NCBI GenBank assembly: GCA_026387935.1 | Contig: JAPLKU010000014.1 | Coordinates: 1-64,000 of the forward strand | Length of the DNA: 64,000 bases | From: Gemmatimonadota bacterium | Lineage (GTDB): Bacteria > Gemmatimonadota > Gemmatimonadetes > Gemmatimonadales > Gemmatimonadaceae | Reading direction: 5' to 3' | Shown: one piece after another, positions 1-64,000 of the stretch | Position numbering within the stretch: position 1 is the first letter of the stretch | How the letters are laid out: each line of letters starts with the position of its first letter | The notes under the pieces: model-generated | Told to the model about the DNA's origin: nothing | Database searches by the model: none | Seen by the model: only the letters and a program-made list of their open reading frames with translations | Position numbers and translations under genes: made by a program

Positions 1-10
1 TTGGGCTTGG

Positions 11-96
11 GGAGGGCTAGTCCTAATTGGTAAGGCAGCGGTCTTGAAAACCGCCGCGGTGAAAGCCGCTTACAGGTTCGAGTCCTGTGCCCTCCG
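11..96 (+). tRNA. tRNA-Ser (anticodon TGA)
   Basis: Acceptor GGAGGGC pairs with GCCCTCC; anticodon stem GCGGT/ACCGC with loop CTTGAAA; long variable arm; T-arm ACAGG-TTCGAGT-CCTGT. Confidence 0.95.
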
Positions 97-110
97 TTGC
101 GCATAAAGAC

Positions 111-150
111 AAAACCCCCTCGGAGCAGCGTTCGCTCCGCGGGGGTTTCC
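111..150 (+). terminator. Hairpin terminator after tRNA-Ser
   Basis: AAAACCCC..CGGAGC-agcgttc-GCTCCG..GGGGTTT inverted repeat directly downstream of the tRNA. Confidence 0.75.
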
Positions 151-323
151 TTCGTTCAGGTACGGCTCCGTCCAACTGACCAGTGGCAATATTCGGACCG
201 GCGACGGGTACTCTCGCCGCGTTCGTCTGGCCTCGGTCCGACCTGGGATCGGGTAGATCGGAGGTACCACACGCGCCCCATTACATTTATCTCAGTACCT
301 GACTACTCACCAATGGGGCAATA

Positions 324-1274
324 ATGTCCGGCAAGAAGATCATCGCGGTATTCGGAGCCACTGGCGCACAGGGGGGCGGGCTGGTCCGCGCCATTCTCGC
401 CGACAAGAACGGACCCTTCACCGCCCGCGCGATCACGCGCGACGCCAACTCCGACAAAGCCCAGGCGCTCGCCGCTCTCGGCGCCCAAGTGGTCGCCGCC
501 GACACCGACAAGCCCGAGACGCTCACGGCGGCGCTCGCCGGTGCCCATGGCGCCTTTTGCGTGACGAATTTCTGGGAGCACGGCGACGGCGACCGTGAGG
601 GCAAGCAGGCTGCCGCGATGGCGCGCGCCACCAAGGCCGCCGGCGTTCAGCACGTTGTGTGGTCCACGCTCGAGGACGTGCGCAAGTGGATTCCGCTCGA
701 CGACGCGCGACTCCCCACCCTGCACGGCAAGTACAAGTGCCCGCACTTCGACTCCAAGGGCGTGATGGACGACGTATTCGCCAAGGAAGCCGCGCCCACC
801 TCGTATCTGATGGCCGCGTTCTACTGGGACAACTTCATCTACTTTGGCATGGGCCCGCGCGCGGGTGAAGACGGCAGTCTCGTGCTCGCGCTCCCGCTCG
901 GTGGCGCCACGCTTCCGGGCATCGCCGCCGCCGACATCGGCCCGTGCGCGTACGGGATCTTCCAGAACGGGACGAGCGCCGTCGGCCATCGCTTCGGCAT
1001 TTCCGGCGAGAATCTCACCGGCCCGCAGATGGCCGAAAAAATGGGGAAGGCACTCGGCAAGCCGATCAACTTCTACGACGTGCCGTTCGACGCCTACCGC
1101 AGCCTCGGTTTCCCCGGCGCCCAAGACCTGGGCAACATGTTCCAGTTCCAGCAGATCCTGGGCGAGGAGTTCCTGCGGTATCGTGATCCGGTGGTGGCGC
1201 GCGGGCTGAACCCGGCGCTGCAGAACTTCGACGCGTGGCTCTCGGCGAACGCGGGCAAGATCGCGATTGGCTGA
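324..1274 (+). CDS. NmrA-family NAD(P)-binding protein
   Basis: N-terminal IIAVFGATGAQGGGLVRAIL Rossmann motif and NmrA/HSCARG-like body. Confidence 0.85.
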   Translation: MSGKKIIAVFGATGAQGGGLVRAILADKNGPFTARAITRDANSDKAQALAALGAQVVAADTDKPETLTAALAGAHGAFCVTNFWEHGDGDREGKQAAAMARATKAAGVQHVVWSTLEDVRKWIPLDDARLPTLHGKYKCPHFDSKGVMDDVFAKEAAPTSYLMAAFYWDNFIYFGMGPRAGEDGSLVLALPLGGATLPGIAAADIGPCAYGIFQNGTSAVGHRFGISGENLTGPQMAEKMGKALGKPINFYDVPFDAYRSLGFPGAQDLGNMFQFQQILGEEFLRYRDPVVARGLNPALQNFDAWLSANAGKIAIG

Positions 1275-1290
1275 GGTTGGTTGAAAACAG

Positions 1291-1328
1291 GAGAGGGGCC
1301 GGCTCGCGTCGCGAACCGGCCCCTCTCC
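1291..1328. terminator. Hairpin between convergent genes
   Basis: Perfect 12-bp stem GAGAGGGGCCGG/CCGGCCCCTCTC between convergent stop codons; no clear T-tract. Confidence 0.6.
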
Positions 1329-1356
1329 GTCATACCTGCGATGCCGCCGATCCCGC

Positions 1357-2733
1357 CTACGGATTCCGGTCCGTGCAGGCCTTCCAAGCGCCGTTGTTCT
1401 GCTCCGCCTGCGATGGCTTGAGTGCCACGTCGGTGCCGTAGACGCCGCCCTTGAAGTAGGCGCCCGTCGGCCAAATCGTCTCTGACGCGCGTCCGTACTG
1501 GCGGCTGAGCCGGCGAAGGTCACCGACGCGATGGGCCGTCATGTACAACCAGAACCCGCGCTCGCGGAACATCAGGTTGACGCGGGCATCATTGGTACCG
1601 GGGTCGGCCAATGGCGCCAGCGCGGGAGCGCCCGTGAAGGCCGCGCGCAGGGCGTTGAGCCCGTTGAGCCAGCCAGTGGCGTCGCCTGCGGCGAGGAGCG
1701 CCTCGGCCTCGATCAGACGGGCCTCGGTGCCGGTGGCGAGCGGGACGGGCGACGTGGGCAGCGGGTACATCAGCGAGGTGAAGATGCGCGTGCCGTCCTG
1801 ACCCGCCACGGTCGTCTTGGCGGCCTTGACGCGCGGATCGCCGGAGCTCAGGAAGTCGAGTCCATTGCCTCCCTCCTTGTCGGCCGCACCGAAGTTCGGC
1901 GTGGCCACCATCCAATCGTACATGGTATTGACGATCGACACTGTGCCGTAATCCGTGTTGTACACGAACGAGCTGGGGATGGCGGCGCTGCCAGCGCCGT
2001 CTCCGCCCGCTCCGAGGACGGCGACCGCCTGGGGGTACTTGTTGAGGTTCGTCAGGGCGCGCGCCTTTCCGACGCGGGCCATGTAACGGTACGTCAGGTC
2101 GCCGGCGGCCGTCGGCGACAAGAGGGCGAGCGCCGAGTCGAACTGAGCAAGCGCGCGAGTGTAGAGGACGACGTTGCTGAGGCTCTCCGTGACCGGATTG
2201 GCATCATCGGCATTGGCAATCGGGACGCCGTTGCAGAAGATCTCGGCGGTGATGGTCATCAGGAACCCTTCTTTCGCATACAGTTCGCCGACCTGCGTGT
2301 TCCGCGACGCGCTGGCGGCGACGTACGTGTTGAGCGCCTTGATTGCCCGAATGATCTGCGTGCTCGCGGTGCCCACCACGTTCCACGACGTCGACGGGAA
2401 CAGGTTGTCGTTCTGGGCGCGCTGGTCGAGGTGCTCGGTTCCACCGCGCGACGAGATGATCTCGTCGGCGAATATCCCGCTGTACATGTTCATGCCGACC
2501 GGCGATCCACCGGAGGGATCACCGGCGAAGAAATTGGCGAAGTTGCCGATCGCGGCCGCACGAATTGCCGCCGCGCCCGCGGGGCTGGCCGCGGCGATTG
2601 GCGTGATCTGATCCGGCGTGTTCACGTCCAGCAGCGAGCTGGTGTCGCACGCGGTGAGGACCAGGGCAGCGGCGACCTGCCACGCCCACGGCCCCACGCG
2701 GCGCGTGCGCGCCTTGGTCTGAATGGAAGTCAT
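1357..2733 (-). CDS. SusD/RagB-family outer-membrane lipoprotein
   Basis: Lipobox LVLTAC near the N-terminus, SusD-like body, adjacent to a SusC homologue; start taken at MTSIQTK. Confidence 0.8.
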   Translation of the reverse strand: MTSIQTKARTRRVGPWAWQVAAALVLTACDTSSLLDVNTPDQITPIAAASPAGAAAIRAAAIGNFANFFAGDPSGGSPVGMNMYSGIFADEIISSRGGTEHLDQRAQNDNLFPSTSWNVVGTASTQIIRAIKALNTYVAASASRNTQVGELYAKEGFLMTITAEIFCNGVPIANADDANPVTESLSNVVLYTRALAQFDSALALLSPTAAGDLTYRYMARVGKARALTNLNKYPQAVAVLGAGGDGAGSAAIPSSFVYNTDYGTVSIVNTMYDWMVATPNFGAADKEGGNGLDFLSSGDPRVKAAKTTVAGQDGTRIFTSLMYPLPTSPVPLATGTEARLIEAEALLAAGDATGWLNGLNALRAAFTGAPALAPLADPGTNDARVNLMFRERGFWLYMTAHRVGDLRRLSRQYGRASETIWPTGAYFKGGVYGTDVALKPSQAEQNNGAWKACTDRNP

Positions 2734-2773
2734 CGTCCGTCGGGCTCCGAATGGGAGAAAACCGTTGGTCATG

Positions 2774-5700
2774 TTAGAACGCGACATTGAACCGCACCTG
2801 GTAGGTCCGCAGCACCGGCGGCGAGTAGAAGTCATTGTTGCCGCCGCCCGTGTTGGCGACGGAGCTGTTCGCTTCGGGGTCGAGCCCGGGGTACTTGGTC
2901 CAGAGCACGCCTAAGTTGCGCCCGCTCAGCGAGAGCGACGCGCCGTTCGAGCGGAGGTACTTCTGCGTGAGGTCCTTCGGGAAGTCGTAGGTGACGCTGA
3001 GTTCCCGGACGCGGAGAAAATCGTTCGGGACGAAGAAGCCCCAGATCGTCTTGTTCGCGGAGCTGGCGCCCATGACCGCACGCGCCTGCGCCTCAAGCGG
3101 CGCCTTCGGATCGTTGACCGCGCGGCAATTGCCGGTGGACACGCACCGCTGGCTCTCGTAGCCCCACTGGTTGAAGAACCCGCCGCGGTAGTCGAACTGC
3201 GCGGTGATGTGCACCGTGTTCTTCAGGAAGCCGAACGTGTTCGTGACGCCGGCCTCCCACTCCGGGAGCGTCGATCCCTTGAACAGCGCCGTATCGGAGA
3301 GCACAACCTCGTTCTCCGTGATCTTGCCGTCGCTGTTCGCGTCCGTATAGGAAATGATCTTGCGATCCCAGAGCCCATTGAGCGGATACCCGACGACCTG
3401 GCGGTTGCCCGGCGTGACCGCCAGCGGCACGGTGCCCGCGTCCTTGAGCTTGTTCTTGAGGTGCGACCCGCCGACCCGAAGGTTCCAGTTGAAGTACGGA
3501 CGGTCGATCACCTGGCCGTCAACGGAGAGTTCCACTCCCGTATTCTCGACGGAGGCGAGGTTCTGGAACTGCGATCCGCCGGCACCATACGACGGTGGCA
3601 GCGGGCGCGCGAAGAGCGCGTCGTGGCTCTGCTTGTTGAAATACGTGACTTCGATGTTGATGCGCTCCTTGAGGAGCGCGAAGTCGGCGCCGAGTTCAAG
3701 CTCCGTCGTGACCTCGGGCTTCAGGCCGGGATTGCCGATGCTGCTCAGGCGCAATCCGGGGACCTCGGAACCGCCGATCGGGAAGGTCGCGCCCGACAGG
3801 AACTGCAGGGCGGCGATCGTGGAGGGCTGGACGCCGGCCTTTCCCCACGCGGTGCGGAGGCGGATGCGGTCGATGTACTTGATGGCCGGGAACCACTTCT
3901 CGTCGGAGATCAGGTACGACAGCGATGCCCGGGGGTACTGGGTGTTGCCGACCGACCGGCCGAACGCGCTGTTCTTGTCCTGCCGCACGCCGATCGTTCC
4001 GAAGAGCCGGTCGCGCCACGCGAGCTGCTGCTCGAGGAAGACGCCTTCAGTGGCGTTCTCCGTGGTGAACTCGGACGAGATCCGGATGCGGCCTGCGGCG
4101 TTCGGCGACGTGGCGCCAGGGAGGAGCCCGTACCCTTCGACGAACGTGTCGTACGTCTGGTCCTTGAACCACTGGACGCCCAACGTGGTTTTCGACGTAA
4201 TCTCGCTGGTCAGGTTCCTTGTCGCCGTCGCGCTGCCGTTGAACGATGTCTTGGTCAGGTTGATGCGGTCGGCGTCCTTGCCGCCTTCACGGCCGATCGG
4301 GCCCCACGCGACACCGACGCTGGTGCCCTCGCCGTTCTTCTGCATGCGATAGTTGTACTGGTTGTTCTGGTCGATCCCGATCACCGAGTTCACCTTGAGC
4401 CAGTCGAACGGGTTCCAGTTGAACGTGGTGCTCGCGGTCAACCGCTGTTCGGTCAGCCGCTGTTCGATAGAGAAGATGTCACCGACGAACTCGCGCTGCG
4501 TCCCGAGCGTGCGGTTGTAGGCGTACCCGGGCGCCGTCATCAGCTGGAACGTCATGCCGGCGAAGAAACCGCCGTCGAACGGCGTGTGCAGGTTGCGGTC
4601 GATGTACCCCACGTTCACGTCTAACGTCGCCTTCGGCGCCAGCGAGAACGAGAAGTTGCCGCGCAGCGACGTCTGCTGCAGCTGATTCGGACGGAGCTGG
4701 ATGCCGGTCGGCCGGGTGCCGCGCTCAACGGTGATGCGCTTCACGTCCGTGTCAGGCATCTGGTATGGGCCCACCTCGTTCTGCCGGGTGAGCGACACGA
4801 AGTACCGGAGGAGATCGTTTCCGCCCCCGGCGGAGACGCCGGCGGTTCGGGCCTCGCCTGTCTTGTACGGATTGGTCAGCGGGTTGGCGTACGGGTTGTT
4901 TCTCGACAGGCTGTCCTGCACGCAACGGCCGAGCGCGAGGTTGACCACCTTGCACTGGATCGGGGCGCCGGTCGGCACGCCGTTCACCACGTTGCGACCC
5001 CAGCTCTGCCAATTGTCCTCGAACTTCGACGGCTGCGAGATCTGGCCCTGTTCGCCGAAGAGGCGCCACTGCGTCTTGCCCTGGGTGCCGCGCTTGGTCT
5101 TGATGACGATGACGCCGTTCGCGGCCGCGGTGCCGTAGAGCGCTGCCGCCGACGGGCCCTTGATGACGTCGATGGTCTCGATGTCCTCGGGGTTGAAGTC
5201 GCTGAACGCGTTGACGCGCTGCGTCGTGGTGTTCGCGGTAATGGCGTTGTTGTCGTAACGGATGCCGTCGACGATCACGATCGGCTCATTGCTGAGCGAC
5301 AGCGAGCTCGTGCCGCGAATGCGGATGGACGACGACGCGCCGACCTGCCCGGAACCCTGGACGACGAGCACCCCGGGGACGCGCGACTGGAGGATCTCGT
5401 TGACGTTCGTCACGGGTGCCTCCTTGGTCAGCTTGTCTGCGGACAATGTTGCCATGACGTTGCCGACCTCGCGACGCGCCAGGTCTCCGGTGGCTGTCGT
5501 GACGACCTCTTCGAGGCGGGTCACCGAGCGGGCCGCGCTGAAGTTCGCGACGACGGTCCCTCCGTCGGGAACCACCGCCGCCTGCGTCGCCGGCTGGTAG
5601 CCGATGCGCACGATACGGACCGTCACGGGACCGCTCGTCACGCCCGGCAATACGTAGTCGCCGTTGGAATTCGTGAGCGCCATGAGCCGCGTGCCGACGA

Positions 5701-5872
5701 TGGACACCTGCGCGGAGGCGACGGGCGAGCCGTCATCGGCGGCGGTGACCCGACCTCGCACTGTACCGGTGGCGCCGGCGGCCGCAGCATGGGCTGCCGA
5801 AAAAGTGAGGGACAAAGCGCCTAGCAGTGCAAAAAGTCGAGAACACGCGTGCCCGAGCATGACGGTCTCCAT
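2774..5872 (-). CDS. SusC/RagA-family TonB-linked outer-membrane protein
   Basis: Carboxypeptidase-like N-terminal domain (GTVRGRVTAADDGSPVASAQV), plug motif IRIRGTSSLSLSNEPIVIVDG, C-terminal beta-barrel; start taken at METVML. Confidence 0.9.
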   Translation of the reverse strand: METVMLGHACSRLFALLGALSLTFSAAHAAAAGATGTVRGRVTAADDGSPVASAQVSIVGTRLMALTNSNGDYVLPGVTSGPVTVRIVRIGYQPATQAAVVPDGGTVVANFSAARSVTRLEEVVTTATGDLARREVGNVMATLSADKLTKEAPVTNVNEILQSRVPGVLVVQGSGQVGASSSIRIRGTSSLSLSNEPIVIVDGIRYDNNAITANTTTQRVNAFSDFNPEDIETIDVIKGPSAAALYGTAAANGVIVIKTKRGTQGKTQWRLFGEQGQISQPSKFEDNWQSWGRNVVNGVPTGAPIQCKVVNLALGRCVQDSLSRNNPYANPLTNPYKTGEARTAGVSAGGGNDLLRYFVSLTRQNEVGPYQMPDTDVKRITVERGTRPTGIQLRPNQLQQTSLRGNFSFSLAPKATLDVNVGYIDRNLHTPFDGGFFAGMTFQLMTAPGYAYNRTLGTQREFVGDIFSIEQRLTEQRLTASTTFNWNPFDWLKVNSVIGIDQNNQYNYRMQKNGEGTSVGVAWGPIGREGGKDADRINLTKTSFNGSATATRNLTSEITSKTTLGVQWFKDQTYDTFVEGYGLLPGATSPNAAGRIRISSEFTTENATEGVFLEQQLAWRDRLFGTIGVRQDKNSAFGRSVGNTQYPRASLSYLISDEKWFPAIKYIDRIRLRTAWGKAGVQPSTIAALQFLSGATFPIGGSEVPGLRLSSIGNPGLKPEVTTELELGADFALLKERINIEVTYFNKQSHDALFARPLPPSYGAGGSQFQNLASVENTGVELSVDGQVIDRPYFNWNLRVGGSHLKNKLKDAGTVPLAVTPGNRQVVGYPLNGLWDRKIISYTDANSDGKITENEVVLSDTALFKGSTLPEWEAGVTNTFGFLKNTVHITAQFDYRGGFFNQWGYESQRCVSTGNCRAVNDPKAPLEAQARAVMGASSANKTIWGFFVPNDFLRVRELSVTYDFPKDLTQKYLRSNGASLSLSGRNLGVLWTKYPGLDPEANSSVANTGGGNNDFYSPPVLRTYQVRFNVAF

Positions 5873-6027
5873 TCGTGACAATTTTGACGTAGGGAGTGCC
5901 TTACTGACAATCACATACGACTTATGCACGCCAACCGCCAGACCCGTCCCGGCTCCGGCACTGGCCTTCCGACCAAGAAGTGGCTCCGCTTATCTGAACA
6001 GGTTTTGAACCCGCGACCCCGGTGCGC

Positions 6028-6375
6028 TCACCCGCGCGATGACGCGGAGAAGGCCACAAACAGATTAAGGCACATGAGAGTGAACGCCGGGATCATCTCG
6101 ACAAACGGATCCCGGATCCTCAGTCGTACGACCAGTCCAATCACCATCATCGCTGCGAAGCCGCCGGCCGACAGCAAGAGCAGTGGACGGAAGAAGTAAC
6201 CGACGAAAAGGGCCACGCTTCCCACGATTTGCAGGGTGCCGGTCAGCACTCGTAAATGGGCGAGACCGAAGCGCCGGAATTCCGCCGCCATGTGGTCGGT
6301 CACCAACGCGCTCGTGCCGTACCCGGCAAACGCGACGATCGAGAGGGCCTGCGCAAGGGCTGCGGCGAGTTGCAT
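6028..6375 (-). CDS. DoxX-like small membrane protein
   Basis: 115 aa, four hydrophobic segments, RIRDP motif. Confidence 0.6.
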   Translation of the reverse strand: MQLAAALAQALSIVAFAGYGTSALVTDHMAAEFRRFGLAHLRVLTGTLQIVGSVALFVGYFFRPLLLLSAGGFAAMMVIGLVVRLRIRDPFVEMIPAFTLMCLNLFVAFSASSRG

Positions 6376-6443
6376 TGTATCCTTATCTTAGTAGTCTTCA
6401 CCCCCGCAGAGCGCGACATTACGTGTCACACACTGGAGCGGAT

Positions 6444-6815
6444 ATGAGAACGGTCATGGTCATCCTGCAGGTCGCAGCGGCGCTTGGACTACTGAATGTG
6501 TGGCTGCTGCGATTCAATCGACCCACGGCGTATCGGGGAGCCAACGCCGCCTCGATGCTGGAGGAGTTTGCCGCATACGGACTGCCGGCATGGTTCGCCT
6601 ACGCCATCGGGACACTCAAGGTGGGATCGGCACTGGCATTAATCGCGGGCATCTGGTTCCCGGCGGTGATATTCCCGGCGGCCGCGCTGATCTGCGTTCT
6701 GATGCTCGGAGCGCTGGCGATGCACGTCAGAGTCCGCGATCCGCTGCAGAAATCGCTACCCGCGCTCGGTATGCTCGTGCTCTGTATTGGCATTGCAGGG
6801 GGCACGCTCGTCTGA
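6444..6815 (+). CDS. DoxX-like small membrane protein
   Basis: Start ATG at 6444 in frame with the 6183 ORF; four hydrophobic segments; RVRDP motif like its divergent neighbour. Confidence 0.65.
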   Translation: MRTVMVILQVAAALGLLNVWLLRFNRPTAYRGANAASMLEEFAAYGLPAWFAYAIGTLKVGSALALIAGIWFPAVIFPAAALICVLMLGALAMHVRVRDPLQKSLPALGMLVLCIGIAGGTLV

Positions 6816-6875
6816 TCGATGAGCAGCGCCACGCAAGGCGGGCGTCGTCCGCGGCAGCCGACGGCAAGGTTTGCC

Positions 6876-7592
6876 TCAGCTGTCCCCACGTCGCTCGGTG
6901 CGCACGCTGGACATCCCGCCGTCCACCCCCCAGACTTGGCCGGTGATCCACCGCGATTGATCGCCAAGGAGGAACAGCGCGGTTGCGGCGACGTCGTCGG
7001 GCTGCCCAACCTGGCGGAGTGGGTGACGGTCCCGGCTCGCCTGCAGGCGCTCGTCGCTCGAAAGAAGCCGCGCCGTGAGGGGGGTGCTTGTGAGCGATGG
7101 CGCAACAGCGTTGACGCGGATCACCGGCGCCCATTCCGCCGCGAGCGATCGGGTGAGCCCCTCCACCGCCCCCTTGGCCATCGCAATCGATGCGTGAAAC
7201 GGCATGCCCTGCCGCACTGCCACTGTGCTGAAGAGCACGACGCCGGGCTGCCGGCCGGCCTTGAGGGCATTGGCGGTCGCCTGGAGCACGCGCACCGCAC
7301 CGAGCGCTGAAATACGGAAGTCGTCCAGGAACTGTGATTCCTGAAGCCCCCCGAACGACTTGAGATTCAGGCTCCCGGGGCAGTACGCAACGCCGTCCAG
7401 GGCAGCCGGTAGATCTAGCGAGGCGACATCGGCCTCGAGCACGTCGGCCTGGCGTTCGCTGAGGTCAGGCATGGAAATGCCCGAAACGCGTCGCGACACT
7501 CCGACCACCGCGTGGCCTGCCTCCAGTGCCAGCCGAGTGAGTGCAAGTCCGATACCGCTCGAGTGGCCGACAACCAGGTAGGTGCGCTTCAT
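6876..7592 (-). CDS. SDR-family oxidoreductase (non-canonical active site)
   Basis: VVGHSSGIG cofactor motif, IRVNAVAPSLTSTPL and GQVWGVDGG; the YxxxK position reads IAMAK. Confidence 0.85.
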   Translation of the reverse strand: MKRTYLVVGHSSGIGLALTRLALEAGHAVVGVSRRVSGISMPDLSERQADVLEADVASLDLPAALDGVAYCPGSLNLKSFGGLQESQFLDDFRISALGAVRVLQATANALKAGRQPGVVLFSTVAVRQGMPFHASIAMAKGAVEGLTRSLAAEWAPVIRVNAVAPSLTSTPLTARLLSSDERLQASRDRHPLRQVGQPDDVAATALFLLGDQSRWITGQVWGVDGGMSSVRTERRGDS

Positions 7593-7718
7593 GGCAGTTG
7601 ATGGCGCCTCAACGCCGTACCCGGCCGTCTGATTTCACGAGTGTGGACTGGATCATCCCGGGCTGACGTGCACTGAGGAAGCCAGTGCCCCGTCTACGCC
7701 CGCAGCAGCGGATCCAGT

Positions 7719-7859
7719 TCACACCCGCTGTGCCTGACTCTTTTTCGCTTCTTGCTCATCGATGCCGGCGGCGTACAACAGAGCGACCACGACGGTCGCT
7801 GCCGGAACTGCGACTGCCAGCCCGATCGCAAACAGGACGAGGTCACTCAACGCGGTCAC
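7719..7859 (-). CDS. Small single-TM protein (46 aa, GTG start)
   Basis: GTG overlaps the end of the upstream ORF; hydrophobic LVLFAIGLAVAVPAATVVVALLYAAG followed by a charged tail. Confidence 0.5.
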   Translation of the reverse strand: MTALSDLVLFAIGLAVAVPAATVVVALLYAAGIDEQEAKKSQAQRV

Positions 7860-8037
7860 CGCTGATCTGGAGTGCGACGCACCCGAACGAGAGAATTGAG
7901 GGCACCCACAGTCCCACATAAAGACCCTGCTCGTGGCTGCCCGTGAACCACAGCCAGACGGAGAGGAGAAACGAAGCGAAGGCAGCGACAAGAATAGTCA
8001 GGCCGGCTCGGCGGCGCAGAGTGTTTCGTGGCATCAT
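7843..8037 (-). CDS. Small two-TM membrane protein
   Basis: 64 aa with a positively charged N-terminus and two hydrophobic segments; overlaps the downstream small ORF. Confidence 0.55.
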   Translation of the reverse strand: MMPRNTLRRRAGLTILVAAFASFLLSVWLWFTGSHEQGLYVGLWVPSILSFGCVALQISGDRVE

Positions 8038-8245
8038 TGGAGAAAGTATAAAGTGTCAGAAAAGTCGGGCGGCGTACCGCCCTTTAACGTTAGCGTGGCG
8101 GGAATGTTCCCGCACGTAGTGCGCACGGGGAATGAACTTGAGCGGGTGCCAGCAGGGCCTGGGTCCCCGATTTCTCCTCCAGGGTGACTCGCGCTTTGAC
8201 ATCCCGTCGGATCGGGGCCACACTCCAGGAGGAGGAGGGCACCCG

Positions 8246-8311
8246 ATGCGGAAGAGCAAGTTCAGTCCGGAACAGATCCTACAGGCGCTTGAGGCAGTAC
8301 AGGTCGGGTAG
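8246..8311 (+). pseudogene. IS3-family transposase orfA remnant (N-terminal fragment)
   Basis: MRKSKFSPEQILQALEAVQVG then stop; typical IS3/IS911 OrfA N-terminal helix start; GGAGGAGG ribosome-binding site upstream; truncated after 21 codons. Confidence 0.7.
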
Positions 8312-8333
8312 CTAAGTTGTGGTAGGACAATTG

Positions 8334-8424
8334 GGAGACGTGGCCGAGAGGCTGAAGGCGGCGGTTTGCTAAACCGTTATACGGGGTTAAACCTGTATCG
8401 AGGGTTCGAATCCCTCCGTCTCCG
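8334..8424 (+). tRNA. tRNA-Ser (anticodon GCT)
   Basis: Acceptor GGAGACG/CGTCTCC; anticodon loop TTGCTAA; long variable arm; T-loop TTCGAAT. Confidence 0.95.
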
Positions 8425-8432
8425 TGAAAGAG

Positions 8433-8488
8433 GCAGAGAGTAGGCGTTAGACAGTAGCTATCAGTTGGCAGAATGAATTAAGAATTAC
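8433..8488. repeat. Degenerate heptamer array A
   Basis: GCAGAGA GTAGGCG TTAGACA GTAGCTA TCAGTTG GCAGAAT GAATTAA GAATTAC, period 7. Confidence 0.65.
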
Positions 8489-8526
8489 GGGGGCCGTGAG
8501 CCACCCGCCGTCCCGTTGCCCCGCAC

Positions 8527-9966
8527 ATGGTCCGCGTCCGCTTTGCCCCATCCCCCACCGGCTATCTCCACGTGGGTGGCGCGCGCACCGCGCTCTTCAA
8601 CTGGCTCTACGCCCGCAAGCTCGGCGGCCAGTTTCTGCTCCGTATCGAAGACACGGACAAGGCGCGCAGCACCGACGAGTCCACGCGCGCCATTTACCAT
8701 GGCCTGACTTGGCTCGGACTCACCTGGGAAGAAGACGTCGTCCACCAGGGAGCCAACGTCGCCCGGCACCAGCGCGACGCACACGCCCTGCTCGAGTCCG
8801 GCGCGGCGTATCGCTGCTTCTGTACGTCGGCCGAGCTCGACGCCCGCCGTGCCGATGCGGAATCGCGAAAGGAATCGTTTCGCTACGACCGGCGCTGCGA
8901 TCTGCTCGACGCGGCCGAGGTTGAACAGCGCGCAGCCGCAGGAGCTCCGCATACGATTCGCTTCCGCGTGCCTGACGGTCACACGGCCTGGACCGATATG
9001 GTGCATGGCGAAATCAGCTTTCCCAACAAGGACATTGACGACCTCGTCATTCTCCGCTCAGACGGGACGCCGATCTACAACCTCGCGGTGGTCTCCGACG
9101 ATATCGACATGCGCATCACGCATGTGCTGCGCGGCGAGGACCACATTTCCAACACGCCAAAGCAGATTCTGCTCTACCGCGCCCTCGGCGCGGCACTCCC
9201 GGTGTTCGCGCACTTTCCCAATGTGCTCGGCACCGACGGCAAGAAACTCTCGAAGCGCCACGGGGCGACGGCCGTGGGCGACTATGAAGGACTCGGCATC
9301 ATGCCCGAGGCGATGTGCAACTTCCTTGCCCTGCTTGGCTGGAGCCCGGGCGGCGACCGCGAGGTGATGACGCAGGCCGAGATGATTTCGCTCTTCAGCG
9401 AGGAGGGACTGCTCGCGAAGGCATCGGTGTTCGACATGAAGAAGCTGGAGTGGATGAATGCCCAGCATCTCATGCACATGCCGATGGAGGTGCTGACGCC
9501 GCGCGTGGTTGACGCCATCGTGGCCACGGGCGTCGCGACCGCCGTGGAACTCTCGGCCAACGAGGCGTGGGTATGCACGTTGATCGAGTTGCTCCGCGTC
9601 CGCGCGCGAACCATTGACGACCTCGCGAAGCAGTCCGCACCGTATTTCGGTGCGACGGTCACGTTCGACGCCGATGCCGTGGCCAAGCAATGGAAGGACG
9701 CCTCGCTCACGCGGAAACTCCTCGGCGGCGCGCGCGCGGCGCTCGAGGCACTTCCCACCTGGGACGCTGCCGCAATGGAACTCGCACTCCGCGGCCTGGC
9801 CGAAGCCGAAGGGCTTGGCGCCGGCAAGGTGATGCAGCCACTCCGTGTCGTACTCCTTGGCGTCGCAGCGAGCCCGGGCATGTTTGATGTGCTCCTGCTC
9901 CTCGGACGCGACCGGTCGCTGGCGCGGATCGACGCGGCGCTCACGCACCCGCATCTCGCCGCATAG
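8527..9966 (+). CDS. gltX: Glutamate--tRNA ligase
   Basis: VRFAPSPTGYLHVGGARTALFNWLYAR and KLSKRHGA signatures. Confidence 0.97.
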   Translation: MVRVRFAPSPTGYLHVGGARTALFNWLYARKLGGQFLLRIEDTDKARSTDESTRAIYHGLTWLGLTWEEDVVHQGANVARHQRDAHALLESGAAYRCFCTSAELDARRADAESRKESFRYDRRCDLLDAAEVEQRAAAGAPHTIRFRVPDGHTAWTDMVHGEISFPNKDIDDLVILRSDGTPIYNLAVVSDDIDMRITHVLRGEDHISNTPKQILLYRALGAALPVFAHFPNVLGTDGKKLSKRHGATAVGDYEGLGIMPEAMCNFLALLGWSPGGDREVMTQAEMISLFSEEGLLAKASVFDMKKLEWMNAQHLMHMPMEVLTPRVVDAIVATGVATAVELSANEAWVCTLIELLRVRARTIDDLAKQSAPYFGATVTFDADAVAKQWKDASLTRKLLGGARAALEALPTWDAAAMELALRGLAEAEGLGAGKVMQPLRVVLLGVAASPGMFDVLLLLGRDRSLARIDAALTHPHLAA

Positions 9967-9983
9967 CGCGGAAGAGCACTCCC

Positions 9984-10613
9984 ATGACTGCGCCGCGCGA
10001 ACCGCTCACCAGAATCGAGGAGGAGATGTACCAGTTCCTCCTCGACTTTCTCGCGGAACACACCTATCAGCCAAGTGTGCGCGAAATCGGAAAGGCGCTG
10101 AAGATCCCAAGCACAAAATCAGTCGCCGACATGCTCGACTCGCTCGAGACAAAAGGCTACGTCCGCAAGCAGCATGGCCGGTCACGCGGCGTGTCGCTCG
10201 TCGGCTTCGCCTGGACCATGGGCACGATGCCGGTGCCCCTACTCGGGCTGAATCCGTCCACCGGCGTCCTCGACGTGGATGACCATGTGACGCTCGACCG
10301 GCGCCTCGTCGTCGCCCCCGATGCCTTCCTGGTGCGCGCGCTGCCGCATGGCGCGCCCGAACATGGTATTCTCGAGAATGACCTCGTGTTGGTGCACCCG
10401 TCGGCCCGTGCACATGACGGCGACCTGATCGTGGCGCGGGTGGGCGCCGCCCTGCTTGTACGCGCCATGACGCGGCGCGGCGCGACGCTGGTGCTCGACG
10501 CAAGCGGCGCCGGCGACGAAGTGGAGCTCAACTCGACCGACGATTTTGTGGTGCTTGGCGTGGTCGCGGGCGTCATTCGCCCGCCCCGCGGACCGGCTAC
10601 GGAACGATCTTAG
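9984..10613 (+). CDS. LexA-like protein with degenerate peptidase domain
   Basis: LexA-type wHTH (SVREIGKALKIPSTKSVADMLDSLETKGYVRK) and S24-like C-terminus lacking the GDSM Ser and the catalytic Lys. Confidence 0.8.
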   Translation: MTAPREPLTRIEEEMYQFLLDFLAEHTYQPSVREIGKALKIPSTKSVADMLDSLETKGYVRKQHGRSRGVSLVGFAWTMGTMPVPLLGLNPSTGVLDVDDHVTLDRRLVVAPDAFLVRALPHGAPEHGILENDLVLVHPSARAHDGDLIVARVGAALLVRAMTRRGATLVLDASGAGDEVELNSTDDFVVLGVVAGVIRPPRGPATERS

Positions 10614-11469
10614 CCGGCGGCGTTTCCGCCTTCTTGGCGTCGTCGCGTTCCTTCTGCTTCCGCTCGCGAAGCGACTTCACCGCCTTCTGAAAATCGTCGT
10701 CCCGCGCGGCTCGCGCGGCCTGCTCAAGAATTTCACCGCGCATCTGCTGCAGCCGACGATCGTGATCAATCGTCGTCGGATTCCCCTGAATGTTCAGCGG
10801 CAGCAGCGCGAGCAGCGCGGTCGGAATTGAGACCGGACCCAGGCGGATGAACTTCCGGTCAATCCCGTACTTCTGGCCGCCGATCGTCTTGGTCCAATCG
10901 CCCGGATCGCGCCCGCCGTTGGCGCGGCGCATCGAATCAATGAGCGCGGTATAGATCGGCAACATGGCGCTATCCAGGCGCGCCGGCGCCGAAAGCGGCG
11001 CCGTAACGACCGGCGCCGACGGAGCCCAGATCCGCGGATCGGAATAGGACGGGCGCACCCCACGCGTATCTCCTCCGCCGCCCACCAGCGGCCCGCTGCC
11101 TAAATCGCCGGCGGTGCGCGGCGGCCGGTTGGGAATCGGCGGCAACGCCGAAGGAATCTGTATGGGCGCGACAGGTGCCGGCGCCGACGGCGTCGGTGAG
11201 AAGGCCCGATTGTCACCGCCACGGCGCGGAGCTTCTTTCGGTGGCTCGCCACGCGGCAGCTGCAGGAAGCCGATGCGTTCCACGGGAGGCGTGGGCGCCG
11301 AACGCATCATGGAATCGATCCAATCAGCCGGACCGATCGTGAGTTGGACGAGCACGAGCACCGCAACGACGTGCACCATGACCGACGCGACGATCGAACC
11401 CGGTCCGCGAACCGCCGGATCTCGGCGTTCGCCCGGCGTGGAAATCGCGCGACGGCGCTGCTCGCTCAC
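10597..11469 (-). CDS. Pro-rich single-TM protein of unknown function (TonB-like layout)
   Basis: One N-terminal TM segment (VASVMVHVVAVLVLVQLTIG), Pro-rich linker, charged C-terminus. Confidence 0.6.
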   Translation of the reverse strand: MSEQRRRAISTPGERRDPAVRGPGSIVASVMVHVVAVLVLVQLTIGPADWIDSMMRSAPTPPVERIGFLQLPRGEPPKEAPRRGGDNRAFSPTPSAPAPVAPIQIPSALPPIPNRPPRTAGDLGSGPLVGGGGDTRGVRPSYSDPRIWAPSAPVVTAPLSAPARLDSAMLPIYTALIDSMRRANGGRDPGDWTKTIGGQKYGIDRKFIRLGPVSIPTALLALLPLNIQGNPTTIDHDRRLQQMRGEILEQAARAARDDDFQKAVKSLRERKQKERDDAKKAETPPAKIVP

Positions 11470-11482
11470 GCGGTCGCTCTCG

Positions 11483-12100
11483 CTACCGGCCGGCCGCGAC
11501 CGGGCTGCTCACCTTCGACAACCCCACCAACTCGACTTCAACCGTATCGCCCGGCTTCAACTCGGCAACACCTGCCGGCGTGCCGGTGAGAATCAGATCG
11601 CCCGGCTCGAGCGTGATGTATTTGGTGATGTAGACAATCAGCGTTGGAATGGAGAAGGCCATGTCGCCGCCCGTGGCACGCTGCTTCTCCACGCCGTTGT
11701 GCCGCGTCACCACCGTGACCGTGCTGAGGTCGGCGGGTGCCGGCGCTTCGTCGCCGAGCGGCAGGAAGGTGTCGCACCCCTTGGCGCGCGCCCACTGCCC
11801 GTCGTTCTTCTGCCACTCCCGAGCCGACACATCGTTAGCAGCAACGAGACCGCGAATGGCCTTTCGCGCAGTCGCCTCGTCGGCGTGCTTGATTGTCGTG
11901 CCGATCACCACGCCGATTTCACCTTCGAAATCGATGCGGCCGGCGCCAGGCGGCAGTTCAATCGCCACGCCGGCATCAATCACGCAGGACGGCGGCTTGA
12001 GGAACAGCAGCGGTTCCTTGGGCACGTCGCCCCCCATTTCCTTGGCGTGGTCGAGGTAGTTGCGGCCCACGCAGATAATTTTTCCTGGACGTTTCATCAC
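11483..12100 (-). CDS. Fumarylacetoacetate hydrolase (FAH) family protein
   Basis: KIICVGRNYLDHAKEMG, DFEGEIGVVIG and GDLILTGTPAGV motifs. Confidence 0.92.
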   Translation of the reverse strand: MMKRPGKIICVGRNYLDHAKEMGGDVPKEPLLFLKPPSCVIDAGVAIELPPGAGRIDFEGEIGVVIGTTIKHADEATARKAIRGLVAANDVSAREWQKNDGQWARAKGCDTFLPLGDEAPAPADLSTVTVVTRHNGVEKQRATGGDMAFSIPTLIVYITKYITLEPGDLILTGTPAGVAELKPGDTVEVELVGLSKVSSPVAAGR

Positions 12101-12106
12101 TAGAAT

Positions 12107-14773
12107 CTACCCGTGAGTTGAGGTTTCGGTCGCACGATAAAACTTCTCTAATTCAGGCCGCAGTTTGGCCCACGGCCCGTCAATGCGGCGAGCCGGAGGG
12201 AGCCCTGCCAAGAGCGCCGCTCCATATCCCTTACGCACAACCCGGGGGTCACAGATGACGACGGCGCCGCGATCCTCAGTTGAACGGATCAGGCGGCCGA
12301 ACCCCTGTTTGAGCCGGAGTGCGGCGTGGGGCACCATGTAGGTCGCGAAGGCGTCGCCACCGGCGGCCTCGATGGCCTCGCAATGGGCGGCCGTGATGGG
12401 CTCGGACGGCACACGGAACGGAATGCGGGCGAGCAGCAGGCCCCGCAGTGCGCGGCCCGGCACATCCACGCCTTCCCAAAACGAGGCCGTCCCGACCAGC
12501 ACCGCGTCACCATGCGCGCGGAACCGGCGCAGGATGGCATCGCGCGAATCCTCTCCATGCACGAGCAACGGCCAGTCCTTCTCGATTCCCGCAGCGCGGA
12601 GGAGCCGGGCCGCCTCCTTCACGTCGCGGTGACTCGTGAACAGGAGGAACACCCCGCCGCCGGCCGCGCGAATGAGATCGGCCGCGACGCCGGCGACCGC
12701 CTCGACGTGACTTCCCTCACCGGACGAGGGAATGGGCAGGTCCGTGGGAATCGCCAGCACCGCCTGCGTCGCGTAGTCGAAGGGCGAGCCGAGGACTGCC
12801 GTCGTCGGCTCAACATCGTCCTCGTCGAGCCCAAGCCGCCCAGCAATAAACCCGAAGCCGTCGCCGACCGCGAGCGTCGCGCTGGTCACGATGCAGGTTT
12901 CCACTCGGCGGAAGAGATCGTCACGCAGAATCGGCGCGAGGTTCAGTGGCACGCTCGCCACGCCCACATGTCGCGGGCGCTCGCGCCCACCACCGTCTGT
13001 ATCATCGCCAGCGCCGCTGCCGCCGCGCGCTTCGATCCACCGCACCCGCTCGTCAGAATCCGGGCCGGGACGCAGCGCCCCGCGCAGCGCATCACCGGCA
13101 TTCTCGAGTCGCCGCACGGCGCCGCGCAGCTCGCCCAGCACCGTCGCGAGTTCTTCCGCCTTCCGCTCGTCGGTCTCGATACGGTCGCGAACAAGGATCA
13201 GTCCGTCGGACAGCGCGTCGAGCTCCCGCAGCATGTCGTCCAACGCGCGGGTGAGCCCGCCGCGCCAGATCTCGTCGTCGTCAAACTTCCAGGTGAGCCG
13301 CACCTGCGTGTCCGAGCGGCGCGTCATCCACTCGTCAAGCACATCGAAAAGCCGTTCCGTGGTCTGCCGCGCCGCTGCCGTGGCGCCATAGAGTCGCACA
13401 CGCACGAGGTCGAGGCTGGCAGTGGAGAGCAGGTCGTTCGACTGCGCGAGCCGTTGCTCGAGAGTCGGGAGCAATCCCCTCCCCTTTCGCTCGAGCCGGG
13501 ACAGCAACCGCAGGATGCCGCGGCGCGACGCCGTCGAGGCCAAGTGGGCCGACGCCGCATCCTCGAGGTGGTGCCCTTCATCAATGATCAACCGTGCATA
13601 CGACGGCAGCACCGCCGATTCGCTCCAGTTCTGCGATGCGCGCCGTACCGCGAGATCGGCCATCAGCAGGTGGTGGTTCACGACCACGACATCGGCCTCA
13701 GCCGCCGCGCGCCGCGCGGTGAACACGAAGCAGCGATTGAAGTGCGGACAGCGCAGCCGGGTACACAAATCCCCCTCGGCCGCGACTTCATCCCACACGT
13801 CTGGCCGCGGAGCCGACGGCAAGTCGGCGAGCGAGCCGTCCTTGGTGCGCGCGGCCCAGCCATCAATCATTTCCAGATCGGCGCGCGCACCATCGTCGAA
13901 GAGCGACGTGGACGAGGCGCGCGCGTGATCGAGGCGCTGGAGGCAAACGTAGTTGCGCCATCCCTTGAGCAACGCAAATCGCACCGGCTGGTCGGTGAGC
14001 GCCTCTTCGAGAAACGGCAGATCCTTACCGACGAGCTGTTCCTGCAGCGTAATCGTGTTCGTGCTGACAATCGTGCGCTCGCCATTTGCCGCGGCCCAGC
14101 GCAGCGCCGGAATCAGATAGCCGAGCGACTTGCCGACGCCCGTGCCGGCTTCGAGGAGCCCGATGCCGCCCTTCGAATACAGTTCCGCGATGCGCGAGGC
14201 CATCTCGCGCTGACTGGGACGGTCTTCGTAGCGGCCAAGGCTCTTGGCGATCGGGCCATCCGGACCCAGCAGTGCGGCGGTATCGTCCGCGTCGAGCGGC
14301 TTCACGTCCACCGCGCGCGGAACTTCGACGACCACGTACACCCGCTCAGCCGCGTTATCCACGATACCGAACCCGATGCCGTCGTCATGCATCCGCGCGG
14401 CGATATCGAGGTCAGGCCCCGACGGCTCGAGATTGCCCGACGGATGGTTGTGCACGAGCATCTCGCCGCGACGCGCAAAACCCGGAAGCGCAAGGACGCT
14501 GTTCGAGTCGCCACGCGCGACGGCACGCGCGCTCACGATCAGTTCATTCGCGTCCACCTGGCAGGCAAAGCACACTTCGCGCCCACCGGCGAGGGCGATT
14601 GCCGTCTTAATCGCGCGCGCCGCATTCGGCGCAAGTCGCGGCCCCGCGATGGGCGCACCCGCAATGGGCGCACCCGCACGCCCCGCCCCTGCGCCGGATT
14701 TGGCGACGACCGCTGCGCTGGAGTGTGCGACTGGAGGTTTGCCGCCGCGCCCGCTGGGCGCGCCGCTGGTCAC
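12107..14773 (-). CDS. DinG/XPD-like helicase with N-terminal JAMM (RadC/JAB-like) domain
   Basis: HNHPSGNLEPSGPD matches HxHx7Sx2D; Walker A EAGTGVGKS; DEGHHLEDAA; four Cys consistent with an Fe-S cluster (YVCLQ, LCTRLRCPHFNRCF); QGFGRLIRS. Confidence 0.88.
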   Translation of the reverse strand: MTSGAPSGRGGKPPVAHSSAAVVAKSGAGAGRAGAPIAGAPIAGPRLAPNAARAIKTAIALAGGREVCFACQVDANELIVSARAVARGDSNSVLALPGFARRGEMLVHNHPSGNLEPSGPDLDIAARMHDDGIGFGIVDNAAERVYVVVEVPRAVDVKPLDADDTAALLGPDGPIAKSLGRYEDRPSQREMASRIAELYSKGGIGLLEAGTGVGKSLGYLIPALRWAAANGERTIVSTNTITLQEQLVGKDLPFLEEALTDQPVRFALLKGWRNYVCLQRLDHARASSTSLFDDGARADLEMIDGWAARTKDGSLADLPSAPRPDVWDEVAAEGDLCTRLRCPHFNRCFVFTARRAAAEADVVVVNHHLLMADLAVRRASQNWSESAVLPSYARLIIDEGHHLEDAASAHLASTASRRGILRLLSRLERKGRGLLPTLEQRLAQSNDLLSTASLDLVRVRLYGATAAARQTTERLFDVLDEWMTRRSDTQVRLTWKFDDDEIWRGGLTRALDDMLRELDALSDGLILVRDRIETDERKAEELATVLGELRGAVRRLENAGDALRGALRPGPDSDERVRWIEARGGSGAGDDTDGGGRERPRHVGVASVPLNLAPILRDDLFRRVETCIVTSATLAVGDGFGFIAGRLGLDEDDVEPTTAVLGSPFDYATQAVLAIPTDLPIPSSGEGSHVEAVAGVAADLIRAAGGGVFLLFTSHRDVKEAARLLRAAGIEKDWPLLVHGEDSRDAILRRFRAHGDAVLVGTASFWEGVDVPGRALRGLLLARIPFRVPSEPITAAHCEAIEAAGGDAFATYMVPHAALRLKQGFGRLIRSTEDRGAVVICDPRVVRKGYGAALLAGLPPARRIDGPWAKLRPELEKFYRATETSTHG

Positions 14774-16065
14774 GTCTTAAGCGGCTTCTTCTTTGCAGCC
14801 GGGAAGAGGACGTTATTGAGGATCAGCCGGTACCCGGGCGAGTTCGGACGCTGCGCCAGATCGGTGGGCGGCGCGCCGATATTGTGCTGCGGATCCTCAG
14901 GATCGTGGCCGCCAAGATAGGTCCACGAGCCTTTCCCGAAATCACCGTGGAGGTACTTCACCCAGGGAGTGCCCTCTTCGTTTGCCAGCACGGTGGCACC
15001 CGGTTTGAGTCTTGCCTTGGCGAACGAGGTGGTGACACCGTAGAAGTCGGGCACGACGTTGCGATGGTTCTGCACGAGCATCGTGTTGACCGGGTCGAAC
15101 TTGGCAGAGAAGTTGAACAGCGTGAAGGTGTTCAGGCTCTGACGACGCGACGCGACGTTCACCTGATGTCCGTCAATGTCACTCATGGCATTGACGCCGG
15201 GATTCATCTCGAGATGGGCCCCCTGAAACGCAAAGGTCTTGCTCCAATCCATCCTGGCGTCTGCATCGGGGTCCATGGGCGTACCGTCCGTAAATGCGGC
15301 GGCGATGTCCACGTTGGCGGCCGCGAGCGCCAGCTCGATGGTTTCGGTGGCGCCGCACATCGCAAAGATAAAGCCGCCCTTTTCCACGAAATTGCGCAGC
15401 CGGCCGGCCACCGCCTTCTTGAGTGCGGGGACATTGGCGTAGCCGTGCTTGGTCGCCGTCGCCATGTCGCGATCGCGCTGTTCGATAAACCAGGGCTGAT
15501 CGCGGAAGCCGAGATAGAGCTTGTTGAACTGCCCGGTAAAATCTTCGTGGAAGAGGTGAATCCAGTCGTACTTCGCGATATCCACGCCGAGGACGTCATC
15601 GTCCCAGATCTGCGTGTATTCGATGCCGGCGTACTTGAGGGCGAGCGTCACCGCGTCGTCCCACGGCGGCGACTTGGGCGGGGAGTAGATCGCGACGCGC
15701 GGCGCTTTTTCGAGCGGAATGGCGTCCATGTTGCTCTTGGCGATTTCCGCGCGGGCAACCGTGATAGCGGCATCGTCGATGATGATGACCGTCACGCCAT
15801 CGAGCTGCGCCTTGCGTCGCATCGCCGGGCTGTCCGGGAGCAGAAAACTTCCCCCGCGATAATTGATCCACCATTCCGCCCGGTCGCCATTCTTGAGCGC
15901 CTGGAAGGTGAGTCCGTACGCGCGCAGGTGATTCTGCTGCGTCTCGTCCATCGGAATCAGCAGGTGCTGCGCAGCCGCTTGCGAAGCGCCAGCAAGCGTG
16001 GCGGCAACGAGGGCAACGGCGAGGATCCGAATCGTGGTGGTCGCGAAGGTCATATGGGTGCGCAT
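14770..16065 (-). CDS. Conserved secreted protein, function unknown
   Basis: Signal peptide after MRTHMTFATTTIRILAVALVAATLAGASQAAAQ; no catalytic motif I can name; ATGA-type overlap with the upstream gene. Confidence 0.7.
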   Translation of the reverse strand: MRTHMTFATTTIRILAVALVAATLAGASQAAAQHLLIPMDETQQNHLRAYGLTFQALKNGDRAEWWINYRGGSFLLPDSPAMRRKAQLDGVTVIIIDDAAITVARAEIAKSNMDAIPLEKAPRVAIYSPPKSPPWDDAVTLALKYAGIEYTQIWDDDVLGVDIAKYDWIHLFHEDFTGQFNKLYLGFRDQPWFIEQRDRDMATATKHGYANVPALKKAVAGRLRNFVEKGGFIFAMCGATETIELALAAANVDIAAAFTDGTPMDPDADARMDWSKTFAFQGAHLEMNPGVNAMSDIDGHQVNVASRRQSLNTFTLFNFSAKFDPVNTMLVQNHRNVVPDFYGVTTSFAKARLKPGATVLANEEGTPWVKYLHGDFGKGSWTYLGGHDPEDPQHNIGAPPTDLAQRPNSPGYRLILNNVLFPAAKKKPLKT

Positions 16066-17846
16066 CAAACGACGCCGCTCCTGAGGAGTTCCAATTCGCG
16101 ACGGGCCTGCGGCACGAGCGCGCTGTTGGGGAAGGAAAGGATAAGGTGTTCGAGGCGCTCCGCGGCAGCCGGGGCATCGCCTTTTCGGCGCAAAGTACGC
16201 GCCCATTCCAAGTCTGATTCGGCCGCTTCGGGCGCGAGTGGGTAGCGGAGAACAATCCGCGACCAGAGCGCGATGGCCTGACCGTCGGCCTTCCGCTGGC
16301 TCCAGAGCCGCGCCGCGTAACCAAGCAGCAAGGGCGCGACGTCACCCAGCTCGTCGGCGGCGTGCTCAAAGCGCTGCGCCGCGCCGGCGGTGTCACCACG
16401 CGCCAGCGCCAGAAACGCCGCCCCCGCCACGCGACCGGAATCGGCCCGTGTGCGGCCAAGCATCGCCATGGCCGTGACGACATCGGGCGTGGCATCCGCC
16501 GGACGCCGAAGCCCGAGGCGGGCAAGCTTGAGGTCACCGTCGAAGAGGGCAATCCAGCCGGACACTTCTTCATCGTCGTCGCCGCTCGCGCCGGCCAGGG
16601 CCTTCCGCGCCTTGTCCACTTCGCCGGCGCGCACCCAGCCCCAGGCGATCTGCTTGGCGAACTGGCGCTGCGTGATGGCGTCGGCCAGCGACCCGTCACG
16701 CGTCACCAGCGATTGCGCATCTGCGGCGCGTCCGAGATTCGTCAGCGCGCGCACTTCGAGCGGAAGGATCTGCGTGCGAATCGCCGTCGCGTCGGCCTTG
16801 CCGCGCGCCGCCGTGAGAATCACCAGCGCGGCGGCCGGATCTCCGCCGGACACCGACGCCGACGCGGCGCGCAACAGGTTTCCAATCGCGGGCCGGGCGG
16901 TCTGCATTTTCATCAGGGCGTCGCGCGCGGGCAGCCAGGCCTGCGTTCGCTCGGCCTCGGACGCAAAATCGCTCCAGGTGTCGAAGGCCGAATCCGCAAT
17001 CGTGAGCGTCGCGAGTATCCGCCACCCTTCGCGAGGATTCCCCCACTGCAGTTCGAGTTGGCCGTGCACCTTTCGCGTACTGGCATCGGCGGGCGCCGTG
17101 ATTGTGCCCGCGAGCGCCATGCGCACGGAATCGCGTTCCGACGCCGGCGTATTCCCGAGCGAAAAAAGCGCGGACTGGTCCATATAGGCTTCCACCGCCA
17201 TCACACCGCGCCAGAGTGCCGCGCCGCGGCCCCACTTGCCGAACGCGATTTGCAGCTGCGCCATTTCAATGAGCAACCCCTGATTCGAACCCAGCGCCGC
17301 CACTCCGCGCTGCAGCACCGAGTCGGCGGCCGGCGTGCGCGTGTCGGCAATCAACTGGTTCGCGTACTCCTTGTACGGTGCCACGTCCTTTGGGGCGGCC
17401 ACGAGCCACGCCTCGAACGCCGCCTGCACGTCCTTGTCGCGCCCGAGCGCGCGCAGAATGCGCAGTTGCACGCCGCGCAGGATGCGATCGGAGGGACGCC
17501 GCGGCAGCAGCGTATCGAGCGCGACGACGACGGAGTCTTCCTGCCCGAGCTGCGAGAACACGCGCTCGAGTCCGAGCACGCCCTGCCCCGGATCTCCGCC
17601 GTCAATGACGCCGCGCCACGCAACGACCGCATCGCGCCAACGGCCTGCCTGCTCAAGCTCGACCGCCTTGGTGATGACGGTGGCCTGCGCCTGCGACTGC
17701 GCCACGCGGCTGAGTGCGCCAACCGAAACGGCGAGCGCAATTGCGAGCGCAACGGCGTGCGCAAATGCGTGCGCAGCAACACGCGCAACGACGGGCGTGA
17801 GGCGGTGGCTCGCTGCGACGACCTTCAAAAGGCTTCTGTCTACCAT
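16065..17846 (-). CDS. TPR-like repeat protein
   Basis: Helical Ala-rich repeats (LEQAGRWRDAVVAWRGV...); start codon lies in a heptamer array. Confidence 0.65.
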   Translation of the reverse strand: MVDRSLLKVVAASHRLTPVVARVAAHAFAHAVALAIALAVSVGALSRVAQSQAQATVITKAVELEQAGRWRDAVVAWRGVIDGGDPGQGVLGLERVFSQLGQEDSVVVALDTLLPRRPSDRILRGVQLRILRALGRDKDVQAAFEAWLVAAPKDVAPYKEYANQLIADTRTPAADSVLQRGVAALGSNQGLLIEMAQLQIAFGKWGRGAALWRGVMAVEAYMDQSALFSLGNTPASERDSVRMALAGTITAPADASTRKVHGQLELQWGNPREGWRILATLTIADSAFDTWSDFASEAERTQAWLPARDALMKMQTARPAIGNLLRAASASVSGGDPAAALVILTAARGKADATAIRTQILPLEVRALTNLGRAADAQSLVTRDGSLADAITQRQFAKQIAWGWVRAGEVDKARKALAGASGDDDEEVSGWIALFDGDLKLARLGLRRPADATPDVVTAMAMLGRTRADSGRVAGAAFLALARGDTAGAAQRFEHAADELGDVAPLLLGYAARLWSQRKADGQAIALWSRIVLRYPLAPEAAESDLEWARTLRRKGDAPAAAERLEHLILSFPNSALVPQARRELELLRSGVV

Positions 17847-17865
17847 CTCCCGTCTACCGCTTCCG
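17831..17865. repeat. Heptamer array B
   Basis: GGCTTCT GTCTACC ATCTCCC GTCTACC GCTTCCG; reverse complement CGGAAGC GGTAGAC GGGAGAT GGTAGAC AGAAGCC. Confidence 0.7.
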
Positions 17866-17871
17866 CGGTCG

Positions 17872-20800
17872 TTACGGCTTTTCGCCGTTGAGGCGACGGA
17901 AGTAATCGATCACCAGCCGCCGCTCATCGGGATTCAACCCACGCAGTTCATTCCACTCCGGCACGCGGTACTTGAGCGAGGCCTTGCCGGTTGCCGTGCC
18001 GTTGGGCGGAAGGAACGGATTCGACTGGTCGCCCGGCTTCGACTCGCGCTTGGCCGACTCGTCCGTTTTGTCATTCTCCAGCGTCTTGCCGGCATCGAGC
18101 ATGCGACGGAAGAGGCGCTGCTGGCGTTCCAGCACGGCGGGGTCTACCGCGCCCTGCTCGAGTGCCTGCGCCAACTGCTTCGCCTCGCGCGCCAACTCTG
18201 CTGCGCGGCCGGACTGATCGGCGTCGCCAACTTCGGCGAGGGCGCGCGCCACATCGCGCTGCGTCCTGCTCAGCTCACGCGCCTGCGTCTTGGCCTCGCC
18301 ATTCTGCCCCTGACGCGCCTGCTGCTGTGCCATCTGGAGGAGGCTCTGCATCTGGCCGTTGAGACTGCCCTGCTGCTGCGCCAGCTGCTGCAACTGCGAA
18401 AGCAGTTCCGGCAATCCAGACGCCGACTGTGACGCGTTTGCGCGCTCACGATCACGCGCGAGCGATCCACCCACCTGACGCAGCGCGGCGGCGGCATCAG
18501 CCATCGTGGCCGCGGCCTGTGCCATGGTGCGCGGATCATTCGCGTCCTTGGCGGCCTGCTGCACGCGAGACTGCGCGTCGGCCATGGCCCGCTGTGATCC
18601 CTGCGACACGAGCGCCGACCGCTTGGCTTCGTCCTGCAGGCGCTGCGCCGCCTTGTTCACGCCCTGCTCGAGCGCGCCCTGCTCCGACCGGAGCGATGCG
18701 TCGTTCGGGTTGCGACGGGCCTTGTTGGCGAGATCGTCCTGCTGGCGCGCGAGCTGCAGCATTTCCTGAAGCGACCGGTCGATTTCACCGGTCACTTCAT
18801 TCTTCCACTGATCCACCTGCGCCTTGCGGCCTTCCGAGAGCGCTTCGGCGGCCTTCTGCAACGCATCGCCAGCTTGCTGCGCGGCGCCTTGTGCACCCTG
18901 CTGTCCCGGCTGGGGTTTGCCGCCCTGCTGTTGCTGGCCGCCCTGCTGCTGTTGGCCGCCCTGCTGCTGTTGGCCGCCCTGCTGCTGTTGGCCACCCTGC
19001 TGCTGCTGGCCACCCTGCTGCTGTTGGCCCCCCTGCTGCTGTTGGCCACCCTGCTGCTGTTGGCCAGGCTGCGGCTGCTGGCCCGGCTGCTGCTGCTGGC
19101 CCGGCTGCTGCTGCTGGCCCGGCTGCTGCTGCTGCTGGCCAGGCTGAGGCTGGGCCTGCTTCTCTTGACCCGTGGCCTGCGCGAGCGCCTTCTCAAGCGC
19201 CTTGTCGGCCTTCTTCGCCTCGTCGAGCGCCGCGTCAGCCTGCTTGGCGGCGGTGTCGGCGCCGTCGCGCTTCAGGCGCTGCTGCAGCGCCTCTAGATCC
19301 TTCGTGAGCTGCTGGGTGCGCTCCTCAAGTTTCTTGAGGATGTCCTTGTTGTCCTGCGCGCGACCGCTGTCAGCCTGTGCGCGTTGCGCCTTGGAGAGCT
19401 CGCTTGCCTCGTCCTTCAGCGTCTGCATCGCCCCTTCGAGCGCCGCGCGCTTCAGGATTTCGGCGCTCTTCTCCAGCGCGTCGCGCATTTTCTTCTGCTG
19501 CTCTGCCAGTTCGGCCAGCGACTGCTTCGACTGCTCGCCCGACAGTTGCTGCGACGAGTTCTCCAGCTTCTTCAGGGCTGCCAGCATTTCAGGTGTCAGC
19601 GCCTGACGCATCAAGTCCTGCGCCTGCTTGAGCTGACTCGCGAGCGCCGTGTCGAGCGCGCCGGCTTGACGCAGCTTGTCTTCGAGCCCCTTGGCAGCCT
19701 GCTGCATGGCCTGCATGCGTTGCTGCATTTCCTTCTGCTGCTGCGCGAGGCCCTGTGCCTCCTGCGACTTGTCGAAGTCCATCGGCTTCGCTTCGCCGGT
19801 CTTCGGATCGCGCTGGCTGGCCGCCTCGGCCGTCTTCTGCTGCAGCTGCTGCATCGCCTTGGACAGCGCCGCGATGCGTGCGGCGGCGGAATCGGCCGCG
19901 GCGCGCGCGGAGCTGCGCTGTTCGTCAGTCGCGGGAACTTTCAGCGTCAGTTCACGACTGACGCCTTCGGCGCGCCTGGGTGACGCATCGCGTGCGATGA
20001 GTTGCAAGTGCATCGCATCGCCGGCCTTCAGGTTGAACTTGGCGAGGTCGAGGACGAACACGCCCGTCCAGTCGGCAAGGCCCGCACCGCCAAGCTGCTG
20101 GGCGGCAGCGGGCTCTACGGCGCCGCTGGCGAGCACACGCCAGATCTTGATCGACACGTTTTCAAGGGCATGGTCGTCGCTCGCCAGCAACTCGACTTCG
20201 ACCTTGTCCTTCGGCTCGACGAGAGAATCCACCGCCGGCGAAAGGATTTCAGCAACCGGCGCCGAGTCCGGCATGACCTCAATGGAGAGCGACGGAGGAA
20301 CGTCCGCGATCTGCGTCGTCTGGCCGCGAGCCGTCCACTCCCAGCTCGCGGTTTCGGTTGGCTGGAAGCGGCCACTGAACCGGCGTCCGTCCGGCTTCAA
20401 CCGCATCGTGTCGCGCCCGTGCGAGAGCGAGACCATGGCGAGCGGTTCAGAGGCATGGCCCGAGATTTCGACCGAGGTGCCCGCCGGAAGCCGCAGCGGC
20501 GCGTCACCCGGCAGTGTTTCCGGCGCGCGCTTGAGGTACGACGGATAGGTCGCGAGCACCGACACATCGCCGAGGAACGGGCGATCCACGATACGGATCA
20601 CGGCCGTGTCGCTCACGGCGCGGCCATCACTCGCCACGAGCGTCATGTCGGCATCGAGTGGACCAAGTTCGGTCGTCACGACGCCAGCGGTGAGCGTCAA
20701 CGGCATTTCGACCCACGCGTTGCCCGTGCTGCGACGCCGCAGCATCACGGTCGAACGGCCGCCAGCCTTCACCGTCAGCTTCAGCGACGAGCCGCGCAAC

Positions 20801-21387
20801 AGGCGCTTGGGCACATCAGCGAGTTCGATCTTGGGAAGCAGCGCACCGTTCCACGCGTCCACCGGGTGCGCCAGCGCGCGCCAGCCATCGGTCGAGCGTG
20901 CCGCGACGAGCGAACCGATGAGCACGGCCGGCACGATGACGGCGGCCGCACGCATCGCGCTGCGCGCGAGGCGCTGCTCGAGCGCCGGGGCGAGCGGGGA
21001 CGGAATCGGTGCAAGTGTTTCGGCGAGCCGTTCAGCGGCGCGCTTCACGAATACGGTTTTGTTTTCCGCGAGCTCGACGATGCCACGCACCGATCCGTCG
21101 CGAAGTTTCTGCTCGCGCTCCATGGCACCGGCAATCGCCACCGACGACGCTTCGTCGCGAACCGCATGCGAACCACGGCGCAGCATCCAGGCGGCGAGTG
21201 CAACGGCCGCGCCCCAGATGAGGAATGGCACCGGCCTGGGCAGCACGATCCATCGCGACCCGCCCAGTGCCAATGCGCCCAGCGAAAGCACGGCCAGCAC
21301 GGCGGCAATTGCGCGCGCCGACACCGCGGCGCGCAGCAGTCGTAGCGCTCGGGAGCGCTCGCGCTCCACCATTGCAAGAAGGGTCAT
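17872..21387 (-). CDS. DUF4175-like large membrane protein with Gln-rich tandem repeat
   Basis: 1171 aa, N-terminal TM segments, coiled coil, QQQQGG/QQQQPG repeats. Confidence 0.7.
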   Translation of the reverse strand: MTLLAMVERERSRALRLLRAAVSARAIAAVLAVLSLGALALGGSRWIVLPRPVPFLIWGAAVALAAWMLRRGSHAVRDEASSVAIAGAMEREQKLRDGSVRGIVELAENKTVFVKRAAERLAETLAPIPSPLAPALEQRLARSAMRAAAVIVPAVLIGSLVAARSTDGWRALAHPVDAWNGALLPKIELADVPKRLLRGSSLKLTVKAGGRSTVMLRRRSTGNAWVEMPLTLTAGVVTTELGPLDADMTLVASDGRAVSDTAVIRIVDRPFLGDVSVLATYPSYLKRAPETLPGDAPLRLPAGTSVEISGHASEPLAMVSLSHGRDTMRLKPDGRRFSGRFQPTETASWEWTARGQTTQIADVPPSLSIEVMPDSAPVAEILSPAVDSLVEPKDKVEVELLASDDHALENVSIKIWRVLASGAVEPAAAQQLGGAGLADWTGVFVLDLAKFNLKAGDAMHLQLIARDASPRRAEGVSRELTLKVPATDEQRSSARAAADSAAARIAALSKAMQQLQQKTAEAASQRDPKTGEAKPMDFDKSQEAQGLAQQQKEMQQRMQAMQQAAKGLEDKLRQAGALDTALASQLKQAQDLMRQALTPEMLAALKKLENSSQQLSGEQSKQSLAELAEQQKKMRDALEKSAEILKRAALEGAMQTLKDEASELSKAQRAQADSGRAQDNKDILKKLEERTQQLTKDLEALQQRLKRDGADTAAKQADAALDEAKKADKALEKALAQATGQEKQAQPQPGQQQQQPGQQQQPGQQQQPGQQPQPGQQQQGGQQQQGGQQQQGGQQQQGGQQQQGGQQQQGGQQQQGGQQQQGGKPQPGQQGAQGAAQQAGDALQKAAEALSEGRKAQVDQWKNEVTGEIDRSLQEMLQLARQQDDLANKARRNPNDASLRSEQGALEQGVNKAAQRLQDEAKRSALVSQGSQRAMADAQSRVQQAAKDANDPRTMAQAAATMADAAAALRQVGGSLARDRERANASQSASGLPELLSQLQQLAQQQGSLNGQMQSLLQMAQQQARQGQNGEAKTQARELSRTQRDVARALAEVGDADQSGRAAELAREAKQLAQALEQGAVDPAVLERQQRLFRRMLDAGKTLENDKTDESAKRESKPGDQSNPFLPPNGTATGKASLKYRVPEWNELRGLNPDERRLVIDYFRRLNGEKP
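18914..19150 (-). repeat. 18-nt coding tandem repeat encoding QQQQGG / QQQQPG
   Basis: Near-identical CTGCTGCTGTTGGCCGCC units on the plus strand. Confidence 0.9.
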
Positions 21388-22103
21388 GACGCGGGCCGGC
21401 TCGTGACGGCATAGGTAAAGAGGTTCACACCCATCCGCAGCGCCTGCTCATGCAATTCGGCTGGATCGGCGTACGTCCCGAGATCTTCCCATCCATTTCC
21501 GAGATCACTTTCCCAGCTGTAGTACACCGCCAGCCGGTTTCCGAGAAAAATGCCATAGCCACGCGCCGGCTTTCCGTCGTGCTCATGAATCTTCGGCAAC
21601 CCTTTCGGAAAGTCATACACGACGTGATACACCGGGTGCGTGAGCGGCACATCCACAAACTCGCGTTCGGCGAAGACCTTTTTCATCTCGCGGCGGATAT
21701 GCTCGTCGAGGCCGTAGTTATCGTCGATATGCAGGAACCCGCCGCGCGCGAGGTATTCCCGCAACCGCAATACTTCGGCGTCCGAGAACGTGATGTTTCC
21801 ATGCCCCGTCAGGTGCAGGAACGGGTAGTCCCAGAGCCGGTCATCCATGAGCGTGACGCGCGCTTCGGCAGACTCAGCAGGAAATGACGTGCGCTGCCGG
21901 ATGGCCTTGAGCAGGTTCGGAATACTGGACGGGTTCGCGTACCAATCGCCGCCACCGTCGTACTGCAGGCGGGCGATGGCAAGCCGCGGCGCGAAAAACT
22001 CCGCGCCGGCGCGGTCTGAAGTGCTGCCCGCCTCCGGAGTGCTGCCGAGAATCGGCAAGCACGCCAGCATGACGAGGAGCGATGCGACAGTCTTACGAAT
22101 CAT
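21384..22103 (-). CDS. DUF4159-like secreted protein
   Basis: ARLQYDGGGDWYANPSSIPNLLKAI, GGFLHIDDNYGLDEHIRREMKKVF, HPVYHVVYDFPKGLPKIHEHDG. Confidence 0.8.
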   Translation of the reverse strand: MIRKTVASLLVMLACLPILGSTPEAGSTSDRAGAEFFAPRLAIARLQYDGGGDWYANPSSIPNLLKAIRQRTSFPAESAEARVTLMDDRLWDYPFLHLTGHGNITFSDAEVLRLREYLARGGFLHIDDNYGLDEHIRREMKKVFAEREFVDVPLTHPVYHVVYDFPKGLPKIHEHDGKPARGYGIFLGNRLAVYYSWESDLGNGWEDLGTYADPAELHEQALRMGVNLFTYAVTSRPAS

Positions 22104-22933
22104 TCGTGTGCGATCCGGTAGGCCAGGTTTCGGGACGCCCCGCACTCTATAGAAAGTACGCGGGCCACCTCCCGTGCGCTCAAACCCTCGGCCTTCAGTT
22201 CGGCAGCCCGCGTGCGGACCGCCGCCTCGTCCACCACGACATCGGCCGCCCCAGCCACCAGGACCACCACCTCGCCACGCGGCGCTGCCTCGGCGTACTT
22301 CGCGGCCAACTCCGACGCTGTCGCCCGACTGAACTCCTCAAACTGCTTGGTTAGCTCACGGGCGACGACCGCTGCACGGTCGCCGGCACCGGCCTCGGCC
22401 AGGTCCGCGAGCAGCGCGCCCACCCGGCCCGGAGCTTCATACACTACGGACGTGTGGCGCGACGCGACGATCTCGGCGATCGCGTCCGACCGGGCCTTCC
22501 CTTTCCGCTCGAGGAATCCGAAGTAGGTGAACCGATCCGCGGACATTCCTGCGCCGACAAGGGCTGCCAGCAGCGCCGATGCGCCGGGCACCGGAACGAT
22601 GGTTATTCCCGCCTCGATTGCGGCCGTGATCAGCCGGGCGCCGGGATCCGAGAGCAGCGGCGTCCCCGCATCCGACACCAGTGCGACTGATTCGCCTGCA
22701 AGAATCCGCGCCATGACCTTTTCGGCGACTCGGGCTTCGTTGTGTTCGTGGTACGACTCCATCCGGGTGCGGATGTCGTAACGGGCGAGCAACGTCCGGG
22801 AGTGCCGCGTGTCTTCGGCGAGAACAGTGGCAACACTATTGAGCACCTCGATTGCGCGGTGACTCAGGTCGGAGAGATTTCCGATCGGCGTGCTGACCAC
22901 ATAGAGCGATCCCGCCGGCGGCGGCGTCGTCAC
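22100..22933 (-). CDS. rsmI: 16S rRNA (cytidine(1402)-2'-O)-methyltransferase
   Basis: GSLYVVSTPIGNLSDLSHRAIEVL, LVSDAGTPLLSDPGARL, VPGASALLAAL. Confidence 0.95.
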   Translation of the reverse strand: MTTPPPAGSLYVVSTPIGNLSDLSHRAIEVLNSVATVLAEDTRHSRTLLARYDIRTRMESYHEHNEARVAEKVMARILAGESVALVSDAGTPLLSDPGARLITAAIEAGITIVPVPGASALLAALVGAGMSADRFTYFGFLERKGKARSDAIAEIVASRHTSVVYEAPGRVGALLADLAEAGAGDRAAVVARELTKQFEEFSRATASELAAKYAEAAPRGEVVVLVAGAADVVVDEAAVRTRAAELKAEGLSAREVARVLSIECGASRNLAYRIAHE

Positions 22934-23967
22934 ACGAAGAGCTTCCAGCCCAGCGCATCGAAGAGGCCGGCACCCTGAAACATGTGGCGACGCTCGCGGA
23001 GGAGCTCTTCGAGAAAACGCTCCGGGGGTGTGCCATTTGCAGGCGGCGCGGTCCAGAGAATCTCAGTCAGCCAGGCGCCAATGGCGGCGCTCAACGCGCG
23101 CGTGTCGGCGATCGGATCCTTCACGGCGGACGAGGCCGACCGGCTGTACCCCATCGTGGAAGTCGAGCCACCACTGTTCGGCGATGCGTCCAGCGACACG
23201 GCCATGCGTTCCAGCGCCGGATGCTGCGGCATAAGATGTCGACGCGCTTGTTCCGCCACGGCCGAGGCATTCGGCGAGCCCGAGGTAATCAGGCGCCGCA
23301 CCGTATTGGTCATCACCTCGCGATACACCTGGATGAGCGCGGGCGCCGCCTGATGCGGCAACGGAGCCGGCACCGGCCAGAGACGCGCGCGCACCCATTT
23401 GTCCGGCGCGGCCAGCAGGCCGCGTATCTGCTCCTCCGATTCGCCGAACCCGTCGTCGGAGAAGTAGCCGCGTGCCACCCTGCCGTCGCGCACGCGCGCG
23501 TAGGTGCGCCCTTCGTCGCTGATCACTTCGAGCACGCCGTCGTGCATCGTGGCGTTCAGGTAGCCGAACACCGCGTCGGGCTTGCCCGGATTGATATCCT
23601 GTGGCCATGGCACCGGCTCGCCGAGTTGGGTCCAGTACATCATTGCGAGCAGTTCATCGTCCGCCTCGTAAAAGCAGACTTCACCGTACTCCGCTTCGCG
23701 CGGAACTTTCGCAATGGCATCGGCAACGGCGATCGGATGAAAGCGCTGGCCGTCCGGACTCGCCGTGACGTTGACGATCTCTCCTTCCTGCAGGAAGAAA
23801 AGGAGAAACTCTTCGGGAAGCCAGACGCAGACGTACCCGAAGACCCGCGCGCTGCGATCGCGCTTGGCATCGGTGAAGAGATTGCGGAGATGCACGTACG
23901 CCAGACGAGTCCGGGGCAACAACACCCGAAATCGGGGGAAACGCAGCGATCCGGCGGGGAGACTCAC
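22930..23967 (-). CDS. Hypothetical protein
   Basis: 345-aa ORF overlapping the rsmI start by 4 nt; no recognised motif. Confidence 0.6.
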   Translation of the reverse strand: MSLPAGSLRFPRFRVLLPRTRLAYVHLRNLFTDAKRDRSARVFGYVCVWLPEEFLLFFLQEGEIVNVTASPDGQRFHPIAVADAIAKVPREAEYGEVCFYEADDELLAMMYWTQLGEPVPWPQDINPGKPDAVFGYLNATMHDGVLEVISDEGRTYARVRDGRVARGYFSDDGFGESEEQIRGLLAAPDKWVRARLWPVPAPLPHQAAPALIQVYREVMTNTVRRLITSGSPNASAVAEQARRHLMPQHPALERMAVSLDASPNSGGSTSTMGYSRSASSAVKDPIADTRALSAAIGAWLTEILWTAPPANGTPPERFLEELLRERRHMFQGAGLFDALGWKLFV

Positions 23968-23971
23968 GGGG

Positions 23972-24016
23972 CCAAAAATACGAACGCGGGCCGGCGCAAA
24001 GCGACACGCCGGCCCG
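23972..24016 (-). terminator. Hairpin terminator downstream of trxA
   Basis: CGGGCCGGCG/CGCCGGCCCG stem; ATTTTTGG on the minus strand after the stem. Confidence 0.65.
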
Positions 24017-24028
24017 AGCCGTCACTGT

Positions 24029-24355
24029 TCAGGCACCGTGCTGCGCGAACTTCGCCGCCAGTGCCGTCTTGGGCACCGCCCCGATCACCTGGTCCACCAG
24101 TTTGCCGTCCTTGAAGAACAGCATCGCCGGGATGGACCGCACGTTGAACCGCGTCGTGGTCTTCTGATTTGAGTCCACGTCGAGCTTCGCCACGCGCACC
24201 TTGCCCGTGTACTCTTCCGCGAGCTGGTCGAGGATCGGAGCAATCATGCGGCACGGGCCGCACCAGGTCGCCCAGAAATCCACCACCGTGAGGCCGGCGT
24301 GCTGCTCCACCTGGGCCTCGAAATCCGCGTCCGTCACCGTCACCGCGTTCGACAT
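24029..24355 (-). CDS. trxA: Thioredoxin
   Basis: FWATWCGPCRMIAPILDQLA active site; start taken at MSNAVTVTD. Confidence 0.95.
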   Translation of the reverse strand: MSNAVTVTDADFEAQVEQHAGLTVVDFWATWCGPCRMIAPILDQLAEEYTGKVRVAKLDVDSNQKTTTRFNVRSIPAMLFFKDGKLVDQVIGAVPKTALAAKFAQHGA

Positions 24356-24400
24356 CGTCTGCTCGTCTCCGTAGTGTTCGCTCAGCGCCGCCCCGTGCGG

Positions 24401-24435
24401 CGCTGCCATCGGCCATCCACCATCTACCGGCTCCA
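24401..24435. repeat. Heptamer array C
   Basis: CGCTGCC ATCGGCC ATCCACC ATCTACC GGCTCCA. Confidence 0.65.
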
Positions 24436-24843
24436 GTGTCCCAACCTCGCCGCGGTACCACCATCGCTCACGTCGGACTCGCGGTCCGCGACCACGACGC
24501 ACTGCAACCCCTGCTCCGTGACATCCTCGGACTCGCCGACGTCCCGCTCGCCGACTCCGACGGTGCCCGCATCGCCGGCTACGCAGCCGGTGGTGCGTTG
24601 ATCGAACTGCTCGAGCCTGCCGCCGACGGAACGCCGATCGCCAAGTTCATCGAGAAGCGCGGCCCAGGCATCCATCACCTGTGCCTCGCGGTCGATGACA
24701 TTGACGACATCCTGGCGCGTTGCCGAGCCGCAGGCATCACTCCGATCGATCTGGAACCCCGTCGGGGAGCCGAAGGCAAGCGTGTCGCCTTCCTGCACCC
24801 AAAAACGACCGGCGGAATCCTGATCGAGCTTTCCGAATACTAA
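24436..24843 (+). CDS. Methylmalonyl-CoA epimerase-like VOC protein
   Basis: IAHVGLAVRDHDALQPLLRDILGL, GPGIHHLCLAVDDIDDIL, VAFLHPKTTGGILIEL; GTG start. Confidence 0.85.
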   Translation: MSQPRRGTTIAHVGLAVRDHDALQPLLRDILGLADVPLADSDGARIAGYAAGGALIELLEPAADGTPIAKFIEKRGPGIHHLCLAVDDIDDILARCRAAGITPIDLEPRRGAEGKRVAFLHPKTTGGILIELSEY

Positions 24844-24906
24844 CCGCCGGGGCAAGGAGTCCCCCGGGGTCTTCCGAGGCTCAGCCCCGGGTCACCGCAC
24901 GGCGAC

Positions 24907-25413
24907 TCAACCGCCCGTGCGTCTGCAGAATCCCTTGCTCTGCAAGGCGACAACGTCAAAGGTCGTCACCAGCCAGCGGCCAGCTGGCGAGCGGGCGACG
25001 GTGAAGGTCGTCGTCGCCCTGTTCGTGCCCTGCGTCAGGTCGGTGTTGATCAGGAAACGGTTGCCACTGGCCTGCTGCGGCTCGCCGATACGCTCGGAAT
25101 CATGCTTGAGCAGACAGATCAGGTCGATGCTGCGCGTTTCGAGTTCGTTGCGGTCCACCCGGTCGCGGGTCATCCCCTTTTCGTCGCCCCAGACCGCCGA
25201 GAGCGCCTGAATGTCCTGCATCTTCGCGGCGGTGAGCATCATTTCCACAGCGCCTTTTGGCGTTGCCGCGCCCACCATCGAGCTCAAACCTGAGCTCGAT
25301 CCACCCGCAGGGGTCACACCCATCTGCACGGTGCGACAGGCCGAGGTCGCAGCAAGGGCACCAATGGCGAGCACCAACGCGGCATGGGACTTCACGCGAA
25401 TCTCCTGGATCAT
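24907..25413 (-). CDS. Putative lipoprotein
   Basis: Signal/lipobox-like ALVLAIGALAATSAC; start taken at MIQEIRV. Confidence 0.6.
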   Translation of the reverse strand: MIQEIRVKSHAALVLAIGALAATSACRTVQMGVTPAGGSSSGLSSMVGAATPKGAVEMMLTAAKMQDIQALSAVWGDEKGMTRDRVDRNELETRSIDLICLLKHDSERIGEPQQASGNRFLINTDLTQGTNRATTTFTVARSPAGRWLVTTFDVVALQSKGFCRRTGG

Positions 25414-25472
25414 TGGACGAGCAGGCCGAACTGTGCTCGTGATTGCCGGCGAGGTATACATTATTCCCCTGT

Positions 25473-26201
25473 ATGCACTTACGACTTTGTATCAACGTCG
25501 ATCACGTCGCCACGATTCGGCAGGCGCGACGCGCAAGCGAGCCGGATCCGGTTCAGGCCGCGCGTCTCTGTGAAGACGCCGGCGCGGACGGGATTACCGC
25601 GCACCTGCGCGAAGACCGTCGCCATATGCAGGATGACGATGTAACCCGGCTGAAGGGCACGATTCGGACGCCCTTCAACCTCGAAATCGCCTGCACCGAC
25701 GAGATGGTGGCCATCGCTGAACGGCTAAAGCCCTATCAGGTGACTCTCGTTCCCGAAAAGCGGGAAGAAATCACCACGGAGGGCGGACTCGACGTCACGC
25801 GCGAACCGGAACGCCTCGAAGCGGCCATCAAACGGCTGGCCGCCACTGGAATCCGGACCAGCCTTTTCATTGATCCGGTGCCCGTGATGGTCGAACGCGC
25901 GCACTGGCTTGGCGCGCACGCTATCGAGCTGCATACCGGCCGGTACGCCGATCATCCCCACGATGAACGGCCCCTCCTCGCGCTGCAGAGCGCGGCGAAA
26001 CAGGCGGCCGCCTTCGGCCTCGCGGTACACGCCGGCCACGGCCTCACGACGGCCAACGTCGGCCCGATCGCCGCGATTCCGGAAATCGAGGAAGTGAATA
26101 TCGGCCACTCGATCGTGAGCAACGCGATTTACGTGGGACTTCCTGCAGTCGTCCGGTCAATGCGTGCGGCGCTCGACGCGGCGCGCGCCGGTTCCATCTG
26201 A
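25473..26201 (+). CDS. pdxJ: Pyridoxine 5'-phosphate synthase
   Basis: LCINVDHVATIRQARR, GADGITAHLREDRRHMQDDDV, NIGHSIVSNAIYVGL. Confidence 0.95.
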   Translation: MHLRLCINVDHVATIRQARRASEPDPVQAARLCEDAGADGITAHLREDRRHMQDDDVTRLKGTIRTPFNLEIACTDEMVAIAERLKPYQVTLVPEKREEITTEGGLDVTREPERLEAAIKRLAATGIRTSLFIDPVPVMVERAHWLGAHAIELHTGRYADHPHDERPLLALQSAAKQAAAFGLAVHAGHGLTTANVGPIAAIPEIEEVNIGHSIVSNAIYVGLPAVVRSMRAALDAARAGSI

Positions 26202-26248
26202 GCGACGGCCTGACCGGACGTGCGGCGAAACACTAACTTTTCAGTCGA

Positions 26249-27874
26249 ATGACACAGGGTCTTCTCGACTTCTTCGTCCTAGAGGCCGGCGAGTACACCG
26301 AGCAGCTCGACGGTGCGCTCGCCAAGGCATCCGGCAACGTGCCGGACCTCGACGTGTTCACCCGCAACGCGCGGGCGCTGCGGGGCAGCGCGACGATGGC
26401 GCGCGTGGACGGCATTGCAAAAGTCGCGACCGGACTCGAACGGCTTGGCCGTGGACTCCGCGACGGCAGCCTGAAGTGGAGCCCGCAGCTTCGCTCGGCG
26501 TTCGTCGCCGCGATTGATGACGTCAAGATTCTGATTCACGCGGCGCGCACGTGGGGCAAAGCGGAGGAGCATCGCGCGGCGGCCCGTTCCGCCGAACTCG
26601 ACACGCTGGCGCCGGCATTCTCCAGGCGGTCGGTGGTCACGCCGATACTGGCGATTGGCAGCGTGCTCTGGATGGCCGCCGAGACCGCCGATATCGCCGC
26701 CGGACTGCGCCGCTGGGCGGATCAGGGCGGTCCGTTCGAATCGCTCGGTGAAACCGTGCGCCGCGTGCGCGGGCTGCGGGGGATTGCGGCGCTCGCCGAC
26801 TTTCCGCCGCTCAAAGATGTCATCGACACGATCGACGATACGGCGAAGGCGCTTGAGCTTGGCGCGATCCCGAGCGATTCGCACCGCTACCTCTTTCGCA
26901 CCGCTGCCGACGTACTGCGCGAAGCGTCCGACGCGGTGCAGAACAGTCGGCAGCCAAACGTGGTGTCGCCCGCCGTCGCGACGTTCAATGCGGCCGCGTC
27001 GCTGCTCATCGCCGGCTCCGACGACAAGGATTACGTCGTTCCGATTGCGGCGCTCTTCCCCAGTGGCGGCGGCCATCACGTCGTGCATGCCGCGCCGAAT
27101 CCACCAACGACGCCGAGCCAGCGCTTCCGCATGGAAGTCGTCAGCCAGGCGGAACACCTCCGCCGGCTCGTCGGCGATGCCCGTCGCGCCGCCGACGGTC
27201 CGTCCAAGCAGCGCCTCGCGAACGCGCTGAAGAGCGGCACGCTCGCCCTGCAACGCGCGGCAGAAAGTTTTGGCGAGCGCGCGACCGCTCGCACGGCGCA
27301 GGGCCTCGTGCAGGCGGCGGCCGCGATGGAAGCGCCGGCGCTCGACGCGCTCGAACAGCTCGCGATTTCACTCTCGACCGGCCGTGTATCGGAGCCGACG
27401 CCAAGAATGACCACCCAGGTGGCCGCGCCGCCGTCGGGGACGGATGCGTTCAGGATTCCCACGCCGCCTGTTGCGCAGACACCCACGATGCCTCCGCCGG
27501 TTGTGCCGCCGCCTGCGGTTCAAACGCCGCGGCTCACGCCGTCCTCGATGCCGACGCCGTATGCGCCGATCGCCGCCGTGTCGCGTGCGACCGGGGCGTT
27601 CATGTTGCCGGCACCGACGGGCGTCTCGCTTACACAGGCGCTCGAGTCTGGATTGACCGGCCTCGCGCGGCTCAACGCAGAACCGATGGCCGAGCCAGCC
27701 AACGTCGACGAAGACGATGGCGTCGTGCCGATTCAGGATCTGCTCTACCGCGGCAAGTCGGCGCTGGCCCGCGCCATCGTCGTCAGCGAATCGATCAAGG
27801 GTGGCGCCACGCCGCCTGAGCAGGACGCGCTCGCCGAGCTGCTCGACCTGCTCGAACTGGCCACGTCGGAGTAA
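26249..27874 (+). CDS. Protein with N-terminal CheA-P1/Hpt-like domain lacking the phospho-acceptor His
   Basis: FTRNARALRGSATMARVDGIAKVATGLERLGRGLRDGSL resembles the FRAAHTLKGSA Hpt helix; Pro-rich C-terminal linker. Confidence 0.65.
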   Translation: MTQGLLDFFVLEAGEYTEQLDGALAKASGNVPDLDVFTRNARALRGSATMARVDGIAKVATGLERLGRGLRDGSLKWSPQLRSAFVAAIDDVKILIHAARTWGKAEEHRAAARSAELDTLAPAFSRRSVVTPILAIGSVLWMAAETADIAAGLRRWADQGGPFESLGETVRRVRGLRGIAALADFPPLKDVIDTIDDTAKALELGAIPSDSHRYLFRTAADVLREASDAVQNSRQPNVVSPAVATFNAAASLLIAGSDDKDYVVPIAALFPSGGGHHVVHAAPNPPTTPSQRFRMEVVSQAEHLRRLVGDARRAADGPSKQRLANALKSGTLALQRAAESFGERATARTAQGLVQAAAAMEAPALDALEQLAISLSTGRVSEPTPRMTTQVAAPPSGTDAFRIPTPPVAQTPTMPPPVVPPPAVQTPRLTPSSMPTPYAPIAAVSRATGAFMLPAPTGVSLTQALESGLTGLARLNAEPMAEPANVDEDDGVVPIQDLLYRGKSALARAIVVSESIKGGATPPEQDALAELLDLLELATSE

Positions 27875-27877
27875 CCG

Positions 27878-28948
27878 GTGCGCCTCGGCTGGCGGGGCGC
27901 GCTGGGAATTGCGCTCAGCGCCGCGCTCCTCTGGTGGGTGCTGAGGGACCAGGACCTCGCGCGGGTGTGGGCTGCGCTGGCCGGGTCGAACCTTCTGCTC
28001 TGGGTGGCGTGCACCTTTTTCGCCACGCTGATTTTCCCGCTACGCGCGCGGCGGTGGCAGGCGCTGCTCGCGCCGAGCTACGGGCGACTCCCGCTCTGGC
28101 CGCTCTGGCAGGCGACCGCGATCGGCATGATGATGAACAACGTCGCGCCGTTGCGTGCGGGAGAGTTCGCGCGCCCATTCGTGCTCACGCGGTCACAGCC
28201 GCAGGTGAAGTTCACGGCGGCGTTCGCCTCGCTGGCCGTGGATCGGTTGTTCGACGGCACGGTCATCATCCTGCTGATGCTCGCGGCCACACTTGATCCG
28301 GCGTTTCACGCCGGCCAGACGATCGCGGGAACGCCGCTCAGCACGTACCTGACGCCGATTGTGCTCTTCCTCGGATTGATCCTCTGCGGTGCGCTCTTTC
28401 TGCTCTTTGCGCCTGATCTGATGGCGCGAATGGTGGACGCGGTGGTGGGCGCCGTCGCGCCGAAATTGGCGCCCAAGGCGCACGCCCTCATTGCCGGCTT
28501 CGTGGAGGGTCTGCGCGTGCTGCGAGATCCAAAGCTGATGCTCGAAGTCGTGCTCTGGACGGTGCTGCACTGGCTCTGCAACGGTTTCGCATTCTGGCTC
28601 GGGTTCAAGGCGCTGGGCATTGATGCGCCGCTGAGCGCAGGACTCCTGCTGCAGGGCCTCGTCGCGATCGCAGTGGCGGCGCCATCGTCGCCCGGATTTT
28701 TTGGCCTCTTCGAGATGTCTGGGACGGTCGGGCTCGCTCTCTACGGCGTGGCGCCAACCCAAGCCGTCGCATGGGCGCTCGGCTTCCACATCCTCTCGTA
28801 CATCCCGATCACCGTAATGGGCGGGTGGTACCTCACCCAGATGAAACTCCAGTTCTCCGATTTCCGCGGCGGAGCGAGTAGCGCCAGTACCGGTAGCGGC
28901 ACCGGCACCGGCACGCCACCAGCCGCATCGCCGCCTAGCGCACACTGA
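27878..28948 (+). CDS. Lysylphosphatidylglycerol synthase TM / flippase-like (UPF0104) membrane protein
   Basis: Multiple TM segments; NNVAPLRAGEFARPFVL; ASLAVDRLFDG; AAPSSPGFFGLFE. Confidence 0.88.
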   Translation: MRLGWRGALGIALSAALLWWVLRDQDLARVWAALAGSNLLLWVACTFFATLIFPLRARRWQALLAPSYGRLPLWPLWQATAIGMMMNNVAPLRAGEFARPFVLTRSQPQVKFTAAFASLAVDRLFDGTVIILLMLAATLDPAFHAGQTIAGTPLSTYLTPIVLFLGLILCGALFLLFAPDLMARMVDAVVGAVAPKLAPKAHALIAGFVEGLRVLRDPKLMLEVVLWTVLHWLCNGFAFWLGFKALGIDAPLSAGLLLQGLVAIAVAAPSSPGFFGLFEMSGTVGLALYGVAPTQAVAWALGFHILSYIPITVMGGWYLTQMKLQFSDFRGGASSASTGSGTGTGTPPAASPPSAH

Positions 28949-28950
28949 CT

Positions 28951-29901
28951 GTGCCCACGGCGAAAATAGAGGCGCAGGCGAAGGTCAACTTGTTCTTGCG
29001 GATTCTCGGGAGAGAACCGAGCGGATATCACCAGCTGGAAACGCTCTTTCAGCGCGTGTCGCTCGCTGATGACGTGACCATTCGCACCGAAGTGGAAGGC
29101 CGCTCACTTGAATGCAGCGGTGCCGATGTCGGTCCTGTCGAGAAAAACCTGGCGTGGCGCGCGGCGCTCGCCTTTCGCGACGTGGCGGCGTGGCCCGACA
29201 CGTTTGCGATCGAGATCGTCAAGAACATTCCCGTCGGTGGCGGACTCGGCGGTGGCAGCGCCGACGCCGGTGCGGTGCTCCGCGCGCTCAATGCGATGGC
29301 GCCAAACACACTCCCTGACGAGACGATTTTCGCCATCGCACGAGCCCTCGGTGCGGACGTGCCATTTCTCGCGAGCACCACCGCCACGGCCATCGGCTTC
29401 GTGCGCGGCGACGTCATCGCGGCCTGCCCGGCGCCACACCAGCGCGACCTGATCCTGTTGGTGCCGCCATTCTCCGTCTCGAGCGCAGACGCGTTTGGGT
29501 GGTACGCGGCGGCGCACGAGAAGGAACCGCGGAAACGGAGCCGGATGGCGACGCCAGCGAGCGGTATTGCACTGGCGACCGTCGAAGCCGCCATCGCGCG
29601 CGATGGCGGCGGGCCCACCGTACCGGTTTCGAGTGAGCACGCGTTCTCGTGGCGTGAGATCGCGACGCTCGCCGGCAACGACCTGCAAGACGTGGTCGTC
29701 GCGCACCATCCCGAGCTCTCCCGCGCGATTGCCCTGCTGATGGCGGCCGGATCGCCGCTGGTACAAATGACCGGGTCGGGCTCGACGGTGTTCGGGGTGT
29801 TCAGTAAGCGCCCTTCAGGGGGCGTGATTGCCACGCCGCAGGGATTCTCGGCGCTGCACGCGCAGACGCTGACGCGGGTGGCCGACGTCGAAGTGAGCTA
29901 G
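28951..29901 (+). CDS. ispE: 4-diphosphocytidyl-2-C-methyl-D-erythritol kinase
   Basis: AKVNLFLRILGREPSGYHQLETLFQ and NIPVGGGLGGGSADAGAVL GHMP motif. Confidence 0.93.
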   Translation: MPTAKIEAQAKVNLFLRILGREPSGYHQLETLFQRVSLADDVTIRTEVEGRSLECSGADVGPVEKNLAWRAALAFRDVAAWPDTFAIEIVKNIPVGGGLGGGSADAGAVLRALNAMAPNTLPDETIFAIARALGADVPFLASTTATAIGFVRGDVIAACPAPHQRDLILLVPPFSVSSADAFGWYAAAHEKEPRKRSRMATPASGIALATVEAAIARDGGGPTVPVSSEHAFSWREIATLAGNDLQDVVVAHHPELSRAIALLMAAGSPLVQMTGSGSTVFGVFSKRPSGGVIATPQGFSALHAQTLTRVADVEVS

Positions 29902-29926
29902 GGCGCGGACCGCACTTCCCCGTGTG

Positions 29927-29951
29927 GCGGCGTGTGCCTGGCACACGCCGC
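29927..29951. terminator. Perfect 11-bp hairpin after ispE
   Basis: GCGGCGTGTGC-CTG-GCACACGCCGC; no T-tract. Confidence 0.5.
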
Positions 29952-30012
29952 TCGCCCCCAGTGTGACGCGGACATTTGGAGCCGTTCGGCAGGTCCACTA
30001 CATTTCCCGCGC

Positions 30013-30083
30013 TGCCCCTTCGTCCAATGGCAGGACATGTGCCTTTGGAGCACAGAATGGTGGTTCGAATCCACCAGGGGCAA
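30013..30083 (+). tRNA. tRNA-Gln (anticodon TTG)
   Basis: Acceptor TGCCCCT/AGGGGCA; anticodon loop CTTTGGA; T-loop TTCGAAT. Confidence 0.93.
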
Positions 30084-30148
30084 CTCGCTGCGGGAGTACT
30101 CTCCACGTTGACTAACCCTCTGCAATAGCTTAGGTTACAAGGCTTCCC

Positions 30149-31102
30149 ATGGATGGATTGTCGGTACCGGTCAACACGTTCCGCGTTCTCGCCGGAACGA
30201 GCAATCGCGGACTCGCAGAAGAGATCTCCGCCAGCCTGGGCGTGGAACTCTGCAAGTGCACGACGAGCCGGTTTGCGGACGGAGAGGTTTTCGTCCGTAT
30301 CGACGAGAATGTCCGGGGCGCGGATGTGTTCATCGTGCAATCGACGAACCCACCCGCGGAAAACATTCTGGAGATGCTGTTGCTCATTGACGCGGCCCGT
30401 CGCGCGTCGGCCGCACGAGTGACAGTCGTGATTCCCTACTTTGGGTACGCGAGGCAGGACCGCAAGGACCAGCCGCGCGTGGCCATCGGCGCCAAGCTGA
30501 TGGCGAACCTGATTGAGGCAGCGGGCGCGGCGCGAGTCCTCGGACTCGACTTCCACGCCCATCAGTTGCAGGGCATGTTCGATTTGCCGGTGGATCATCT
30601 GTACGGCTCACCGGTGTTCACGTCACACTATCGCAAGAAGCAACTGCAGGACCTTGTGGTGGTGGCACCGGATGTCGGCAGCGCGAAGATGGCCCGTGGA
30701 TTTGCGAAGCGGCTCAACGGATCCCTCGCTATCATCGACAAGCGGCGTCCCGCGGCGAACGTGGCGGAAGTGGTGAACGTGGTCGGCGATGTTGAGGGCA
30801 AGGACTGCCTCATCCCCGACGACATGATTGATACAGCGGGCACGGTGAGCGAAGCCGCGCGCGCCTTGAAGGACCTCGGGGCGAAAGACATCTACGTATG
30901 CGCGACGCATGCGCTGCTGTCGGGCCCTGCGGTGGAGCGGCTCTCGAAGGCGCCAATCAAGGAGGTCACGGTGACCAACTCGATTGCGATTCCCGAGTCG
31001 CGGCGCTTTCCCGCGCTGACGATCTTGTCGGTCGGAGATTTGTTTGCGAAGGCGATCCGGTTTACACACGCGGATCAGAGTGTGAGCAGTTTGTTTGAAT
31101 AG
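30149..31102 (+). CDS. prs: Ribose-phosphate pyrophosphokinase
   Basis: FRVLAGTSNRGLAEEI, FADGEVFVRI, YARQDRKDQPRVAIGAKL, DDMIDTAGT. Confidence 0.96.
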   Translation: MDGLSVPVNTFRVLAGTSNRGLAEEISASLGVELCKCTTSRFADGEVFVRIDENVRGADVFIVQSTNPPAENILEMLLLIDAARRASAARVTVVIPYFGYARQDRKDQPRVAIGAKLMANLIEAAGAARVLGLDFHAHQLQGMFDLPVDHLYGSPVFTSHYRKKQLQDLVVVAPDVGSAKMARGFAKRLNGSLAIIDKRRPAANVAEVVNVVGDVEGKDCLIPDDMIDTAGTVSEAARALKDLGAKDIYVCATHALLSGPAVERLSKAPIKEVTVTNSIAIPESRRFPALTILSVGDLFAKAIRFTHADQSVSSLFE

Positions 31103-31154
31103 ACGGTAGACGGTAGGCAGGAGACGGCGAACGACCGTCTACCGACTACCATCT
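31101..31154. repeat. Inverted heptamer array D (miniature palindromic form)
   Basis: AGACGGT AGACGGT AGGCAGG AGACGGC - GAACG - ACCGTCT ACCGACT ACCATCT; 10-bp perfect GGTAGACGGT/ACCGTCTACC. Confidence 0.8.
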
Positions 31155-31232
31155 GCTCCCCAGGTGCTCCGCCGGGCCGGCGAATGACCGGGAACCCACG
31201 TTGCGCACCGCGAATCAGAGGCAGGCTTCCCC

Positions 31233-31919
31233 ATGGCATCAGTCAAGTTTCCCGCGACCCTGCGGACCACAGTCGGCAAGGGCGCCGCGCGCAAGCTGCG
31301 CGCGAAGGGTGCGATTCCCGCGATCATCTACGGGCACAAGCGCGAGCCGCTCTCGCTCACCCTCGACGAGCACACGCTGAACAAGTTGCTCGAGAAGATC
31401 AGCTACACCACGACGGTCATCGAACTTGACGTCGCTGGCACGATGGCGCGCACGATCATTCGCGAGCTCCAGCGCCATCCGGTCAAGCGCAATATTCTGC
31501 ACGTCGATTTCCAGGAGCTCGTAGCCGGTGAGAAGATCACGGTACGCGTGCCCCTCAAGTTCGTCGGCACACCGGACGGCGTCCGTATGGGCGGCGGTAT
31601 TCTCGACGAAACGATCCGCGAGCTGCACATCTCGGTCGATCCGGCGAACATCCCGAACCACATCGACGTGGATGTCACGTCGCTGCAGGTGGGCAAGTCG
31701 CTGCACATCCGCGACGTGAAGATTCCGGACGGCGTGACGGTGCTGGACGATCCGGCCGGCACGATCTGCGTCTGCGTGATTCCGAAGGAAGTCGCGGCAC
31801 CGGCGGCAGCGGGCGAAACGACGGCAGCAACGCCAGCCGAACCCGAGCTCATCCGCAAGGCGAAGCCGGACGACGAGGACGGGGCCGAAGGCGCGGCGCC
31901 GGAGAAGGACAAGAAGTAG
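31233..31919 (+). CDS. rplY: 50S ribosomal protein L25 / general stress protein Ctc
   Basis: TVGKGAARKLRAKGAIPAIIYGHKREPLSL and TL5-like C-terminal domain. Confidence 0.93.
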   Translation: MASVKFPATLRTTVGKGAARKLRAKGAIPAIIYGHKREPLSLTLDEHTLNKLLEKISYTTTVIELDVAGTMARTIIRELQRHPVKRNILHVDFQELVAGEKITVRVPLKFVGTPDGVRMGGGILDETIRELHISVDPANIPNHIDVDVTSLQVGKSLHIRDVKIPDGVTVLDDPAGTICVCVIPKEVAAPAAAGETTAATPAEPELIRKAKPDDEDGAEGAAPEKDKK

Positions 31920-31929
31920 TCGTGCGGTT

Positions 31930-31974
31930 GCCGCGCGGCGGGGATGGCATTCGCCGTTCCCCCCTCCGCGCGGC
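31930..31974 (+). terminator. Hairpin after rplY
   Basis: GCCGCGCGG/CCGCGCGGC stem. Confidence 0.45.
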
Positions 31975-31999
31975 GGCCTGACGCGCTTCCCGTCGACGC

Positions 32000-32593
32000 A
32001 TGAAAGTCATCGTCGGATTGGGGAATCCGGGAAAGGAATACGAAAAGACGCGTCACAACGTCGGCTGGTGGGTCGTTGACCACCTCGCCGACGTTTGGCG
32101 TTTTGAGGGCTGGAAAAATGACGGCGAGGCACGCGTGTCGTCCGGCGTGGTGCACGGCGCTCGCGTGCGGCTGGTGAAGCCGCAGACCTACATGAACCTG
32201 TCTGGCGCAGTGCTGCGCCAGTACAAGCGGCGGCCGTTCTTCGCCGTGGCGAACGACCTGCTCGTGGCCGTGGATGAAGTCGCACTGCCCGTTGGCCGCT
32301 ACCGCTTTCGCGAAAAAGGTTCAGCAGGCGGGCACAACGGACTCAAGAGCGTTGAAGCCCACGTCGGCACACAGGAGTACGGGCGACTGCGGATCGGCGT
32401 GGGGCCGCCGGAGGAGCGAGAGCGGTCGGGTTCGCTCAGCGACTACGTGCTGTCGTCCATGGGCAAGGGCGACACGGGCGCGGTGCTGGATCTGCTTCCG
32501 CCGCTGACCGAGGCGATCGAGCTCTGGATCGCAGAAGGGATGAAGAAGACGATGAACGCCTTTCCGGGAAAGGCGGGAGACGGTAGTGAGTAA
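32000..32593 (+). CDS. pth: Aminoacyl-tRNA hydrolase
   Basis: VGLGNPGKEYEKTRHNVGWWVVDHL, KPQTYMNLSG, GSAGGHNGLKS. Confidence 0.96.
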   Translation: MKVIVGLGNPGKEYEKTRHNVGWWVVDHLADVWRFEGWKNDGEARVSSGVVHGARVRLVKPQTYMNLSGAVLRQYKRRPFFAVANDLLVAVDEVALPVGRYRFREKGSAGGHNGLKSVEAHVGTQEYGRLRIGVGPPEERERSGSLSDYVLSSMGKGDTGAVLDLLPPLTEAIELWIAEGMKKTMNAFPGKAGDGSE

Positions 32594-32634
32594 CCGCAAC
32601 GGCGAGGACCGGGTCGCGAGTACCGTGTACCCCG
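32578..32634 (+). repeat. Left 57-nt heptameric inverted repeat (E)
   Basis: AGACGGT AGTGAGT AACCGCA ACGGCGA GGACCGG GTCGCGA GTACCGT GTACCCC G; matches the reverse complement of 33151-33207 at 44/57 without gaps. Confidence 0.85.
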
Positions 32635-32635
32635 T

Positions 32636-33040
32636 TTAGCGGCGAGCGGCGCCGAGTCGATCGGCTTGGCGAGGGAGCGGCTTCCGCTGCTCGCGCACCC
32701 GCTTCAACAGGCCAATCAGCATCTGGCGCACCTGCGTCGTTCGCGCATCGAGCCGCGCATACGCGGCGAGGGGAAGCAGGTCGAGGTCACGCGCCAGCAG
32801 CAGGTGATACTCCAGCTCAATCGCCCATGCGATTGCGTGCTGGAGAAAACGCGCCAGTTCCGCTTGCGAGGTATGCCCGCACCCTTCGGCGATGTTCGCG
32901 GGGATTGCGCTGGCTGCACGCCGCATCTGCGCGACGAGTCCTGGAAACGCCGCGCCCGGCCCCTCTTGGGTGAGCTGAAAACACTGCACGGCGAGTTCGT
33001 GCGCCTTGGTCCAGACGTCGAGCTTCCTGAAGTCCTGCAT
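32636..33040 (-). CDS. Four-helix-bundle protein (S23/IVP-like)
   Basis: MQDFRKLDVWTKAHELAVQCFQLT, QMRRAASAIPANIAEGCGH, ELARFLQHAIAWAIELEYHLLLARDL; AGGAGG ribosome-binding site upstream of the ATG at 33040. Confidence 0.9.
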   Translation of the reverse strand: MQDFRKLDVWTKAHELAVQCFQLTQEGPGAAFPGLVAQMRRAASAIPANIAEGCGHTSQAELARFLQHAIAWAIELEYHLLLARDLDLLPLAAYARLDARTTQVRQMLIGLLKRVREQRKPLPRQADRLGAARR

Positions 33041-33150
33041 ACGCCCTCCTGGTGAGCCGCACAAACTGGCGCGAATGATTGTCGAGTTCGACATCGTTTT
33101 CACTGCATCGAGATAGATTTCACGGCGCGCCGGCGCGTCCGCGTCGGCAA

Positions 33151-33207
33151 CCCGGTACGCCGTACGCGGTACTCGGTACTCGCCGCTGTCGTTACCCACT
33201 ACCGTCT
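33151..33207 (-). repeat. Right 57-nt heptameric inverted repeat (F)
   Basis: Reverse complement: AGACGGT AGTGGGT AACGACA GCGGCGA GTACCGA GTACCGC GTACGGC GTACCGG G. Confidence 0.85.
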
Positions 33208-33213
33208 ACGTCT

Positions 33214-34314
33214 TTGCTCTCCTTAGGAATCGTCGGCCTCCCGAACGTCGGAAAATCGTCCCTCTTCAACGCCCTCACGGCCGCGAAGGCCGAGGCCGCG
33301 AATTATCCGTTCTGCACGGTCGATCCGAATGTTGGCATGGTCGAGGTGCCCGACCTCCGACTCGTGAAGCTTGCCGAGATCGTGAAACCCGAGCGCACGG
33401 TTCCGGCCGTCGTGCAGTTCGTCGACATCACCTGCCTCGTGAAGGGTGCATCCCAAGGCGAAGGACTCGGCAACAAGTTCCTGACGAACATCCGCGAGAC
33501 CGATGCGATCGTGCACGTCGTCCGCTGCTTCGACGACCCCGACGTCACGCACGTGATGGGCAGCGTCGATCCGGTCCGCGACCGCGAGGTGATCGAGTTC
33601 GAGCTCGCCCTCGCCGACCTCGGCGTCGTGGAGAAGCGGCTCGACAAATCGAAGCGCGCTGCGCGCACGGGAGAAAAGGAAGCGCAGGCCGAACTCCCCG
33701 CACTCGAGAAGGCGCACGCGTCGCTCGCGGAGGGCAAGGCGCTCTGGCATGTGCTGCTCACCGACACTGAGCGCGCCATGCTCGCCACGCTGCAGTTGCT
33801 CACGCTCAAGCCGGTGCTCTACGCGGCCAACGTCACCGATGGCGAGCTGCAGGGCGACGAAGGCGCGCATGTGAAGGCGTTGCGCGCGGCCATCGCGCGC
33901 GACCGCGAGCCCGCCGAGGTCGTGACGTTCTCCGCCAAGATCGAAGGCGAACTCGCGGAGCTGGCCCCTGAAGAGCGCGCGGAGTTCCTCTCGTCGCTCG
34001 GTCTCGAATCTGCAGGCCTCGACCGGCTCATTCGCGGCGGCTACCACCTCCTCGGCCTCCAGACCTATTTCACCGCCGGTGAAAAAGAGGTCCGCGCCTG
34101 GACCATCCACCGTGGCGACACGGGTCCCAAAGCCGCCGGCGTGATCCACACCGATTTCGAACGCGGCTTCATTCGGGCCGAAACGGTGAGCTACGATGAT
34201 TTTCTTGCGCACGACGGCTGGAAGGGCGCGCGCGAAAAAGGCGTCGTTCGCTCCGAAGGCAAGGAATACGTCGTCCAGGATGGCGACGTGCTGCTGTTTC
34301 GCTTCAACGTCTGA
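33214..34314 (+). CDS. ychF: Redox-regulated ATPase / Obg-family GTPase YchF
   Basis: LGIVGLPNVGKSSLFNALTAAKAEAANYPFCTVDPN; start inferred as TTG (LLSLGIVG). Confidence 0.94.
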   Translation: MLSLGIVGLPNVGKSSLFNALTAAKAEAANYPFCTVDPNVGMVEVPDLRLVKLAEIVKPERTVPAVVQFVDITCLVKGASQGEGLGNKFLTNIRETDAIVHVVRCFDDPDVTHVMGSVDPVRDREVIEFELALADLGVVEKRLDKSKRAARTGEKEAQAELPALEKAHASLAEGKALWHVLLTDTERAMLATLQLLTLKPVLYAANVTDGELQGDEGAHVKALRAAIARDREPAEVVTFSAKIEGELAELAPEERAEFLSSLGLESAGLDRLIRGGYHLLGLQTYFTAGEKEVRAWTIHRGDTGPKAAGVIHTDFERGFIRAETVSYDDFLAHDGWKGAREKGVVRSEGKEYVVQDGDVLLFRFNV

Positions 34315-34431
34315 CGTAGCAACAACTTAGGGGCATATCGCCCCACGTTGACCGCCAGCGGCCGAGCCGCTATCTTCAGGAATAATCACGACATGGACCG
34401 CTCCGGCGCCCGCCGGTACCGGTTCCTGCCT

Positions 34432-34458
34432 CCCCCTGCGTCGGCAACCCGCAGGGGG
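34432..34458 (+). promoter_or_regulatory. Hairpin in the rpsF leader
   Basis: CCCCCTGCG/CGCAGGGGG stem about 30 nt before the rpsF start. Confidence 0.4.
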
Positions 34459-34485
34459 CGAAAAGACCAAAGGAGGATTGCCGAA

Positions 34486-34848
34486 TTGTCTCGTGAATAC
34501 GAGGCGGTCTACATCTTCGATTCTGCACTCGAAGACGCCGCCATCAACGAAAAGCTCGCCAAGCATCACGGCCTGCTGGGCACCCAGCAGGAGATCACGC
34601 TCGACCATTGGGGTCGACGCCAGCTCGCGTACAAGATTGGTACGCGCGAGACGGGCTACTACGTGATTGCCCGCTTCCATGCGGAACCCAAGACCCTGCC
34701 CGAGTTCGAGCGCGCGCTCAAGCTTGACGAGCACGTGGTCCGGTACCTGATCACCGTGCGCGAGCATGAGCTCGGCGCACCGCCCATGACCGAAGAACAG
34801 CTCGCCGCCCGCCGCAAGTCGGACGACGATGACGACGACGAGGAATAA
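34486..34848 (+). CDS. rpsF: 30S ribosomal protein S6
   Basis: YEAVYIFDSALEDAAINEKL, WGRRQLAYKI, ERALKLDEHVVRYL; TTG start after AAAGGAGG. Confidence 0.93.
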   Translation: MSREYEAVYIFDSALEDAAINEKLAKHHGLLGTQQEITLDHWGRRQLAYKIGTRETGYYVIARFHAEPKTLPEFERALKLDEHVVRYLITVREHELGAPPMTEEQLAARRKSDDDDDDEE

Positions 34849-34850
34849 CC

Positions 34851-35072
34851 ATGCGCCGACAGAAGAAGACCTGCCCCATCACCGAAGCCGGCATCCGCTA
34901 CGTCGACTACAAGGACGAGCGTTTCCTGGCCCGTTTCATCACCGACAACGGCAAGATCCTTCCGAGCCGTCTCTCGGGCGTTGATGCGCGTCACCAGCGC
35001 CAGCTGGCGACGGCGATCAAGAAGGCTCGCTACCTCGCGATCCTGCCATACACGCGCGGTCACAATCCGTAA
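34851..35072 (+). CDS. rpsR: 30S ribosomal protein S18
   Basis: YVDYKDERFLARFITDNGKILPSRLSGVDARHQRQLATAIKKARYLAILPY. Confidence 0.96.
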   Translation: MRRQKKTCPITEAGIRYVDYKDERFLARFITDNGKILPSRLSGVDARHQRQLATAIKKARYLAILPYTRGHNP

Positions 35073-35085
35073 GCCGGAAACCGAC

Positions 35086-36123
35086 GTGTCCGCGATCACC
35101 GCCGAAACTGTGGACGTCCCTGCCACGCGTGAGCGTGGCTGGGGCCGTGTCACGCTCGCGACGATCGCGTTTCTGCTCATTCCCATGACACCGCTGCTGC
35201 GCGTGCTGCTCCCCACGGAACAGACCGCTCTGCTGCTTGCACCGGCGCTCGCCGGCTGCGCCATCGTGGGATGGTTGGCCGGTGGACGGGCCATGCTGGC
35301 CGCCATCTGGACGCTCGTCGCGGCCTGGTCAATCGCGAGACTCTCCGGCGGAACAGGCCTGTTTCCGGCACTTCAGGGCGGATGGGCACTGTTGGTCGCG
35401 GCTTCGTTCGGTGCGCTCGCGATGGCGCGGCGCCAGACGACTGAGCCGTTCCTCCCGCGCGCACTCCGTGCCGTGGCGATGTCCGTTGGCGTCGCGCTGC
35501 TGGTGATCGTGGCAGTGCCTGGCGGCCCAGCCCGGGTTGCCGACGGTGTGGCGGCTGAAGCAGGCCGCCGCGCCGAAGAGTCACGCACCGGGTGGCGCCA
35601 GATGACGGGCATGCCCGAGTGGAAGGATTTTGTCGCACAGAATCCGTCGGCAGGCGAGATGGCCGATCTCGTCGAGGCGCAGCTCACCGCGCTCCCGGCG
35701 TCTGCTCGCTCGCTCTTCCCCTCCCTCGCCGCACTCGAGGCCCTCGCGGCGCTCGCGTTGGCGTGGGCGATGTATCACCGGCTCGGCCGCGCGCGGATTG
35801 GTCCGCCGCTTGGCTCGATCCGCGACTTCCGGTTCAACGACCACATGGTGTGGGGCGTGGTTGGTGGGCTGGCGCTGGTACTCCTCCCCACGGTGGCGAT
35901 TGCTCGCGCCATCGGGGCCAATCTGCTGCTCTTCTTCGGCGCTCTTTACACGATTCGCGGCGTCGGAGTGTTCCTGTGGGTCGCGTCGCCGGGCCGGTTG
36001 GCGACCGCGTTGCTGGTGGTGTTCGCCTTGCTGTTTTGGAATGTGCTGGGCGTGATGGCGCTCGGGATCGGTGTCGGTGACACCTGGCTCGACTGGCGTT
36101 CTCGCGCACGGCCAAAAACGTAA
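35086..36123 (+). CDS. Multi-TM membrane protein (DUF2232-like position between rpsR and rplI)
   Basis: GTG start; multiple TM segments; operon position. Confidence 0.7.
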   Translation: MSAITAETVDVPATRERGWGRVTLATIAFLLIPMTPLLRVLLPTEQTALLLAPALAGCAIVGWLAGGRAMLAAIWTLVAAWSIARLSGGTGLFPALQGGWALLVAASFGALAMARRQTTEPFLPRALRAVAMSVGVALLVIVAVPGGPARVADGVAAEAGRRAEESRTGWRQMTGMPEWKDFVAQNPSAGEMADLVEAQLTALPASARSLFPSLAALEALAALALAWAMYHRLGRARIGPPLGSIRDFRFNDHMVWGVVGGLALVLLPTVAIARAIGANLLLFFGALYTIRGVGVFLWVASPGRLATALLVVFALLFWNVLGVMALGIGVGDTWLDWRSRARPKT

Positions 36124-36149
36124 CTATACCCGACACGAGGTACAATTTT

Positions 36150-36593
36150 ATGGAAGTCATTCTTCGAGAAGCCGTCGAGAAGCTCGGTCACCCAGGTGAC
36201 GTGGTCACCGTGTCGCCCGGCTTCGGTCGCAACTACCTGCTGCCGCGCGGCATCGCCTACGAAGCGACGCCTGGCAATCTCAAGCGCATTGCGCAGGAGA
36301 AGGGTCGCCTTGAGGCCGCCGAAAACACACGCCGCGACGCGGCGCAGGAACTAGCGAACAAGCTCGAGCCGATTTCGCTCACCTTCTCCGCCCGAGTGGG
36401 CGAAGATGGCAAGCTGTTCGGTTCGGTAACGTCGGGCGACATCGCGCAGCAGCTCGAGGCGCAGGGTGTGCACATTGAGAAGCGGATGATCGACCTGCAC
36501 GAGCCGATCCGCGCCCTGGGCGTGTACAAGGTGCCGATCAAGCTCCACGCCGACGTAAAGGCGGAGATCAAGGTCTGGGTGATCAAGGGCTAG
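36150..36593 (+). CDS. rplI: 50S ribosomal protein L9
   Basis: MEVILREAVEKLGHPGDVVTVSPGFGRNYLLPRGIA. Confidence 0.97.
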   Translation: MEVILREAVEKLGHPGDVVTVSPGFGRNYLLPRGIAYEATPGNLKRIAQEKGRLEAAENTRRDAAQELANKLEPISLTFSARVGEDGKLFGSVTSGDIAQQLEAQGVHIEKRMIDLHEPIRALGVYKVPIKLHADVKAEIKVWVIKG

Positions 36594-36768
36594 TGCCGGG
36601 CACCTCCGGCACTCGCGGCTCGGCAACGAACCGCATCGGTCGCACCCTGGCACGCTCGCGGATATTCGCGATGCTCACGCCGGCGTGCGACCGACGTCTT
36701 CCAGAGGGAACTTGGACGCGCCCGGGGCCTATTATCCGTGGAACACACGCGAACAGGATTTCGGCAGC

Positions 36769-37140
36769 ATGAGCGCCTCGCTCCGGCAGCCTGATATCGC
36801 GAGCACCAGGCAGGCGCGGCGCGCAGCCGAATCCTGCATGGCCAACAAGGCCGGCGACGTTGTGCTGATCGACTTGCGCGGCGTCACCGACATGACGGAC
36901 TACTTTGTGATTGCAACCGGCACGTCGGACACTCACGTCCGGAGCGTGGCCGAGAATATGATGAAGGAGCTGGACGCGACCGGGATGACGTCAGTGGCAG
37001 TGGAAGGGCTCGGTGCCGGCCGGTGGGTGGTGATCGACTATCTGGATTTCGTGGTGCATGTGTTTCACCCGTCGTTGCGTGAGTACTACCAGCTCGAGCG
37101 CCTGTGGGGCGATGCCCCGGCGCTTGCGCTGACTCGCTAG
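36769..37140 (+). CDS. rsfS: Ribosome silencing factor
   Basis: VLIDLRGVTDMTDYFVIATGTSDTHVRSVAENM and DYLDFVVHVFHPSLREYYQLERLWGDA. Confidence 0.95.
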   Translation: MSASLRQPDIASTRQARRAAESCMANKAGDVVLIDLRGVTDMTDYFVIATGTSDTHVRSVAENMMKELDATGMTSVAVEGLGAGRWVVIDYLDFVVHVFHPSLREYYQLERLWGDAPALALTR

Positions 37141-37152
37141 AGGATTCAGCCG

Positions 37153-40100
37153 ATGCGTTTCCGATTCAGCCGGACGCACTTCCTCCTCGCCGCTGCCGTG
37201 TGTCTTGCGGCTCCCGCGGCCCATGTCCTTCAGGCGCAAGCCTACTTCGGACAGAATCAGGTGCAGTACAAGCAGTTTGCCTGGCGCGTCATCAAGACCG
37301 ATCACTTCGAAGTGCACTACTATGGGGAAATTGAGACCGGCGCGAACATGGTCGCGCGGATGGCCGAGCGCTCGTACGCCCGCCTCTCGCGTCTGCTGAA
37401 CTATCAGTTCAAGGAACGAAAACCAATCGTGCTCTTCGCGTCGCGCGGTGATTTCGCGCAGAACAACGTGACGGGCGACTTGGGCGAAGGCACCGGCGGT
37501 GTCACTGACGCCGTGCGCCAGCGCAACATGTTCTTTTTCGAGCAGGACCTGGGGCAGACCGAGCACGTGCTCACGCACGAAATGGTGCACCAGTTCCAGT
37601 ATGACATTCAGTTCCGCGGCCGCACGGGTGCGGCCGTGGCGATGGGCGAGGTGGGCGGCGGAAAACAACTGCCCGGCTGGTTCATTGAAGGCATGGCCGA
37701 GTACCTCTCCATCGGCCCCGACCACCCGGCCACGGATGCGGTGGTTCGTGACGCGGCGCTGAACGGCAATATCCCGAGCATGCAGCAAATGACGGATGAG
37801 CCGAATCGATGGTTCCCCTATCGCTACGGAGAGGCGTTCTGGCGCTTCATCGGCGCGAAGTGGGGCGATGAGATGATCGGCGAGATTCTGCAGGCGGCCG
37901 GAAGCTCGGGCATCGACCGGGCGTTCAAGCGCTTCACCGGTATCGGCCTGGACGATCTCGGCGATGAGTGGAAGGAAGCGATCCAGACGCAGTTTCTGCC
38001 TGGCGTCGCATCGCTCGACCGGCCTCGCAAGTTTGCGCAACCGATGCTCAACTCGCGTCGTACGTCCGCCATCATCCCGGTCTATGTCGCGCCGGCGCTG
38101 TCGAATGACGGACGCCAGATCGCCTACATCTCGACGGGCTCCCTGCTCAAGGCCGAGGTCTTCCTCGACCTGTATCTCGCGGATGCGCAGACGGGCAAGC
38201 GTGTGAAGCGGCTGACGAACAGCACGCTCAATGCCGAGACGGAAGAGCTGCGCTACATCTACTCGCAGAGTGCGTTCTCGCCGGACGGAAAGCAATTGGC
38301 GTACACGGCGCAGACCAAAGGCAGGGACGCCCTCTTCCTGCTCGATATCCGCCGTCGCGCAATCGTCCACCAGTTCGATACGAACCTCGACCAAATGATC
38401 GGTCCGTCGTTCTCGCCCGACGGCAAACGCATCGTCTTTTCGGGAAGCCGCGGCGGATTCAGCAACCTGTATATCATCGACATCGACGGCAAGAATCTCC
38501 GCGCCCTGACGAATGACTTCTACGGCGCGGTCATGCCCGCCTGGTCGCCTGACGGACGCAAGATTGCGTTCGCCAGCGATCGTGGGCCGAAGACCGACCT
38601 GACGCTGCTCCACTTCGCCAAGTGGCAGATCAACATTCTTGATCTCGACGCCAACAAGATCGAGACGATTCCCGGCCAGGCCGGCACGAATCTCAACCCG
38701 CAGTGGGCGCCCGACGGAAAGTCCGTGGCGTTCATGAGCGATCGCACCGGCATCTCGCAGATCTTCCTCTACGATTTCGACGCCAAGGCCCACTATCAGC
38801 TGACGCGCCTCGTCGGCGGAGTGGCGTCAATGACGGAAAACAGTCCGGCCATCACCTGGGCACGCCAGGCCGACAAGCTCGCCTTCGTCTACATGGACAA
38901 CGGCGAGTACACGGTCTGGTCAGTGAGCAATCCTCGCCAGCTGAAAAAAGAACCGTACGTCGCCCCCAGCGTGACGGTGGCCCGCGGCCCCCTCACCGGC
39001 CCCCTCACCGGCGCGCTCACCGGCGCGCTCACGGCGCTCGACACGTCGGCGGCGGCACGGGCAGAAGCGGCCGCCAACCTCCTGGCCATTGCACAGCGCG
39101 CGGTGGAAGCATCACGCGACACGGCGTTCGGCCGGCGGATTTCGGTGTATCGCTCCGGCACGGGCATTCGCCCGTCTGCCGATGTGCCACCACCAGGAGC
39201 ACCCGGGTCGACGAATCCCGTGTCGGTTGCGGCGCTTATGGACAGCACGGCACTGGCACTGCCGCCGGAATCGTCGCTGAAGAGCGAGGCGTACACCGCG
39301 ACCCTTCGCCCCGAGTACATCTCGCGGCCGTCCATCGGGTACACCCAGGAGAACTTCGGGCGCGGCGTCTATGGCGGCACCACGCTCGTCTTCGGCGACC
39401 TGCTTGGCAATCGCCAGCTCGCCGTCTCTGGGAGCCTCAACGGCCGGTTCGAGGAAGCGCAGGCGTTCGTCTTCTACCAGAACTCGGCGCGGCGGCTCAA
39501 CTGGGGCTTGGGCGCGATTCAACAGCCGTACTTCTTCCTCGGCAGCTATACGCAGTCCCCGGTCGCCGCAAATGGGGTTGCGCTGCAGTCTCAGATTTTT
39601 GAGCGCTACGTCGTGCGTCAGGCGCTCGGGCAGGCCTCGTATCCGATCAATCGTTTTGATCGCTTCGAAGTTGGCGCCCAGTTCACCAGCATCGACCGCG
39701 CGCGCATGTACCTGTCGCAGGCCGTCAGCTCGTTCGGCTACAGCGGGTTCTACCTCGACAGCATTCGCGGGGGCGGTACACTCAACTACGCCTCGCCCTA
39801 CGCCGCCTATGTGTCCGACAACGCGCTGAACGCGTCAACGGGGCCGATGTACGGCCACCGCTATCGCCTCGAAGTGCGACCGAACCTTTCCGGCGACAGC
39901 AGTTGGGTGAACTACACGGCGGACGTTCGCCGGTACGACGCCATTCTCTTCAGCTTCCTCACCTTCTCGACGCGCTTCTACGCGAATATCAACGTCGGCA
40001 AGGGCGAGCTGCGCTATCCGCAGTACATCGGATACCCGTTCTACATTCGCGGCTACGACCGCGAGAACTACCAGTCCGCCGACTGCGGCACCAATGGCAG

Positions 40101-40476
40101 AAACGGCACGAGCAAGGACGGTTCGGCCTGCTCAGCAATTCAACTCATTGGCAGTCGTATCGCCGTCGGTAATGCGGAGCTGCGCTTCCCGCTGGTGCGA
40201 CGCATTGACCTTGGCGTGTTGCCCATCAGCCTGCCGCCGATTGATGGACTCTTGTTCTATGACGCGGGCGTGGCGTGGAGCGGCGGCCAGGATGTGAGCC
40301 TTACGCAGCCGCAGAACTACGACTTCACCAAGCAGCGGTTCCCGCTTCGCAGCTTTGGCTACGGCCTGCGGGTAAACCTGTTCAACTTTGCAATCCTGAA
40401 CTGGAGCTACGCCTGGCCCCGCGACGGATTCAGTCGCAAGCCGTATTGGGTGTTCTCGATTGGGCCGGCGTTCTGA
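37153..40476 (+). CDS. Multi-domain secreted protein: gluzincin-like peptidase + TolB/PD40-like propeller + outer-membrane beta-barrel
   Basis: LTHEMVHQFQYD (HExxH); repeated SPDGKxxxxxS motifs; barrel-like C-terminus ending in F. Confidence 0.8.
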   Translation: MRFRFSRTHFLLAAAVCLAAPAAHVLQAQAYFGQNQVQYKQFAWRVIKTDHFEVHYYGEIETGANMVARMAERSYARLSRLLNYQFKERKPIVLFASRGDFAQNNVTGDLGEGTGGVTDAVRQRNMFFFEQDLGQTEHVLTHEMVHQFQYDIQFRGRTGAAVAMGEVGGGKQLPGWFIEGMAEYLSIGPDHPATDAVVRDAALNGNIPSMQQMTDEPNRWFPYRYGEAFWRFIGAKWGDEMIGEILQAAGSSGIDRAFKRFTGIGLDDLGDEWKEAIQTQFLPGVASLDRPRKFAQPMLNSRRTSAIIPVYVAPALSNDGRQIAYISTGSLLKAEVFLDLYLADAQTGKRVKRLTNSTLNAETEELRYIYSQSAFSPDGKQLAYTAQTKGRDALFLLDIRRRAIVHQFDTNLDQMIGPSFSPDGKRIVFSGSRGGFSNLYIIDIDGKNLRALTNDFYGAVMPAWSPDGRKIAFASDRGPKTDLTLLHFAKWQINILDLDANKIETIPGQAGTNLNPQWAPDGKSVAFMSDRTGISQIFLYDFDAKAHYQLTRLVGGVASMTENSPAITWARQADKLAFVYMDNGEYTVWSVSNPRQLKKEPYVAPSVTVARGPLTGPLTGALTGALTALDTSAAARAEAAANLLAIAQRAVEASRDTAFGRRISVYRSGTGIRPSADVPPPGAPGSTNPVSVAALMDSTALALPPESSLKSEAYTATLRPEYISRPSIGYTQENFGRGVYGGTTLVFGDLLGNRQLAVSGSLNGRFEEAQAFVFYQNSARRLNWGLGAIQQPYFFLGSYTQSPVAANGVALQSQIFERYVVRQALGQASYPINRFDRFEVGAQFTSIDRARMYLSQAVSSFGYSGFYLDSIRGGGTLNYASPYAAYVSDNALNASTGPMYGHRYRLEVRPNLSGDSSWVNYTADVRRYDAILFSFLTFSTRFYANINVGKGELRYPQYIGYPFYIRGYDRENYQSADCGTNGRNGTSKDGSACSAIQLIGSRIAVGNAELRFPLVRRIDLGVLPISLPPIDGLLFYDAGVAWSGGQDVSLTQPQNYDFTKQRFPLRSFGYGLRVNLFNFAILNWSYAWPRDGFSRKPYWVFSIGPAF
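38986..39033 (+). repeat. 12-nt x4 coding tandem repeat (GPLT/GALT)
   Basis: GGCCCCCTCACC x2, GGCGCGCTCACC, GGCGCGCTCACG. Confidence 0.9.
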
Positions 40477-40477
40477 C

Positions 40478-40512
40478 GAAGCAGGCAGTTGGCAGCAGGT
40501 AGCTGGCCGGAA
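40478..40512. repeat. Heptamer array G
   Basis: GAAGCAG GCAGTTG GCAGCAG GTAGCTG GCCGG; begins 1-2 nt after the upstream stop codon. Confidence 0.65.
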
Positions 40513-40524
40513 CGAAGAACAAAA

Positions 40525-40562
40525 GCGGGCGGCGCCTCACGGTGCCGCCCGCAGTTTTTTTC
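40525..40562 (+). terminator. Rho-independent terminator
   Basis: GCGGGCGGCGCC-TCAC-GGTGCCGCCCGC-AG-TTTTTTTT. Confidence 0.92.
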
Positions 40563-40588
40563 AGTCCACTTTCCGCTAACTTGCTCGT

Positions 40589-42076
40589 GTGCGACGCGTA
40601 ATTACGGCCCTGCTGGTCATCGCCGCCGTCGGATGCGACGGGACTTTGCCGTCTGCGCAAAAATCCGTCAAAGGCGCCGCGTGGGCCGGCCCCGATGCCG
40701 TGCTCGTGCGGCTGCCGCGTGCGGGCGGAGCCGCCCGCGCCTACCGCTGGGCCACCGACTCTGTGCTCTGGACCTCGTCGCAGCCGGTGCCGGCAGCTGA
40801 GCGGCTGCTCGCATTCGACGACGAACAGGGCACGCTGGCGTTTGTGGACGCCAAGGGCATTCCCGGCCGGCTCGAGCTTCGGCTCGGCTTTGCGACGCCC
40901 GCCGCGCCTGCAGGCCTCCGCTCGCTGGTTAGCGCGGATGGCTGGGCCGTGTTCGGCATTACGGCCAAGCGCGAAGTGCAGCGGCTCACGCCGAGTGGAA
41001 ACTGGTCCTACGGGTCGGCACTGACGCCGCGTATGCTCTTGCCGCAGCCCGACGGTTCCCTGGTGCTGCTGAACGACATTGGCACGCGATCGGTGCTTCG
41101 TCGGCTCCATCCTCCTGAAGCACGCATTACCGACACGGCGTGGGTACCGAAGGTGACGTTCGCGGTGCCGACACCGCTCGGCGACCGGATCTACTTCGCG
41201 ACCGACTCCGGGCTCGCCGGCGTTCGCGTCCGCGATCTGGCCCGCACGCGTACCGTCGCGCTCCCCGGCCCTGCTGTTGCCGCCGCCGCAACGCCAAGCG
41301 GCGACCGGATCTTTGTCGCGCTGGCCGGCGAGCCAACCATCGCCGTGATCGACCGCTACGAAGAGAAGGTGGTGCGCACGATCAACATCGGGGCGCCGGC
41401 CGCCGCGCTGCGCATGGACCCCGACGGTCGGTATGTCCTCGCCGAGCGTGACGGCCAGGATTCGGCTGCGGTGATTTCCGTTGCCGATTCGCGCGTCGTG
41501 CGCGTCATTGCAACCAAGTGGCGCGCCGATGTGCCTTTGGTTGCGCCTGACGGCGCGATCCTCGCGCTCGATTCCACAGACGCAGTGGATGTCGATCCGG
41601 TGACTGGCAAAGTGCGCCGGCGTTACGTAGACGGGGCGGCCGACTTGTGGGCGCTCATCCGGTGGAACGGATTCCGTCCGCGCGCTAAGGGACTGGACGT
41701 CCCGGTCAACTTTGATGCGGACTCTACCGACTCCACGCGCACAGCCGCGCCAGACTCGGCCGTCGCGCCCGCGCCGGGCGCAACGCCAGCGACGCCCCCC
41801 GCCCCGGCTCCCGCGCGTGACGAGCCACCGGCGGACGCCGCAAAGAGAGGCGCCGTTTGGACCCTCTCGTTTGCCGCCATGCTGGACGAACAACGCGCAA
41901 AGCTGCTGTCCGCGAGCATTCATGTTGATGGCAAGCCGGTGCGCGTGGCCAAGGGCACACGTGACGGGGTGTCTATCTGGCGTATTGTTTACGGACCCTT
42001 CCCAACGCGCGAGGAAGCCGAGCGGGCCGGACGGCGCACCGGACTCCCCTACTGGGTGTACGAGGATGCGCCGTGA
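40589..42076 (+). CDS. Beta-propeller-like protein with C-terminal SPOR-like domain
   Basis: Repeated strands; C-terminal LSASIHVDGKPVRVAKGTRDGVSIWRIVYGPFPTREEAERAGRRTGLPYWVYE. Confidence 0.7.
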   Translation: MRRVITALLVIAAVGCDGTLPSAQKSVKGAAWAGPDAVLVRLPRAGGAARAYRWATDSVLWTSSQPVPAAERLLAFDDEQGTLAFVDAKGIPGRLELRLGFATPAAPAGLRSLVSADGWAVFGITAKREVQRLTPSGNWSYGSALTPRMLLPQPDGSLVLLNDIGTRSVLRRLHPPEARITDTAWVPKVTFAVPTPLGDRIYFATDSGLAGVRVRDLARTRTVALPGPAVAAAATPSGDRIFVALAGEPTIAVIDRYEEKVVRTINIGAPAAALRMDPDGRYVLAERDGQDSAAVISVADSRVVRVIATKWRADVPLVAPDGAILALDSTDAVDVDPVTGKVRRRYVDGAADLWALIRWNGFRPRAKGLDVPVNFDADSTDSTRTAAPDSAVAPAPGATPATPPAPAPARDEPPADAAKRGAVWTLSFAAMLDEQRAKLLSASIHVDGKPVRVAKGTRDGVSIWRIVYGPFPTREEAERAGRRTGLPYWVYEDAP

Positions 42077-43350
42077 CCCCGGCGCCGCCTAGGGCGGCAG
42101 ATTTTGAAAACCCGGCGGACGTCGCAGCGCACCTGGTCGACGCCGCAGCGGTGGTCGTCGCTGGTCCGAATGCGGACGCTGCCGCGCGCGTTGCCGTAGC
42201 GATTGCCGTCGCCGCATCCGCGACCCGCCGCGTAGCAATAGGTGACCTTCAGGGCGATGCGGCGCCGCTATATGCGCTCGCCGGCGGCGAGGACGCGAAG
42301 GGGCTCGCCGAATCGTTCCGTGACGGCATAGGGCTGAACGAGATTGCGCGTCCCGTGCCGGACAACGCGTCACTCTTTGTATTGCCCGCGGGTGACCGCG
42401 TGAAAAACGAGCCCACCCTGCTGTCTCCAGACCGCTGGACGCGCCTGATCTCTGGTTTTGGCGAGGCCGGGGGCCTCCTCGTGCTCATCGCCCCGGCAGA
42501 GTCCGCCGTGATTCCCGTGCTCGGCGCAGCCGGAGCTGGCCTGGTGTGGAACGGGCCCGCACGCCGTGCGCCCGGCGGCATCACACTCGCGGCAACCGTC
42601 GGCGCGACGCGCAAGCGAGGTCGTCCCTGGTGGAGGGTGGGCAAAGGGCCAGAAGTGGGCAGCGCCATGGTGGCCGGCGCGATCCTGACCGCAGCGCTGG
42701 GCGCCGGCGGCGCAAGCGTCCTTTGGATTCGCGCCCGTCACGCACCGACGGGCACGGTTACACTTCCCGAGCGCCGCCCACCCGCTCCTGTGGACGTCGC
42801 CGCGGGCGCGGACACGGTGGCATTCATGGAACGACTCGGCACAGTTGACGCCGGACGGCGCGCGCCATACGCAATTGAAGTCATGGCGGCGAACACCGCC
42901 ACCGATGCAAATTCATGGCTGCACGACCATGCCGGCGACACAGGGCTCCCGGCCGCTACAATTGCAGTTGTGGCCGTACGAAATGGTGCGCGGGGAGCAT
43001 CGAAGTGGCACAAAGTTTTGGTTGGGGCGTGGTACGACGCGGCGACGGCAGATTCTGCGATCGCGACGTTGCGCCGAAAACGAATCGTGGCGGCCGATGG
43101 CGGTGTGGTGGTGTCCGCACCCTATGCGCTGCTGCTGGCGGACAGCGCGTCGCACGAACGGACACGGGCAGTGATGGAAGTGTGGCGCGCGAAAGGACTC
43201 GTCCCGTACGCGCTGACGCAGGATGACGGAAGCGTTCGCGTCTATGCGGGCGCGTTCGGCACAGTGGCCCAGGGCGCCACGATGGCAGCGCTGGTGCACA
43301 ACGCAGGCGGAACACCCATAGTGGCATATCGAACCGGGAGACCAGACTAG
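42073..43350 (+). CDS. TM protein with C-terminal SPOR-like repeats
   Basis: Single TM (AGAILTAALGAGGASVLWI); YAIEVMAANTATDANSWL... KVLVGAWYDAATADSAI... VRVYAGAFGTVAQGA. Confidence 0.6.
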   Translation: MTPAPPRAADFENPADVAAHLVDAAAVVVAGPNADAAARVAVAIAVAASATRRVAIGDLQGDAAPLYALAGGEDAKGLAESFRDGIGLNEIARPVPDNASLFVLPAGDRVKNEPTLLSPDRWTRLISGFGEAGGLLVLIAPAESAVIPVLGAAGAGLVWNGPARRAPGGITLAATVGATRKRGRPWWRVGKGPEVGSAMVAGAILTAALGAGGASVLWIRARHAPTGTVTLPERRPPAPVDVAAGADTVAFMERLGTVDAGRRAPYAIEVMAANTATDANSWLHDHAGDTGLPAATIAVVAVRNGARGASKWHKVLVGAWYDAATADSAIATLRRKRIVAADGGVVVSAPYALLLADSASHERTRAVMEVWRAKGLVPYALTQDDGSVRVYAGAFGTVAQGATMAALVHNAGGTPIVAYRTGRPD

Positions 43351-46300
43351 GTGCGGCTGACCAAGCTTGAAATGCACGGCTTCAAGTCCTTTGCCGATGC
43401 GACGGAGTTGCATTTCGAACCCGGCGTGACGGCGATCGTCGGCCCGAATGGGTGCGGAAAGTCGAACGTCTCTGACGCGGTGCGATGGGTGCTCGGCGAG
43501 CAGCGCGCACGACTGCTGCGCGGCGCCAAGATGGAAGAGGTCATTTTTCAGGGATCGTCGGCTCGACGGCCCGTCAACATCGCCGAAGTGTCGATGACCT
43601 TTTCCAACGACGACGGCGCGCTTCCGGTTCCCTTCCGCGAAGTGGTCCTCACTCGGCGCCTCTCGCGGTCCGGGGAAAGCGAATATCTGCTGAATAACAC
43701 ACCATGCCGCTTGCGCGACATTCAGGACCTCGTGCGCGGCACGGGGCTTGGCGCCGAGAGCGGCGTGGTGATCGAAAGCAAGATGATCGACGCGCTCCTC
43801 TCTGACCGTCCCGATGACCGTCGTGAACTCTTCGAGGAAGCGGCCGGCGTCGGCCTCTATCGCGACCGTCGCCGCAGCACCGAACGAAGCCTCGAGCAGA
43901 CGACGGCGGACCTCGCGCGACTCGAAGACCTGATCTCCGAGGTCACCACGCAGGTGCGCTCGCTGGCGCGGCAGCGGAAGCGTGCAGAACGGCACGTGGA
44001 AATCATGGAACGGCGCTTTGCCGTTGAACTCACCCTCGCGTCGCGCGAGATGTCGGCATGGTCGGGCGAGCTCACAGAGCTCGATGAACGCGTGGCCAGC
44101 CTCCGTGACCGGCTGCCGGAGGCACACGAAGCCGAAGCAACGTCCGAGCGGCAGCGCGACGGCGCCCACGTCACCCGTGGCGCCGCCGAACAGTCTCGCG
44201 GCGACCACTCGCGGTTGACCGCCGAACTGCGCGAGGCCGTGCTCAAGCTGCAAGGGCAGATCGCCGTTGCCGACGAACGACACAAGAACGCGCTCCAGCG
44301 ACTGGAACGCGCCGAAATGGAAAAGAGTGAGGGCCTTGCCCACGGTGAGCGCGTCGTCGCTGAGTTCGCCTCGGCGGAAGCCGAGGAACAGGCGCTCGAA
44401 GCATCGCTCCGCGATGCGGGCCAGTCGCTGCAGCGTTCGGTGGGTGAGGAAGAAGAAGCCCGCGGTGCCGTCGCCCAGGGCCGCGATATTCAGGTGCGCG
44501 CGGAGCGGCGGGTACGCGAACTGCAGGACACCCTGCGACGCGTGGAGCTGGACCTCGAGGCGGCCGACCGGGAACTTGCCGAAGTCGCGCAACGCTCGGC
44601 CACGCTTTCGGAAGAACATGCCGCACTGGCGTTCGCCCAGCGCCAGGCGTCCGATGCGCATGCACTCGCCGAAACCGCGCTCGCCGATGCCGACCGCGCG
44701 TCGGTGGTCGCTGACGGCGCGCTCGCTGAAGCCCAGCGCGCCGCGCATGCCGCACACGATGCCGAAGCCAATGCGCGCCTCGACGCGCGAAAGGTGGAAG
44801 AAGAACACACGGCGCTCGCCGGCAAGGTGGACGGACTCGAAGCGCTCGAACGCGAGCGCGTTGGCCTGGCCCCGGCAGCGGCGCGCCTATTGCGCGACCG
44901 CGCACAATTCGGCGACGGCGCCGTTGTCGGTCCGCTGACGGACTTCATCGGTGCCGATCCGGGCACCGCCGCACAGGTTGAGCGGTTCCTTGGCGCGACG
45001 GCCCACGCCGTGATCGTGCGCGATAGCGAGGTTGCTGAGCGCATTCGCCGTTGGCATGCCAATACGAATCCCGGCGCGCTGCTCCTGCTTCCGCTCGACG
45101 CGCCCGCGCTTGCCAACCTCGGCGCTGCCGCGGATCTGGGAGCACTGGTAAAAAGTGATGGTCCGGGAAGCGCGTGGGTGCGCGCACTGCTCGGGCAAGT
45201 GAAGCCACTGGACGATGGCACGGCATTCGTTGACGCGCGTGGCGCCGTATGGCTTCCGGGCACCGGCGCTTCAGCGGGGCCGCTCAGGCGGCGGGCGGAG
45301 CTCTTTGCGCTACGCGCAGACCTGGCTGGGCTTGGTGCACGGCAGGCGGCGGCCGCAGCGGCCATCAGCGGTACGCAGCAGGCCCTGGCGGCGGCGGAAC
45401 AGGCCGTTGTCTCAGCGCGTGAGGCGTCCACGTTCTCGCATGGCCGCCGCGAGCTCGCCGCGAGGCAGCGCGGGGAAACGGAACGCGCCAACCAGCAAGC
45501 GGCGCGCGCACTCGCCGATGCGGTGGCGCTCACCGCGCAGCTGACCGGACGCCGCGATGCATTGACGGCGAAGGTGGGCGAAGGTGCCGGTACGCTGGAG
45601 CAGGCACGGGCGGAAATCGCGTCCATCGACACGGAACTTGCCGACGCACGCGCCGCAGTTGTCGCCGCAGAGGAGCGACAGGAAGCGGCACGCGAGTCCC
45701 GTTCTGCCGCACAGGTGTCATATGCGCAGGCCGAAGCGCGGCGCGTCGTGGCCGGCGAACGACGCGACCGCCTCGCCAAGGAACGCGAGTTGGCCAACAC
45801 GCGAATCCAGTCCCTGCAACTCGAGCTCGAAACTCTTTCATCCGGCGACGCGGAAGTTGCGCGCGAGATGTCGTCCTGGCAGGGTGAACTGGTGGCGCGC
45901 ACCGCATCACTTGCGGCCGCGGAAGTCACACTGGCAGCAGCGGAACAGGCCGTTCGCGACGCCGATGCCGCGCTGGTCGCCGCCGAGCAGGCGTTCGATA
46001 CGGCACGGCGCCTCGCATCGGCGGTCGGCGACAACTTACATCACGCAGAGCTACGGCACACCGAACTTGCTGGTCGCCGAACGGCGATCCGCGAGCGCCT
46101 GGAAACCGAATGGCGTCGCCCGCTCGACGATCTCTTCGCGACGTACACACCGGTGGAAGCCGAAGATGACGCGCTGCGCACGGAAGCCGAAGCGCTGCGC
46201 ACGCAGGTCGAATCGCTCGGTCCGGTGAATCCGCTGGCGATCGAGGAGCACACCGAGGAACAGAAGCGCCTCGAGCTGCTGGAAACCCAGCGCAACGACA

Positions 46301-46851
46301 TTACGCAGGCCCGCGAGTCGCTCCGGCAGGCCATCAAGGAGATCGACGTCACGGCACGCGAGATGTTCATCAAGACGTTTGACGAGGTCCGTTCGCACTT
46401 CCGCCACATCTTCCTCACGCTGTTCGGCGGCGGCGAGTGCGACCTCAAGCTGGAAAATCCCGACGCCCCGCTGGACTGCGACATTGAGATTCATGCCTCG
46501 CCACGCGGCAAGAAGACGCAGCGTATTCACTTGCTTTCGAGCGGCGAACGCGCGCTGGTGGCGCTTTCCCTCCTCTTCGGCATTTTTCTTACGAAGCCAA
46601 GCCCGTTCTGTCTCCTCGACGAAGTGGACGCACCGCTCGACGACCAGAACGTTGGTCGGTTCGTGCGCATGCTCAATGAATTCAAAAAGAACACCCAGTT
46701 CATCGTCATCACGCACAACCCGCGCACCACGACGGAAGCGTCCGACGCGGTGTATGGTGTCACGATGCAGGAGCCAGGCGTCTCGTCGCTCGTCAGCGTG
46801 CGGATGCGTGGGCCCGCGGTCGACAGCACGGAGCCGGGCGCCGCGGCCTGA
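43351..46851 (+). CDS. smc: Chromosome segregation protein SMC
   Basis: [46 protein letters not shown]; coiled coil and hinge; [40 protein letters not shown]. Confidence 0.97.
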   Translation: [1166 protein letters not shown]

Positions 46852-47927
46852 TGCGGCTGGCTGAGCCGGCGCGCTGGTGGAACGCGCGCCGCGCGATGCG
46901 CGGCGGGGTTGCTGTCGCAATCGCGCTGGCGGTTGGCCTCGCGGCGAGCACATCGCTCGCCGCGCAGCGGTCAGTGGTGGTGAACAACGCCGGCGGCAAT
47001 CCCCTTCACGAGGGCACGCCGCGGTTCACCATCTCGACGAGCGGATTTGTCGCGGCCGAGCTGCCGCTCAGCATCCGCCTCGAAGTGGCACTGAGTGCTG
47101 ATTTTGCAGCACCACTCTTTGCCGATACCACGGTCAGCGGGTCGGTCGCCACCATCGTGATCCCGCGGCTTCTCCCGCCCTCCAGCAACGTCTGGTGGCG
47201 CGCCGTGGCCCGCACGGCGCAGGGTGCGCTGATCAGCTCACAAGCGGACGGACCGCGGCGCACGTCGCCGTGGCTGACCCTTATCGCACCGAACAACCTG
47301 AACGGTTCGACCGTTGACGCCAACCGCCCACGCTTCACCTGGAGCTCGCCGGCGATTTTCCTGCCAGTCACCCCGTGGCGCTACACAGTCGCAATCTCGC
47401 GTTCGTCGGATGGATTCGTTGTCCAGTCCGCCACGCTGGCCGACACGGTGTTCACGGCCTTTGCCGACCTCGAATCGAACACGCCGTACCGGTGGACGGT
47501 GTCGGCGGTTGCGGGTACTGGTGACAGCCTGCGCGTCATCAGTGCGTCGAGTTTCGTGATCGCTAGCGCGAACGCACCGATCGCCACCGTGCTCTTCCAG
47601 AACTTTCCGAATCCCTTCCCCAACGACCGGCTCAACGCCACCTGCATCTGGTTCGACTTGCGGCGTCAGTCAGACATTTCGCTGGAAGTGCTGGATCTCC
47701 GCGGGAATCACGTGGCCAAGATCCTGCCAGGTCGTGGCCTGGGCGGCACCCTTCCGTCCGGCCGCTGGGGACGGGCGGTGGTTAACAGTGACTCCGGTTG
47801 TGACGAACGCTTGTCCTGGGACGGGACGGACGATTTCGGTCGCATCGTCCGTCCCGGCGTGTACCTCATCAAGTTCACCGGCGACGGCGTCACGCAAATC
47901 CGCAAAGCGCTCTTCCTCGGCCGCTAG
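46851..47927 (+). CDS. Secreted protein with Ig-like repeats and FlgD-like C-terminal domain
   Basis: Signal peptide; C-terminal WDGTDDFGRIVRPGVYLIKFTGDGVTQIRKALFLGR. Confidence 0.65.
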   Translation: MRLAEPARWWNARRAMRGGVAVAIALAVGLAASTSLAAQRSVVVNNAGGNPLHEGTPRFTISTSGFVAAELPLSIRLEVALSADFAAPLFADTTVSGSVATIVIPRLLPPSSNVWWRAVARTAQGALISSQADGPRRTSPWLTLIAPNNLNGSTVDANRPRFTWSSPAIFLPVTPWRYTVAISRSSDGFVVQSATLADTVFTAFADLESNTPYRWTVSAVAGTGDSLRVISASSFVIASANAPIATVLFQNFPNPFPNDRLNATCIWFDLRRQSDISLEVLDLRGNHVAKILPGRGLGGTLPSGRWGRAVVNSDSGCDERLSWDGTDDFGRIVRPGVYLIKFTGDGVTQIRKALFLGR

Positions 47928-47955
47928 CCGATTTTTCGCCGCGGTTCCTGACCGA

Positions 47956-50900
47956 CTACATCGCCGGCCCGAGCAGCTTCGACAGCATCAGCTGAATCTC
48001 TTCGAGCTGCTTGCGCAACACCACGGCGCGCTCAATCGCGTCGCGCGGCACACGTTGGTCGGCCTGCGTCGTCATCGAGTACAGGTAGGTGATATGCGAT
48101 TGCAGCGCCGGCTGGCTGTAGCGGATAGACGGTGTGATGAGCTTTGCGGCGAGCGCGTTGAGTTGCGTGAGCGTGTCGGCCGCCGCGCCGGTTGCATTCC
48201 GCAGCCGTGCCTGTGCGGCGCGGACGCGTGCCACCGTGCGGTTCATGTCGCTGACCATGTCGCGAACACGGACGTTGTGCGCGAACAGTGCGCGAAGGTC
48301 TGCAGCTGAAACGCCGTCGCGCGTTGCCCGCGGATCGGGCGAAAGGGCGAGCGGCTGCGTTTCCGTCGTGGAGCCGGCAACCAGTCGAACCGAATACTTA
48401 CCCGGTGGCGCGAGCGGACCATTGCCGGCTTCCGGGCGACCATTCCCCTGCCATACGCCCGGATACCGGAGGTCCCAGGTGAACCGGTTCAGTCCCGCAG
48501 CCTTGGGCAACCGCGGTGGAGGCGCACCACCGCGTCCGCCACCGCCCTCTTCATCATCCGGCGCCGCCTCGACAACAGGCGCAGCCGCGGGCGCCGCGCT
48601 CGAGATGGATCGTATGACCCGTCCAGCGGAGTCGAGTACATCGAGGCGGATGTCGCCAGCTGGAGGCGCGGCGAGATAAAAGTCGAGCTGCGCACCCACC
48701 GGAAGAAACTGTGGTGCAGCAGGATTCCCCCGGCCGCCACCGCCCCGCCCACCAGCAATGTTGCGCACCGACTCGCGCGGCTTGAACAGCGTGACCGGCG
48801 CACCGGCGACCTTGTCCGAGAGTTGATGCAGCGGGGTCAGGTTGTCGAGGACCCAGAATGACCGGCCCATCGTTGAAAGCAGCAGGTCGTTGTTGACGAT
48901 CTTGATGTCGGTGACTGGCGTATTCGGCAGGTTTTGCTGGAAGCTCTGCCAGTGGTCGCCGTCGTCGAACGAGATGTACATCCCGAATTCCGTACCGGCG
49001 TAGAGCAGCTTCGGCCGCTTTGGATCTTCGCGCACCACGCGCGTTGGCTCGTCAATCGCGATGCCATTCTTGCCGTCGGTAAGCCGTTTCCACGTCTTGC
49101 CGAAATCGTCGGTGCGATAGATGTACGGCTGGAAATCGCCGAGCAGGTAGCGATAGACCGCGTAGTAGGCCGTGCCCGCACGATGCGGGCTCGGTTCGAT
49201 GTTCTGGACGCGACCACCCGGCGGGAGATCCTTCGGGGTCACATTCGCCCAGGTCTTTCCGTCGTCCTTCGTGACCCAGAACGGACCGTCGTTCGCGCCC
49301 GTCCAGATCACGCCCTTCTGTACCGGCGACTCGCGAATAGCGTACACCACACTGTACATCTCTTCGCCGGTCGCGTCGATCGTGATGGGGGTTCCACTCG
49401 ACTGCTGCGGCTCGCCCGGCGGGAAGGCCGTCAAGTCGGGACTCATCTTCTGCCAGCTGATCCCCTCGTCCACCGAGCGGTGCAGATACTGCGAGCCGTA
49501 GTAGATGACCTTGGGATTGAACGGCGAAATCTCCATCGGCGAGACGCGCTGGAATCGGTAGGTCAGCGTCGCCCCGCCATTTCCGTAGAGTGATTCCCCG
49601 CCCACCCACGACTGCCACTCCTGCCCCGAGCGCATTGACTTCCGGCTGAATTGCCCCTTGCACGAGCCGTAGACGGTGTCCGGATTGGTGGGGTGCGGCA
49701 TAATCGGGCCCGTCTCGCAGCCGGGACCGACGCGCCACTCGGTGTCGTAGCCGGCGCCCGTGGGTCCGGTGGGGACAATGAGTGTCGAGTTGTCCTGCTG
49801 TGCGCCGTAGAGCCGGAGCGGATACTGATTGTCCACGTACAACTGGTAGAGCTCAGCGGTCGGCTGGTTGTTCTCCGTGCTCCAGGTGCGTCCGCCGTCT
49901 TGCGACACCGTCGCGCCGCCGTCATTGGCCTGGATCATCAGATCCGAGTTGTTCGGATTGATCCAGACGTCATGATTGTCACCATGCGGAACGGGCGAGC
50001 TGCGGAACGTCTTTCCGCCGTCGGTGCTCTTGAACCAGCCTTCGTTGCCAACCCAAACCACATCCGCGTTGTTCGGATCCACGCCAAGCGTGGTGTAGTA
50101 GAATGGGCGAGTCCAAAGATTCTGCGCGCCGTTGATTAACGCCCAGGTCGCGCCGCCATCCTCGGAGCGATACAAGCCGCCGCCGGGCTTGGCTTCAATC
50201 AACGCATAGATGCGATTTGGCATCGCTTTCGAGATCGCCACGTTGCTGCGGCCGAACAGTTGATTGGGGAGACCACCGCCGAGCTTGGTCCACGACTCGC
50301 CACCGTCGGTGCTCTTGTAGATACCGCCTTCCCGCGCACCGCTGACGATCGTCCACGGTTTGCGCTGGCCATGCCACATGGCCGCGAACAACACGTTCGG
50401 ATTCCCCGGCTGGAACTCAAGGTCGGTCGCGCCGGTGCTGTCCGTGACGAACAAGACGTTCTTCCAGGTCTTGCCGCCGTCGGTGGTCTTGTAGACGCCG
50501 CGTTCCTTGTTCGGCACAAACGGATTGCCCTGCGCCGCGACGTACGCCAGATCGGGGTTCGAAGGATGCACGCGAATCGTCGCGATCTGCCCGACATCGC
50601 GGAGCCCCGAGAAGGCCCAGGTGCGCCCGGCGTCGGTGGATTTGTACATCCCGCGGCCGATGGACACGTTGCTTCGGATTTTCGACGAGCCCGTGCCCGC
50701 GTACACAATCGCCGGGTTCGAAAGCGAGACGTCGAGCGCACCCATTGATCCGACCGGAATCTGGCCGTCCGACACATTCTGCCATGTGACGCCGGCATCG
50801 GTGGTCTTCCAGACCCCACCGCCGGATGACCCCATGAAGTAGGTGCGAGGCTCCGAGGGCACACCCGTCACCGTCGTGACCCGGCCGCCTCGCGCGGGCC

Positions 50901-51042
50901 CTATGGATCGGTATCGCATGGCCGCCCAGAACGACTTGTCGTAGCTGCTCCGCTGCTGGAGCCGTGCGGCGATCGGGGAGGCGGCCGCGCCAATCAGCGC
51001 AACGGCGCCGACGAGCGAAATGAGGCGAAATGAGCGGGTCAT
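47956..51042 (-). CDS. Secreted VPS10/BNR-repeat beta-propeller protein
   Basis: Repeated [13 protein letters not shown] / [15 protein letters not shown] motifs; start taken at [10 protein letters not shown]. Confidence 0.88.
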
Positions 51043-51102
51043 TTGGGCAGTTTCTTGGGTAGAGCTGGAATATATTTCATGCTCCTCTTGAAGGTGCGCT
51101 CT

Positions 51103-52143
51103 ATGCTGGTCGTCATGTCCAATAACGCCACAAAGGTTGATATCGACCGGGTCTGCGAAACGATCCGGGCGATGGGCTACTCGCCCGTGGCCATGCCCGG
51201 ATCTTCCCGCACAACCGTGGGGCTGATCGGGAACGACCGGCGGGTGGATAGCGCGCTCGTCTCTGAGCTCCCCGGCGTCGCCCAGATCATCCACGTCTCG
51301 AACACCTACAAGCAGGTGTCGCGCGAGTGGAAGCCGGAATCGACGATCGTGACTATCGCGCCCGGTGTCAGTTTTGGCGGCGAAGACGTACCGATGATCG
51401 CAGGGCCCTGCTCCGTGGAGTCCGAAGAACAGATCCTTGAGGCGGCTCGCGCGGTGAAAGCCGCTGGCGCCGTCGCGCTCCGCGGTGGTGCCTTCAAGCC
51501 CCGCAGCTCGCCCTACTCATTTCAGGGGCTTGGCCAGAAGGGCCTCGAGCTGCTGGCCCTCGCCAAGCGCGAGACCGGACTGGCCATCGTGACCGAAGCG
51601 ATGGACGACGAAGGCGCGCATATGGTCGCCGAGGTGGCCGACCTGATTCAGATTGGCGCACGCAACATGCAGAACTATTCGCTGCTCAAGACGGTCGGCC
51701 GCATCAAGAAGCCGGTCCTGCTCAAGCGCGGAATGGCCGCTACGATCGAAGACCTCCTCCTCTCAGCCGAATACATCCTGAGCGAGGGCAATCCAAACGT
51801 CATTCTCTGCGAGCGCGGCCTGCGCAGCTTCGACACGTCGGCACGGAATCTCTTCGACCTGACGGCGATTCCCGTGGTCCATGGCCTGTCGCATCTGCCG
51901 ATTGTGGCGGATCCGAGCCACGGGACCGGTCGCCGCGATAAAGTGACGCCGATGGCACGCGCCGCGCTCGCCGCTGGCGCCGACGGACTCATTATCGAAG
52001 TGCACCCACATCCGGAACGTGCGTTGAGCGACGGCGCCCAGTCCCTCACGGTTGACCAGTTCACCGACCTGATGCGCCAGCTGCGTCGAGTGGCCGAGGC
52101 GGTCGATCGACAAATAACGGGTACGCCAGCCGGCGTCGCGTGA
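51103..52143 (+). CDS. aroF: 3-deoxy-7-phosphoheptulonate synthase (AroF/AroG type with N-terminal regulatory domain)
   Basis: [66 protein letters not shown]. Confidence 0.93.
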
Positions 52144-52868
52144 GCGTTGGCGTGAGTATGGGAGTGAGCCGGCGCCGGATTGGCGCGCTGGTAGCGGCCG
52201 TAGGAGCGCTCGTCATCACGGCCGCACCGCTTGCGGCGCAGTCAGCGCAAACCGATTCGCTCCTTGATCGCGCGTCGCGCTACATCGCCAGCGGACGCGG
52301 CTTGCGGGCGGCGTTCGACCAGGTGCTCACCAATCCCGACACGAAGCAGGTGCGGAACTCACACGGCGAGTTCCTGCAGCAGGGCCCGTCAAAGTTTGCG
52401 TTTCGATTCAGCGACCCCGCCGGCGACGCGATCGTTTCCGATGGCACCGCGATTTGGGTGTATCTCCCGAGCTCGGCGCGCGGCCAGGCGCTCAAGCTGC
52501 CGATTGCACAGGGCGCGCAGATTGACCTGCTTACGCAGCTCCTCACTACACCCCGGGTCACCTACAAGATCACTGAAGGTCCAGCGGAAGACATCGGCGG
52601 CCGCCCGGTGACCGTCGTCACCCTGACACCACGCGCCCAGAACGCACCGTTTGTGAAGGCCATGCTGTGGATTGATCGCGAGGATGCGCTTGTCCGCCAG
52701 CTCGAAGCCGTTGAACTGAGCGGGCTCAAGCGCCGCGTCCGGTTTCGTGACATTCGCACGGACGTGGAGTTGTCGCGCGACGCGCTCACCTTCGTGGTGC
52801 CACCGAACGTAAAGGTGATCGATGCCACGGCGCTGATGGGCGGTTTGAAGCCGCCGCCTACCCGCTAA
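52140..52868 (+). CDS. LolA-like outer-membrane lipoprotein carrier
   Basis: [57 protein letters not shown]. Confidence 0.85.
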
Positions 52869-52913
52869 GCACGCTAAGCGGGCGAAGCACGCCAAGCGGG
52901 CGAAGCGGGCTAG
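52862..52913. repeat. Nonamer tandem array
   Basis: CCGCTAAGC ACGCTAAGC GGGCGAAGC ACGCCAAGC GGGCGAAGC GGGCTAG. Confidence 0.9.
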
Positions 52914-54517
52914 TTTAGCGCTCCGGTGGACGTCGTCGCTTTTGCCGGCGGGACCCGTTTAAAGAGCGCCGCTGCGGTCTCAACGCCCTGCAATAACTTG
53001 ACGGCCTGCGCTACCACGGGGTCAGTGCGCACGGCGCGCTGCTGTGCGCCCGGAATGCCGAATGACATTCGCGCGAGTTCCTGACCGAGAAGGCGATCGA
53101 TGGACTCGTGCACATCATCGAACACGACGCGCTGCACCATGACCTGCTGCGCACGCATCGCCTGGAACAGCACGTCACGCATCGCCGCATCGACCATGAA
53201 CAGCGGGTCGCGGATTTTCTGACTCCGCCCGATCTGCTCGGCGGCGTTTGTCAGTGCAACGCGGAACGCCGCGACGCTGGTGCCGATCGCATGAACCCAC
53301 GCCCGCTCGGCCGGTGAAAGCGAGCTATCGCCAGCAGTGATATCGGGATGAATGCCACCGCCGCCGGTCAGCGTGCGTCCGGCCTTGGTGCGGTACGTCG
53401 CGCGGACGGTGTCCTCCGGATCGCTGTCGCTGCGTCCGCGATGCGGGCGCTCGAGACTGCGGCCCAACGGCGTATACCACCGCGCACTCGTGAGTTTGAG
53501 GGCGCCGCCATCTTCGAGTTGCAGGACGGTTTGGGCGCTGCCTTTGCCGTACGTCTGCCGGCCCACCACGAGCGCGCGATCATGATCCTGCAGCGCGCCG
53601 GCAAAGATTTCAGCCGAACTCGCCGTGTTGCCGTTGACGAGGACGACGATCGGCCGGCCCGGCCAGCGCTGGCCTGACTTGTCGAGGTACTCCACGTTCG
53701 CGCCGACCATCCGGCCTTTCGTTGACGCGATCTGGGTTCCTTTGTCGAGAAAGAGGTCGGCCATTTCTACTCCCTGCGACAGCAGTCCACCCGGATTGCC
53801 CCGAAGGTCAATGATGACGCCCTGCGCACCGGCGGTCACGAGGGAGTCCATCGTCCGCTCGACATCGTGCGTGGTGGAGTCGTTGAACGTCGACACGAGG
53901 AAATACCCAACCGAACTGCTCAGCACCGCGGCACGCGTGACCGCGCTCACATGAATCTCCTCGCGCTCGACCCGGAGAGGAATCTTGGCCGTCGCGGCAC
54001 CGCGCCGAATGCTCAGATTGAGCTTGGTGCCGGCCTGCCCGCGGAGCGCCTTCACGGCCTCAGACTGCGTCCAGCCGCGCATCGTCGTGCCGTCGATTTC
54101 CACGAGGCGGTCGCCAATCGCGATGCCGGCGCGTTCGGCGGGAGTCCCGAGGCGCACATGTGTCACGGTCAACCACCCGTCGCGCGAGTCGAGCGACATG
54201 CCGACGCCGGAATAGGTGCCGGTCGTTGTCTCGCGCAGCCGCTTGATGCGGTCTTCCGTGAGATACTGCGTATTGGGATCACGCAGTTCCTCGATCAATC
54301 CGAGCGCCGTTCGTCGGTAGATCTCGTCGGGCGAGAGCGAGTCGACCCAAGAGCGCTGGACGCGGCGCATCACGTTGTCGAGCAGCTGGCGTCCCTGTGC
54401 GGCCGACAGTTCGCCCGGAGCGTCGCCGCGGCGCGCCACGCGCCAGATCAGCCACGCGCCGCCGGCGAGCCCGATTCCGAGCACCAATCCCACGAGCGCA
54501 TAGCGCCAGTTTTTCAC
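52910..54517 (-). CDS. S41-family C-terminal processing peptidase
   Basis: PDZ domain (GIAIGDRLVEIDGTTMRGWT), VIIDLRGNPGGLLSQGVEMADLFL, VLVNGNTASSAEIFAGAL. Confidence 0.93.
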   Translation of the reverse strand: MKNWRYALVGLVLGIGLAGGAWLIWRVARRGDAPGELSAAQGRQLLDNVMRRVQRSWVDSLSPDEIYRRTALGLIEELRDPNTQYLTEDRIKRLRETTTGTYSGVGMSLDSRDGWLTVTHVRLGTPAERAGIAIGDRLVEIDGTTMRGWTQSEAVKALRGQAGTKLNLSIRRGAATAKIPLRVEREEIHVSAVTRAAVLSSSVGYFLVSTFNDSTTHDVERTMDSLVTAGAQGVIIDLRGNPGGLLSQGVEMADLFLDKGTQIASTKGRMVGANVEYLDKSGQRWPGRPIVVLVNGNTASSAEIFAGALQDHDRALVVGRQTYGKGSAQTVLQLEDGGALKLTSARWYTPLGRSLERPHRGRSDSDPEDTVRATYRTKAGRTLTGGGGIHPDITAGDSSLSPAERAWVHAIGTSVAAFRVALTNAAEQIGRSQKIRDPLFMVDAAMRDVLFQAMRAQQVMVQRVVFDDVHESIDRLLGQELARMSFGIPGAQQRAVRTDPVVAQAVKLLQGVETAAALFKRVPPAKATTSTGALN

Positions 54518-55182
54518 GCGACGCGCTCCGTCTTCGCGGCGAGCCCCGGCAGGCGGGCCGCCATCACCGCCACGATGCGCTGCTCGACTTCCTCGGGCGA
54601 TCCAATCGCATCAACGGTCGCAATGGGCCCCGCTTCCGGGTGCTGCGACTGCCACTCAGGCGTGGCGAACCGAGTGAAGGCATCGGCGACCGTCTGCAGA
54701 AACACCGATCCGGCGCGCTCCATACGGTCTGTGGGACCACGATGCTCAGCGCGCGACAAACCGACGTTCGCCGGAATGGCCAGCAGCAGGGTGAGATCGG
54801 GAACGAGCCCGCCGGTGGCAAGACGATTCGCCACGCGGACTTCCTCGGCGCCAAGGCCGCGGCCGCCAATCTGATATGCGTACGTTGACAGAAAGAAGCG
54901 GTCGAGCAGCACGCACGCGCCGCGCTCGAGCGCCGGGCGAATCTCGCCCGCGACGAGCTGCGCGCGCGAGGCCATGAACAGATGCGCCTCGGCGCGCGGA
55001 TCGATCGCCCAGTCCTTGGCGAGCACGCCGTCACGAATCCAGTCGCCCAACAGCGTGCCGCCCGGCTCGCGGAAGATCACGCACGCGTGGCCGGACTGTT
55101 CGATGCGCGCACGAAGGCGCAGGAGCTGGGTGGACTTCCCCGCTCCTTCAACGCCTTCGAACACGACGAGTCGTCCGCCCAT
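54514..55182 (-). CDS. tmk: Thymidylate kinase
   Basis: LVVFEGVEGAGKSTQLLRL, REPGGT, LLDRFFLSTYAYQ. Confidence 0.95.
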   Translation of the reverse strand: MGGRLVVFEGVEGAGKSTQLLRLRARIEQSGHACVIFREPGGTLLGDWIRDGVLAKDWAIDPRAEAHLFMASRAQLVAGEIRPALERGACVLLDRFFLSTYAYQIGGRGLGAEEVRVANRLATGGLVPDLTLLLAIPANVGLSRAEHRGPTDRMERAGSVFLQTVADAFTRFATPEWQSQHPEAGPIATVDAIGSPEEVEQRIVAVMAARLPGLAAKTERVA

Positions 55183-55189
55183 GGATGCG

Positions 55190-55543
55190 TTAAGCCAGAG
55201 TAATGATGGAACTCGTCGCACCCTTCTTTATACCGTCCAGGATCCATTGGTTCACCTGGACCATGACCTTGTCGAAGTTCTCGTTGGCCACGAGCACGCG
55301 CTGATAGGTGGCGTTCGTCTGGATTTCTCCCAGCAGCGCATCGAGCTGCTGTTCCATCTCGGCGGTCGGCTGCTCACCGCGGCCAATGGCGCGCTGCGCT
55401 TCCTGCCGCAGCCGCTCCATTTTCTCAAGGAGCGCCACGGCTTCCTTGTCGTCAGTGAGCGCGTCGCTCGCGCGCTTCACAGCCTGATATTCGGCAGTCT
55501 GGCCAATGATGCGGCCCAGTTCGATGGCTCGTTCGCTTAGCAT
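55190..55543 (-). CDS. YlbF-family regulator-like protein
   Basis: LGRIIGQTAEYQAVKRASDALTDDKEAVALLEKMERLRQEAQ ... NATYQRVLVANENFDKVMVQVNQWILDGI. Confidence 0.75.
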   Translation of the reverse strand: MLSERAIELGRIIGQTAEYQAVKRASDALTDDKEAVALLEKMERLRQEAQRAIGRGEQPTAEMEQQLDALLGEIQTNATYQRVLVANENFDKVMVQVNQWILDGIKKGATSSIITLA

Positions 55544-55552
55544 GTCTCGTTG

Positions 55553-56407
55553 TTACCGTGTGGATCGCCGGGCCACGAGGAAGCGATCGCGGCCCGTCAG
55601 GTCAGGCCGGATTTGGACATCGCTCCACCGGCCATTGGTTTCCGCCCGGGTCCGCGCGAGCTGCGCGCGCCGCGAGTCGATCTCGATCACCAGCACACCG
55701 CCAGGCGCGACCACATCTGCCGCCCCAGCCACGAGCCGGTCAATCACTGCCATTCCATCGTCACCGCCGAACAGTGCCATCGCCGGCTCGTGCTCGCGTA
55801 CGGACGCCGGAAGCTCGTCCCGTTCGGTCAACGCAATATAGGGCGGATTGGAGACCACCGCCGTCAGCTGCAATCCGGCCAACGGAGCGGTCAGATCACC
55901 CTGCCGAAACTCGATCAATTCACGTTTTTCGGCCGGAATCGCCAAGAGGTTTGCCCGCGCGGCGTCGAGCGCATCGGCGGAGAGGTCCACGGCGAAAATC
56001 CGCTCAAACTTTCCCTCAGCGGCAAGCGCTAACGCGATGGCGCCCGAACCGGTGCCGATATCGGCGATCGTCCCCCGTCCGCCTGTACCGCCGAGCGCGA
56101 GGTCCACGAGCATCTCGGTTTCCGGACGTGGGATGAGCACGCGGGGGTCCACCTGAAGCGTGAGATGCCGGAACGCCGCCGTGCCAACCGCGTAGGCAAA
56201 TGGGGTCCCCGTGCGAATGGCCGCGGCGGCCGTTCGTGCCCTATGCAGCGGTGCGGCGTCGAGGGTCAGCTCCCGGTGTGCCGTCGGCCAGAACCGCGGC
56301 TGGTCCAGCACCGCCGCAATCAGGTCGCGCGCGCCGCCCCGGTCGGGCGGCACGCCGTCTCCGGCGAGCACCACGGCCAGCTCGTCGAGCAGCTCGCCAA
56401 CCGACAT
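55553..56407 (-). CDS. prmC: Peptide chain release factor N5-glutamine methyltransferase
   Basis: IADIGTGSGAIALALA and VVSNPPYIAL. Confidence 0.94.
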   Translation of the reverse strand: MSVGELLDELAVVLAGDGVPPDRGGARDLIAAVLDQPRFWPTAHRELTLDAAPLHRARTAAAAIRTGTPFAYAVGTAAFRHLTLQVDPRVLIPRPETEMLVDLALGGTGGRGTIADIGTGSGAIALALAAEGKFERIFAVDLSADALDAARANLLAIPAEKRELIEFRQGDLTAPLAGLQLTAVVSNPPYIALTERDELPASVREHEPAMALFGGDDGMAVIDRLVAGAADVVAPGGVLVIEIDSRRAQLARTRAETNGRWSDVQIRPDLTGRDRFLVARRSTR

Positions 56408-56410
56408 GGG

Positions 56411-57484
56411 CTACTCCTCACCGACGCTGAGCTTCTCCTCCACGTCGGCCAACTTCAGTGCTTCGATCAACGGACCGATTTCGCCGTTCATGACCGCCGG
56501 CAGGTTGTGGGTCGTGAAGTTGATGCGGTGGTCGGTGACGCGACTCTGGGGATAGTTGTAGGTCCGGATTTTCGCCGAGCGGTCACCGGTGCTCACCTGC
56601 GACCGCCGCAACCGCGACCGTTCCGCTTCCTGCTCGGCGATCCTCGCGTCGAGCAGACGCGCGCGAAGCACTTCCATGCCTTTGAGCTTGTTCTGCAGCT
56701 GGCTTTTCTGGTCCTGCTGCGAGACGACGATCCCCGACGGCATGTGCGTGATGCGCACGGCGCTGTCGGTGGTGTTCACGCTCTGTCCACCGGGACCGCT
56801 CGAGCGGAACACGTCGATGCGAAGATCCTTGGCCTCGATCTTCATGTCGATTTCTTCGGCTTCGGGCAGTACCGCAACGGTCGCCGCCGACGTGTGGATG
56901 CGGCCTGCCGTCTCCGTGGCGGGCACGCGCTGCACGCGATGGACGCCGCTCTCCCAGCGCATCTGTCCGAACGCGCCGGTGCCGAGAACCTTGAAAATCA
57001 CTTCCTTGATGCCGCCGAGCGTGCCGTCGGACATCGAGATGGCCTCGATCTTCCAGCCGAGTCGTTCGATGTAACGCGTGTACATGCGCCAGATGTCGGC
57101 TGCAAAAAGCGCCGCCTCGTCGCCGCCCGTGCCCGCGCGGAGTTCAACGATGCAGTTACGATCGTCGAGGGGATCGTGCGGGATGACGAGCGGCAACAGC
57201 TGGGTCTCGATCTTGGCGATCGACTCCTGCAGCCGGCCAATTTCGGAGTGCGCCTCGGCAGCCATCTCCGCGTCATCAGACGACGCGAGCTCGCGTGTTG
57301 ACGTGAGCTCGTCGTCCAACTTCTTCAGTGCATCGGCGCGCTCGACCACCTGGCCGAGCCGCTGATGTTCACGCCCAAGCGACGCCAGCAGTTTGGCGTC
57401 GCGAACTGTCTTCGGATCGAGAAGCTCGCGTTCTACGGCCGCCGCGCGGTTGACCGCATCGGCGAGTAAGTCGCGGAGCGCCAA
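56411..57484 (-). CDS. prfA: Peptide chain release factor 1
   Basis: RAGTGGDEAALFAADIWRMYTRY and RSSGPGGQSVNTTDSAVRITH. Confidence 0.96.
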   Translation of the reverse strand: MALRDLLADAVNRAAAVERELLDPKTVRDAKLLASLGREHQRLGQVVERADALKKLDDELTSTRELASSDDAEMAAEAHSEIGRLQESIAKIETQLLPLVIPHDPLDDRNCIVELRAGTGGDEAALFAADIWRMYTRYIERLGWKIEAISMSDGTLGGIKEVIFKVLGTGAFGQMRWESGVHRVQRVPATETAGRIHTSAATVAVLPEAEEIDMKIEAKDLRIDVFRSSGPGGQSVNTTDSAVRITHMPSGIVVSQQDQKSQLQNKLKGMEVLRARLLDARIAEQEAERSRLRRSQVSTGDRSAKIRTYNYPQSRVTDHRINFTTHNLPAVMNGEIGPLIEALKLADVEEKLSVGEE

Positions 57485-57496
57485 ACTGTGACCGCC

Positions 57497-57718
57497 TTAG
57501 GCGGTCGTCGTCGCCGGTGTCGGCTTCGCGTACTTCTGGCGGAAACGTTCGACACGGCCGGCCGTATCAACGAGACGCAACTTGCCGGTATAGAACGGGT
57601 GGCACGCCGCGCAGATGTCGGTGTGAATCTCGGCCTGCGTGGAGCGAGTCTGGAATGCATTGCCGCACGCGCAATTGACTTTCGCGGTGGCGTACACGGG
57701 ATGGATTTCGGGCTTCAT
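57497..57718 (-). CDS. rpmE: 50S ribosomal protein L31 (zinc-binding type)
   Basis: [27 protein letters not shown] ... [28 protein letters not shown]. Confidence 0.96.
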
Positions 57719-57757
57719 TGGGACCTCGAAAAGAACTGTACTTTGGACGAGCCTCTT

Positions 57758-57786
57758 AATATAGCGAGGAGAGGCCCGCCGTTCAA
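57758..57786 (-). promoter_or_regulatory. Sigma70-like promoter of rpmE-prfA-prmC
   Basis: Minus strand TTGAAC-17 nt-TATATT, upstream of rpmE. Confidence 0.7.
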
Positions 57787-57862
57787 GTCTGCAAAGGATT
57801 GTGGCGCAACGGGTTGCGGGCAGGTTTTGGAAACACCTTGGCGCGAGCGTACAGGCAGTTCG

Positions 57863-60523
57863 CTATTGGCGCCCAGTCAGCGGCAGCCAATAGCTCAGCT
57901 TGAGGGCGACGTAGTTATCCCCTGCTGCGTGCGTCGTGTTCAAGAGGTCACCGGCGCGCACCGGCTCGCCCAGTGCATCAGACGCGCGGCGATTCTGCTG
58001 CCAGACGACAAACAACGTGCTGCCCGGATGCCATTCCCACCGGAGGACCACGTTTGAGCGGAAGGATAGCACATTGAAGTCGCGATTCGTCAGCGAGAAT
58101 TCGGTACCGTCCGCCATGACCGCGTACGATCCGTCGGGTGCCCGCGTGATGGTCGTCCCGTCGGTGCCGTAGTTGCGGAGCACGTTCGTCTGCGGCGCGC
58201 GCAGCTCTCCGATGCCGTGGTAGCGCCCGCTTGCGGCGAACGGTTCTGCATACCCCTCGAGGGTAAACGATGGAGAAAAGGCGTAGTTGAGCCGTGTGCG
58301 GACGGAGGTCGTCACGCGATCGACATATGCGAACAGATACCGCGCGCCGAACGTACGGGTCGCCGCCGGGGCGGCCAGCGACGTCACGTATTGTCGTGCA
58401 TCGGTGCTCACGACGTAGCTTGGATCGAACGAGAGCTGCCACCGGGGCGTGGGGCGCAGTGTTATGCCACCGCTGACGTTGTTGCGCCATCCACCCAGCG
58501 CGTCACGGTTCCAGTTGAAGCTGGTCCGCCAACCGATCTTGCTGCCCGACGCGCTGTTCAACCGATACTCCTGCCCCCAGTTGAACGCCGTCCGCATCAA
58601 AGGTCCGCCGCGCGTGAGCCGGTCATCGAGCGTCGACAGGTCGAACTTCGTGTTCAGGTTAAGGGTCCAGAAATTTTGTAAGGTGAGCGTGGTGTTCTGG
58701 TTCCACTCCTCGTTGGTATGGTTGCTGCCATAGTTGAACGAGCCACGCGTCACGAACCCGAGGCGCCAATTCCTGAAATACGGACCGGGCTCCGTTTCTC
58801 GAATTTGAATGTCCGCGTTGTAGTCGATGCCGTCCGCCGACTGCAGACGTCCCACGTCGTTCACCTCGTAGCCCTTCGACTCGGTCGAGACCTGCGCGCC
58901 CCAGAGGATGTGGAGCCCGGCGTCCTTGTCGGCACGAATGGATGCGGTGTAGCCCGAGAGCGAGCGACGTGCCGTGTTGTAGTCGAGGTAGTCGCCGTCG
59001 GGGCGCTGGAGATAGTGTCCGCTCGACCGCTGAATGCGCCCAATCGCCAGCGAGTCGCCCATGACATGACTGAAGCCCGCGAAGCCGCTGATGGCATATC
59101 GCCCCTGCTGCAAGCGGATGCGCCAGTCGACTCCGCCTGCGATGGCGGTGCCGGTGAGCCGCGCCGAGAGGGCCGTGTCGCCCCCAAGTTCGCGGCGCAT
59201 CGCCGTGAACATGCCGCCCACGGTGGACGCCTGTGCACCGATCTCCTGCTGGAGCCGTACCACGGCGTACTCCGTACGCGGTTCGACGCGCACCTCGCTC
59301 GTGCGGCTGCTATCGAGCATGAATGTTCGCGCGTTTGTACGATCGGTCATCGCGAGCAGCGCGCCAACCGAGAGTCGCGAGGCCGTGCGGCCGGTGAGCT
59401 TTGCCGCCCCCATGATCGTGCTGGCGCGCGGCTGGTCGACAAAGTCGCCGCTTGCAGCGAGGTGGGGCGCCGAGCCGATGCGCCGCGAGTAGAAGTAGTT
59501 CGGTCCCTCAACGCGCAGCAGCTGCGCCCCTTCGGTGAAGAAGGGCCGGCGCTCTTCGACGATCGTTTCGAACGCCGAAAGGTTCACTTCGGCGGGATCC
59601 GACTCGACCTGGCCGAAGTCGGGGTTGATCGTGGCGTCGACGGTCAGGTTCGACCCAATGCCGAACTTCGCATCCAGCCCGGCGCGGGCCTTGGTCGGGT
59701 TGCGAAATGGATTGGCCGTGTTCGTGACCGCCGAACGCGTGGCGTCGGACGCCACATACGGCAGCAGTTCAACCGGTCGCCGCGCTTTCACGCCCGCGAT
59801 GCCGGTGAGGGTGCCGAACCGGGAGATGTAGCCGTTCTCCTTGGTCGGAATCATGATCCACTGCAAGTCTTCGTTCTTGTCAGGCATCCAGCGGTCGAGC
59901 TGCAACCCCCATTCCTGCGTGTCAGCCGTCGGAAACCGCAATTGTGAAAATGGAATGCGCATCTCGGCCGACCACCCGAGCGAATCAATCACCGCACTTC
60001 CTTCCCACACCGGATCGTACTGGCCTTCCCGGCCACGATGCTCATCGTCCTGCGAGTGATGAAAGTCTCCACGAACACCCGCAGCGGAAATGATGAACGC
60101 GTAGCCGGTGCGCCGATCGCGGTGCGTGTCGAACGTGAGTTGCAAATGCTCCGAGTTCGCCGACCCGTCTCGCCGACCGATGCTGCGGAGAATTTGTTCC
60201 GGGTGTTCCCGGTACATCCGCGCACCGACGTAGATCGCGTCATCGTCGTATCGAACGAACACCTGGGTTCGCTCGGAGGGGGCCGCGCCTTCGATCGGCC
60301 GCTGCTGCTCGAAATCCTCAATGGGCACCTGGCCGACCCATGCCGCGTCGTCGAGGCGGCCATCGATTCGTGGCGCGGGACCAGCGAGGCGCGTCGCGGT
60401 GGCGCGCTTGGACGACGGCTGCGCCCCTATTGACCCAACGGCGGTGATGATCGCCGCGAGTGTGAGCGCATATCGGAGACAGGGTCGCACGATCGTCAAG
60501 TTTTGAGGACGGGGTTCGCACAT
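57863..60523 (-). CDS. DUF5916-like protein: CBM9-like N-terminus plus outer-membrane barrel
   Basis: APRIDGRLDDAAWVGQVPIEDFEQQRP and EERRPFFTEGAQLL; barrel-like C-terminus. Confidence 0.85.
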   Translation of the reverse strand: MCEPRPQNLTIVRPCLRYALTLAAIITAVGSIGAQPSSKRATATRLAGPAPRIDGRLDDAAWVGQVPIEDFEQQRPIEGAAPSERTQVFVRYDDDAIYVGARMYREHPEQILRSIGRRDGSANSEHLQLTFDTHRDRRTGYAFIISAAGVRGDFHHSQDDEHRGREGQYDPVWEGSAVIDSLGWSAEMRIPFSQLRFPTADTQEWGLQLDRWMPDKNEDLQWIMIPTKENGYISRFGTLTGIAGVKARRPVELLPYVASDATRSAVTNTANPFRNPTKARAGLDAKFGIGSNLTVDATINPDFGQVESDPAEVNLSAFETIVEERRPFFTEGAQLLRVEGPNYFYSRRIGSAPHLAASGDFVDQPRASTIMGAAKLTGRTASRLSVGALLAMTDRTNARTFMLDSSRTSEVRVEPRTEYAVVRLQQEIGAQASTVGGMFTAMRRELGGDTALSARLTGTAIAGGVDWRIRLQQGRYAISGFAGFSHVMGDSLAIGRIQRSSGHYLQRPDGDYLDYNTARRSLSGYTASIRADKDAGLHILWGAQVSTESKGYEVNDVGRLQSADGIDYNADIQIRETEPGPYFRNWRLGFVTRGSFNYGSNHTNEEWNQNTTLTLQNFWTLNLNTKFDLSTLDDRLTRGGPLMRTAFNWGQEYRLNSASGSKIGWRTSFNWNRDALGGWRNNVSGGITLRPTPRWQLSFDPSYVVSTDARQYVTSLAAPAATRTFGARYLFAYVDRVTTSVRTRLNYAFSPSFTLEGYAEPFAASGRYHGIGELRAPQTNVLRNYGTDGTTITRAPDGSYAVMADGTEFSLTNRDFNVLSFRSNVVLRWEWHPGSTLFVVWQQNRRASDALGEPVRAGDLLNTTHAAGDNYVALKLSYWLPLTGRQ

Positions 60524-60592
60524 GAAAGTCGGCGCCTAACGCGAATCGTCGCTGGGCCGCGCAAAAAGGAGGATCTGGGTCAAGGATTATAC

Positions 60593-61192
60593 GTGACCCA
60601 CCAGCTCAGCGCTGCCCGCCTGCCGATGCCGACGATTCTCCCGGAAGGCAAGTTCGACGATCTCGAGACGATCAATGCACGCACCTTCCTCGATTTTGAC
60701 GGCGTCGAGAAGCCGTTGCTGTCCGACGACGAGTTGCGCTACCTGATGATCAACAAGGGCAACCTCGACCCGCGGGAACGGCGTAAAATCGAGTCACATG
60801 TCACGCATACCTATCGGTTTATCGTGCAGATTCCGTGGACGCGCGAGTTGCGGCACATCCCGGCCATCGCCTACGGCCACCACGAGAAACTGAATGCGAA
60901 GGGGTACCCGCGTCAGATTGCGGCGGCAGCAATTCCGGTGCAAACGCGCATGATGACCATCAGCGACATCTACGACGCGCTTACCGCGACGGACCGGCCC
61001 TATAAGCGTGCGGTACCATGGGAACGCGCGCTCGACATCCTCAGGGACGAGGCGAAGGAGGGCGCAATCGACAATGCGGTGCTGAGCGCCTTTATCGAGG
61101 CGAAGGTGTTCATGCTTGTGCAGTCAGAGCCGGCCAAGCGCCGCTCGATGGCGATGCCGACGACCGAGCGGACGCCTTTGCGCGGCGCTTAG
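60593..61192 (+). CDS. HD-GYP-like protein lacking the N-terminal HD half
   Basis: AYGHHEKLNAKGYP and ISDIYDALTATDRPYK present; no HDxGK block; GTG start with an AAGGA ribosome-binding site. Confidence 0.7.
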   Translation: MTHQLSAARLPMPTILPEGKFDDLETINARTFLDFDGVEKPLLSDDELRYLMINKGNLDPRERRKIESHVTHTYRFIVQIPWTRELRHIPAIAYGHHEKLNAKGYPRQIAAAAIPVQTRMMTISDIYDALTATDRPYKRAVPWERALDILRDEAKEGAIDNAVLSAFIEAKVFMLVQSEPAKRRSMAMPTTERTPLRGA

Positions 61193-62721
61193 GCGCGGCC
61201 CCAGCCGCCGCCGCCTGGTGTCTGAAGGGTAATTTCGTCGCCGGCGTTAAGTTCGAGGCGACATTTGGCAGGGAGCGGCGTTCCGTTCAGCCGGTTGATG
61301 CCCATCGCACCGTCGCTGCCGCCCATGGCACCGCGCGGCGCGCGGGTACGGCGCTCGGTCACCAGCGTCACCGTGCAGCGCTCCAACACGCGATAGCGTC
61401 GCACGAGACCATCGCCGCCCGCCATCGCGCCGGCGCCGCCGGATCCGCGCCGAATGCGATACTCTGTGATTTCCATCGGGTAGGATCGTTCGAGCGATTC
61501 AATCGGCGTATTGCGCGTGTTGCTCATCCCCACGTGCACGGCGCTCGGTCCTGGGCCGCGGGCGGACGCACCTTGGCCACCGCCGAGGGTTTCATAGAAG
61601 GTCCAGCCCGGCCCGCCGAACGTGACGTTGTTCATGGTCCCCTGCCCTTGCGCGGGCACCGGAACGCCGGCATCCGCGAAGGCGGCAAAGAGCAGGTCGG
61701 TGACGCGCTGCGACGTTTCAACATTGCCCGCCGCGACCGCCGACGGCCAGCGGGCGTCCAGCACACAATCGTCCGGCGTGACGATGTGCACCGGACGCGA
61801 GATGCCTTCGTTCGTCGGGACGTCGTCGTCGAGGAGCGAGCGCAACACAAAAATCGCGGCGGCGCGCACGACCGCTTTCACGGTGTTCACGTTCCCTCGT
61901 ACCCGTGGCGACGTACCGGTAAAGTCGAGATGCATTGACCCATTGTCGATTCGCAGATGGACCGCGAAGCGCACCGGCGTGTCGCTGACACCGTCGCCTT
62001 CGAGCATGTCTTCGGCGCGACCGCTCACGCGGCCGATTTCGCGCAACCGCGCGCGCGCGCGCCGCTCGGTGTAATCGAGCAGTGCGTCGCAGGCGCCGGC
62101 CATGCGCGGGGCTCCCTCGCGGGCGAGCAGCGCTCGCCAGCCCGCCGCGCCGGCCGCACAGGCGCCGCGCTGCGCTTCGAGATCACCGCGCCGTTCACCT
62201 GGCGTGCGCACGTTCGCGAGAATGAGTTCCAGCAGCGATTCATCGAGCACCCCCTTCGGAGCCAAGCGAATCGGCGGCAGGTGCAAACCTTCCTGCACCA
62301 GTTCCGTCGCACCCTGTGGCATGGAGCCGGGGCTCATGCCACCGACATCGGCGTGGTGCGCGCGCACTGAGGTATAGCCGACGATCTTGCCGCGCTCGGA
62401 CACTGCTTCAACCATCGTGAGGTCCGGCAGGTGCGAACCGCCATCAAACGGACTGTTCAGCAGGAAGACGTCGCCCGGAGCCGGCTTGCGCGCCATGACC
62501 GCGCGCACCGACTCCGGCATCGCGCCCAAGTGCACCGGAATGTGGGCGGCCTGCGCAATCATCCTCCCGCGCGAGTCGAAAATGGCCGACGACGCATCGC
62601 GCCGTTCGCGAATATTCGGCGACAGCGAGCCGCGCTCGAGCACCGTGCCCATCTCCTCCGCGATCATCGCGACCGCGTTGGACATCACCGAAAGTGTCAG
62701 GGCGTCGAAACGAGCGGTCAT
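61189..62721 (-). CDS. Hydantoinase B/oxoprolinase family protein
   Basis: SVMSNAVAMIAEEMGTVLERGSLSPNIRERRDASSAIFD and VNTVKAVVRAAAIFVLRSL. Confidence 0.92.
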   Translation of the reverse strand: MTARFDALTLSVMSNAVAMIAEEMGTVLERGSLSPNIRERRDASSAIFDSRGRMIAQAAHIPVHLGAMPESVRAVMARKPAPGDVFLLNSPFDGGSHLPDLTMVEAVSERGKIVGYTSVRAHHADVGGMSPGSMPQGATELVQEGLHLPPIRLAPKGVLDESLLELILANVRTPGERRGDLEAQRGACAAGAAGWRALLAREGAPRMAGACDALLDYTERRARARLREIGRVSGRAEDMLEGDGVSDTPVRFAVHLRIDNGSMHLDFTGTSPRVRGNVNTVKAVVRAAAIFVLRSLLDDDVPTNEGISRPVHIVTPDDCVLDARWPSAVAAGNVETSQRVTDLLFAAFADAGVPVPAQGQGTMNNVTFGGPGWTFYETLGGGQGASARGPGPSAVHVGMSNTRNTPIESLERSYPMEITEYRIRRGSGGAGAMAGGDGLVRRYRVLERCTVTLVTERRTRAPRGAMGGSDGAMGINRLNGTPLPAKCRLELNAGDEITLQTPGGGGWGRA

Positions 62722-64000
62722 TTGCGCTCCAGCATCCAGCCGCCGATCGGCAGCGCGCGTGCGGTCCAGCCACGCGCGACGACCATCGTTGCGTCCGGAA
62801 GGGTGATCACGCTCGGGCCGCGGACCGGCTTCTGCGCGGTTATTCCTTTGACGGCGAGCGCGAGTTTATGCGGTTTGCCTACTGCCGCAGCGCGGGCGGC
62901 GACGATTTCTATCGGCCGGTCAAGCGCAAACCCGTATCGCTTTTCGTGCAGCGTGACGAATCGCCGCGCAACGGCCGCGCCATCTTCGCGCGCGGAAAAT
63001 GGCACGTCGAGTTCATACCCCTGCCCAGCGTAGCGCACGCGCGCATGCGCACTGATCCGCGCGCCCTTCATCGCGCCGCTGGCGCGTTTTCCGAGGCCGG
63101 TGTGTAGCGCGGACACTTCCGGCTTGGACATCGACCGCGCTTCGCGCATGACGCTTGTCGCGGCTTCGCGCCGCTCCGGTGCGATCGCAAGACCAAGCGC
63201 GCTCAAGACGCCGGCGTGCGGCGGCACGAGGATGCGCTTCATCCCGAGCATATCGGCCAGTCCGCAGCCATGCAGCGGGCCGCCGCCGCCGAACGCCACG
63301 AGCACGCAGGCGCGCGGATCCACGCCGCGCTCGACGCTCACCCGGCGCAGCGCCCGCGCGACCGCCGCGTCGGCGATCGCTACAATGGCCTCTGCCGTTC
63401 GTTCCGTCGTGGCGCGCATCTGCTTCGCGAGTGAGGCGACGGCGGCGCGCGCGTTCACGCGGTCGAGCTTCACACCACCGGACAGTTCGGCCGCGTCGAG
63501 GCGCCCGAGCACGATGTGCGCGTCAGTGACGGTTGGTTCAGTGCCGCCGCGACCGAATGCCACTGGTCCCGGTACCGCACCCGCACTCTGCGGGCCCACG
63601 CGCAGTGCGCCGCCGGCATCCACCCACGCGATGCTGCCGCCTCCGGCACTTACCGTCTCGACGAGCACGCGCGGCAGCGCGATAGGAACGCCGGCAACGC
63701 TGCCGCCAGGCTCGACCAAGGGTTCACCACCGAGAATCAGGCCGGCATCCGCGCTCGTGCCGCCGATATCAATGGTGAGCGCATCACCGAGCTTTGCCGC
63801 GCGCAGCACTGCGGCCGCTCCGACGACCCCGCCGGCGGGACCGGACAGCGCGAGCGATGCGGCCCGCGATGCCGCGTCGACCGCCGGAAGCATTCCGCCG
63901 CCGCTCGTCATGACGTTTGGCGCGGGAAAACCATTGGCGCGAAGCCGCGCACTCAGATGCTCGATGTACCGGCGCACGCGCGGTCGGGCATATCCCTCTG
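62718..64000 (-). CDS. Hydantoinase A/oxoprolinase family protein (partial, runs off the window)
   Basis: MTSGGGMLPAVDAA, SGPAGGVVGAA, LTIDIGGTSADAGLI, FGGGGPLHGCGLAD; N-terminal part lies beyond 64000. Confidence 0.92.
   Translation of the reverse strand, partial: EGYARPRVRRYIEHLSARLRANGFPAPNVMTSGGGMLPAVDAASRAASLALSGPAGGVVGAAAVLRAAKLGDALTIDIGGTSADAGLILGGEPLVEPGGSVAGVPIALPRVLVETVSAGGGSIAWVDAGGALRVGPQSAGAVPGPVAFGRGGTEPTVTDAHIVLGRLDAAELSGGVKLDRVNARAAVASLAKQMRATTERTAEAIVAIADAAVARALRRVSVERGVDPRACVLVAFGGGGPLHGCGLADMLGMKRILVPPHAGVLSALGLAIAPERREAATSVMREARSMSKPEVSALHTGLGKRASGAMKGARISAHARVRYAGQGYELDVPFSAREDGAAVARRFVTLHEKRYGFALDRPIEIVAARAAAVGKPHKLALAVKGITAQKPVRGPSVITLPDATMVVARGWTARALPIGGWMLERK

What the first reader, a model, noticed from the sequence alone, without database searches (positions are those of the whole stretch)
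32578..33207. 630-bp cassette: four-helix-bundle gene bracketed by heptamer-phased 57-nt inverted repeats
Left repeat (32578-32634), read by sevens: AGACGGT AGTGAGT AACCGCA ACGGCGA GGACCGG GTCGCGA GTACCGT GTACCCC G. Right repeat (33151-33207), reverse complement: AGACGGT AGTGGGT AACGACA GCGGCGA GTACCGA GTACCGC GTACGGC GTACCGG G. They align ungapped at 44/57 by hand count and share heptamer phase. Between them is a single minus-strand gene for a small S23/IVP-like four-helix-bundle protein, whose stop codon begins 2 nt after the left repeat. Terminal inverted repeats around one small gene, set between two housekeeping genes (pth and ychF), look like a minimal mobile or domesticated element, with the four-helix-bundle protein as candidate trans-acting partner of the repeats. 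I know of no named transposon type with this layout, but I cannot search. REP/RAYT units are only an analogy, since this protein is not a RAYT transposase.
Basis: partly seen in the sequence, partly recalled or inferred. Interest (0 to 1): 0.9.

Follow-up and report, generated by a model that had tools for sequence, protein, structure and literature searches.

The report
Small-protein gene inside heptamer-repeat hairpin
A small four-helix protein gene of an environmental bacterium sits inside a DNA hairpin built of seven-letter repeats; each species has its own repeat word, scattered through its genome as gene-less hairpins, so the protein is probably the partner of a whole class of bacterial repeats that had none.

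Summary
The repeats and gene are real (59 nt, 78% complementary), and the finding is larger than reported. The gene (32636-33040, minus; PF05635, S23/23S-rRNA-IVP) lies at a conserved pth-ychF site: 12 of 16 readable same-genus genomes have it, and the four without it have no PF05635 gene at all. Across many phyla PF05635 genes are bracketed by tandem heptamers in inverted orientation: period 7 in 67% of flanks against 4% of controls, with no other basic period. The heptamer is shared by the two arms of one gene but differs between genes and between species at the same site. Three predictions held. Gene-less hairpins with a species' own heptamer are scattered through that species and nearly absent elsewhere (GGTGRTC 39:0-1, GTACCGN 9:0-1). 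Heptamer arrays are rare in sampled genomes lacking the gene (2 against 13 per Mb). A model built from gene-less hairpins finds only the two arms around the 4HB gene. The genus lacks Y1/RAYT transposases and, in 17 of 18 genomes, reverse transcriptase. The logic is that of REPIN-RAYT with an unrelated protein. I found no paper linking these proteins to dispersed heptamer repeats (preprints not searchable). Partnership is well supported; mobilisation versus RNA regulation is open.

The parts
32578..32636 (+). Left arm of the inverted repeat: GTAGTGA/GTAACCG outer units, CAACGGC spacer, inner GAGTACC-type units; overlaps the last codons and stop of pth
   Evidence: arm alignment with 12 dispersed arms of the same genome
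33149..33207 (-). Right arm, reverse complement of the left (GTAGTGG GTAACGA CAGCGGC GAGTACC GAGTACC GCGTACG GCGTACC)
32636..33040 (-). Gene for the four-helix-bundle protein, 134 aa, PF05635 (23S_rRNA_IVP / S23 family); dN/dS 0.05-0.23 between orthologues
   Evidence: Pfam E 5e-27; 2gsc phmmer E 6.5e-11; AlphaFold2 pLDDT 90, Foldseek 2gsc TM 0.92-0.94 and Avd 4dwl TM 0.81-0.85, target-normalised
33041..33148 (.). Spacer between the 4HB start and the right arm; holds a TAGATTTC-like motif also kept in two of the empty alleles, perhaps the ychF promoter
   Evidence: sequence comparison; function inferred
31099..31152 (.). Gene-less heptamer hairpin (TAGACGG units) in the prs-rplY gap; the orthologous site of G031 holds a GGTTAAC hairpin
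32000..32593 (+). pth (left neighbour)
   Evidence: conserved next to ychF in the genus
33214..34314 (+). ychF (right neighbour); probable TTG start 6 nt after the right arm

Best explanation
The locus is the protein-coding member of a species-specific family of REP-like palindromes built from heptamer units. Shown by sequence: the S23/IVP-type gene sits in the loop of one such palindrome; gene-less members with the same arms lie in many intergenic gaps of the same genome; heptamer type and gene change together between species; arrays are scarce in sampled genomes without the gene. Inferred: the protein, a ring-shaped homopentamer by its fold family, binds the arms as single-stranded or hairpin RNA or DNA, about one heptamer core per subunit (arrays peak at 28-34 nt, i.e. 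five cores). Inferred: this binding lets copies of the hairpin be placed or rewritten in gaps next to stop codons, with host replication and repair enzymes doing the chemistry, because no Y1 transposase and almost no reverse transcriptase is encoded. Like a RAYT, the gene itself is inherited vertically and its hairpins may be useful to the host at transcript ends.
For: Association: period-7 arrays in 31 of 46 flank pairs against 5 of 131 control windows, and inverted match above the 99% null in 37 of 46. It is repeated in a partly independent set of IMG/VR contigs, 24 of 34, and in cyanobacterial plasmids. Cognate tests: GTACCGN 9 hits in G000, 0-1 in 17 others; GGTGRTC 39 in G024, 0-1 elsewhere; ACGGYTG 23 in G032, 10 in G033, 5 in G000, 0-2 elsewhere. 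A profile from solo G024 hairpins finds only the two arms of the 4HB gene (E 6e-11, 3e-10) and nothing in five other genomes. Arms of orthologous loci match themselves, not other species (mean 44 against 20, permutation p<5e-5). Census: 13 period-7 arrays in 1.04 Mb of genomes with the gene, 2 in 1.0 Mb without. G024 copies are ~95-nt palindromes that fold strongly. Presence/absence sites and sites rewritten with another species' heptamer. No PF01797 in 18 of 18, no PF00078 in 17 of 18 genomes.
Against: No binding or mobility has been measured, and no catalytic domain is known in the protein. Orthologous gaps carry hairpins in two species with different heptamers more often than new insertion would predict, so rewriting of old sites, not only transposition, is needed. 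Variation among solo hairpins shows no net compensatory covariation. The heptamer match is not fully exclusive (ACGGYTG in three genomes; G000 has some arrays of other types). G027 and G028 keep the gene without arms although it remains under purifying selection. The cross-phylum cognate search added only one solo site. No target-site duplication was seen.
Confidence: 0.55

Rival explanations
1. RNA regulator. The four-helix-bundle pentamer is a Hfq/TRAP-like RNA-binding protein, and the dispersed heptamer hairpins are its binding sites at transcript ends (stability, termination). Sites are kept by selection and their sequence follows the drifting specificity of the protein; spread is incidental.
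For: Arms start at or just after stop codons and fill intergenic gaps. Orthologous gaps keep a hairpin while its heptamer changes (L090, L094, L104 against G024; prs-rplY G000 against G031; L243 against G036). Strong hairpin. Purifying selection, also where the arms are gone. Fold shared with Avd, which occurs in DGR reverse-transcriptase complexes.
Against: Clear presence/absence of whole hairpins between species (G031 31300, G000 73020) and near-identical arms of about 20 loci in G024 call for copying, not only selection in place. Elements also sit in cyanobacterial CRISPR operons and in thi and arg operons of other phyla.
Confidence: 0.28
2. Passenger. Heptamer hairpins arise by polymerase slippage and template switching or by another system; the 4HB gene is an IVS-like element that homes into such hairpins, as it does into rRNA helices.
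For: The Coxiella 23S rRNA IVS carries an S23 ORF with GACAGAT heptamer repeats upstream and is cut out by RNase III (PMC4990558). Array length varies by whole units between close relatives (G031/G037; Aquimarina L048/L049).
Against: Arrays are scarce in sampled genomes without the gene. Their sequence follows the resident gene. In the genus the gene does not move while the hairpins do.
Confidence: 0.12
3. Chance or compositional artefact of a GC-rich genome.
For: GC-rich coding sequence has weak 3-based periodicities.
Against: Only periods 7 and 14 are enriched, and 3-multiples are not. AT-rich cyanobacteria and Bacteroidota show it too. Permutation p<5e-5 for left-right matching.
Confidence: 0.01

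Closest known systems
REPIN-RAYT systems (REP sequences with REP-associated Y1 tyrosine transposase)
   Same: Single-copy, vertically inherited gene flanked by copies of a species-specific palindromic repeat that is dispersed between genes; repeats commoner in genomes with the gene (for RAYT: PMC8049555).
   Different: The protein is an S23/IVP four-helix bundle without an HUH/Y1 domain; PF01797 is absent from all 18 genomes. Arms are made of tandem heptamers and are longer (45-60 nt).
23S rRNA intervening sequences (IVS) with S23/IVP ORF (Leptospira, Coxiella)
   Same: Same protein family, ORF in the loop of a stem; the Coxiella copy even has heptamer repeats before the ORF (PMC4990558).
   Different: Located between protein genes, not in rRNA; intact and under purifying selection; linked to dispersed gene-less hairpins.
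Heptameric simple sequence repeats of Xanthomonas (GGGAATC) and Nostoc (GGGGAYT), TAACTGA of Beggiatoaceae
   Same: Dispersed intergenic heptamer arrays, about four units, often in inverted pairs in Xanthomonas (PMC4692102, PMC4679880). The nearest solved relative of our protein is Xanthomonas XCC0516.
   Different: My searches of those two papers found no mention of S23 or four-helix-bundle proteins. Whether XCC0516 is flanked by GGGAATC arrays was not testable here.
Avd of diversity-generating retroelements
   Same: Same four-helix fold (4dwl, target TM 0.81-0.85; DGR RNP 8ub7, 8ube).
   Different: No reverse transcriptase in 17 of 18 genomes of the genus, none in G000; only 10-12% identity.

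Membership tests
S23 / 23S_rRNA_IVP protein family (PF05635) | Match over the curated cut-off along the whole domain | tested here: met
   94.7 bits against 33.8, positions 1-105 of 106; fold 2gsc
S23 / 23S_rRNA_IVP protein family (PF05635) | Homopentameric ring | not testable with these tools
   2gsc and 2rld are deposited with five chains each; a homopentamer is reported for the Xanthomonas protein (PMC4990558); assembly not predicted here
rRNA intervening sequence (IVS) | Lies inside an rRNA gene | tested here: not met
   Between pth and ychF; no Rfam match in 31900-33400
rRNA intervening sequence (IVS) | ORF enclosed by complementary arms that can form a stem | tested here: met
REPIN-RAYT | Y1/HUH tyrosine transposase | tested here: not met
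   PF05635 instead; PF01797 absent in 18 of 18 genomes, controls ring
REPIN-RAYT | Gene flanked by the palindrome that is dispersed in the same genome | tested here: met
REPIN-RAYT | Gene inherited vertically at a fixed site | tested here: met
   pth-ychF in 12 of 16 genomes
REPIN-RAYT | Protein binds and mobilises the repeat | not testable with these tools
   needs bench work
Diversity-generating retroelement (Avd) | Reverse transcriptase with template/variable repeats | tested here: not met
   PF00078 absent in G000 and 16 of 17 relatives

The most novel reading that the evidence does not exclude
S23/IVP four-helix-bundle proteins are the trans-acting partners of the heptameric tandem repeats found across many bacterial phyla: a repeat-protein system in which a pentameric ring reads about five tandem units and drives the copying, or genome-wide rewriting, of species-specific hairpins with neither transposase nor reverse transcriptase.
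Probability: 0.35. Interest if true: 0.93.

Novelty: categorically new. Interest (0 to 1): 0.82.

Why it matters
PF05635 proteins are widespread, carry a misleading ribosomal name and have no known function. Heptamers are reported as the most abundant of the longer simple repeats in many bacterial genomes (cited in PMC4679880), also without explanation. Linking the two makes both testable: each gene predicts the sequence of its own repeats, and each repeat family predicts a protein. It would add a second, unrelated protein solution to the REPIN-RAYT problem of how short palindromes persist in compact genomes, and it poses a new puzzle, because the same intergenic sites carry different repeat words in different species.

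Tried and rejected
Recent cassette insertion at pth-ychF: rejected, since the site is shared across the genus. RAYT-driven spread: rejected by absence of PF01797. Own reverse transcriptase, DGR-like: rejected by absence of PF00078. Known RNA family: none. Pairwise compensatory covariation among solo hairpins: looked for, not found. Clean target-site duplications: looked for at sites with orthologous alleles, not seen. Dispersed arrays matching L043's heptamer in an Acidobacteriales genome: only one solo site besides the element, so the cross-phylum claim rests on flanks, not on dispersed copies. Literature: several full-text searches found nothing on S23/4HB proteins with dispersed heptamer repeats; preprints and most subscription journals could not be searched.

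Full report
OBSERVATION. The two arms exist as described: 32578-32636 and 33149-33207, 59 nt, 78% complementary, 512 nt apart. Between them the minus strand encodes one PF05635 protein (23S_rRNA_IVP, E 5e-27). Homologues begin at MQDF/Y, so the gene is 32636-33040 with an AGGAGG before ATG; the 187-aa GTG ORF over-reads into the right arm. The left arm overlaps the end of pth and the right arm stops 6 nt before the probable start of ychF, so the element fills the gap completely. The predicted structure (134 aa, pLDDT 90) matches the S23 proteins 2gsc (target TM 0.92-0.94) and 2rld and, more weakly, Avd 4dwl.

GENERALITY. The own genome (Gemmatimonadota, judged from its named relatives; handle G000) has one PF05635 gene, and 146 of 179 genomes of its family have at least one, up to 14. 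Reading the flanks of these genes, and of relatives in other phyla, shows tandem 7-nt (rarely 8-nt) units on both sides in inverted orientation, with a different word for each gene: GAGAGTT, CAGGTAT, GGGCGAC, AGCCGGA, GAGCGTC and others. Statistics: 31 of 46 genes have a period-7 tract of at least 22/35 against 5 of 131 outward-shifted windows, and of the basic periods tested only 7 (with its multiple 14) is clearly enriched. The inverted match exceeds the 99% cross-locus null in 37 of 46. In a partly independent set of IMG/VR contigs, 24 of 34 show period 7 (the inverted match there is above its own stricter null in 12 of 34, because several contigs share a word). Cyanobacterial plasmids show it (AAAAGCT, AGGGAAC, AGGGTGT), and so do Bacteroidota, Omnitrophota, Acidobacteria and candidate-phyla contigs. 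Array lengths peak at 28-34 nt (39 of 74), that is, five copies of a core within the heptamer.

THE SITE IN THE GENUS. Of 16 readable ychF loci, 12 have the gene between pth and ychF and 4 (G022, G026, G030, G035) do not; these four genomes have no PF05635 gene anywhere. At this one orthologous site the heptamer differs between species (GTACCGN in G000, GGTGRTC in G024, ACGGYTG in G032, CGGTTAA in G031/G037, GTTGGCG in G033), but left and right arms of one species match each other: mean score 44 against 20 for cross pairs, permutation p<5e-5. G027 and G028 keep the gene without arms; in G023 pth was not found upstream, so its left side cannot be judged. G022, nearest by pth, lacks the gene but keeps parts of both outer arms, as if the gene had been deleted. 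The gene is under purifying selection, dN/dS 0.05-0.23 (the larger distances are near synonymous saturation).

DISPERSED GENE-LESS COPIES. In G000 the outer and inner arm sequence recurs at several intergenic loci; twelve further arms align with the two of the window. In G024 19 further stretches carrying the GGTGRTC array were read besides the element itself. The symmetrical ones are ~95-nt palindromes with consensus AACGACAACGGCGAGTGnTGGGTGGTCGGTGGTCGGTnGTCGGTnGTGGTGA and its inverse, and the one folded is far more stable than shuffles (z -7.4). A profile made only from gene-less copies finds just the two arms of the G024 4HB gene and nothing in about 1.65 Mb of five other genomes. Conversely the arm of the single G031 gene finds dispersed arrays in G031 and none elsewhere.

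COGNATE AND DEPENDENCE TESTS. Whole-genome pattern counts over 18 genomes: GTACCGN 9 in G000 and at most 1 elsewhere; GGTGRTC 39 in G024 and at most 1 elsewhere; ACGGYTG 23 in G032, 10 in G033, 5 in G000 and at most 2 elsewhere. These are counts of pattern hits, several of which can fall in one array and some in the element's own arms. The third case shows that types are not perfectly private. Sampling about 1 Mb each, period-7 arrays number 13 in genomes with the gene (G000, G031, G036) and 2 in genomes without (G022, G035, G026); at a looser threshold 26 and 4. A few of the counted arrays belong to the 4HB elements themselves, and three genomes a side is a small sample.

SITES. Copies lie in gaps, often beginning at or just after a stop codon, mostly between tandem genes (gene calls there are rough). 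Comparison of orthologous gaps shows presence/absence (G031 31300 against G036 and G035; G000 73020 against G022) and, more surprisingly, the same gap holding hairpins of different heptamer type in two species (three of eight G000 loci against the G024 loci read; prs-rplY in G000 and G031; L243 in G024 and G036). Either certain gaps are preferred targets or existing hairpins are overwritten.

MECHANISM. The pattern (one vertically inherited gene flanked by the repeat it shares with a dispersed, species-specific population; fewer repeats where the gene is absent) is that described for RAYT and REPINs (PMC8049555). But no Y1 transposase exists in any of the 18 genomes, and a reverse transcriptase in only one. 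I therefore propose that the S23/IVP protein itself recognises the arms and that copying is done by host replication or repair. Recognition and copying are inferred; shared arms, co-change and dependence are shown. The five-core peak fits the reported homopentamer of this family (PMC4990558), but the match may be coincidence. A regulator of transcript ends is the main rival and may be true together with mobility.

KNOWN WORK. Heptamer repeats have been described in Xanthomonas and Nostoc (PMC4692102), Beggiatoaceae (PMC4679880) and, in passing, in the Coxiella IVS before its S23 ORF (PMC4990558). My searches found no paper that connects S23/four-helix-bundle proteins with dispersed heptamers. 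The library excludes preprints and most subscription journals, so prior description cannot be ruled out. I rate it categorically new because the defining features of both nearest kinds (Y1 transposase; rRNA location) were tested and not met, while noting that its logic is REPIN-like.

Noticed in passing
L143 (Pseudanabaena galeata plasmid), L148 (Picosynechococcus PCC 7003 plasmid): Four-helix-bundle genes with heptamer arms sit inside CRISPR operons (cas6-[4HB]-cas4; cas10-[4HB]-cmr3).
   Followed up: partly
L048, L049 (Aquimarina), L051 (Omnitrophota): The same element type lies inside biosynthetic operons, apparently thiG-[4HB]-thiH and argF-[4HB]-argG (genes read by eye); the Aquimarina arrays differ by whole heptamer units between two genomes.
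   Followed up: partly
L024 (G086) and L049 (Aquimarina): Two very distant bacteria share the heptamer CAGGTAT next to their 4HB genes; horizontal transfer or convergence not tested.
   Followed up: no
L062 (G027), L065 (G028), pth-ychF: The 4HB gene is kept under purifying selection although its arms are gone, which suggests a host function.
   Followed up: partly
window 33100-33115 and L069, L071: A TAGATTTC-like motif upstream of ychF occurs in occupied alleles and in the empty alleles of G035 and G030; it may be the ychF promoter, which would place the right arm in the ychF 5' UTR.
   Followed up: partly
L012, L025, L033: Some 4HB genes have 8-nt instead of 7-nt units (GGGGCGTC, GTCGGTCA-like, GGACGGTA).
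   Followed up: no
L030, L031, L042: Some 4HB genes have long inverted repeats (70-97 nt) without heptamer periodicity.
   Followed up: no
G036, G086: Some relatives carry 10-14 PF05635 genes; whether each has its own dispersed repeats is untested.
   Followed up: no
L256-L301: 46 IMG/VR contigs encode the protein, most of those testable with heptamer flanks; several share the GGCTGTCGGC-type word.
   Followed up: partly
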